Positions 1-36,209 of a stretch of DNA of 36,209 bases are shown here, piece after piece. Within the stretch, counting starts at the first letter, position 1. Each line of letters begins with the position of its first letter. Made by a program: the position numbers and the translations under genes. Source of the stretch: Candidatus Dormiibacterota bacterium (GTDB taxonomy: Bacteria; Chloroflexota; Dormibacteria; Aeolococcales; Aeolococcaceae); the NCBI GenBank assembly GCA_036495095.1, contig DASXNK010000146.1:1-36209 (forward strand). Direction: 5' to 3'. The notes below the pieces were generated by a model. That model ran no database searches. It saw only the letters and a list, made by a program, of their open reading frames with translations, and was not told the origin of the DNA.

Positions 1-108
1 GTCGGCCCAGACGCTGAGAGCACCGATGTAATTTCCGATGGTCAAGCTCCCAGTCGCGGTGATCCCCGACAAGACCCGTGGTTTACCCTGTGCCGCACTG
101 CCTGCCAT
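1..108 (-). CDS. trpS: tryptophanyl-tRNA synthetase, N-terminal fragment (cut by window edge)
   Basis: The minus strand from an ATG at 108 reads 36 uninterrupted codons to the edge of the window. The fragment contains KPRVLSGI, ATGSLTIGN and YIGAL, which is the start of a class I tryptophanyl-tRNA synthetase: first beta strand, then the HIGH-type ATP-binding loop. The enzyme charges tRNA-Trp in the cytoplasm. An AGAGGG ribosome-binding site sits six bases before the ATG (plus positions 115-120). The HIGH-type motif here is TIGN, with Thr in place of the usual first His; some TrpRS paralogues vary there, so this may be a second-type enzyme, but 36 residues cannot settle it. The gene is divergent from the TetR operon, with about 200 bases between the starts. 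Confidence 0.88.
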   Translation of the reverse strand, partial: MAGSAAQGKPRVLSGITATGSLTIGNYIGALSVWAD

Positions 109-245
109 TCTTATCCCTCTGTCGCACGACGCCAGCACTGCGGGGTCGGGCTCCTGGTCCACTCTCGGGAAGCGACTCGCGTCGGCGAACTCGGGCACCT
201 TCAGGGCGCCTCCGGCCGGATCCGCCAAGCCTCTCCCTCCTTGAC

Positions 246-274
246 TTGTCTACCTCCTACGGGCCGGCTATGAT
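246..274 (+). promoter_or_regulatory. promoter of the TetR-methyltransferase operon
   Basis: A -35 element TTGTCT (246-251) and a near-consensus -10 element TATGAT (269-274) are separated by 17 bases. Transcription would start near 281, leaving a leader of about 30 bases with a strong AGGGGAGGA ribosome site (298-306) before the TTG start at 311. An alternative TTGACT at 241 would give a 22-base spacer and is less likely. Confidence 0.65.
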
Positions 275-294
275 ACGGGATCGTCTCGTCTCAT
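270..294. promoter_or_regulatory. operator-like palindrome overlapping the -10 of the TetR operon
   Basis: A 25-base imperfect inverted repeat centred on 282 has half-sites ATGAtACGgGA and TCtCGTcTCAT (capitals pair). It covers the -10 element and the expected transcription start. TetR-family regulators usually bind palindromes of this kind and size in their own promoters, so autoregulation of the downstream operon is the simplest reading. Confidence 0.55.
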
Positions 295-310
295 CCTAGG
301 GGAGGAACCA

Positions 311-949
311 TTGGGTCGCCCTCTTCGCCAGGAGCGCCACGCCGACGCCCTCGACCCGCCGGCGGGTCGGCCGCCGGGCCGGCCACGCAGCGCTGACGAT
401 GAGGTCATCGCCGGGGCCGTGGTCCAGGCCCTGGTGGAGCGCGGCTATGACGGGATGACCGTCGATCACGTCGCCCGGCTCGCCGGGGTGGGTCGGGCCA
501 CGCTGTACCGGCGCTGGCCGACGAAGACGGCCATGGTGATCGACGCCCTGGGACGGGGTCGTTTCCCGACCCTGGAAGACCCCGACAGCGGCGACCCCCG
601 GGCCGACTTCGAAAGCCTGCTGCACATGCTGCAGGCGACGATCGCACGGGAGCACCACGTCATCCGGGCCCTCCAGCTCGAGGCCGCCCGTCACCCCGAC
701 ATCGGCATCGCGTTGCGCCGCGATCTCATCCCCCAGCGGAAGGAAGTGCTCATCGGCGTCCTGCGACGGGCTGCCACCGCCGGACTGCTCCGAGCACCGT
801 CCGACCTCGAGCTCCAGGCCCGGGTGGGACCCGCCCTCCTCTGGGAGCACTTCGCTCTGTCGCCCAACGAGGCCGACCCGGAGCTTCCCCGGCGCATCAC
901 CGATCTCGTCTTTGCCGATCGCCCCCAACCCAGAAGGAGCACACGATGA
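311..949 (+). CDS. TetR/AcrR family transcriptional regulator
   Basis: The protein has 212 residues. An N-terminal TetR-type helix-turn-helix occupies about residues 30-75, with the recognition segment GVGRATLYRRW at about 59-69 and the usual following Trp-Pro-Lys turn. The C-terminal half is an all-helical ligand-binding and dimerisation domain whose ligand cannot be read from sequence. The start is TTG at 311, chosen because AGGGGAGGA lies just upstream and no better start exists. The stop overlaps the ATG of the methyltransferase gene (ATGA at 946-949), so the two are translationally coupled. A palindrome covering the promoter suggests autorepression. The likely targets are its own operon: the methyltransferase and the HXXEE protein. 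Confidence 0.88.
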   Translation: MGRPLRQERHADALDPPAGRPPGRPRSADDEVIAGAVVQALVERGYDGMTVDHVARLAGVGRATLYRRWPTKTAMVIDALGRGRFPTLEDPDSGDPRADFESLLHMLQATIAREHHVIRALQLEAARHPDIGIALRRDLIPQRKEVLIGVLRRAATAGLLRAPSDLELQARVGPALLWEHFALSPNEADPELPRRITDLVFADRPQPRRSTR

Positions 950-1650
950 CTCTCCTCCCTGAGAATTTCGACCTCCACAACGTGGACTTCGATGCCCTGT
1001 ACCAGGGCGGGCAGTTGCTCGAAGGCGTCGACCTCCCCAGTATTCCCTGGGACATCGGCGCGGCTCAGCCGGTCGTCATCGAAGCCGAGCGAGCCGGGCG
1101 CTTCCGCGGTGCAGTTGTCGACGTCGGCTGTGGCCTCGGCGACAACGCCATCTTCCTCGCCGGCCAGGGCCACCAGGTCACCGGCGTCGACGCTGCCGCC
1201 ACCGCCCTCGAGCACGCCGGTCAGCGCGCCCGTGAGCGTGGCGTTGTCGTTGAGTTCACCGTGGCCGATGCCACCAGCCTGGCCGGTTTCGAAGGCCGCT
1301 TCGACAGCGCGCTCGACGCCGCCTGCTACCACTGCCTCGACGAGGAAGCCCGCCACGCCTACGCCGCCGCTCTCCACCGCGCCACCCGGCCCGACGCCCT
1401 GCTCACCCTCTTCTGTTTCCCCGCGGGCAGCACCGGCCTGGCCGCCGCGATGGGCGTCTCCGAAGACAACCTCCGCACGACCTGGGGCAACGCCGGGTGG
1501 GACATCACCGACCTGCGGCTGGCCAGCTATCACGTCAACGCCGCGGTCGGCGAGCTCGTCACCGCGTTCGGCCTCGAGTGCGAACCGGTGCCCGGCGAGC
1601 CCAGCCGCCTCCAGGCCCCCATCTGGGCGTTGCGGGCTCATCGTGTCTGA
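946..1650 (+). CDS. class I SAM-dependent methyltransferase
   Basis: The protein has 234 residues with a Rossmann methyltransferase fold. Motif I is VVDVGCGLGD at about 57-66, the acidic end of strand 2 is in VDAA (about 81-84), and VADAT follows at about 106-110. The PWDIG segment before motif I is common in small-molecule methyltransferases related to the thiopurine/tellurite type. The substrate is unknown. AAGGAG lies eight bases upstream of the ATG. The gene overlaps the TetR gene by four bases and the next gene by eight, so all three should be one transcript. A TetR-controlled methyltransferase often modifies a toxic or signalling small molecule; that role is inferred only from context. 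Confidence 0.85.
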   Translation: MTLLPENFDLHNVDFDALYQGGQLLEGVDLPSIPWDIGAAQPVVIEAERAGRFRGAVVDVGCGLGDNAIFLAGQGHQVTGVDAAATALEHAGQRARERGVVVEFTVADATSLAGFEGRFDSALDAACYHCLDEEARHAYAAALHRATRPDALLTLFCFPAGSTGLAAAMGVSEDNLRTTWGNAGWDITDLRLASYHVNAAVGELVTAFGLECEPVPGEPSRLQAPIWALRAHRV

Positions 1651-2341
1651 CGCGATCTCCTTGAAATCTCTCAGGCGGCATTGGCACGACATCGGTCTGT
1701 TTTCAGCGGTGGTCGCCGCGGTCTACGTGATCGCTGCTTGGAATGACCTTGGGATTGTACAAAGGCTGCTTCTTCTCAACTTCATCGTCGTCCTTCTCCA
1801 TCAATTTGAAGAATACAGCTGGCCAGGTGGATTTCCAGCGGTCGCGAATATGGTCATGATGCCAAGTGCCAGCCCAGACCGCTATCCGCTGAACCAGTAC
1901 TCGTCCATGGCGGCCAACCTTGTTTTTGCATATGGGTTCTACCTGGTTCCGGTCTTCTTCCCCGACGTGATCTGGCTGGGTCTAGCCCCTGTCCTGGTTG
2001 GCGCAGTTCTTCAGGTCATCGGTCACGCCATCTACGTGAACATCAAGCTTCGAACTCTCTACAGCCCTGGCGTTGCCACCGCGGTTCTTGGCCACCTCCC
2101 GATCGGTGTGATCTACATTCATCACATTCTGGCCAATAGCATGGTGAACTGGTGGGACTGGTTGCTTGCAGTGGTGTACCTGGTTGTCTTCGGGTTCCTC
2201 AACTTCTTCATGATGGAACTGAAATGGCTCGGTGACAGGAATTCACCGTACCCCTTCGGCCAGGACGAAATGGAGCGCGGCGGCATCGCGAAGAGACTTG
2301 AGCGTGTCAGAGAGAGGCAACTCGAGCTTGCCAGGCGATAA
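1643..2341 (+). CDS. HXXEE-motif integral membrane protein
   Basis: The protein has 232 residues when started at GTG 1643, which overlaps the methyltransferase stop by eight bases; TTG at 1661 is an alternative. The motif HQFEE at about 53-57 lies at the end of a hydrophobic segment and defines the HXXEE family, whose function is unknown. About six hydrophobic segments are visible, and a charged tail (ERVRERQLELARR) ends the protein. Further His residues within the membrane segments (for example GHAIYVN and YIHHIL) could bind metal with the motif. Codons such as TTT, GAA, AAT and CTT are much more frequent than in neighbouring genes and GC is visibly lower, suggesting recent acquisition. Function is unassigned. 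Confidence 0.82.
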   Translation: MSDAISLKSLRRHWHDIGLFSAVVAAVYVIAAWNDLGIVQRLLLLNFIVVLLHQFEEYSWPGGFPAVANMVMMPSASPDRYPLNQYSSMAANLVFAYGFYLVPVFFPDVIWLGLAPVLVGAVLQVIGHAIYVNIKLRTLYSPGVATAVLGHLPIGVIYIHHILANSMVNWWDWLLAVVYLVVFGFLNFFMMELKWLGDRNSPYPFGQDEMERGGIAKRLERVRERQLELARR

Positions 2342-2438
2342 GGAGAGCTCGGGTGTGCGACATGGTGCCGAGTCGGCGGCCCGACCGACGGGGTAGGGAG
2401 GTCAGTCGCCCCATGTCATGGGTGAGGAGGTTCTACCG

Positions 2439-2870
2439 ATGCGTCTCACGCGTCACGTCCCACCGCTTCTGCTCATCACCGCCTGCGTCGCCGCGTGCGG
2501 TGGGTCCTCGCCGGCCGCGGGCCAGCGGCCGCCGGCAACCGGTTCCACCGTCACCGTCGACATCCCCGGCGCCGACCGGTTCACCCCGCCCGTCGTCGAG
2601 GTGGTGAAGGGCAGCCGTGTGACCTTCACCAACCACGACGGCGATCCGCACACCGCCACCAGCGTCCCTGGGGATCCGACATCCTTCGCGCTCACGCTGC
2701 CGCCGGGCGCAAGCGCCTCGGTGGTTGTAGACAGGACCGGCGTCTACCGGTACTTCTGCGCGCTGCACGCGCGCTACGACCCGTCCACCGGCCAGATCGC
2801 CGCACTGCCCATCGCCGACCATCCCGCCGAGCCGATGGCAGGCACGTTCGTGGTCACGCCCGGCCCGTGA
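2439..2870 (+). CDS. cupredoxin-domain lipoprotein
   Basis: The protein has 143 residues. The start at ATG 2439 is chosen because GGTGAGGAGG (2421-2430) precedes it at good spacing and it begins directly with a lipoprotein signal (MRLTRH, a hydrophobic core, then VAAC with Cys20). A plastocyanin-like domain follows: strand PPVVEVVKGSRVTFTN, His71 in DGDPHTAT, then Cys107 and His110 in YFCALH. These are three of the four type-1 copper ligands. The Met ligand usually lies a few residues after the last His. Here a roughly 20-residue insertion (RYDPSTG to HPAEP) intervenes and Met133 (EPMAGTFVV) fills the equivalent place. The likely role is electron transfer or copper binding at the outer membrane-facing surface. 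It may be transcribed from its own promoter; the gap upstream is 97 bases. Confidence 0.8.
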   Translation: MRLTRHVPPLLLITACVAACGGSSPAAGQRPPATGSTVTVDIPGADRFTPPVVEVVKGSRVTFTNHDGDPHTATSVPGDPTSFALTLPPGASASVVVDRTGVYRYFCALHARYDPSTGQIAALPIADHPAEPMAGTFVVTPGP

Positions 2871-3039
2871 CCACGCCGACGGTGCGGCAGCGCCCCGCGG
2901 TCGCCGGTGGCGGCGCCTGCCCCGGAGTGCCGCGCAACGGTGCGCCTGGTGCGGGAACACCGACCCCGGCATGGTGGCCACCCCCAGCACGACGCCGACC
3001 GCGAGCGCGCCGCGCACCGTCGCGCGTGCAGAGCCGAAC

Positions 3040-3756
3040 TCACGTCCCGGGAGTGGTGGAACCGTCAGGCCGGCTCTCGAGCCCGCCCATGACCCGCACC
3101 AGACCGGGAAGATCATCGGTGAACACACCGTCGGCTCCCTGCGCCAGTACCCGCCGCGTCGCCCCCTCTGTGCGTGCACCCCAGGCGAAGAAGAGAACCC
3201 CGGCGGCATGTGCAGCGCCGACTCGTTGGCGCGTGACCTGCCGTTGGTGGAGGTTGAGCGCGGCGACGCCGGCCGCACGGAGGCGGGCGCAGAGCTGATC
3301 GAGGCTGCGTCCCGGCCAGATCATGGTGGGGTGGACCAGGTGGACCTCGGGCCAACTGGCACGCCACGCAGCCATGGCCTGCGCTCGAAACACCGTGAGC
3401 CACAGCCTGTCCGCGGCTCCATGCTCGCGCGCGACCTCCACCACCCGGGCGGCCGTCCGGGTGCCGCCGAGGTCAAGCGCCAGGTCGAAGTCCACGCCAC
3501 AGCGCGCGTACAACTCGTCGAGGGCAAGCACGGAGTCCGCCAGCTCGGCCCGGGTCTTTGCGCCCACGCGGCGCGGTTCTCGCCACGGATGTGGGTGGTA
3601 CATCACCGGGACACCGTCGCGTGTGAGCCAAACGTCTGACTCCAGCCCGCGGGCGCCGGCAGCCAGCGCCCGCTCGAAAGCCCTGGCCGTATTCCCCTCA
3701 CGCCGATGTTCCGGCGCGCCGCGGTGCGCGAAGATCAGCGGCGGCATCGCTTCCAT
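3040..3756 (-). CDS. glycerophosphodiester phosphodiesterase family protein
   Basis: The protein has 238 residues, typical of short bacterial GDPD enzymes that hydrolyse glycerophosphodiesters to glycerol-3-phosphate and an alcohol. The TIM-barrel signature is readable: AHRG at 10-13, GNTARAF, GLESDVWLTRDG at about 37-48 and MYHP at 52-55. This supplies His11, Arg12, Glu39, Asp41 and His54. The family usually has HD after the last strand where this protein has HP. The C-terminal GADGVFTDDL motif is also typical. No signal peptide is present, so it should be cytoplasmic. The first ATG (3756) is used, but ATG 3747 is almost as good. It faces the cupredoxin gene convergently across 169 bases in which no gene was seen. 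Confidence 0.87.
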   Translation of the reverse strand: MEAMPPLIFAHRGAPEHRREGNTARAFERALAAGARGLESDVWLTRDGVPVMYHPHPWREPRRVGAKTRAELADSVLALDELYARCGVDFDLALDLGGTRTAARVVEVAREHGAADRLWLTVFRAQAMAAWRASWPEVHLVHPTMIWPGRSLDQLCARLRAAGVAALNLHQRQVTRQRVGAAHAAGVLFFAWGARTEGATRRVLAQGADGVFTDDLPGLVRVMGGLESRPDGSTTPGT

Positions 3757-4148
3757 GGGCTGGACGGTATCCCTACTCCGTCGTCCTGCGCTTGAAGAAG
3801 TGGGCTGACGCCGGTGCGGCCACTGCCAGGATCATCGGGTGCTGCATCGGCCAGGCTTGGAGTAGGCCTCAATCTTTTATTTTGGTTTGCCCGAGAGGTC
3901 GTCGGTCGGCCTGGCAGCGTGGTCCACGATCGAATGGCCTGCTTCAGCGGTGAGGATCGCCAGACCTCACCCGAACATGGTGCCCTCCCCTGACGGGGCG
4001 GACGATCATGTCGCCGATGGGACGCCCGGGCGGGAGCATGAGGTAGAGGTTGCCCTCGGCGAGGACTCGCAGGTGGGCCAGCGCCGGACCCCGGTGACGG
4101 CCGGCGAGCTCGAGCGCGGTCTCGGCGGTTCGGAGAGAGGGGGGCTGG
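3757..4148. other. intergenic stretch with a possible coding relic and an AT-rich patch
   Basis: No complete gene is supported in these roughly 390 bases between the GDPD gene and tRNA-Thr. On the minus strand, about 4140 to 3949, one frame reads a protein-like run (TALELAGRHRGPALAHLR, then LAEGNLYLMLPPGRPIGDMI) ending at TGA. It has no start codon before the tRNA, so it may be the tail of a broken gene. An AT-rich patch (about 3869-3888, TCTTTTATTTTGG) stands out from the surrounding GC-rich DNA and may mark a promoter or a junction. Confidence 0.35.
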
Positions 4149-4220
4149 AGCCCAAGGTGGGAATCGAACCCACGACCTACGCCTTACCAAGACGTTGCTC
4201 TGCCCCTGAGCTACTTGGGC
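4149..4220 (-). tRNA. tRNA-Thr (anticodon GGT)
   Basis: The minus strand folds into a full cloverleaf: acceptor GCCCAAG/CTTGGGC, D arm GCTC/GAGC, anticodon stem ACGTC/GGCGT with loop TTGGTAA (anticodon GGT), and T arm GTGGG/CCCAC with TTCGATT. It is 72 bases including the discriminator T. The 3' CCA is not encoded. It lies 26 bases downstream of tRNA-Tyr on the same strand. Confidence 0.96.
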
Positions 4221-4246
4221 CTGACCCGGAGGGGGAATCGGAGGTG

Positions 4247-4329
4247 TGGGCAGGGGAGGATTCGAACCCCCGAAGGCATAGCCAGCTGATCTACAGTCAG
4301 CCCCGTTTGACCAACTTCGGTACCTGCCC
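4247..4329 (-). tRNA. tRNA-Tyr (anticodon GTA)
   Basis: The minus strand gives acceptor GGGCAGG/CCTGCCC with discriminator A. The anticodon stem-loop CTGACTGTAGATCAG carries GTA. A long class II variable arm (about TGGCTATGCCTTC) and a T loop TTCGAAT follow. The total is 83 bases, as expected for bacterial tRNA-Tyr. CCA is not encoded. It precedes tRNA-Thr(GGT). Confidence 0.95.
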
Positions 4330-4422
4330 AGGCGCGTCGCCGACCGGACCTGACGGCGGTCCGGGAGCAGCCGAGACTCTACCAGCCACGCTCGTCCCGC
4401 CTGTACGGGTCCGGTGACGGCG

Positions 4423-4454
4423 GCGGGCCGGCCCGGTCACACCGGCCGGCCCGC
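4423..4454 (-). terminator. hairpin terminator after sodN
   Basis: A perfect 11-base inverted repeat, GCGGGCCGGCC (4423-4433) and GGCCGGCCCGC (4444-4454), with a 10-base loop begins seven bases past the sodN stop codon. No T-run follows, as is usual in very GC-rich genomes. Confidence 0.6.
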
Positions 4455-4461
4455 CCCCGGC

Positions 4462-4878
4462 TCAGCTCTTGGTGGCGGCGAAGGCCGCGGCGACCTCGTC
4501 GCAGAGATCGAGAAGCTGCTGGCCCACGGCGGGGTCGTTGGTCTTCTTGGCCTCGCCCGCCTTCTTGGTGGCCCGCCAGAAGAGGTCGTGGAGCTCCGGC
4601 ACCTTGGCGAGGTGCTCCGGCTTGAAGTAGTCGGTCCAGAGCACCCAGAGGTGATGCTTGACCAGGTCGGCGCGCTCCTCCTTGATCAGGACGGCGCGCT
4701 GCTGGAAGACGGGGTCGCCGCTCCCCTGGAACTTCTCCATGCAGGCCTTCACCGACGAGGCCTCGATCCGGGCCTGGGCGGGGTCGTAGACCCCGCACGG
4801 CAGGTCGCAGTGGGCGTGGACCGCACCGGGCGCCGCAACGCGGTCTGCCAGCATCAACAGCCGGGACAGCAGGGACAT
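4462..4878 (-). CDS. sodN: nickel superoxide dismutase (NiSOD)
   Basis: The protein has 138 residues and converts superoxide to hydrogen peroxide and oxygen at a mononuclear nickel site. The diagnostic nickel hook HCDLPCGVYDP is at residues 23-33. After removal of a 22-residue propeptide (MSLLSRLLML to AVHA), His1, Cys2 and Cys6 become the nickel ligands. The remaining sequence is the four-helix bundle. The start is ATG 4878, with AAGGAG about nine bases upstream; a longer frame from 4974 would add residues with no match to the family. It follows the maturation protease sodX by 103 bases on the same strand, the standard sodN-sodX pairing in reverse order. In Streptomyces sodN is repressed by nickel-Fur (Nur) or activated by nickel; here the control is not known. 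Confidence 0.96.
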   Translation of the reverse strand: MSLLSRLLMLADRVAAPGAVHAHCDLPCGVYDPAQARIEASSVKACMEKFQGSGDPVFQQRAVLIKEERADLVKHHLWVLWTDYFKPEHLAKVPELHDLFWRATKKAGEAKKTNDPAVGQQLLDLCDEVAAAFAATKS

Positions 4879-4981
4879 CAGCTCACTCCTTCTGGGATCG
4901 GCCAGGCGCGACCGCCGGCCGGATGGCCGGAGCGGCCACGATAGTGCCATCGGGGGAACGTCCGGCGTGGCCACGAGTGCT

Positions 4982-5458
4982 CTACCCGGCCGGTCTCACC
5001 ACCGAAACCGGGCCGCGGCGGTGGGGCGGCGCGTAGCGATAGACGGCGCGCCCGCGGAGCAGGCTGGGCGGCACCGCTCCGAACTCCACGCTGTCGGTGC
5101 TCGCCCCGGGGTTGTCGCCGAGCAGCACATATCCGCCGCCGGCCCGGAGCTGGCCGCCTCCGGGGAGGGGCGCCTCGCCGCCGGGGCGGGCCGCCACCCG
5201 CTTCACCAGCGTCCGCGAGGGCTCGCGGGGGTCGGCGACCGCCACCACCGCGCCCCGGGCCGCCGGAAGCCGGACCAGGAGCAGCCTGTCGCCGGGGCAC
5301 AGCGCGGGGAGCATGCTCTCCCCGACCACCTCGACCCGGCGTGGCCGGAGCAGGCCCAGCCCGACGGCGGCGATCGCCGCCCCGGCGGAGGCGGCGGCGA
5401 GGAGGGTGCGGCGACTCGGCACCGGCCGATGGTGGACCCGTCCGCGGCCGCGCCGCAA
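4982..5458 (-). CDS. sodX: nickel-type superoxide dismutase maturation protease
   Basis: The protein has 158 residues and belongs to the signal peptidase I-like (S24/S26) family that trims the NiSOD propeptide so that His1 can bind nickel. A hydrophobic segment (AAASAGAAIAAVGLGLL, about 21-37) anchors the N-terminus. The catalytic pair is Ser48 in GESMLPAL and Lys86 in TLVKRV. The conserved GDNPGASTDS box is at about 114-123. The start is ATG 5458, although the first arginine-rich 15 residues may not be translated. The stop of the ribbon-helix-helix gene is 14 bases upstream, so these two are probably cotranscribed, with sodN following. Adjacency to sodN makes this assignment secure. Confidence 0.92.
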   Translation of the reverse strand: MRRGRGRVHHRPVPSRRTLLAAASAGAAIAAVGLGLLRPRRVEVVGESMLPALCPGDRLLLVRLPAARGAVVAVADPREPSRTLVKRVAARPGGEAPLPGGGQLRAGGGYVLLGDNPGASTDSVEFGAVPPSLLRGRAVYRYAPPHRRGPVSVVRPAG

Positions 5459-5472
5459 GGCGAACCGGAGCC

Positions 5473-5733
5473 TCAGTGGCGCTCGTCGGCCTCCGCGATG
5501 CGCGCCGGGAGCGCACCGTCCCGGGACCGACCACCCAGCCGCTCATAGACCTCCAGGTCGCGCTCCATGCAGACCCGCAGCCGGCGCTGGAACTCGGGGT
5601 CGGCACGGCGGGCGTCGAGGTGCGCGGCGATCGCAGCCCGGATCTCGTCTGCCACGGTGAGGCCCTCGACCTCGGCGACGATCTGCAGCTCGGCGGCCTG
5701 ACGCTCGTCAAGTCGAAGCGGGTAGGTCTTCAT
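5473..5733 (-). CDS. ribbon-helix-helix (CopG-like) small protein
   Basis: The protein has 86 residues. The N-terminal beta strand KTYPLRLD, followed by helices QAAELQIVAEVEG and VADEIRAAIAAHLDARR, is the pattern of a ribbon-helix-helix DNA-binding dimer. The C-terminal half (PEFQRRLRVCMERDLEVYERL) is helical and has no nickel-binding ACT domain, so it is not a full NikR. The start ATG 5733 is chosen because the RHH strand begins there; the spacing from GGGG is very short, and the leader may be minimal. It is first in a minus-strand run with sodX and sodN. Perfect palindromes lie 28 and 65 bases upstream. A role in regulating the NiSOD locus, or as an antitoxin-like autoregulator, is inference. 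Confidence 0.7.
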   Translation of the reverse strand: MKTYPLRLDERQAAELQIVAEVEGLTVADEIRAAIAAHLDARRADPEFQRRLRVCMERDLEVYERLGGRSRDGALPARIAEADERH

Positions 5734-5760
5734 CCCCAGTCCATCGTCGCGGGCGCGCTG

Positions 5761-5770
5761 ACCGTACGGT
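5761..5770. promoter_or_regulatory. perfect palindrome upstream of the RHH-sodX-sodN genes
   Basis: ACCGTACGGT is a perfect 10-base palindrome centred 32 bases upstream of the RHH start codon, placed where a minus-strand promoter would be. It shares CCGT/ACGG arms with the second palindrome at 5798-5812. This is an operator candidate for the RHH protein or a metal regulator. Confidence 0.4.
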
Positions 5771-5797
5771 ACACACCCGGAAGACACCGGCCAGCCG

Positions 5798-5812
5798 CCG
5801 TGCATTGCACGG
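5798..5812. promoter_or_regulatory. perfect 15-base palindrome in the RHH / small membrane protein divergent gap
   Basis: CCGTGCA-T-TGCACGG has perfect seven-base arms around one central base. It contains the TGCA-n-TGCA core seen in some Fur-family sites, but with different spacing from the known Nur box. Its centre is about 40 bases from the palindrome at 5761-5770. It could act on either divergent gene. Confidence 0.45.
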
Positions 5813-5831
5813 ATGGGGTGCGCCGGATGCG

Positions 5832-5861
5832 TTGCCACGACTGGGAATTTCGCACCAGTAT
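5832..5861 (+). promoter_or_regulatory. possible promoter for the small membrane protein
   Basis: TTGCCA (5832-5837) and CAGTAT (5856-5861) are separated by 18 bases on the plus strand. Start of transcription would be near 5868, about 29 bases before the ATG at 5897. TAGACT at 5878 is a competing -10 without a good -35. Confidence 0.3.
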
Positions 5862-5896
5862 CAGGTGCCCGGCGACGTAGACTGGCCCCCGCGAGG

Positions 5897-6115
5897 ATGG
5901 CCGATCGGATCGCACACACCGCCGGGACCGCCGTTGCGTGGATTCTCATCCTCGGCGTGGTCGCGAAGCTGGCGCCCGAGGCCATCAGGGAGGCGAACGA
6001 GGTGGCGTCCGAGTACGCCGGCTCGCTGCGCAACCGCTTCCACCGCAGCGCCCCCAGCGCCGACGATCTCGCCCGCCAGGTGCGTGAGCTGGCACCGGTC
6101 AGCCGAACCTGGTGA
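5897..6115 (+). CDS. small single-helix membrane protein, function unknown
   Basis: The protein has 72 residues. One transmembrane helix (TAVAWILILGVVAKLA, about 10-25) is followed by an acidic and basic cytoplasmic tail ending DLARQVRELAPVSRTW. No family is recognised. Evidence for coding is the clean helix-tail design, a terminator-like hairpin directly after the stop, and the lack of a better frame. The start is uncertain: ATG 5897 has GCGAGG immediately before it with almost no spacer. An upstream ATG at 5813 in the same frame would put 28 unlikely residues before the helix. It diverges from the RHH gene across a gap with two palindromes. Confidence 0.45.
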   Translation: MADRIAHTAGTAVAWILILGVVAKLAPEAIREANEVASEYAGSLRNRFHRSAPSADDLARQVRELAPVSRTW

Positions 6116-6139
6116 CGCCCCCGGCAGCGGCCGGGGGCG
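6116..6139 (+). terminator. hairpin after the small membrane protein gene
   Basis: CGCCCCCGG (6116-6124) and CCGGGGGCG (6131-6139) form a perfect nine-base stem with the loop CAGCGG. It starts at the base after the stop codon. Only a weak TTT follows. Confidence 0.6.
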
Positions 6140-6436
6140 CCCGGTTTGGGGGGAGGGGGTCACGACGAGGAGCCGCGGCGTCGAGGCGGGCGGGGGAGCC
6201 ACCCGCACCGGGCCTCGAGGCGGGGACGGAGGGGTCCCGGCGTCCGCCGCCGCGGCTCGCCCCCACTGTGCCAAGGGCACCACACCGAGGGGGTGGTCCG
6301 GGAGGTGGGGGATGGCAGGGAAGCGGTGAAGGCCGGGGATGTCCACAGCCCTGTCCACAGACTGTCCACAGGACCGCTCCGGTGAGGGTGCCGGCGAGCG
6401 CTCGCTGAAGCGGCCGGCCGCCGCCCGGTACCGCCG
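6140..6436. other. convergent intergenic region containing a DnaA-box-like cluster
   Basis: No gene is supported in the interval between the convergent small membrane protein and the LAL regulator. It is G-rich (GGGGGGAGGGGG near 6150) and contains the three tandem TGTCCACAG repeats listed separately. No replication gene is nearby. Confidence 0.5.
6339..6370 (+). promoter_or_regulatory. three tandem DnaA-box-like sites
   Basis: ATGTCCACA (6339-6347), CTGTCCACA (6351-6359) and CTGTCCACA (6362-6370) are in the same orientation, 12 and 11 bases apart, about one helical turn. The shared core TGTCCACAG matches the GC-rich actinobacterial form of the DnaA box (TTGTCCACA) at all but the first base. 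They lie between convergent genes, so a promoter role is unlikely. A DnaA-titrating site or an unusual replication-related site is possible. Confidence 0.5.
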
Positions 6437-6463
6437 CCGCCGCCAGCTCCGCAGCTGGGCGGC
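6437..6463 (-). terminator. possible terminator of the LAL regulator
   Basis: About 20 bases past the LAL stop codon, the minus strand can pair GCCGCCcAGCT with AGCTGGCGGC around a GCGG loop, giving about 11 base pairs with one bulge. No T-run follows. Confidence 0.35.
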
Positions 6464-6482
6464 GCCGAAGTCCATGGCTGGT

Positions 6483-9254
6483 CTACGGTCTCCGCCGCCG
6501 CGCCTGCGCCGCATCCGCAACGTGGCAGAGAACGCCCCCGAGCTCGGTCCGCGAGCCGATGCCGAGCTTGGTGAACACCTTGCCGAGGTGGTACTCGACG
6601 GTGCGCGGGCTCAGGAAGAGGCGGGTGCCGATCTGCTGGTTGGAGAGCCCCTCGTCGGCGAGGCGGGCGATGTACGCCTCCTGCGCGGTGAGGCGACCCG
6701 GGATCTCGTCCCTCGGTCGGGGTGCGCGCTCGCCGGTGCCGACCAGCTCGCGTTCGGCACGGCTCGCGAAGGCCTCCGCGCCCATCGACACGAACATCTC
6801 GTGGGCGGTCCGCAGCTGCTCGCGGGCGTCGACCCGCCGTCCCTCGCCGCGCAGCCACTCGCCGTAGAGGAGATGGGCGCGCGCCAGGTGCGGCCGGGCG
6901 CGGGTGCGGCTCAGCCGGTCGAGCGCCTCACGGAAGAGGTTCTCCGCGTCCCCGGCCTCGGTCACGAGCGCGAGGGAGCAGGCGCTCAGTCCCAGCGCCA
7001 GCTCGGTCCCGCTGGACCTCGCGAGCTTGGAGAGCCTGAGTGCGGAGGGGCGCGCGAGCTCGAGCTGACCGACGCGCGCTGCCGCCTCGACGAGCTCGGG
7101 GATGGCCCAGCCCATGGTCGGGCCCGTCACCCGCGCGCGCTGTGCGGCCGCAAGCGCCGTGGCATGGTTCCCCAGGCCGTTGTGGAGGATCGCGGTCGAG
7201 TACTCGATGATGGCGATCGCCACCCCCTCTCCCCGAGCGTCGGCGTCCTCGAGCATCTCGTCGGCGAGCCGGACGTAGTCCGATTCGAGGCCGCGCCAGC
7301 CCGCGAGGTAGACCTCGTGCGAGGAGATGGGCGCACTCCCGGTCGCGGTGGTGATCGACCTCCCCTCCTCGATCAGCGCCGCCGCCCCGGCGAGGTCGCC
7401 GCTCATCACGGTCGCGCCGGCCAGGTTGGTGAGCGCGAGCGGGAGCAGGGTCAGCGCGCCGGTGTCGCGGGCGAACTGCACCCCGCGGGTGGCGAGGGCG
7501 AGCGCGGTGTCCAGGTCGAACAGATCCCATGCGGTGCGCACCGCGGGCTGGAGCCGGCGGAGATCGTCGCCGTGGAGAAATGCGTCGAGCGCCTGCTTCA
7601 GCTTGGGCACCGCCGCGGAGTACCCCTCCGTCCAGATCGCCGCGAGGCCGTCGAGCAGCAGATCGTTCGGATGCGGCGGCTGCGGCGCCGGCGGGGCCGC
7701 GCGGGCCGCCTCCGCCACCTCGATCACCGCCGACCCGCTGGTGGGCGAGCTGGCGAACATCGCCGCGTCGAACGCCTCGAGGTAGCTCTCCCGTGCCAGC
7801 CGGACGTCGAGCGGCTCGAGCCGCCGCGCCGCCCTGAGGAGCAGAGGAGGCGCGTCGCGGCCACGCCCGGTGACGAAGGCGATCCGAGCCCGCATCCGCT
7901 CGAGCCGGGCGCGTCCCAGCTCGTCGAGGAGCTCCTCGTCGGCGGCGTCGAGGAGCCCCGACGCGGCGGCGGCCGATCCCGCGTCCAGGTTCGCCTGGGC
8001 CGCGGTGAGCAGGCGCTCGGCCCGGCGGCCGGGGTCGGGTGTGAGCGCGGCAGCCCGGTCGAGGAGGGTGGCCGCCGCCGCCAGGTTTCCTCGATCCTGG
8101 GCACGGTCCGCCGCGCGCTCGAGCTGGTCCGCCAGCGCCTCGTCCGGGCCGGGCGCGGCCTGGGCGAGGTGCCACGCCCGGCGCTCGGGATCCAGATCGG
8201 GGTCGATGGCGCCGGCGAGGGCCCCGTGGACGGCGCGACGCTGATCCGGCGACGCCGCCCCATACACGGCGGAACGCACCAGGGGATGGCGAAAGGTGAT
8301 CCGGGTGCCCACCTGCAGAAGACCGTCGGCCTGTGCGGGGGACACCGCGTCGACGCCGATGCCGAGTCGCCCCGCCGCCCGCCACAGCAGCTGCGCCTCG
8401 CCGGTCGGCTCGACCGCCGCCACGAGCAGCAGCAGCCGGGTCTCGGCGGGCAGCCGCTCGACGCGTCGCACGAAGCTCTCCTCGATCCGGTGGGGGACCG
8501 GGGGTGTGCCCGGCACCCCGAACCCGGCGGCCAGCTCCGCCGGCTCCACCCCCCGGGGCAGCTCGAGCAGGGCGAGCGGGTTCCCCCGGGTCTCGGCGAC
8601 GATCCGGTCGCACACCCGCGCGTCGACCCCGCCCGGGGTGACCGACTCGAGCAGCTCGCGGGCGTACCGGTCGGGCAGCCCCTCGATGAGCAGCTCGGGG
8701 AGACCCTCGAAGTCCCGCGTCGCGCAGGGCTCGCGGATGGCGAAGAGCATGGCGACCGACTCGGCGTGGAGGCGGCGCGCGGCGATCGCCAGCACGTGGG
8801 CCGACTCCCGGTCGACCCAGTGGGCATCCTCGACGACGCACAGCAGTGGCTGCTCCTCGGCGACGTCCGCCAGCAGGCTGAGCACGGCGAGCCCGACGAG
8901 AAAGCGGTCCGGTGCTCCGCCCTCGGTCAGGCCGAAGGCGGAGCCCAGAGCATCACGCTGTGGCCCGGGCAGACGGTCGAGCCGGCTGAGCATCTCCGGC
9001 CCGCAGAGCCGGTGCAGACCGGCGAACGCGAACTCCATCTCGGACTCGACGCCGGTGACCCTGGCGACGCGACAGCCCGACGCCGCCGCGGCGGCATAGT
9101 CGAGGAGCGCGGTCTTGCCGATCCCGGCCTCGCCGCGGAGCACCAGCACACCGCTGCGGCCCTCATGGACGGCCCCGAGCAGCCGGTCGAGAGCGTCGCA
9201 CTCCCTGCGGCGGTCGAAAAGTCGCCTCCGGTCCATCCGCCCAGTGCTCACCAT
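6483..9254 (-). CDS. LAL-type LuxR family transcriptional regulator (AAA ATPase + LuxR HTH)
   Basis: The protein has 923 residues, the usual size for large ATP-binding regulators of the LuxR family. The N-terminal STAND-type ATPase has Walker A GEAGIGKT at 41-48 and Walker B LLCVVEDAHW at about 137-146. The middle (about 370-830) is Ala/Leu-rich helical repeats of TPR character. The C-terminus (about 855-905) is a LuxR helix-turn-helix: LTAQEAYIARL, GLSNQQIGTRLFLS, RTVEYHLGKVFTKLG. Such proteins sense a small molecule or protein through the repeats and activate transcription. The target is unknown and no regulated cluster adjoins it. ATG 9254 is used; ATG at residue 7 is an alternative, and neither has a clear ribosome site. 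tRNA-Thr(TGT) lies 27 bases upstream on the same strand. Confidence 0.92.
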   Translation of the reverse strand: MVSTGRMDRRRLFDRRRECDALDRLLGAVHEGRSGVLVLRGEAGIGKTALLDYAAAAASGCRVARVTGVESEMEFAFAGLHRLCGPEMLSRLDRLPGPQRDALGSAFGLTEGGAPDRFLVGLAVLSLLADVAEEQPLLCVVEDAHWVDRESAHVLAIAARRLHAESVAMLFAIREPCATRDFEGLPELLIEGLPDRYARELLESVTPGGVDARVCDRIVAETRGNPLALLELPRGVEPAELAAGFGVPGTPPVPHRIEESFVRRVERLPAETRLLLLVAAVEPTGEAQLLWRAAGRLGIGVDAVSPAQADGLLQVGTRITFRHPLVRSAVYGAASPDQRRAVHGALAGAIDPDLDPERRAWHLAQAAPGPDEALADQLERAADRAQDRGNLAAAATLLDRAAALTPDPGRRAERLLTAAQANLDAGSAAAASGLLDAADEELLDELGRARLERMRARIAFVTGRGRDAPPLLLRAARRLEPLDVRLARESYLEAFDAAMFASSPTSGSAVIEVAEAARAAPPAPQPPHPNDLLLDGLAAIWTEGYSAAVPKLKQALDAFLHGDDLRRLQPAVRTAWDLFDLDTALALATRGVQFARDTGALTLLPLALTNLAGATVMSGDLAGAAALIEEGRSITTATGSAPISSHEVYLAGWRGLESDYVRLADEMLEDADARGEGVAIAIIEYSTAILHNGLGNHATALAAAQRARVTGPTMGWAIPELVEAAARVGQLELARPSALRLSKLARSSGTELALGLSACSLALVTEAGDAENLFREALDRLSRTRARPHLARAHLLYGEWLRGEGRRVDAREQLRTAHEMFVSMGAEAFASRAERELVGTGERAPRPRDEIPGRLTAQEAYIARLADEGLSNQQIGTRLFLSPRTVEYHLGKVFTKLGIGSRTELGGVLCHVADAAQARRRRP

Positions 9255-9281
9255 TGCTGGGGCCGAATCCTATCCCGCCGG

Positions 9282-9353
9282 AGCCGGCGCGGGGATTCGA
9301 ACCCCGGACCTGCTGTTTACAAAACAGTTGCTCTGCCACTGAGCTACGCCGGC
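9282..9353 (-). tRNA. tRNA-Thr (anticodon TGT)
   Basis: The minus strand folds as acceptor GCCGGCG/CGCCGGC, D arm GCTC/GAGC, anticodon stem ACTGT/ACAGC with loop TTTGTAA (anticodon TGT), and T arm CGGGG/CCCCG with TTCGAAT. It is 72 bases with discriminator T. One A-C mismatch closes the top of the anticodon stem. CCA is not encoded. It complements the GGT isoacceptor at 4149-4220. Confidence 0.95.
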
Positions 9354-9432
9354 TGGCGAGTTCGATTCCGGGCCACGGCGGCGGCGTGAGAGTACACCCG
9401 CAGGGTGGTGCTCCCCGCCGGACCGCCGGCAG

Positions 9433-11661
<2,229 letters not shown>

Positions 11662-11765
11662 GCTGCTCCACCGGCGAGCGCCGATGTGCGGGAGGATGGG
11701 TTGACACCGCCGGGACCCGACATCGTGGAGGGAGGAGGCATCGAGGACGCAGGCACTCAGGACGA

Positions 11766-13106
11766 ATGAGCGTCATCTTTCACGGCGAGCAGTTCGCGGG
11801 CTACCGGATCATCGAGCTGATCGGCTGGAGCGGGCTGGCCACCGTCTATCACGCCCACGACCCCGTCCACGGTCGCGCCGTGGCCCTCAAGATCCTCGAT
11901 CGGCGCCCGGACGAGCTCTCCTGGCAGAGACTCGTCCGCGAGTCGGCGACCGCCGCCGGCCTCCACCACCCCCACATCGTCCCCGTCCACGAGACCGGTG
12001 AGGCGGAGGGCCGCCGCTTCATCGCGATGCGGTACGTGCCCGGCGGCGACCTCGAAGCCCTGCTCGCCGGCGGCCGGCAGCTCGATACCGACCGGGTCGT
12101 GGCCCTGCTGACCGAGGTGGCCGGCGCCCTCGACGCCGCCCACACCCGCGGCCTGGTCCACGGCGACGTCAGGCCCGCCAACATCCTCGTCGAGACCGCC
12201 GGCGGCACCGAGCACGCCCAGCTCGCCGGCTTCGGTGGCGTCTGGATCCAGGACGCGGGGGCGACCTCGACCGAGTACCTGGCCCCCGAGCAGATCGGCG
12301 GCGGCGCCGTCGACGCCCGCACCGACGTGTACGCGCTCGGCGCCGTCCTGCACCGCTGCCTCGCCGCCCCGGCTCCGTTCTCGGCCGGCCTCGACGAGGT
12401 GGTCGGGCGTGCCCTGGCCCCGCGGACCGAGGACCGCTATCCCACCGCCGGCGCCCTCCTCGCCGCCGTGGGCCAGGCGCTCGGCGACCCCGCCTACCGC
12501 GACACCGTGGCCACGACCCTCCGGGAGGCGGCGGCTCACCCGCGCCGGCCGCGGCCACGGACGCCCCTGCTGGTGGCCGCGCTCGCCGCCATCGTCCTGG
12601 GCGCCGCGGGGGGTCTCGCCCTCAGCCTCCACGGCCACGACGCCACCGTTCCCGCGGCGGCCGGCACCCCGGGGGTGGCCGCCGTCGCCCCCGCGCCGTC
12701 CCCGGCGCCCTCCACCCTGCCTGGGTCCACCGCCACGGCCGTCCCGACCCCCTCCCCCAGCCCCGACGCCACCGCGGCCGGCCCGCCGGCCGGCCCGGCA
12801 CCGGCTCCGCCCCAGGTCCCCGTCGCCGCGGTGAGCACGGCCGCCGCGAGTGGCGGCCTCTTCCGCGAGACCGTGAGCAACACCGGCCAGACCGTGGTCG
12901 TCGCCGGCGCGAGCAGCCTCTCCAGCACCGCCGCGTTCACGATCGTCAGCGACGGCTGCGCCGGCGCCCACCTCCCGCCCGGCGCCGGCTGCGTGATCAC
13001 GGTTCGCTTCCAGCCGCACGGCCCCGGCGACTACACCACCGTCCTCAGCGTCCCGATCACCGGCGCCCAGCCGGTCACGTTCACCCTGCGCGGGCACCGG
13101 GCGTGA
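11766..13106 (+). CDS. membrane-anchored Ser/Thr protein kinase-like protein (probable pseudokinase) with ASH-like C-terminus
   Basis: The protein has 446 residues. Residues 10-260 are a PknB-type kinase fold. Lys42 (VALKIL), Glu59, the catalytic-loop Asp134 and Asn139 in HGDVRPANIL, and LAPEQ are present. The DFG motif reads GFG (residues 155-157), so the metal-binding Asp is missing. The glycine-rich loop is also degenerate (IGWSGLATVY). Weak or absent kinase activity is therefore likely. A transmembrane helix lies at about 265-288, then a Pro/Ala-rich linker to about 365. The extracytoplasmic end (about 375-446: RETVSNTGQTVVVAG, AAFTIVSDGCAG, VRFQPHGPGDY) resembles an ASH/choice-of-anchor-D type beta domain, also present in the next gene. 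AGGA lies close to the ATG. It probably links cell-surface events to a cytoplasmic docking module. Confidence 0.8.
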   Translation: MSVIFHGEQFAGYRIIELIGWSGLATVYHAHDPVHGRAVALKILDRRPDELSWQRLVRESATAAGLHHPHIVPVHETGEAEGRRFIAMRYVPGGDLEALLAGGRQLDTDRVVALLTEVAGALDAAHTRGLVHGDVRPANILVETAGGTEHAQLAGFGGVWIQDAGATSTEYLAPEQIGGGAVDARTDVYALGAVLHRCLAAPAPFSAGLDEVVGRALAPRTEDRYPTAGALLAAVGQALGDPAYRDTVATTLREAAAHPRRPRPRTPLLVAALAAIVLGAAGGLALSLHGHDATVPAAAGTPGVAAVAPAPSPAPSTLPGSTATAVPTPSPSPDATAAGPPAGPAPAPPQVPVAAVSTAAASGGLFRETVSNTGQTVVVAGASSLSSTAAFTIVSDGCAGAHLPPGAGCVITVRFQPHGPGDYTTVLSVPITGAQPVTFTLRGHRA

Positions 13107-13265
13107 ACCCCTGGGGCACCGAACATCCGTCCGTCGAGCTTCACCCGTCTGCAACTCCACACGCTCGGACAGCAGCGGCAACAACTGGACGGCGTTGTGG
13201 TACAGGCTGTGAATATGCCTTTCCCACAAGGGTTTTCTCGGTGCCGTAGCCGTCACCTGCGTCAT
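13107..13265 (-). pseudogene. possible remnant of an unidentified gene (N-terminal part)
   Basis: From an ATG at 13265 the minus strand reads a protein-like N-terminus (PLWERHIHSLYHNAVQLL, then PLLSERVELQTGEARR) before running into the antisense of the pseudokinase gene. The codons (CAT, ATT, AAA, GAA) and lower GC differ from chance antisense frames here. No family is recognised and no ribosome site is clear. It may be a truncated gene left by a rearrangement, or chance. Confidence 0.25.
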
Positions 13266-13281
13266 TTACTGAGAGCTGAAC
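13107..13281. other. intergenic region between the pseudokinase and the DUF4214 protein
   Basis: No plus-strand gene is present. The segment 13131-13270 is less GC-rich than its surroundings and holds the minus-strand relic described separately. No terminator with a T-run was seen after the pseudokinase gene. Confidence 0.4.
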
Positions 13282-13311
13282 TTGCCGTCGGGACGGCACC
13301 CGGGGTACGCT
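13282..13311 (+). promoter_or_regulatory. promoter of the DUF4214 protein gene
   Basis: TTGCCG (13282-13287) and TACGCT (13306-13311) are 18 bases apart. The same -10 and spacer occur in the radA promoter. The predicted leader of about 60 bases (13318-13377) includes complementary CTCGC/GCGAG segments and ends in GAAAGGGG before the ATG. The TTGCCG lies inside a small hairpin (TGCCGT/ACGGCA). Confidence 0.5.
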
Positions 13312-13377
13312 ACCCGTCCGCTCGCTGGAACCTGGGGGGCAGGGACCGAGGCTGGCGAGTCTGAAAGGGGTTCGTCC

Positions 13378-15027
13378 ATGAGGAGGACGAGCGGGGAGGG
13401 CAGCGACCGCGCACCGGTCGGGATCGAGGCCGGAGCCAGTGCCGGCCGGGGCATCCTCGGCGGGTGGGGCGGCCGGCTGACCATCTGCGCGTTCATGGTG
13501 AGCGCCGGCCTGGTGGCCGGGGTGACGCTGCACAGCTGGCAGCCGGAGTTCGCCCGCTCGCCCTACTACAGCCTGCCCTACAGTGCCGCGACCGCCCCTC
13601 CCGCCGGCGACTCCCGGCCGCTGCCCGACGCCGTGCCCGTGCCGCTCGCCCAGCCGCAGCCGCCCCCGGCACCGGCGCCCCCTCCGCCCACCGCCTCCGA
13701 TTCCTCGCCGCCGGTGACCGGAAGCGTCGATCGCGGCGGCAGCGCCCATCGCGCCGGGCAGCCGGTGCAGCCGATGAACCGGCCGGCGCAGATCCTCGGG
13801 CTCACCCCCGGGTCGGTGGCCTTCGACCCCCAGCCGGTGGGCAGCTCGGCGGCGGCGCGCACCGTGACCGTGGCCAGCACCGGCAGCGCGCCGCTGCGGG
13901 TCAGGGGCGTGTCCCTCGCGGGCGGCAACGCCAGCGCCTTCGTGGTGGTCGCCGACAAGTGCTCGGGGGTCACCCTGGCGCCCGGCGCCTCGTGCCCGGT
14001 GTCGGTCAGCTTCGCCCCCGACGCCGACGGCAGCCGCAGCGCCACCCTGACCATCGACGGCGACGGCGCCGGCCCGGCCAGCAGCGCCCTGACCGGGGTG
14101 GCGACCGACGCCCCGATCACCGCCACCGGGCTGCCCGTCGACTGCGGGCAGACCACGGCCACCCGCTGTGCGGTGAACGCGATGTACCAGCAGCTGCTCG
14201 GCCGCCCCGTGGACGACCCGGCGCTGCAGGGCTACGCCGGCCAGCTCGACGCCGGGCAGACCACCCGGCAGAACGTGGCCGTGGCCGTCCAGAACAGCGA
14301 CGAGTGGCGCACCCGCACCATCACCCTGCTCTTCAAGGCGCTGCTGGGACGGGCCCCCGACCCCGGCAGCCTCGGCTACTTCGTGCCCCAGCTGCGCTCC
14401 AACACCCTCGAGCAGGTCACCGCCAACATCGCCGCCTCGCAGGAGTACTACGCCCGCGCCGGCGGCAGCAACGACGGGTTCGTCTCCGCCCTCTACCACG
14501 ACCTCCTGCACCACGCCGCCGATCCCACCGGGAAGGCCGGATGGATGGACCAGCTCAACCGCGGCGCCACCCGGGCCTCGGTGGCGGGGAGCATCCGCCG
14601 CTCCGCCGAGGCGCAGGGACTGGTCGTGCAGGCCGCCACCAAGCTGCTGCTCGGCCGCGCCGCGACCGGGCCCGAGCAGACCAACCTGGCCAACGCCATG
14701 GTCAACGGGCTCAGCTTCCAGGCGATGCAGGGCTCGCTGATCCAGACCGACGAGTACCTCGCGCAGGTGGCCCCGCTGGCGCTGACCGACGTCGCGGTGG
14801 CGAGCTTCATCGACGGCGATCCCAAGGGCACCGCCAGCCAGTTCACCGTCACCGTCGACTGGGGCGACGGCTCCCAGCCGAGCGCGGCGGTGGTGAAGAA
14901 GGGCAAAAGCGGCTTCACCGTGACCGGCTCCCACACCTACGCGGCGCACCGGTCCTGGACGGTCACCGTCCACATCGCCGACTCCGGCGGCTCGCAGGCG
15001 CAGACCACCAGCACCGTGGTGGTCTGA
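13378..15027 (+). CDS. surface protein with ASH-like, DUF4214 repeat and PKD-like domains
   Basis: The protein has 549 residues. A transmembrane or uncleaved signal segment (RLTICAFMVSAGLVAGVTL, about 33-51) is followed by a Pro-rich linker (about 84-112). A choice-of-anchor-D/ASH-like domain spans about 138-232 (LTPGSVAFDPQPVGSS, VSFAPDADGS). Four DUF4214-like repeats follow at about 255-460, starting AMYQQLLGRPVDD, LLFKALLGRAPDP, ALYHDLLHHAADP and ATKLLLGRAATG. A PKD-like domain ends the protein (FTVTVDWGDGS, GSHTYAAHRSWTVTV). DUF4214 repeats occur in secreted and S-layer-like proteins, often in glycan contexts. GAAAGGGG supports the ATG at 13378. It follows the pseudokinase on the same strand and shares its ASH-type domain, so the two may act together at the envelope; this is inference. 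Confidence 0.85.
   Translation: MRRTSGEGSDRAPVGIEAGASAGRGILGGWGGRLTICAFMVSAGLVAGVTLHSWQPEFARSPYYSLPYSAATAPPAGDSRPLPDAVPVPLAQPQPPPAPAPPPPTASDSSPPVTGSVDRGGSAHRAGQPVQPMNRPAQILGLTPGSVAFDPQPVGSSAAARTVTVASTGSAPLRVRGVSLAGGNASAFVVVADKCSGVTLAPGASCPVSVSFAPDADGSRSATLTIDGDGAGPASSALTGVATDAPITATGLPVDCGQTTATRCAVNAMYQQLLGRPVDDPALQGYAGQLDAGQTTRQNVAVAVQNSDEWRTRTITLLFKALLGRAPDPGSLGYFVPQLRSNTLEQVTANIAASQEYYARAGGSNDGFVSALYHDLLHHAADPTGKAGWMDQLNRGATRASVAGSIRRSAEAQGLVVQAATKLLLGRAATGPEQTNLANAMVNGLSFQAMQGSLIQTDEYLAQVAPLALTDVAVASFIDGDPKGTASQFTVTVDWGDGSQPSAAVVKKGKSGFTVTGSHTYAAHRSWTVTVHIADSGGSQAQTTSTVVV
15001..15026 (+). terminator. perfect 10-base stem over the end of the DUF4214 gene
   Basis: CAGACCACCA (15001-15010) and TGGTGGTCTG (15017-15026) pair perfectly around GCACCG. 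The 3' arm includes the first bases of the TGA stop. No T-run follows. Termination or 3'-end protection is the likely role. Confidence 0.5.
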
Positions 15028-15052
15028 GCGCCCCACCCCCGCCCGCACAGGC

Positions 15053-15068
15053 GCCGCCGGCCGGCGGC
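15053..15068. terminator. palindrome in the convergent gap between the DUF4214 and NYN genes
   Basis: GCCGCCGG followed directly by CCGGCGGC is a perfect 16-base palindrome located 26 bases after the DUF4214 stop and about 80 bases after the NYN gene stop. It could serve as a bidirectional terminator. With no loop bases, the hairpin would lose its central pairs. Confidence 0.3.
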
Positions 15069-15150
15069 CCGGCGGCCACCTCCGGAGACGCCCGTGCTGG
15101 GGAATGGGTGAATCGCCTGCATGCGTCCCCACCGAGGGGTCCGCGACCGT

Positions 15151-15729
15151 CTACTCGTCCATACGTTCGGGAGGCGGCGAAACCTCCGCGACCGGAGGGT
15201 CGGGCGGCAGCCCGCGGCGCATCCGCTCGAGGGCGGCGCGCACCCCGGGGTCGAGACGGTCCTCGAGGCGGCGGGCGAAGGCGGCCTGCTCGCGTCCCCG
15301 AGCGGCGTCGCGGCCGAGCTCGCTCAGCGCCCCCTTCACCTCGGTCTCCAGGCTCCGCGCGTCCATCGTCGCCACCCCCATGGCACGCACCATGTCGCGC
15401 TGGAGGCGGTCGGAGGTGGCCACCGTCACCTCGCCGGCGCGGCCCGCCTGCGCGGCCCTGTAGGCGAGCCGCTCGATGACGTGGTCGGCGCTCCCGGAGG
15501 CGCCGCCGAAGCGGATCGTCACCCCGTCGACCACCTCGGCGGGGCTGGCGACCGCCGCCCGGGGGCCGTCGAAGACCACGGTGACCCGCACCGCCCGCAC
15601 CGCGCCGTACTCGGCGAGCGCGACCACCAGCAGCCGTCGCGACTCCTCGAGGCCGGAGCGCAGCAGCGCCGACTTCAGCTCGGGCCACGCGTGGATGACG
15701 TTGTAGCCGTCGACGATGAGCAGGCGCAT
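15151..15729 (-). CDS. NYN domain ribonuclease (YacP/Rae1-like)
   Basis: The protein has 192 residues. The N-terminal LLIVDGYNVIHAWPE is the NYN/PIN-like strand with its first catalytic Asp. VTVVFDGP, RFGGASGSADHVIE and VTVATSDRLQRDM carry further acidic residues, and a charged helical tail follows. The Bacillus homologue Rae1 (YacP) is a ribosome-associated endoribonuclease that cuts mRNA in the A site. It is the last gene of a block with rlmB and cysS, the arrangement found in many Gram-positive bacteria. The start ATG is seven bases from the rlmB stop. Confidence 0.92.
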   Translation of the reverse strand: MRLLIVDGYNVIHAWPELKSALLRSGLEESRRLLVVALAEYGAVRAVRVTVVFDGPRAAVASPAEVVDGVTIRFGGASGSADHVIERLAYRAAQAGRAGEVTVATSDRLQRDMVRAMGVATMDARSLETEVKGALSELGRDAARGREQAAFARRLEDRLDPGVRAALERMRRGLPPDPPVAEVSPPPERMDE

Positions 15730-15735
15730 CGCCGC

Positions 15736-16470
15736 TCATCCTGCCCCGAAGTCGCGCTGGCGTGCGGCCTCGTAGAGCAGGATGGCGCCGGCGGCGGCGG
15801 CGTTCAGCGACGCCACCCGGCCGAGCATCGGCAGCGACACCAGCGCGTCGCAGCGCCTGCGGGTGAGCGGCCGCAGCCCCTCCCCCTCGGCGCCGACCAC
15901 CAGCGCCACCGGCGAGGTGTAGTCGAAGCGGTCGTAGCGCATGTCGGCGCCGGCGTCGAGGCCGACGCACCAGTAGCCGGCCTCGCGGAGCCGGGTGAGG
16001 GCGGAGGCGAGGTTGGTCACCACCGCGATGTCGAGGTGCTCGACCGCCCCCGCCGACGCCTTCGCCGCCGCCGGGGTGATTCCCGCCGCCCGGTCGCGAG
16101 TCAGCACCAGGCCGGACGCGCCGGCGGCGTCGCAGGAGCGGGCGAGGGCGCCGAGGTTCTGCGGGTCCTGGATGCCGTCGAGCACGAGCAGCAGGCCCGG
16201 GGCCCGCACCCGCCCGAGCAGCTCATCGAGGCTCAGCGGCGGCCGCGCGTGGAAGTAGCCGGCGATGCCCTGGTGGTGCTCGGTGTGGGCGATGTCGTCG
16301 AGGCGGCGGCGCGAGGTCTCCTCGACGGGGATGCCGCGCTCGGCGGCGCCCTCGAGGATCTCGCGCAGCCGCGGCTCGTTGCGCACTCCGGCGGCGAGCA
16401 CCAGCTTGCGCGCCGGCCGCCCGGCGCGGAGCGCCTCGAGCACCGGGTTCTTGCCGTAGAGGATCTCCAC
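15736..16470 (-). CDS. rlmB: 23S rRNA (guanosine-2'-O-)-methyltransferase RlmB (SpoU family)
   Basis: The protein has 244 residues. It begins with the substrate-binding domain (EILYGKNPVLEALRAG). The three SpoU/SPOUT motifs are DGIQDPQNLGALARS, VALVVGAEGEGL and VASLNAAAAGAILLYE, which form the knotted SAM site. The expected reaction is 2'-O-methylation of a guanosine in 23S rRNA (G2251 in E. coli). The start is GTG at 16470, 18 bases after the cysS stop. The HHQGIAGYF motif supports RlmB over other SpoU proteins. It is cotranscribed with cysS and the NYN RNase gene. Confidence 0.94.
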   Translation of the reverse strand: MEILYGKNPVLEALRAGRPARKLVLAAGVRNEPRLREILEGAAERGIPVEETSRRRLDDIAHTEHHQGIAGYFHARPPLSLDELLGRVRAPGLLLVLDGIQDPQNLGALARSCDAAGASGLVLTRDRAAGITPAAAKASAGAVEHLDIAVVTNLASALTRLREAGYWCVGLDAGADMRYDRFDYTSPVALVVGAEGEGLRPLTRRRCDALVSLPMLGRVASLNAAAAGAILLYEAARQRDFGAG

Positions 16471-16488
16471 CGCCGCTCCTCGAGGCGC

Positions 16489-17898
16489 CTACAGCCGCCG
16501 CCAGCGCTGTCCCTGCGGGGTGTCCTCGACTCCGACGCCGAGCGCGGCGAGCTGGTCGCGGAGCCCGTCGGACCGCGTCCAGTCGCGCTCGGCCCGGGCC
16601 TGGGCGCGGTCCTCGAGGAGGCCGCGCACCTCCGGGGTGAGCGCGGCCTCGCGCTCGCGATCGACCAGGGGGAGCACCCCGAGGATGTCGTCCACCCGCC
16701 CGACCAGGCCGAGCAGAGCGGTGCGGCCCGCAGCGTCGACCGCGCCGGCGTCGAGCATGGCGTTGGCGTCGCGGAGCGCGGTGAAGACCGCCCCCATCCC
16801 CTCGGGGAGGTTGAGGTCGTCGTCGAGCGCGGCGTCGAACTCGCGGACGGCGCGCTCGGCGAGGAGCACCGCGGGCCCGCCCTCACCCCGGCGCGGCGGC
16901 AGCGCGAGCAACCGGTCGCGGAAGGTGGCGAAGCGCTCCACCGCCTCGCTGCTCCCGTGCAGGGATTCGGCGGTGTAGTTCAGCTGCCTGCGGTAGTGGG
17001 CGGTGGCGCCGAGCAGGTAGCGCACCGCCGACGGCCGTGCCCCCTGCTCGATCAGGTCGCGGACGGTGTGGAAGTTGCCCAGCGACTTGGACATCTTCTC
17101 GCCCTCGACGCGGAGGTGCTCGTTGTGGCACCAGAGCCGCACGAAGGGCACGCCGGTCGCCGCCTCCGACTGGGCGATCTCGTTCTCGTGATGGGGGAAG
17201 ATGTTGTCGACGCCGCCGCAGTGGATGTCGAAGCTCTCGCCGAGCAACGACATGCTCATCGCCGAGCATTCGATGTGCCAGCCGGGGCGGCCCCGTCCCA
17301 GCCGGGTCTCCCAGCCGATCTCGTCGGGGCCGACGTTCTTCCAGAGGGCGAAGTCGCGCACGTCCTCCTTGCCGTACTCGTCGGCGTCGACGCGGCCGCT
17401 GGCGCCGGCCACCAGCCCCTCGGCGCGCAGCCCGCTCAGCCGCCCGTAGCTCGGGAAGGCGGCGATCGAGAAGTAGATGCCGCCGTCGCTTCGGTAGGTG
17501 GCGCCGCGCTCGTCGAGGCGCTCGATCAGCTCCACCATCTGCTCCACGTACTCGGTGGCCCGCGGGTAGTGGTGAGCGCGGCGGATGCCGAGGCCGTCGA
17601 GGTCATCGTAGAAGGCCCGGATCCAGGGCTCGGTCTCCTCGTCGAGGGAGCTGCCGTGGGCGACGGCGTTGCGGATGATCTTGTCCTCGACGTCGGTGAG
17701 GTTCATCACGTGGGTGACCCGGGGGAAGCGCTGCTCGAGCACCCGGCGGAGCACGTCCTCGAAGAGGTAGGCGCGGAAGTTGCCGATGTGGGCCCGGGCG
17801 TAGACGGTCGGTCCGCAGGTGTAGAGGCGGACGTGGCCCTCCTCGAGGGGCTCGACCGGCTTCAGGTCACGGGTCATGGTGTCGTGGAGGCGGAGCAC
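16489..17898 (-). CDS. cysS: cysteinyl-tRNA synthetase
   Basis: The protein has 469 residues, as expected. The class I signatures are YARAHIGNFRAYLFEDVLRR (HIGH region) and KMSKSLGN. The zinc site residues are seen in TCGPTV and in the central WHIECSAMSM and CGGVDNIFPHHENE segments. It charges tRNA-Cys in the cytoplasm. The start is GTG 17898, six bases after the ispF stop, and the product begins MLRLHDTMTRD; ATG at residue 8 is an alternative. It lies in the radA-NYN block. Confidence 0.97.
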   Translation of the reverse strand: MLRLHDTMTRDLKPVEPLEEGHVRLYTCGPTVYARAHIGNFRAYLFEDVLRRVLEQRFPRVTHVMNLTDVEDKIIRNAVAHGSSLDEETEPWIRAFYDDLDGLGIRRAHHYPRATEYVEQMVELIERLDERGATYRSDGGIYFSIAAFPSYGRLSGLRAEGLVAGASGRVDADEYGKEDVRDFALWKNVGPDEIGWETRLGRGRPGWHIECSAMSMSLLGESFDIHCGGVDNIFPHHENEIAQSEAATGVPFVRLWCHNEHLRVEGEKMSKSLGNFHTVRDLIEQGARPSAVRYLLGATAHYRRQLNYTAESLHGSSEAVERFATFRDRLLALPPRRGEGGPAVLLAERAVREFDAALDDDLNLPEGMGAVFTALRDANAMLDAGAVDAAGRTALLGLVGRVDDILGVLPLVDREREAALTPEVRGLLEDRAQARAERDWTRSDGLRDQLAALGVGVEDTPQGQRWRRL

Positions 17899-17904
17899 GG
17901 CGGG

Positions 17905-18381
17905 TCAGCTTATCCGCGTGAGCAGCACCACCGCGCTCGCGGCGATGCCCTCGCCGCGCCCGGTGAAGCCCATGCCGTCGGTGCTGGTCGCCGAGACCGC
18001 CACCGCGGAGGGCTCGACCCCGAGGGCGGCGGCGATCGCCCCGGTCATCGCGGCGGTGTGCGGGGAGAGCCGCGGCGCCTGCGCGACGGCGACGACCTGG
18101 GCCGAGCTCACCGCGAACCCGGCGTCGCGCGCCAGCGCCGCGACCTGGCGGAGCAGCTCGACCCCGGAGGCGCCCCGCCAGCGCTCGTCCGAGGAGGGGA
18201 AGTGGCGGCCGAGGTCACCGAGGCCGGCGGCGCCGAGGACGGCGTCGCAGAGGGCGTGGCTGACCGCGTCGCCGTCCGAGTGACCCTCGAGCCCGGCGTC
18301 GTGGGGCACCTCGACGCCGCCGAGCATCAGCGGCCGCCCGGGCACCAGCCGGTGGGCGTCGATGCCGTGGCCGATGCGCAC
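17905..18381 (-). CDS. ispF: 2-C-methyl-D-erythritol 2,4-cyclodiphosphate synthase
   Basis: The protein has 158 residues. IspF converts CDP-ME 2-phosphate to the cyclic diphosphate in the non-mevalonate isoprenoid pathway. The signature GHGIDAHRL supplies Asp8 and His10, and GHSDGDAVSHALCDA supplies His34, the zinc and substrate ligands. SATSTDGMGFTGRGEGIAA closes the family pattern. The start is GTG 18381, one base after the ispD stop, so the ispD-ispF pair is translationally coupled. Confidence 0.96.
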   Translation of the reverse strand: MRIGHGIDAHRLVPGRPLMLGGVEVPHDAGLEGHSDGDAVSHALCDAVLGAAGLGDLGRHFPSSDERWRGASGVELLRQVAALARDAGFAVSSAQVVAVAQAPRLSPHTAAMTGAIAAALGVEPSAVAVSATSTDGMGFTGRGEGIAASAVVLLTRIS

Positions 18382-18382
18382 C

Positions 18383-19069
18383 TCAGCCGTCCTCCCCGAG
18401 GAGGGCGGCGCGGAGCACGGCGAGGTCGGCGGGCCGGGTCACCTTCAGGTTGCGGGGGTCGCCCTCGACCACCGCCACCACCTCCCCGAGGTGCTCGACC
18501 AGGGCGCAGTCGTCGTCGGCGACCACGCCGTCGCGCAGCGCCACCGCGTGGGCCCGGCGGAGCAGGGCCGCGTCGAACGCCTGGGGGGTCTGCACCGCCA
18601 CCAGCTCGGCGCGGTCGAGGGTCGCCGCCACCACCGCGAGCTCGCCGTCGCGGCGCACCCGCTTCACCGAGTCGACGACCGGGATCGCCGCGGTCGCCGC
18701 CCCGTGGCGACGGGCGGCGTCGACGACGGCGAAGAAGAGCGCCATCGGGCAGAGCGGCCGCACCGCGTCGTGGACGCAGATCAGCGGCGCGTCGCCGGCG
18801 ACCTCAAGGCCGGCGCGCACCGAGTCCTGCCGGCGCCCACCGCCCTCGACGAGGCGGAGGTCGTCGATGCCGACGGCGGCGGCGAGGTCGCGCACCCTCC
18901 TCCAGGCCACCTCGGGCACCACCACGACCACGCTGTCGAAGATGCCGGGGGCGGCCACCGCCGCCAGGGTGCGGCCCAGCAGGGGGATGCCGCCGGCGTC
19001 GAGCCAGATCTTGTCGAGTCCCATGCGTGTCCCCCGTCCGCCGGCGGGGAGGATCGCCGCGACGCTCAG
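18383..19069 (-). CDS. ispD: 2-C-methyl-D-erythritol 4-phosphate cytidylyltransferase, CTG start
   Basis: The protein has 228 residues, exactly the family size, when started at CTG 19069. The CTP-binding loop AAILPAGGRGTRMG is at residues 3-16, with HDAVRP and TPQAF further on. It transfers CMP to MEP in the isoprenoid pathway. No ATG, GTG or TTG precedes the binding loop in this frame near the gene start. The first ATG is inside the loop and would remove it. CTG overlaps the TGA of the upstream PIN-TRAM gene (CTGA), so coupled reinitiation at CTG is the best reading. A sequencing error or a longer unannotated start cannot be excluded. ispF follows after one base. Confidence 0.9.
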   Translation of the reverse strand: MSVAAILPAGGRGTRMGLDKIWLDAGGIPLLGRTLAAVAAPGIFDSVVVVVPEVAWRRVRDLAAAVGIDDLRLVEGGGRRQDSVRAGLEVAGDAPLICVHDAVRPLCPMALFFAVVDAARRHGAATAAIPVVDSVKRVRRDGELAVVAATLDRAELVAVQTPQAFDAALLRRAHAVALRDGVVADDDCALVEHLGEVVAVVEGDPRNLKVTRPADLAVLRAALLGEDG

Positions 19070-20274
19070 CGCTCGGCGACCCGGGGGGAACGGGTGGCGC
19101 GGGGCGAGCGGCGGGGCGGGTCGGCAGCCGCCGTGTCGCCCACGGTGGCGAAGATCATCCGTCCCGACGGCGTCTGGAGCACGCTGGTGACGGTCGCCCG
19201 CACCGCCGCCTCGAGGTGGCCGCGGCCGCCCTCCACCACCACCATGGTGCCGTCGTCGAGGTAGCCCACGCCCTGGTTGAGCTCGCGGCCCTCCTTGACG
19301 ATCATCACCTCCATCATCTCGCCGGCGGCGAGGATGGGGCGCATCGCCAGCGCGAGGTCGTTCAGGTTCAGCACCCGGACGCCCTCGATGCGGGCCACGG
19401 TGGTGAGGTTGTGGTCGGTGGTCATCAGCGAGGCCTCGAGCGCCCTGGCCAGCCGCACCAGCCGGGCGTCGACCTCGGGGGTGCCGGGGAAGTCGCGGTC
19501 GATGACCTCGCAGAGCACGTCGGTGGAGGCGCGCAGGCCCTCGACCACCCTCAGCCCGCGGCGACCCTTGGCGCGGCGCACCGGGTCGCCGGAGTCGGCG
19601 ATGCGCTGCAGCTCCTCGAGGACGAAGCCGGGGACGAGCAGCCGGGCGGGGAGGAAGCCGGCCTGGGCGAGGTCGGTGATGCGGCCGTCGATGAGCACGC
19701 TGGTGTCGACCAGCGTCGGTGCCCCGGCGAGGGGCGCGGGGGCGTCGACCGCCGCGGCGGTGGCCGTGGCGATCGTGGCGGTGGCGGGCCCGCCCGGGGG
19801 CGCTGGCTGGGGGCGCCGCCTGAACCAGTCGACGAGGTCGTCGCTGCGACGCATGCCGGTGCGCACGCCGACGTAGACGAGCACCGCGGCGACGCCGGCG
19901 GAGATCACCAGGCCGAGGCCGCCGGGGAGGGCGCCGAGGATGGCGGCGATGAGCGCCGAGACCGCGAGCGCCACCAGCAGCCCGATGACGCCGCCGGCGA
20001 GCTCGCCCGCCGACACGGTGTCGACGGTGCGCTCCAGCCAGAGGAACGGCTCGACGCTGAGCAGCGGCCCGGCGACGAAGCCCGAGACCAGGCCGACGGC
20101 GCCGGAGCCGAGCAGCGCGGCGAGGGCCAACGCGAACTGCCGGTGGAACAGGCCGTTGGAGTTGGTGATCACGTAGGCGGCGTAGAGCACGCCGATGACG
20201 AGGCCGGCGAGAGCGCCGAGCAGACGTGCGATGCGACGCGCGCGACGGAGCGATCCGGAGTGATGGCTGCCCAT
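19066..20274 (-). CDS. membrane PIN-TRAM domain protein (YacL-like)
   Basis: The protein has 402 residues from ATG 20274. Four hydrophobic helices fill about residues 15-155 (LLGALAGLVIGVLYAAYVI to VISAGVAAVLVYVGV). A PIN domain follows (LVDTSVLIDGRI, FVLEELQRIAD, TTDHNLTTVARIEGV) with its acidic nuclease residues. A TRAM RNA-binding domain (GREL, GVGYLDDGTMVVVEGGRGHL, VTSVLQTPSGRMIFA) lies near the C-terminus. The homologue in Bacillus is YacL, between radA/disA and ispD. It is probably a membrane-bound ribonuclease of unproved substrate. Upstream in-frame starts exist, but they add residues that overlap radA antisense sense. The stop overlaps the ispD CTG start. Confidence 0.9.
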   Translation of the reverse strand: MGSHHSGSLRRARRIARLLGALAGLVIGVLYAAYVITNSNGLFHRQFALALAALLGSGAVGLVSGFVAGPLLSVEPFLWLERTVDTVSAGELAGGVIGLLVALAVSALIAAILGALPGGLGLVISAGVAAVLVYVGVRTGMRRSDDLVDWFRRRPQPAPPGGPATATIATATAAAVDAPAPLAGAPTLVDTSVLIDGRITDLAQAGFLPARLLVPGFVLEELQRIADSGDPVRRAKGRRGLRVVEGLRASTDVLCEVIDRDFPGTPEVDARLVRLARALEASLMTTDHNLTTVARIEGVRVLNLNDLALAMRPILAAGEMMEVMIVKEGRELNQGVGYLDDGTMVVVEGGRGHLEAAVRATVTSVLQTPSGRMIFATVGDTAAADPPRRSPRATRSPRVAER

Positions 20275-20300
20275 CTCGTGGCGATTGAACCACAGCGCTG

Positions 20301-21749
20301 TCACGATTTCGGCCACGGGTCGGTCGCAGTCCTCCTCGAGTTCGGGCGCGCCATCCCCGGCCACGGCCCCGCCGCCTCGTCGAGCAGGGCGAGCGCCTCG
20401 CCGAGGTGGGCCACCGGGATGCACCGCATCCCCGCGGGCACCGCGCAGCCCGCCTGGGAGCCGGGGACGATCGCGGTGCGCAGACCCAGCTGACGCGCCT
20501 CCTGGAGCCGCTGCTCGAGGCGCCGGACCCGCCGCACCTCGCCGCCGAGGCCCAGCTCGCCGATCACCACCGAGCTCGGCGGCGGGCAGAGCTCACGCGC
20601 CGAGGCGGCGACGGCGAGGGCGACCGCCAGGTCGGCCGCGGGCTCGGCGAGGCGCACCCCGCCGACGGCGTTGACGAAGACGTCGGCCTGGCCGAGCATG
20701 ATCCGAGCCCGCTTCTCGAGCACGGCGGCGAGAAGGTGCAGACGGCCGAGGTCGAAGCCCGACGCGCTGTGACGGGGGATCCCGAAGCGGGTCGGCGCCA
20801 CCAGCGCCTGCACCTCGACGGCGAGCGGACGCGAGCCCTCGCAGGCGACGGTGAGCACGTTGCCGGGCACCCCCAGGGTGGTCTCGTCGAGGAACGCCCG
20901 CCCGGGGGCGTCCTCCTCGCGCATCCCGGTGGCGTCGAGGACGAAGATCCCGAGCTCGTCGGTGGCGCCGAAACGGTTCTTCACCCCGCGAAGCAGGCGG
21001 TGGTCGCCGTGGCGCTCGCCCTCGAGGTAGAGGACCACGTCGACCATGTGCTCGAGGGTGCGCGGGCCGGCGATCGCACCGTCCTTGGTGACGTGGCCGA
21101 TCAGCAGGATCGGGACCCCGGTCTGCTTGGCGCAGAGCAGCAGCCGGTGGACCGCGCCGCGGACCTGGGCGATGCTCCCCGGGGTGCCCGGCTGCCCGGG
21201 GTCGTGGAGGGTCTGGACCGAGTCGACCACGGCGAGCGGCGGCCGCAGCGACTCGACGGTGGCGAGCACCGCGTCGAGGTCGGTCTCGGCGATTACGGCC
21301 ACCTCGCGCCCGTCGCAGCCGAGGCGGTCGGCGCGCATCGCCACCTGGGCCGCCGACTCCTCCCCGGCGCAGTAGAGGGCGGGGCGGACCTCGCTGCCGC
21401 AGCGGCCGGCCAGCTGCAGCGCCAGGGTGGACTTGCCGATCCCCGGGTCGCCGCCGAGCAGCACCAGGCCGCCGGGCACGAACCCGCCGCCGAGGACCCG
21501 GTCGCACTCGCCGATGCCGGTGGCCAGCCAGACCAGCGAACCGGCCGGGACGTCACCGACCAGGGTCGCCTCGGCGGCCGCGGCCCCCGGCTGCGACCGG
21601 GCCGCGGGGCGCGCCTCGCGCTCCTCGACCAGGGTGTTCCACTCGCCGCAGGTGGGGCAGCGCCCCTGCCACTTCGGCGCCACCGCCCCGCACTCGGCGC
21701 AGACCAGGCGGACGCGGGCGGGGCGGGCGGCGGGCGACGGGGCGGGCAT
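20301..21749 (-). CDS. radA: DNA repair protein RadA (Sms)
   Basis: The protein has 482 residues. An N-terminal zinc finger (CAECG, CPTCGEW), a RecA-type ATPase with Walker A GGDPGIGKSTL, the RadA-specific VKNRFG motif and a C-terminal Lon-protease-like domain (VNAVGGVRLAEPAADLAVALA) are all present. RadA is a DnaB-like branch-migration helicase acting in recombination and repair. The start at ATG 21749 is chosen because the zinc finger follows and because a promoter ends six bases before it; there is no ribosome site, consistent with a leaderless mRNA. It heads the block with PIN-TRAM and ispD. A LexA-like box lies between its -35 and -10. Confidence 0.95.
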   Translation of the reverse strand: MPAPSPAARPARVRLVCAECGAVAPKWQGRCPTCGEWNTLVEEREARPAARSQPGAAAAEATLVGDVPAGSLVWLATGIGECDRVLGGGFVPGGLVLLGGDPGIGKSTLALQLAGRCGSEVRPALYCAGEESAAQVAMRADRLGCDGREVAVIAETDLDAVLATVESLRPPLAVVDSVQTLHDPGQPGTPGSIAQVRGAVHRLLLCAKQTGVPILLIGHVTKDGAIAGPRTLEHMVDVVLYLEGERHGDHRLLRGVKNRFGATDELGIFVLDATGMREEDAPGRAFLDETTLGVPGNVLTVACEGSRPLAVEVQALVAPTRFGIPRHSASGFDLGRLHLLAAVLEKRARIMLGQADVFVNAVGGVRLAEPAADLAVALAVAASARELCPPPSSVVIGELGLGGEVRRVRRLEQRLQEARQLGLRTAIVPGSQAGCAVPAGMRCIPVAHLGEALALLDEAAGPWPGMARPNSRRTATDPWPKS

Positions 21750-21755
21750 TGGGGG

Positions 21756-21785
21756 AGCGTAGCGAACATCCGTGCGTAACGTCAA
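21756..21785 (-). promoter_or_regulatory. leaderless promoter of radA
   Basis: On the minus strand TTGACG (plus 21780-21785) and TACGCT (plus 21756-21761) are 18 bases apart. Six bases then separate the -10 from the radA ATG, so transcription should start at or next to the A of the start codon. No Shine-Dalgarno sequence is present. Confidence 0.7.
21763..21776. promoter_or_regulatory. LexA-like box inside the radA promoter
   Basis: CGAAC-ATCC-GTGCG matches the Gram-positive/actinobacterial LexA pattern CGAAC-N4-GTTCG at nine of ten defined bases. It fills the spacer between the -35 and -10 of radA, where a repressor would block polymerase. Confidence 0.45.
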
Positions 21786-21950
21786 GGTGGTTTTGCGAGC
21801 GCACACAAGATGTCACGGGAAAGTTCGGGTCTGTGACCCCGCGGTAAAGCGGCCGCGCGTCCGCTACCTGTACAGTGCACCTACCGGTGCGCTCATCGGC
21901 CCCGGGGCTCATGCGGCGGGCCCACGACCGCCCTCGGTGAGGTGTTCAAC

Positions 21951-22136
21951 ATGGCCATCAACTTCCCCTGCACCAGATGCGGGGGCTTCCACGCGGTCAA
22001 CGAGTGCTCCACCGAGGCGGCCCTCACCTACCTCGGCGGGATGCTCACGCTGCCCGGCTTCACCAACAAGGCGTCGGAGACCGAGGACGAGCAGATCCGC
22101 CGCTACCTCGGCCGCCGCGAGCAGCAGCGCCCCTGA
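21951..22136 (+). CDS. small CxxC (zinc-ribbon-like) protein, function unknown
   Basis: The protein has 61 residues from ATG 21951, which has GGTGAGG (21936-21942) at good spacing; GTG 21942 is an alternative. FPCTRCGGFHAVNECSTEA carries CxxC plus a third Cys and a His, suggesting a small metal site. The remainder (TYLGGMLTLPGFTNK, DEQIRRYLGRREQQRP) is partly helical. No family is recognised. It is divergent from radA and convergent with uvrB, whose stop lies 22 bases away. TACAGT (21871-21876) may be its -10. Confidence 0.6.
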   Translation: MAINFPCTRCGGFHAVNECSTEAALTYLGGMLTLPGFTNKASETEDEQIRRYLGRREQQRP

Positions 22137-22158
22137 TCCGGTGACCCGGTAGCGACCC

Positions 22159-24219
22159 TCAGCCCTGCCGGCGTCGCGGGCGCGTCCGGGTGCTGCGGCC
22201 TCCCGAGCCCCTGCTCGTGGCCGCCGGGGCGAGGCCCTCGACCGGGCCGTCGTCGATGCGGCGGCGGAGGTCGACGAGCCGGTCGCGCAGCTCGGCGGCC
22301 TGCTCGAACTCCAGGTCGCGGGCGGCGCGCTTCATCTCCCGCTCGACGTCGCGCGCCAGCCGCAGCAGCTCGTCGGGGGGCAGCCCGGCCGACTCCTGGA
22401 AGGCCGCGGCGCGGGTCGCCTGGTCCTCGCGCGACCGCTCCAGCTGGTACACGGCCTTGACGATGGTCTGCGGAGTGATGCCGTGCTCGAGGTTGTGGGC
22501 GACCTGGATGGTGCGGCGCCGGTCGGTCTCGTCGAGGGCCTGGCGCATCGCGTCCGACATCCGGTCGGCGTACATGATCACCTGGCCGTTGACGTTGCGC
22601 GCGGCGCGGCCGATGGTCTGGATCAGCGAGCGGTAGCCGCGGAGGTATCCCTCCTTGTCGGCGTCGAGGATGCCGATAAACGACACCTCGGGGAGGTCGA
22701 GGCCCTCGCGGAGCAGGTTGATGCCGACGAGCACGTCGAAGACCCCGAGGCGGAGGTCGCGGATGATCTCCACCCGCTCGAGGGTGTCGATGTCGCTGTG
22801 CAGGTAGCGCACCTTCACCCCGGTCTCGCGCAGGTAGTCGGTCAGGTCCTCGGCCATCTTCTTGGTGAGGGTGGTGACCAGGCTGCGCTCGCCGCGCTCG
22901 GTGTGGCGCCGGATCTCGGTGAGCAGGTCGTCGATCTGCCCCTCGCTGGGACGCACCTCGACCGTCGGGTCGATCAGCCCGGTCGGCCGGATGATCTGCT
23001 CGACGGTCCTCTCCGACCGCTGCATCTCGTAGGGGCCCGGGGTGGCGCTGACGTACAGCAGCTGGCCGACCATCCCGTCCCACTCCTGGAAGGTGAGCGG
23101 GCGGTTGTCGAGCGCGGAGGGAAGCCGGAACCCGTACTCGACCAGGGGGATCTTCCGCGAGCGGTCGCCGCCGTACATGCCGCCGATCTGGGGCACGGCG
23201 ACGTGGGACTCGTCGACGATCACCAGCGCGTCGTCGGGGAGGAAGTCGAGCAGGCAGTGGGGCCGCTCGCCCTCGCCCCGGCCGCTGAGGTGGCGGCTGT
23301 AGTTCTCGACACCGGCGCAGCTGCCGGTCTCGCGGAGCATCTCCAGGTCGAAGTTGGTGCGCTGGCGCAGCCGCTGCGCCTCCAGCAGCCGGCCGCGGGC
23401 CTCCAGCTCGCCGCTCCGCTCCTCCAGCTCGGCCTCGATCCGCCGCACCGCACGCTCGAGCTTGTCGCGCGGGGTGACGTAGTGGGTGGCGGGGAACACG
23501 GTGAGCTCGTCGCGCACCCGCAGGATCTCGCCGGTGAGCGGGTCGAGGTCGCGGATCGCCTCCACCTCGTCGCCGAAGAACTCGATGCGGGTGGCCACCT
23601 GCTCGTACGACGGCTGGATGTCGACGACGTCGCCGCGCACCCGGAAGCGGGAGCGGCCGAAGTCGAGATCGTTGCGCACGTACTGCAGGTCGGTGAGCTT
23701 GCGCAGCACGATGTCGCGGCGGATGGTGTCGCCGACCTTCACGCTCAGCGACTCGCCGAGGTAGTTCTCGGGTGAGCCGATGCCGTAGATGCAGGAGATC
23801 GACGCGACCACGATGACGTCACGCCGGGTGAGCAGCGCGCGGGTGGCGCTGTTGCGCAGCCGGTCGATCTCGTCGTTGCGCGACGAGTCCTTCTCGATGT
23901 ACGTGTCGGTGCGCGCGATGTACGCCTCGGGCTGGTAGTAGTCGTAGTACGAGACGAAGTACTCGACCGCGTTGCGCGGGAAGAACTCGCGGAACTCCGC
24001 CCAGAGCTGGGCCGCCAGCGTCTTGTTGGGCGAGAGCACCAGCGTCGGCCGCTGCAGCTGCTGGATGACGTGCGCACAGGTGAACGTCTTGCCGGAGCCG
24101 GTGACGCCGAGCAGAACCTGCTCTCGGAGCCCCGCGGAGACGCCCTCGGCGAGCCCGGCCAGCGCCGCCGGCTGGTCGCCCGCGGGTTGGTAGGCGGAGA
24201 CGAGCTCGAACCGTGGCAT
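22159..24219 (-). CDS. uvrB: excinuclease ABC subunit UvrB
   Basis: The protein has 686 residues and is the damage-verifying helicase-like subunit of nucleotide excision repair. Walker A is [10 protein letters not shown] (about 39-48). The beta-hairpin and following region read [15 protein letters not shown]. The DEAD-type box is VIVDESHV, and the helicase C-terminal motifs include [14 protein letters not shown] and [13 protein letters not shown]/UvrC-binding motif ([19 protein letters not shown]) is near the end, followed by a basic tail. The start ATG 24219 gives the standard N-terminus [22 protein letters not shown] ends eight bases before the ATG, so the mRNA leader may be almost absent. 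Confidence 0.97.
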
Positions 24220-24253
24220 CAGCGTCCAGTCTACCCACGACCGGCCGCGCCGA

Positions 24254-24272
24254 GACCTCCCCCCGGGAGGTC
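24254..24272. promoter_or_regulatory. perfect inverted repeat between uvrB and the AMIN-like lipoprotein gene
   Basis: GACCTCCC (24254-24261), loop CCC, GGGAGGTC (24265-24272) is a perfect eight-base-arm repeat. It overlaps the place expected for the uvrB -35 (about 18 bases upstream of TAGACT at plus 24228-24233). It could be an operator for uvrB or for the divergent gene at 24350. It does not resemble a LexA box. Confidence 0.4.
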
Positions 24273-24349
24273 GGAACCCTCGGGGACGCCCCGGCGTTGT
24301 CCCGACCGTGGCGGGCGGCGCAGCCCGCCCCGTGGGGGAGACCAGGACC

Positions 24350-24994
24350 ATGCACCGCATCCCGACCCGTCCGTGGGCGTCCGCCGCCCTGCTCGCCGTC
24401 ACCCTCGCCACCGGCTGCGGATCGCCCCCGGCGGCCGCCGGCTCCGCCGCCCCGGCGAGCGGCACCGCCGCCCCGGCGGCGGCCACCTCGGCGGCGGCCG
24501 GCGCGGTCGCGACCAGCACCACCGCGCCCACGCCGGTCCCCACCGCGGCCCCGCTGCCGTGCAGCAGCGCGCCGGTCGAGCGGACCGTCGCCGGGGCCTC
24601 GGGCACCGCCCGGGTCCTCGACGTCGCCGCCGCCTCCCACGAGAGCGCCGGCTACGACCGCTTCGTGATCCGGCTGAGCGGCGCCCCCAGCTCGTACCGG
24701 GTGGTCACCCAGGGCACCCCCGACTTCTTCGAGGACGCCAGCGGCCGCCCGGTCACCCTCGAGGGCACCGCCGGGGTGCGGGTCAGCCTCCAGGGCGTCG
24801 CCGGCGCCCCCGCCTACGCCGGCCCCACCGACCTCCACCCGGGGCTCGCCCAGCTCCGCGAGGCGCGCCAGACCGGGGCGTTCGAGGGGGTGGTCAGCTG
24901 GGGCCTCGGCCTCGCCGGCGCGGGCTGCATCCGGGTCCTGCCCCCGACCGCCGCCGCCCCCACCCAGCTGGTCGTCGACATCTCCACCCGGTAG
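24350..24994 (+). CDS. AMIN-like domain lipoprotein
   Basis: The protein has 214 residues. A lipoprotein signal ([19 protein letters not shown], then ATGC) is followed by an Ala/Thr-rich linker to about residue 75. The C-terminal domain ([55 protein letters not shown]) matches the AMIN-like lipoprotein pattern common in Actinomycetota. Such domains may bind cell-wall or polysaccharide material. The start at ATG 24350 has CCAGGA and GGGGGAG upstream. It is divergent from uvrB with a palindrome in the 130-base gap. Confidence 0.75.
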
Positions 24995-25085
24995 GAGCCG
25001 GGAGTCGTCCATCCGCCGTCGCCATCCGGAGACGGTCCCATCACGGCGGCGCCGGGGCGCGGGGCGGTGCGGCACCCTTTCGGCG

Positions 25086-26426
25086 ATGAGCGTCCTCTCC
25101 CCTGCCCCGCCGCGCCCGGCCGCCCCCAACTTCCCCTCCCGGCCCGGGTCGTGGGACGAGCTCGGCGTCCCCCAGAACCTGGTCTCCGACATCGTCCTCA
25201 AGATGCTCTACTTCAACGGGACGCTCCAGGGCCGGGAGATCGCCCAGCGCGTCTGCGTGCCCTGGCCCTTCGTCAGCGAGGTGCTCAAGGGCCTCTCCGA
25301 CCAGGGCTGCGTGCAGTCGACCGGGTTCAAGCAGGGGATCGCCGGGGTGCAGCTGCTCCCCGACGAGGACATCGGGGCGGCGATGACCTACATGATCGCC
25401 ACCTCCGGGCGTGCCCGGGCCCGCGACCTCTGCGAGATCAGCCAGTACATCGGCCCGGTCCCGGTTCCGTTCGAGACCTACGCCGAGGTCGCCCAGCAGG
25501 ACTCGCTCCGCGAGCACCAGGTGAGCCTCGAGCAGCTCCAGGCCGCGCTCGGCCATCTCACCCTCGCCGACGACACCCTGCTCACCCTCGGCCCGGCGGT
25601 CAACGAGCGCCACACGCTGTTCATCTACGGCGCCCCCGGCAACGGCAAGACCTCGATCGCCGAGGCGCTCTGCCGGCTGATGGGGCCGCCGATCTTCGTG
25701 CCCCACGCCCTCCACGTGCACGGCCAGGTGATCCGCTTCTTCGACCCGGTGCACCACCTCCCCCACCCCGCCGACCTCCCCGAGCACGACCGCCGCTGGG
25801 TGCTGGTGGAGCGTCCCGCCGTCATCGTCGGCGGCGAGCTCACCCCGGAGATGCTCGACCTCGCCTTCGACCGCAGCCTCGGCTACTACGAGGCGAGCAC
25901 CCAGCTGAAGGCGAACGGCGGCATCTTCCTGGTCGACGACTTCGGCCGGCAGGCGGCGCTCTCGCCGCAGAACTTCTTCAACCGGCTCATCGTCCCGCTG
26001 GAGAAGGGCTACGACCACCTCACCCTGGCCCGCGCCGGGACCAGCATCACCGCGCCGTTCGTCTGCATGCTGGTCCTCTCCAGCAACCTCGAGCCCACCC
26101 AGCTGGTCGACGAGGCGTTCCTGCGCCGGCTCCACTTCAAGGTGGCGATCCCGGGCCCGACCGAGGCCGCCTACCGCGCCATCTGGCGGCGGGCCTGCGC
26201 GGCCGCGGGGGTCGAGTACAACGACACCGCGATCGACCACCTGCTCCACCAGTGGTACCTGCGCCACGACCCGCAGCGGCCGTTCCGCGGGGTCCACCCC
26301 CGGGACATCCTCAAGCACGTCACCCAGGCGGCACGGTTCCGCGGGCGCGAGGTGCGGCTCGACCGCGACCTCGTCGACGCCGCCTGCTCCGCCTACTTCC
26401 TGATGAGCGGCGCCGAGGAGGGCTAG
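25086..26426 (+). CDS. AAA+ ATPase with N-terminal winged-helix-like region
   Basis: The protein has 446 residues. Residues 25-110 (LVSDIVLKMLYFNGTLQGREIAQRV, WPFVSEVLKGLSDQGCVQS) resemble a winged helix. The AAA+ core follows: Walker A GAPGNGKT at 182-189, Walker B IFLVDDF at 280-286, sensor-1 LVLSSNLEP, and an arginine-finger-like DEAFLRRLHFKV. The long region between the Walker motifs (FDPVHHLPHPADLPEHDRR, ERPAVIVGGELT) marks a distinct family sometimes annotated as ATPase with chaperone activity near Flp/tad pilus genes. No pilus genes are visible here. Substrate is unknown; a remodelling or regulatory role is inferred. It precedes the signalling operon by 76 bases but has no overlap with it. 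Confidence 0.75.
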   Translation: MSVLSPAPPRPAAPNFPSRPGSWDELGVPQNLVSDIVLKMLYFNGTLQGREIAQRVCVPWPFVSEVLKGLSDQGCVQSTGFKQGIAGVQLLPDEDIGAAMTYMIATSGRARARDLCEISQYIGPVPVPFETYAEVAQQDSLREHQVSLEQLQAALGHLTLADDTLLTLGPAVNERHTLFIYGAPGNGKTSIAEALCRLMGPPIFVPHALHVHGQVIRFFDPVHHLPHPADLPEHDRRWVLVERPAVIVGGELTPEMLDLAFDRSLGYYEASTQLKANGGIFLVDDFGRQAALSPQNFFNRLIVPLEKGYDHLTLARAGTSITAPFVCMLVLSSNLEPTQLVDEAFLRRLHFKVAIPGPTEAAYRAIWRRACAAAGVEYNDTAIDHLLHQWYLRHDPQRPFRGVHPRDILKHVTQAARFRGREVRLDRDLVDAACSAYFLMSGAEEG

Positions 26427-26441
26427 GTTCCAGCCCGCGGC

Positions 26442-26494
26442 TTCACGAACCTTCACAGATCATGATGACGCGTTCGGCGGAGCCCGCCTAGAGT
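26442..26494 (+). promoter_or_regulatory. promoter region of the signalling operon
   Basis: ATGACG (26465-26470) and TAGAGT (26489-26494) are separated by 18 bases, and the response-regulator ATG begins nine bases after the -10. There is no ribosome site, so the transcript is probably leaderless or nearly so. Two direct TTCAC repeats (26442-26446 and 26452-26456, ten bases apart) stand just upstream of the -35 and could bind an activator. Confidence 0.5.
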
Positions 26495-26502
26495 GCAGCC
26501 GC

Positions 26503-26943
26503 ATGAGCACCATCGCACGTGAGGTCAACATCCTCCTGGTCGAGGACAACCCCGGCGACGTCCGGCTCACGATCGAGGCGCTGCGGGACGGAAGGATCGC
26601 CAACCAGTTGCACGTCGCCCACGACGGCGAGGATGCGATGGACTTCGCGCGGCAGCAGGGGCGCCACACCGGCGCTCCCCGGCCGGATCTCATCCTGCTC
26701 GATCTGAACCTCCCCAAGAAGGACGGTCGCGAGGTGCTCGAGGAGCTGAAGAGCGACCCCGATCTCCACCGGATCCCCGTGATCGTGCTCACCACGTCCT
26801 CCGCCGAGCAGGACGTGCTGCGCTCGTACGACCTCCATGCCAACTGCTTCATCAGCAAGCCGATCGGCTACGACGATTTCATCACGGCCGTCCGCAGCAT
26901 CGAGAACTTCTGGCTGAAGCTGGTCCAGCTCCCGCCAGGATGA
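26503..26943 (+). CDS. single-domain response regulator (Rcp1-like)
   Basis: The protein has 146 residues and is a lone receiver domain. The acidic pair is VEDNPGD (Glu14-Asp15), the phosphoacceptor is Asp67 in LILLDLNLP, the Thr is in VLTTSS and the conserved Lys is Lys119 in FISKP. The extra loop with HDGEDAMDF and QQGRHTGAPRPD is typical of Rcp1-type regulators that pair with phytochrome-like kinases. It has no output domain, so it should act as a phosphorelay intermediate or by protein contact. Its stop overlaps the next start (ATGA, 26940-26943). The kinase encoded two genes downstream is the likely phosphodonor. Confidence 0.92.
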   Translation: MSTIAREVNILLVEDNPGDVRLTIEALRDGRIANQLHVAHDGEDAMDFARQQGRHTGAPRPDLILLDLNLPKKDGREVLEELKSDPDLHRIPVIVLTTSSAEQDVLRSYDLHANCFISKPIGYDDFITAVRSIENFWLKLVQLPPG

Positions 26944-28658
26944 GCGACGCCGCCGAGAACAGAGTGGGCGCTCGCATCCTCCTGATCGAGGACAACGTGG
27001 GTGATGCCCGGCTGGTCGCGCTGATGCTGGGCGAGGGTGGGGACACCCCCTTCGAGCTGCAGCACGTCGACCACCTCGACGCCGCCTGGGACTGTCTCCC
27101 CGGGGCAGGCTGCGTGCTCGTCGACCTGAGCCTTCCCGACGCCGACGGTCTCGAGGCGGTGGAGCGGCTGCAGCTGCTGGCGCCGGAGCTGCCGATCATC
27201 GTGCTCACCGGGCGCGACGACCTCGGCCTCGCCATCGAGGCGCTGCAGAAGGGCGCCCAGGACTATCTCATCAAGGGTCGGGTCGACGGCCAGCTGCTCA
27301 ACCGGGCCCTCCGCTACGCCATCGAACGCAAGCGGGCGGAGATCGCCCTCGCCCACCAGGCCCTGCACGACCCGCTCACCGGGCTGCCCAACCGCGCGCT
27401 GTTCGTGGACCGCCTCGAACAGGCGCTGGTGCGCAACCTGCGCCGGTCGTCGACCATCGCCGTGCTCTTCGTCGACCTGGATCGGTTCAAGGTCGTGAAC
27501 GACAGCCTGGGCCACGCCGCCGGCGACCGGGTGCTCTCCGTGCTCGGCGAGCGGCTGTGCTCGGTGCTCCGCCCCGGCGACACCGTGGCCCGCTTCGGGG
27601 GCGACGAGTTCACCGTCCTCTGCACCGACCTCGAGGACGAGAAGGAGGCCTTCGCCATCGCCGAGCGGATCACCGCGGTGCTGGCGACGCCCTTCGACCT
27701 CGAGGGGGCTGCGGTGGTGCTGACGGCGAGCATCGGCATCGCGCTGGCGACCGCCGACCACCCGGACGCGCACACCCTGATCCGCAACGCCGACGCCGCC
27801 ATGTACCGGGCCAAGGAGCACGGCCGGGCGCGCTGGCTCCTCTTCGACGAGGCCATCCACCGGCGCGCCGTCGAGCGGCTGGAGACCGAGGTCGCGCTGC
27901 GCCGCTCGCTCGAGGCCGGCGACTTCCGCCTCCACTACCAGCCCATCGTCGACGCCGACGGCGGCCTTGCCGGGTTCGAGGCGCTGGTCCGCTGGCAGCA
28001 CCCGAGCCGGGGCCTGGTGGCACCCGCGGACTTCATCCCGCTGGCGGAGGAGACCGGTCTCATCGAGCGGCTCGGCGCCTGGGTGATCACCGAGGCCTGC
28101 CGGCAGGCGCGCCGCTGGCAGGGGATGAGGCCCGGCGGTCACCCGCTGCTGATGTCGGTGAACGTCTCCGCACGGCAGCTCCGCACCCTGTCGATGGGTG
28201 AGCTGGTGGTCGACGCGCTGCGCTCCGGCGGGCTGCCACCGCAGGACCTCTGCCTGGAGATCACCGAGAGCGCGCTGATCGAGGATGTCGACGCCACCAT
28301 GGAGGCGCTCGAGGCGCTCCATGCGGTGGGGGTGCGTCTCGCCGTCGACGACTTCGGCACCGGGTACACGACGCTCAAGAACCTCAAGCGCTTTCCCATC
28401 GACATCATCAAGGTCGACGCGTCCTTCGTCGCCGGGCTCGGCCGGGATCGCGGCGACGCCGCCATCACCATGGCCGTCATCCGCCTCGCCCACGCGCTGG
28501 GCATGGTCACCGTCGCCGAGGGGGTGGAGACCGAGCAGCAGCTCGATCTGCTGCGCACCCTGGGCTGCGACATGGTTCAGGGCTACCACCTCGGCCGCCC
28601 GCTCCCCGCCGACGAGGCGATGGCGCGGTGGCGGGTACCGGCGGGGGTGGGACGATGA
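26940..28658 (+). CDS. REC-GGDEF-EAL response regulator (c-di-GMP synthesis/turnover)
   Basis: The protein has 572 residues. The receiver domain (about 11-125) has phosphoacceptor Asp62 in VLVDLSLPD and Lys in DYLIKG. The GGDEF domain has an intact GGDEF at 220-224 and an RxxD inhibitory site (RPGD, 211-214) at the correct five-residue distance. The EAL domain starts near 320, with FEALVRW at 346-352, NVSARQ, DDFGTGYTTL (470-479) and VAEGVETEQQ. Both catalytic domains look competent, so it may make or degrade c-di-GMP depending on phosphorylation. It overlaps both neighbours by ATGA junctions. Its output likely controls motility, attachment or development; the target is not visible here. Confidence 0.95.
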   Translation: MSDAAENRVGARILLIEDNVGDARLVALMLGEGGDTPFELQHVDHLDAAWDCLPGAGCVLVDLSLPDADGLEAVERLQLLAPELPIIVLTGRDDLGLAIEALQKGAQDYLIKGRVDGQLLNRALRYAIERKRAEIALAHQALHDPLTGLPNRALFVDRLEQALVRNLRRSSTIAVLFVDLDRFKVVNDSLGHAAGDRVLSVLGERLCSVLRPGDTVARFGGDEFTVLCTDLEDEKEAFAIAERITAVLATPFDLEGAAVVLTASIGIALATADHPDAHTLIRNADAAMYRAKEHGRARWLLFDEAIHRRAVERLETEVALRRSLEAGDFRLHYQPIVDADGGLAGFEALVRWQHPSRGLVAPADFIPLAEETGLIERLGAWVITEACRQARRWQGMRPGGHPLLMSVNVSARQLRTLSMGELVVDALRSGGLPPQDLCLEITESALIEDVDATMEALEALHAVGVRLAVDDFGTGYTTLKNLKRFPIDIIKVDASFVAGLGRDRGDAAITMAVIRLAHALGMVTVAEGVETEQQLDLLRTLGCDMVQGYHLGRPLPADEAMARWRVPAGVGR

Positions 28659-30871
28659 CCCGGACCGTCGACGTCATCTCCTGGGTCAGCGCCGGCGGCT
28701 ACGTCCTGATGACCGTGCTCACCGTGGCCTCGTGGGCGCGGCAGCGGACGATGCAGCGTGCCCTGCTCGCGATCGCCATCGGTCTGCTGGGCATGCTCAG
28801 CGTGGTCGGACGCGTGCAGGCCGTCACCGGCCACCGGTCGCTGCTGCTCGCCCACCTCACCATCCCCGCCTTCCTCGCCTCCGGGTACGCGCTCGCGCTC
28901 TTCCGGCACAGCGTGATGCGCACGTCGCGGGTGGGGCTCGCGGCGCTCTTCGCCGCCCTGGTGGCGGTGAGCGCCGGATCGGTGGCGGTGCGGCTTCCCA
29001 GCGGCCTCGTGCCCGCGCCCACGGCGACGCAGTGGACCCTGGTGTGGGGCATGGTGCTGCTCTGGAGCGGCTGCGTGGTCGAGCCGGCGACGCGGTTCTG
29101 GCTCGCCTCCGCCGGCCGTCCGACGCTGCAGCGCGCCCGGCTGCGGGCGCTGAGCGCGGGCTACGGCTCCATCGTGGTGCTCCTGGTCGCCGCCCTGGGG
29201 GTCGGCATCGTCGCCGGACCCCGTCTCGCCCTCGACGAGCGCTACCAGCTGGTGGTCTCGATCCTGGGCGCGGCCACCGTCCCGCTCCTGTACGTCGGCT
29301 TCGCCCCGCCCCGCTGGCTGCGCCGGCTCTGGCGCGACCGGGAGGAGTCGGCGCTGCGCCGGGCCACCGCCGAGCTGCTCCTCGAGAGCGATGCCGGACG
29401 GCTCGCCGACCGCTCCCTGGACTGGGCGCTGCGACTGGTGGGGGCCGACCGTGGTCTGATCCTCGGACCCGGCCGGCAGCTGCTCGCCGCCCGCGACATC
29501 GACCCCTCCATCGCCGGGGAGCTGATCACCCTCGACCCCGGCCGCGGTGCCCACCTGGTCAGGGTCGGCCCGGCCGCCGGCGGCGTCGCCCTGGTCGCGC
29601 CGCTGCCGCTCGACGGCGAGCCGGGGTTGATCGTCGTGGTCCCCGGCGCCTTCACCCCGGTGTTCGGCGGCGACGAGGTGACCCGGCTGGGCGAGTACGC
29701 CGTCTCGGTGGCATCGGCGCTGGAGCGCGCCCGGCTGGTCGAGGCGCTGGCAGCGCAGACCCGGCGGCACGAGAGCATCCTCTCCGCGATGAGCGACCTC
29801 GGCGAGGGGTTCGTGATGACCCGCGCCGGACGGATCGTCTACGCGAACGAGGCCTTCTGCGGCCTCACCGGCCACTCCCTGGACGAGCTGCTCCTGCTCC
29901 CCGCCGTCACCGCGCTGGTCGCGCCCGAGAAGCGCGCGACCGAGCTCGACGGCCAGGTGCTGCCAGATCACCTCCCGACCGCCCTGCTCACCCGGGACGG
30001 CCGGCGCGTGGAGGTCGAGGTGGCCGGGAGGCTCCTGGACACCGATCCGTGGGAGCCGTCCATCGCCATCTGCCGCGATATCACCCAGCGACGCCGCGAC
30101 GAGCAGGAGCTGGCCCGCCGCTCCCGCGAGCTGGAGCGGTCCAACGCCGCCCTCGAGGAGTTCGCCTACATCGCCTCGCACGACCTGCAGGAGCCCCTGC
30201 GCATGGTGGCGAGCTACCTCGAGCTGCTCGAGCGCCGCCACGGGGAGCGGCTGAACGACGAGGCGGAGGAGTTCCTCGGTTTCGCCGTGGACGGGGCGAG
30301 GCGGATGCAGGCGCTGATCAACGACCTCCTCCTCTACTCGCGGGCGGGTGGCCAGGCGGCTCTCGTGCCCACCGACTGTGGCGCCGTCGTCGCCACCGTG
30401 CTGGCCACCCTGCGCCCCAGCATCGAGGACGCCGGGGCCCGGGTCGTGGTCGAGCCGCTGCCCACCGTCGAGGGCGACCGGACTCAGCTCGCCCAGGTCT
30501 TCCAGAACCTGATCGCCAACGCCATCAAGTTCCGGGGCGCGCAGCCGCCCCAGATCGTGATCGGCGCCGAGCGCCGCGGTGAGGAGTGGCGGTTCAGCGT
30601 GCGCGACAACGGCATCGGGATCGAGCGACGCCATGCCGAGCGCATCTTCATGGTCTTCAAGCGCCTGCACCCGCAGGCCGAGTACCCGGGAACGGGCATC
30701 GGCCTGGCGATCTGCCGCCGGGTGGTGGATCGACACGGCGGCCGCATCTGGGTCGAGCCGGCACCCGGGGGCGGGTCGGTGTTCCGGTTCACCCTTCCGG
30801 CGGCGGTCGCCACCCCAACCCGGACCGAGGCGATGCTCGCGGGATACCCGGCCGGCGCCGAGGAGGTCTAA
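28655..30871 (+). CDS. membrane sensor histidine kinase (7-TM-like, GAF, PAS)
   Basis: The protein has 738 residues from ATG 28655, which overlaps the previous stop (ATGA). About seven hydrophobic segments occupy residues 10-215. A GAF-like region spans about 240-360 without an obvious chromophore Cys. A PAS domain spans about 370-480 (ILSAMSDLGEGFVMTRAGRIVYANEAFC). The HisKA H-box is YIASHDLQEPLRMV with His509, the form common in phytochrome-like kinases. The ATPase has N-box NLIANAIKF, G1 DNGIGI, the phytochrome-type segment FMVFKRLHPQAEYPGTGIGL, and GGRIWVEP. It should phosphorylate the Rcp1-like regulator and perhaps the REC-GGDEF-EAL protein. The signal sensed by the membrane part is unknown. 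The stop overlaps that of the convergent gene at 30868. Confidence 0.93.
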   Translation: MTRTVDVISWVSAGGYVLMTVLTVASWARQRTMQRALLAIAIGLLGMLSVVGRVQAVTGHRSLLLAHLTIPAFLASGYALALFRHSVMRTSRVGLAALFAALVAVSAGSVAVRLPSGLVPAPTATQWTLVWGMVLLWSGCVVEPATRFWLASAGRPTLQRARLRALSAGYGSIVVLLVAALGVGIVAGPRLALDERYQLVVSILGAATVPLLYVGFAPPRWLRRLWRDREESALRRATAELLLESDAGRLADRSLDWALRLVGADRGLILGPGRQLLAARDIDPSIAGELITLDPGRGAHLVRVGPAAGGVALVAPLPLDGEPGLIVVVPGAFTPVFGGDEVTRLGEYAVSVASALERARLVEALAAQTRRHESILSAMSDLGEGFVMTRAGRIVYANEAFCGLTGHSLDELLLLPAVTALVAPEKRATELDGQVLPDHLPTALLTRDGRRVEVEVAGRLLDTDPWEPSIAICRDITQRRRDEQELARRSRELERSNAALEEFAYIASHDLQEPLRMVASYLELLERRHGERLNDEAEEFLGFAVDGARRMQALINDLLLYSRAGGQAALVPTDCGAVVATVLATLRPSIEDAGARVVVEPLPTVEGDRTQLAQVFQNLIANAIKFRGAQPPQIVIGAERRGEEWRFSVRDNGIGIERRHAERIFMVFKRLHPQAEYPGTGIGLAICRRVVDRHGGRIWVEPAPGGGSVFRFTLPAAVATPTRTEAMLAGYPAGAEEV

Positions 30872-31287
30872 CCCCCGCTGTAGGCGGTCGCGGTCACGCT
30901 GCCGCCGTCGTGGAGTGTCGGCGGCGGTCCCACCACCACCTGCGCCCCGGAGGAGAGCCCCGACAGCACCGTCACCGTGGTCGAGCCCGCCGCGGGGGGC
31001 GACACCGTCACCGGCTGGCGGAGCGCGCGCCCGCGCACGACCACGAACACCACCGGCCTGTTGATGTCGGGGTCGATGACCACCGCGCCGAGCGGCAGCA
31101 GCTCGCCGCCGCCGGCCACGTCTTTCGCCGGCGCCACCTGGACGGCGATGTCGCCGCGCCCGTGCAGCCCGGCGAGCACGCCCGCGAGCAGGCCGACGAT
31201 CACGGCGCACACCAGCGCCACGGTGGCCTGCTCCGACCGGACCCGCCAGCCACCCCTCACGCCGGTGCGCGGTGGGGCACCGGTCAT
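30868..31287 (-). CDS. small membrane protein resembling the C-terminal part of an efflux adaptor
   Basis: The protein has 139 residues. One transmembrane helix (TVALVCAVIVGLLAGVLAGL, about 21-40) is followed by an extracytoplasmic beta domain. The segment NRPVVFVVVRGRALRQPVTV, then VTVLSGLSSGAQVVVGPP and LHDGGSVT, resembles the membrane-proximal barrel at the end of RND/ABC membrane-fusion proteins. The hairpin and lipoyl parts are absent. The start ATG 31287 overlaps the asnB stop (ATGA), so it is translationally coupled to asnB. It could be a remnant or a specialised small adaptor. Its TAG stop interlocks with the TAA of the convergent kinase gene. Confidence 0.6.
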   Translation of the reverse strand: MTGAPPRTGVRGGWRVRSEQATVALVCAVIVGLLAGVLAGLHGRGDIAVQVAPAKDVAGGGELLPLGAVVIDPDINRPVVFVVVRGRALRQPVTVSPPAAGSTTVTVLSGLSSGAQVVVGPPPTLHDGGSVTATAYSGG

Positions 31288-33188
31288 GCGGCTCCTTCGG
31301 CGAGCGCGCCGGAGTTCGAGCTGCGCTCGCGCCAGCGCTGCAGCACCACCAGGGTCCAGAGGACGTGGGCGTGGTTGAAGCGGCCGGAGACGTGCTCGTC
31401 CATCAGGCGGGTGCACTCACGGGTGTCGAACCACTCCGACGCCGAGCCCGAGGTGAGCAGGTCGCGCATCATCGGCTGGAGCTCGCCGCGAAGCCAGTGC
31501 TTCATCGGCATCGAGAAGCCCTCCTTCGGCCGGGTGAGGATCTCCGCCGGTACCAGCGGGCGGATGGCGTGGCGCAGCACCCGCTTGCGCAGGCCACCGT
31601 GGAGGTGCATCGACGCGGGCATGCGGGCGGCGAACTCGGCCACCTCGTAGTCGAGGAACGGGCTGCGCGCCTCCAGCGCCACCGCCATCGAGGCCCGGTC
31701 GACCTTGGCGAGGATGTCGTCGGGGAGCCAGAGCTTGATGTCCACCCACTGGCGGCGGGAGAGCGGCTCGACGGCGCGCGCGGCCTCGAGCAGCGAGCGT
31801 CCCAGCCGCTCCGGCGCACCGGTCTCGGCGAGCGGCGACAGCGGCCCGCGGTAGAGGCGCAGCTTCTCGCCGGCGTGGGCGTGGATCAGCCAGGCGAGGT
31901 GCTCCAGCCCGGCGCCGCTCTGCACCCCCTCGCTGAAGCGCTTCATCTTGTTGACCAGCCCCTTCTTCTTGCTGGTCGGGGGCACCCGGCGCAGCGCCGA
32001 GTCGACCGCCCAGCGCAGCGGGCCGGGGATCCGCTGGTAGCGGTCGGCGAGCGCCGCGGCCCGGTACCAGTCGTAGCCGCCGAAGACCTCGTCGCCGCCG
32101 TCGCCGCTGATCACCACGGTGACGTGGCGCCGAGCCATCCGCGACACCGCGTACGTGGGGATGAGGCTGACGTCGGCGAGGGGCTCGTCGAGGGCGCGCT
32201 CGAGGGCCTCGAGGGCGAGCGCGGGGCTGGCGGCGACGATCTCCTCGTGGTGCTCGGCGCCGGCGCGCTGGGCCACGATGCGGGCGAACTCCACCTCGTT
32301 GTACGAGGCGTCGTCGAAGCCGATCGAGAAGGTCTTGGGGGTGTGGCCGAGGTCGGCCATCAGGCCCACCACCGCGCTGGAGTCGACGCCTCCGCTGAGC
32401 AGCGCGCCCAGGGGGGCGTCGGAGATCATCCTCAGCTCGGTGGCCCGGCGCAGCCGCGCCCGGCACTCCTCGGCCCAGTCGTCGAGCGAGCGCACCGGGG
32501 CGGTGTGCCCGGTGAACTCCAGCTCCCACCAGCGGCGCACCGTGACCACGCCGTCGCGCCACTGCAGCCAGGTGCCCGGCTCCAGCTTGCGGACGTTGCG
32601 CCACATCGTCCAGGGGGCGGGGACGTGCTCGTAGCTGATGTAGAGGTCGACGGCCTCGTGGTCGATCTCCCGCGGCATCCGCGACCAGCGCTCGAGGGCG
32701 CGGAGCTCGCTGGCGAAGACCAGGCACTCGGAGTCGGCGTAGTAGTACATCGGCTTGACCCCGAGGCGGTCGCGCACCAGGGTCATGGTCCGGGTCGACG
32801 GATCCCAGTGGCCGAAGGCGAACATGCCGTTGAAGCGGCTCAGCGCGCCCTCCAGCCCCCACTGGCGGAGGGCGAGGAGCACCACCTCGGTGTCGCAGCG
32901 GGTGTGGGTCTCGACCCCGTGGCTGGCGAGCTCGGCGGCGATCTCCTGGAAGTTGTAGATCTCGCCGTTGAAGGTGATCCAGGTGTTCCCGGGGCCCTGC
33001 ATCGGCTGGTGGCCGGCGGGGCTCAGGTCGAGGATGGCGAGGCGGCGCTGGGCGAGGCCGAAGCCGTCGTCGACGTGCTGACCCTCGTCGTCCGGCCCCC
33101 GATGGGCGAGGGCGTCGTTCATCGCGCGCAGGTCGACGGGCCCGACACGGCGCGGGTCGAGGGTCGCGTAGCCGGTGATGCCGCACAT
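31284..33188 (-). CDS. asnB: asparagine synthase (glutamine-hydrolysing)
   Basis: The protein has 634 residues. Cys2 (MCGITGYA) starts the class II glutaminase domain, with ALAHRGPDDEG, NGEIYNF and DTEVVLLAL. The synthetase domain has the PPi-loop SGGVDSS at 265-271, ISGDGGDEVFGGYDWY, and the C-terminal LEARSPFLDYEV and PKEGFSMPMKHWL. It amidates aspartate or a related carboxylate using glutamine and ATP. Because it sits with glycosyltransferases, it may instead amidate a glycan or peptidoglycan precursor, as several AsnB paralogues do; this is inference. The start ATG 33188 has GGAG about ten bases upstream. The 110-base gap to the GT4 gene holds GC-rich inverted repeats but no gene. Confidence 0.93.
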   Translation of the reverse strand: MCGITGYATLDPRRVGPVDLRAMNDALAHRGPDDEGQHVDDGFGLAQRRLAILDLSPAGHQPMQGPGNTWITFNGEIYNFQEIAAELASHGVETHTRCDTEVVLLALRQWGLEGALSRFNGMFAFGHWDPSTRTMTLVRDRLGVKPMYYYADSECLVFASELRALERWSRMPREIDHEAVDLYISYEHVPAPWTMWRNVRKLEPGTWLQWRDGVVTVRRWWELEFTGHTAPVRSLDDWAEECRARLRRATELRMISDAPLGALLSGGVDSSAVVGLMADLGHTPKTFSIGFDDASYNEVEFARIVAQRAGAEHHEEIVAASPALALEALERALDEPLADVSLIPTYAVSRMARRHVTVVISGDGGDEVFGGYDWYRAAALADRYQRIPGPLRWAVDSALRRVPPTSKKKGLVNKMKRFSEGVQSGAGLEHLAWLIHAHAGEKLRLYRGPLSPLAETGAPERLGRSLLEAARAVEPLSRRQWVDIKLWLPDDILAKVDRASMAVALEARSPFLDYEVAEFAARMPASMHLHGGLRKRVLRHAIRPLVPAEILTRPKEGFSMPMKHWLRGELQPMMRDLLTSGSASEWFDTRECTRLMDEHVSGRFNHAHVLWTLVVLQRWRERSSNSGALAEGAA

Positions 33189-33298
33189 TCAGGGTGTCTC
33201 CTGGCCGCCCGCCGCCACACGGCCTCCGTCGGGCCGCGGGGCCACGCCGGCCCTCCGGTGAGTCAACGGAGCAGGCGCGCGGTTCTTGCTGTGCACCC

Positions 33299-34567
33299 TC
33301 ACGCGACGTGGGCGTCGAGGTCGTTCCCGCCGCCGGGAACCGCCGCGGGCTCGAGGCGGCGGACCGCCGCGTCCAGGGTGCGCTGGTCGGGATACGGGGC
33401 GCCCAGCTTGACATAGGCGCGGGCGGTGCCCTCGACGAAGGCGCGGATGCTGAAGTGCCGCTCGCCCCGCTCGCGCGCGCCGGTGCCCAGCCGCGCCGCC
33501 AGCGCCGGGTCGGCGAGGACCGCGTCGATGCCCGCCGCCAGCGAGGCCGCGTCGGGCTCGACCAGCAGCGCCGAGAGGTCGTCGAGGACCTGGGTGTGGC
33601 TCTCGATGCGGGTGGCGACGATGGGCACGCCGCTGTGCATGTACGAGTAGATCTTCAGCGGGGTGTTGCTGCCGCTGGAGCGCGGCGAGACCAGCACGTC
33701 GGCCGCGGCCATGCAGGTGGTCATCTCCTGCGGCGGGCGCATGCCGGTGAGCAGCACCCGGTCGCCGAGGCCGAGGCCGTCGGCCTGGGCACGCAGGTCG
33801 GCGACCTGGTCGGGACGCCCGCCCACCACCACCAGGCGCGGCCGGCGGCCGGCGGGGGTGGGGCGCACGTGGCTCATCGCCTCGATCAGCAGGGGCATGC
33901 CCTGGTAGGGCTCGAGGGTGCCGGTGTAGAGCACCACCGGCTCCCCGTCCGGGGCCCACCCGGCGCGCATCCCGGCGGCCAGGGCGTGGTTGGGACGGGG
34001 CTCGACGGGGACGTTGTAGACGATCTCCGCGTCGGTGCCGGGGACGTGCTTCTCGGCCTCGCGGGCGAGCGAGGGGAACACCACGATGACCGAGCGGGCG
34101 CTGCCGAGCATCTTCCGCTCCAGCCACTCGAAGGTGCGGACCACCGGGTGGCGCTCGCCGAGCCCGTAGTTGGTCAGCACCACGCCGAGGCCGTTGTGCA
34201 TGTCGTAGAGGTGGGGGATGCCGAGCAGGCGGCTGAACCACCAGCCGAAGACCCCGGCCTCCTCGTGGGTGTGGACCACGTCGTAGCTCCTCCGCCCCCG
34301 GAGCACCCGGGCGGTGGCGCGGGCGAGCACCGCCGCGTCGAGCGGCAGCTTGGCCGCCGAGGGGCCGATCTTCACCGAGCGGATCCCGGGGATGCGCGGA
34401 GCGCGCAGCCAGCGGACGCCGTCGATGGCGATGTCCTCGCCGAGGGGATAGGTGACCAGGTCCACGGTGTGGCCGAGGGCCGCGAGCGCCCGGCAGCGGT
34501 TGACGACGCTGATCGGCGTGCCCCGCGGGGAGAACACCGGCTGGGGAGCGATCATCAGGATGTTCAC
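33299..34567 (-). CDS. glycosyltransferase family 4 (group 1)
   Basis: The protein has 422 residues with a GT-B fold. The N-terminal domain begins NILMIAPQPVFSPRGTPISV and includes DVVHTHEEAGVFG. The C-terminal domain has VVLYTGTLEPYQGMPLLIEA, VLLTGMRPPQEM and SPRSSGSNTPLKIYSYMHSG. In the last segment the usual EX7E glutamates are replaced by Ser and Tyr, as in some GT4 subfamilies. The nucleotide-sugar and acceptor are unknown. The start is GTG 34567, overlapping the stop of the YbhN-like gene (GTGA), so the two are coupled. It belongs to the right-end envelope-glycan cluster. Confidence 0.87.
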   Translation of the reverse strand: MNILMIAPQPVFSPRGTPISVVNRCRALAALGHTVDLVTYPLGEDIAIDGVRWLRAPRIPGIRSVKIGPSAAKLPLDAAVLARATARVLRGRRSYDVVHTHEEAGVFGWWFSRLLGIPHLYDMHNGLGVVLTNYGLGERHPVVRTFEWLERKMLGSARSVIVVFPSLAREAEKHVPGTDAEIVYNVPVEPRPNHALAAGMRAGWAPDGEPVVLYTGTLEPYQGMPLLIEAMSHVRPTPAGRRPRLVVVGGRPDQVADLRAQADGLGLGDRVLLTGMRPPQEMTTCMAAADVLVSPRSSGSNTPLKIYSYMHSGVPIVATRIESHTQVLDDLSALLVEPDAASLAAGIDAVLADPALAARLGTGARERGERHFSIRAFVEGTARAYVKLGAPYPDQRTLDAAVRRLEPAAVPGGGNDLDAHVA

Positions 34568-35646
34568 GAGGCGATCCTCTGGCTGATGCGCCCCCCCGGC
34601 GCCTCGGTGGGCTCGTCGGTGATCTCGGTCTCGGGGGCCGCGACCGCTGCGGGGGCCGAGGCGGCGCGGGCGGCGGCGGAGGCCTCGTCGTGCCGCTTGT
34701 CGGTCAGCCAGAAGACGACGCCGATGCCTGCCCAGAGCAGGCTCTGGGCGGCCAGCAGGAAGCCCACGGCGGTGCCGGTGCTCGCCGCCAGACGGGTCGC
34801 CCCCGGCCCCGAGCCGAAGAGCGGTGCCAGCCAGCGGCTGAACCCGCTCTCGCGGATCCCGTAGCCGTTGACGGAGATCGGGAGCATGGTGAGCGCGTTG
34901 ATGGTGGTGACCACGATGGCGGCGTAGGCGAGGCTGATCCCCAGGCCGACGGCGTGCATGAAGGCCCACTGGTTGAGCACCGAGAGCCCCCAGAAGCCGG
35001 TGCCGCGGACGCTGGCGAGCACCAGCTCGGCGCGGCGGCCGCGGAACGCGTCGAGCGCCCCCAGCAGCTTGGCGAGCACGCGCCCGGCGCGGCCCCGCTG
35101 GAGCATCGGCCGGACCGCGAGGTGGCCGAGCAGCGGGGTCATGCAGAGGGCGAGACCGGCGCCGCCGGCGAGCAGGCCGCCCACCGCCACGAGGCGGATC
35201 TCGGAGGCGTGCGGGTCTCCCAGGGTCAGGAGGACGCCGAGACCCATGAGCACCATCATCCCGGGGAAGTTGCAGAGCCGCTGCAGCACCACCGTGGAGG
35301 CCGCCGGCACCCGCTCCTCGGGGGTCTCGGCCATCATCATCGCCCGGGCGACGTCGCCGCCGATCGAGCTCGGCAGGACGCTGTTGAAGGTGTTCCCGAC
35401 GAAGACCAGGCGGAGGCACCGCCACCAGGTGCGGTGCAGCCCGTGGGCCTCGAGCAGCGCGTGCCACTGGGTCGCCTGGACGCAGGTGGCGGCGAAGCCG
35501 AGGGCGATCGCCGCCGCCAGCCAGCCGAGGCTGGCGTGGGCGAGGGTGTCGGCGATGTTGCCCAGGCCCGCCTTGTGCACCACGTACCCGAGCAGCCCTG
35601 CGGAGACGGCCAGCTTGGCCGCCGTTGTGAGCTTCCCCCGGAGCAT
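34564..35646 (-). CDS. YbhN/AglD family membrane protein (UPF0104, flippase-like)
   Basis: The protein has 360 residues with about eight hydrophobic helices. The segment RLVFVGNTFNSVLPSSIGGDVARAMMM carries the conserved core of the lysylphosphatidylglycerol synthase transmembrane / YbhN family. LPISVNGYGIRESGF is the second family signature. Members flank glycosyltransferases and may move lipid-linked sugars or modify lipids. The C-terminal tail (about 320-360) is Ala/Glu-rich and cytoplasmic. ATG 35646 is chosen; it begins two bases after the GT2 stop, and an in-frame ATG 42 bases earlier adds only arginine-rich residues antisense to the GT2 end. It overlaps the GT4 start. Confidence 0.85.
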   Translation of the reverse strand: MLRGKLTTAAKLAVSAGLLGYVVHKAGLGNIADTLAHASLGWLAAAIALGFAATCVQATQWHALLEAHGLHRTWWRCLRLVFVGNTFNSVLPSSIGGDVARAMMMAETPEERVPAASTVVLQRLCNFPGMMVLMGLGVLLTLGDPHASEIRLVAVGGLLAGGAGLALCMTPLLGHLAVRPMLQRGRAGRVLAKLLGALDAFRGRRAELVLASVRGTGFWGLSVLNQWAFMHAVGLGISLAYAAIVVTTINALTMLPISVNGYGIRESGFSRWLAPLFGSGPGATRLAASTGTAVGFLLAAQSLLWAGIGVVFWLTDKRHDEASAAARAASAPAAVAAPETEITDEPTEAPGGRISQRIAS

Positions 35647-35648
35647 GG

Positions 35649-36209
35649 TCAGGCGGGTCCGGGACCGAGCCGGTCGGCCATGGTCCACCGCGGCCGGCCG
35701 GGCAGGTCGCGCGCCGGCAGGTCGTCGTCGTCGACGTCGGGGGTCACCTGGCTCGGGCCCTGGCCCGCGAGCGCGGCCACCGGGTCGGAGCTCAGGTCAC
35801 CGTCCAGCTCGATGCCGGCGGTGCGACGGATCACGTACGGGGGCCGCTGCCCCACCTCGTGGTAGATGCGGGTGAGCAGCTCGCCGAGCAGTCCCATGGA
35901 GAAGAACTGTACGCCGAGGATGACCAGGAGCACGCTGAGGATCATCAGCGGCCGCTCCGCCAGGCCGACCCCGGCCACCGCCTTCTCGATGAGCAGGCCG
36001 GCGAGCGAGCAGAAGCCGAGCAGGAAGCTGATCAGCCCGAGCACTCCGAAGAACTGCATCGGCCGCGCCAGGTACTTCAGCAGGAACTTGACGGTCAGCA
36101 GGTCGAGGATCACCCGCACGGTGCGCGAGATCCCGTACTTGCTGGTGCCGCGGGTGCGGGGGCGGTGGTTGACCGGGATCTCCACCACCCGGGCGCCGAC
36201 CAGGCCGGC
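35649..36209 (-). CDS. glycosyltransferase family 2, C-terminal part (cut by window edge)
   Basis: The minus strand enters the window already in frame and gives 186 residues before the stop. The segment VEIPVNHRPRTRGTSKYGISR is the acceptor-side motif (R-GxSKYG) of dolichol-phosphate-mannose-synthase-like / GtrB-like GT2 enzymes. Two transmembrane helices follow (FFGVLGLISFLLGFCSLAGL and MILSVLLVILGVQFFSMGLL), then GELLTRIYHEVGQRPPYV. They would anchor an enzyme that loads a sugar onto a polyprenyl phosphate. A 50-residue acidic tail ends the protein. The catalytic domain lies outside the window. It is the first visible gene of the GT2-YbhN-GT4-asnB run. Confidence 0.9.
   Translation of the reverse strand, partial: AGLVGARVVEIPVNHRPRTRGTSKYGISRTVRVILDLLTVKFLLKYLARPMQFFGVLGLISFLLGFCSLAGLLIEKAVAGVGLAERPLMILSVLLVILGVQFFSMGLLGELLTRIYHEVGQRPPYVIRRTAGIELDGDLSSDPVAALAGQGPSQVTPDVDDDDLPARDLPGRPRWTMADRLGPGPA

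Follow-up and report, generated by a model that had tools for sequence, protein, structure and literature searches.

The gene at 11766–13106 encodes a receptor pseudokinase restricted to a single genus. With a probability of roughly 0.6, we read it as a descendant of the genus's own active kinases that now serves as a non-catalytic scaffold or modulator, lying beside a DUF4214 surface-protein gene that is a separate neighbor brought there by rearrangement. The window, by which we mean the whole stretch of 36,209 nucleotides analyzed here, comes from the 4.4 Mb metagenome-assembled genome of a soil bacterium (G000), in which it is contig C146. Two same-genus relatives were available for comparison, G001 and G002, the latter a sister species (Chloroflexi bacterium isolate CF_96 in GenBank).

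A Membrane Protein with a Degenerate Kinase Domain

The features of the pseudokinase gene are as follows:

11766–13106, forward strand: receptor-like Ser/Thr pseudokinase gene, 446 residues (Pfam Pkinase; same-genus ortholog 56%–57% identical)
11802–12485, forward strand: kinase fold, residues 13–240, with K42, D134, and N139 kept and HGD at the HRD position (alignment, model)
12228–12236, forward strand: GFG replacing DFG, residues 155–157 (sequence, alignment)
12381–12389, forward strand: junction, residues 206–208, where ~30 residues including helix αG are missing (alignment, model)
12567–12623, forward strand: transmembrane segment, residues 268–286 (hydropathy 2.48)
12852–13094, forward strand: ASH-type outer domain with conserved Cys398/Cys409 (profile matches, ortholog alignment, ASH tree)

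Pfam matches the Pkinase family over residues 13–207 (E = 5e-27), and the predicted structure of the kinase domain (pLDDT mostly >90) has a Hanks-type Ser/Thr kinase fold, with PknI, PknA, and PknB as the nearest solved folds (Z 27–30). An earlier note, made from the sequence alone, had described a degenerate membrane kinase that keeps Lys42, Asp134, and Asn139 but has GFG in place of DFG and a broken glycine loop. The residues are as it described them: G155-F156-G157 occupies the DFG position, and the glycine loop reads GWSGLATVY, with one Gly replaced. The αC Glu59 is also retained in the alignment. The note had missed a C-lobe deletion of ~30 residues. In the model, αF (184–199) leads directly into the next helix (207–216), and the intervening residues, helix αG among them, are missing from both known orthologs.

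The protein crosses the membrane once; a Pro/Ala-rich linker follows, and the C terminus forms an ASH-like domain that contains a Cys pair. Matches to ASH/HYDIN profiles are weak (E = 5e-4 to 7e-3) and fall under the curated cut-offs, with 20.5 bits against the 45 set for ASH/choice-of-anchor-D, and the ASH part of the model is of low confidence; the domain nonetheless groups with the other ASH domains of the genome. No PASTA repeats were matched in the protein, and NF033483 covers its kinase part only, at 171 of the 450 bits needed.

Ancestry and Selection

A contig scan of genomes found one full-length relative, the ortholog in G002, so that the pseudokinase is confined to two of the 110 genomes of the class. 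The ortholog has the same ASH outer domain, but reads HGG for HRD and DVG for DFG and has Val for the αC Glu. Catalytic competence calls for the Lys, the HRD Asp, and the DFG Asp together; the window copy is without the DFG Asp and the ortholog without the HRD Asp. In both, the ~30-residue gap removes αG and with it a substrate-docking segment that is present in three active paralogs of the genus and in most of 14 comparison kinases. The earlier note had held that an intact DFG in a homologue would count against its reading. This turned out to be half the case, as the ortholog keeps the DFG Asp but has lost the HRD Asp, and a kinase degenerate at different catalytic sites in two species strengthens the original description. 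Judged by its sequence, the protein is a pseudokinase, on evidence that exceeds one substitution in one assembly. Most telling is that the two species share a deletion but lost different catalytic residues besides, which suggests that their ancestor could already do without catalysis.

Both orthologs retain Lys42 and Asn139, which would leave room for nucleotide binding or residual activity. An ATP-binding switch, or a kinase still weakly active despite the missing DFG Asp, could draw on Lys42, Asp134, Asn139, and αC Glu59, all kept in the window copy, and some kinases without canonical residues do bind ATP (PMC12599244). We consider it improbable, given that the ortholog lacks the HRD Asp and the αC Glu, that both copies lack αG and part of the substrate-binding segment, and that the glycine loop is altered.

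In the kinase tree, both pseudokinases fall among the active kinases encoded on contigs C175, C79, and C21 of the genus (support 96/90), on long branches. These are also the nearest relatives by sequence (46%–53%) and share the layout of the pseudokinase. They differ in having HRD, DFG, and αG intact and in their outer domains, one of which ends in a DUF4214 unit.

Kinase-domain dN/dS is 0.45 for the pseudokinase; two active paralogs compared between the same two species give 0.166 and 0.167. For the linker (0.92) and the ASH domain (0.83), constraint is little or not measurable, which fits relaxed selection. Indels between the two orthologs are multiples of three throughout, and in a simulation of neutral drift over that distance ~8% of runs per lineage stayed stop-free. 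Taken together, the open frame, the in-frame gaps, the dN/dS values, and the simulation indicate that the kinase fold is under weakened but real constraint, a comparison drawn from the only two orthologs known, one of them from a 67% complete genome. The same figures bear on the possibility that the gene is a decaying duplicate heading for loss, without present function. Long branches, dN/dS of 0.45–0.92, losses of catalytic residues that differ between the species, and the occurrence in so few genomes of the class would all agree with decay. Yet the frame is open in both species with every gap in frame, kinase-domain dN lies well under dS, the Cys pair and the transmembrane segment are conserved, and each species has an intact gene at a different locus. 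Decay is thus an explanation that we take seriously but think unlikely.

The Neighboring DUF4214 Gene

The next gene downstream, on the same strand, comprises the following features:

13245–13377, forward strand: conserved promoter and leader (three-species alignment)
13378–15027, forward strand: membrane-anchored surface protein, 549 residues, a neighbor for which partnership is not supported (profiles, conserved start, topology)
13792–14115, forward strand: ASH/choice-of-anchor-D domain (NF012200)
14158–14769, forward strand: four DUF4214 helical repeats (Pfam; model; phycobilisome-linker-like fold)
14782–15018, forward strand: C-terminal Ig/PKD-like beta domain (weak Pfam match; model, fold matches)

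The four DUF4214-like repeats and PKD-like domain ascribed to this protein are borne out. DUF4214 matches at 6e-27 (93.9 bits; cut-off 23.2), and the model has four helical repeats (261–464) followed by a C-terminal beta sandwich, for which the PKD match is weak (0.13). The choice-of-anchor-D profile matches at 2.8e-19 (69.6 bits; cut-off 45), and an N-terminal membrane anchor lies at residues 34–52. In fold comparison the repeats resemble phycobilisome linker domains (Z as high as 10.9 across 113 residues), a score that helical repeats can reach by chance, although the match to the Pfam PBS linker model likewise exceeds the cut-off. Foldseek gave one lead only, an N-terminal domain by which RsaA, an S-layer protein, binds LPS (E = 9e-4, low TM-score), and sequence searches of the PDB with the protein gave nothing significant. 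DUF4214 is a likely surface-anchoring domain (PMC12780176). G000 encodes 14 DUF4214 proteins and any DUF4214 is found in just 9 of the 110 genomes of the class, an expansion at the level of the genus.

Translation starts at ATG 13378, where the start and ribosome-binding region are conserved in three species. TTG 13282 was considered as a start and rejected, as the same species conserve a promoter here, in which this TTG belongs to the −35-like hexamer (TTGCCG 13282–13287, N18, TACGCT 13306–13311). The promoter was assigned by conservation; simple sigma-70 and terminator scans returned nothing. The leader holds a hairpin with arms at 13321–13328 and 13352–13359 and compensatory changes in the arms. 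Rfam has no match to this intergenic region, and no further copy of the leader motif was found in the three genomes. Upstream of the promoter and leader, conservation among the three species ends.

Are the Two Genes a Pair?

Two further features lie upstream of the pseudokinase:

9280–9353, reverse strand: tRNA-Thr(tgt), the flank of the DUF4214 locus conserved in all three species (synteny)
9433–11661, reverse strand: tex-like gene, flanked by tRNA-Thr and the pseudokinase and unique to this genome among 32 family genomes (family genome search)

The earlier note had proposed a dedicated envelope-sensing pair, with conserved adjacency of the two genes as its test. Adjacency is absent in both same-genus relatives, so the pseudokinase and the DUF4214 gene are not supported as a dedicated pair. 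Both relatives, whose contigs are short, carry the DUF4214 gene in a yacP/tRNA-Thr framework, with its own conserved promoter and leader and no kinase beside it. The order in G002 is rlmB, yacP, the DUF4214 gene, a peroxiredoxin-like ORF, tRNA-Thr(tgt), signal peptidase, a sodN-like gene, tRNA-Tyr, and tRNA-Thr(ggt). In G001, tRNA-Thr lies ~700 bases from the DUF4214 gene. The window shares the framework of G002, but here the pseudokinase and tex genes come between tRNA-Thr(tgt) and the DUF4214 gene, and a LuxR-type gene lies on the far side of that tRNA. The G002 pseudokinase is on a separate contig, flanked by tRNA-Leu and a methyltransferase gene, without a DUF4214 gene beside it. As the two genes occur in different places in the relatives, the surface-protein gene looks like an accidental neighbor.

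The gene at 9433–11661 we take to be tex from its sequence and S1 domain. A search of the other 31 family genomes did not find it; the query recovers itself, there being no other positive control in the family. Its absence from those genomes and its position beside a tRNA-Thr gene make it a likely acquisition. In G001, a probable tyrosine-recombinase gene (L090:8131-8970, reverse strand) is found near the tRNA-Thr of the DUF4214 locus, which suggests the tRNA as an integration site.

The proposal that the surface protein and the pseudokinase recognize each other through like ASH domains is not without attractions. The genes are same-strand neighbors, both products are membrane-anchored with an ASH-type domain, within a small protein set these domains match each other (5e-9 to 8e-10), and the genome encodes another receptor kinase that has a DUF4214 unit. 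By chance, ~0.06 adjacent pairs would be expected from 13 separate DUF4214 genes and at least nine kinase genes among ~4,200 genes, a figure that is rough and, though low, applies to a single case picked after the fact, so that adjacency is weak evidence. Against it stand the missing adjacency in both relatives, by which the idea is already largely refuted, the DUF4214 gene's own conserved promoter and leader, and the placement of the ASH domains in different clades. We regard such a pair as very improbable.

The ASH resemblance that the earlier note saw between the two proteins holds as broad homology, but the pseudokinase domain has nearer relatives in two other membrane proteins. G000 was found to encode six proteins with a total of eight ASH-type stretches. 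In a tree of 115 columns, with domain boundaries set by us, both kinase ASH domains form a clade with the ASH domains of a predicted helix-turn-helix membrane protein (C26) and of a second membrane protein (C79:32782-32970), with support of 99/97; the neighbor's domain and its orthologs are separate from this clade. Pair scores are mixed, the window kinase domain scoring slightly best with the neighbor's family and that of the ortholog with C26. By sequence, then, the likeness is real and gives no sign of a special relation. The neighbor's ASH domain as the source of the kinase's was rejected by the tree.

The C26 protein (L126:4567-5562, forward strand), which carries this near relative of the pseudokinase ASH domain, has a helix-turn-helix part, a hydrophobic segment, a Pro-rich linker, and a C-terminal ASH domain, a RodZ-like layout. 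One speculative and rather doubtful idea is that the genus swaps one outer-ASH subfamily, as an envelope sensor, among different cytosolic heads (the pseudokinase and the C26 and C79 proteins). If so, the pseudokinase would belong to a modular set of receptors instead of partnering the DUF4214 protein.

Comparison with Known Systems and a Possible Role

The closest solved fold is that of Mycobacterium tuberculosis PknI (PDB 5m06–5m09, 5xka; Z ~29, 39%–40% identity over 228 residues). Both proteins are of the single-pass receptor type. The PknI structure has reportedly been described as pseudokinase-like, with a short activation segment; we know of no ASH outer domain in PknI. Compared with it, the window protein is without the DFG Asp and αG.

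The pseudokinase domain of MviN (ActPs3) is, like the window protein, a membrane-tethered inactive kinase domain; in an actinobacterium it acts as a scaffold phosphorylated by an active receptor kinase (PMC12599244), a precedent for the workability of a membrane scaffold or modulator role. It differs in lacking the β3 Lys and all three motifs, where the window protein keeps Lys42, Asp134, and Asn139, and in belonging to a larger protein that peptidoglycan synthesis requires (PMC12599244). About 60% of ActPs1 domains resemble the window protein in being without αG, but all three of their catalytic residues are replaced and they often carry a PQQ-type domain, not ASH (PMC12599244). ActPs1, ActPs2, and ActPs3 have the β3 Lys replaced and all motifs degraded; both orthologs here have Lys42, in VALK, which sets them apart. 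The Leu33-type contact of back-to-back PknB dimers is present in the active paralogs, replaced by His in the window pseudokinase, and deleted in the ortholog. This speaks against simple pairing of the MviN/PknB type, and partnering would probably use another surface.

Most likely, we infer, the protein scaffolds or modulates the active receptor kinases of the genus at the membrane. The gene arose by duplication from those Ser/Thr kinases and retained their architecture of cytosolic kinase fold, one membrane pass, and Pro/Ala linker, with a small outer ASH domain that may read the envelope. Peptide phosphorylation would have been lost with the deletion of αG and the adjoining segment and the change in HRD; further loss then took the DFG Asp in the window lineage, or the HRD Asp and αC Glu in the sister species, and would have left non-catalytic work at the membrane. 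The DUF4214 protein would be separate and independently transcribed, a neighbor through rearrangement next to the tRNA-Thr gene.

Implications

DUF4214-repeat predicted surface proteins, with the repeats proposed as anchors, have been reported from segmented filamentous bacteria (PMC12780176) and Halomonas (PMC11970703); their partner domains differ from those of the window surface protein. In G000, an active receptor kinase (L030:6408-9212, reverse strand; C79:20407-23211) combines with a SARP-like part (Trans_reg_C and BTAD), a transmembrane segment, an outer region, and a C-terminal DUF4214 unit. Ortholog pieces (L056:2764-5378, reverse strand) place the fusion in two species. The DUF4214 unit scores 21.7 and 23.5 bits, around the cut-off of 23.2, and a gene for a PP2C-like phosphatase adjoins the fusion gene. 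This protein is a firmer link between kinase and DUF4214 than the adjacency in the window, and a better starting point for DUF4214 function. Adjacency and a shared domain in one genome are weak evidence for a system. What is added is a lineage-specific membrane pseudokinase that keeps the ATP-anchoring Lys, has lost the substrate-docking helix, and has lost different catalytic residues in two species, which makes it a clean case in which to study what is left for a receptor kinase to do once it no longer catalyzes.
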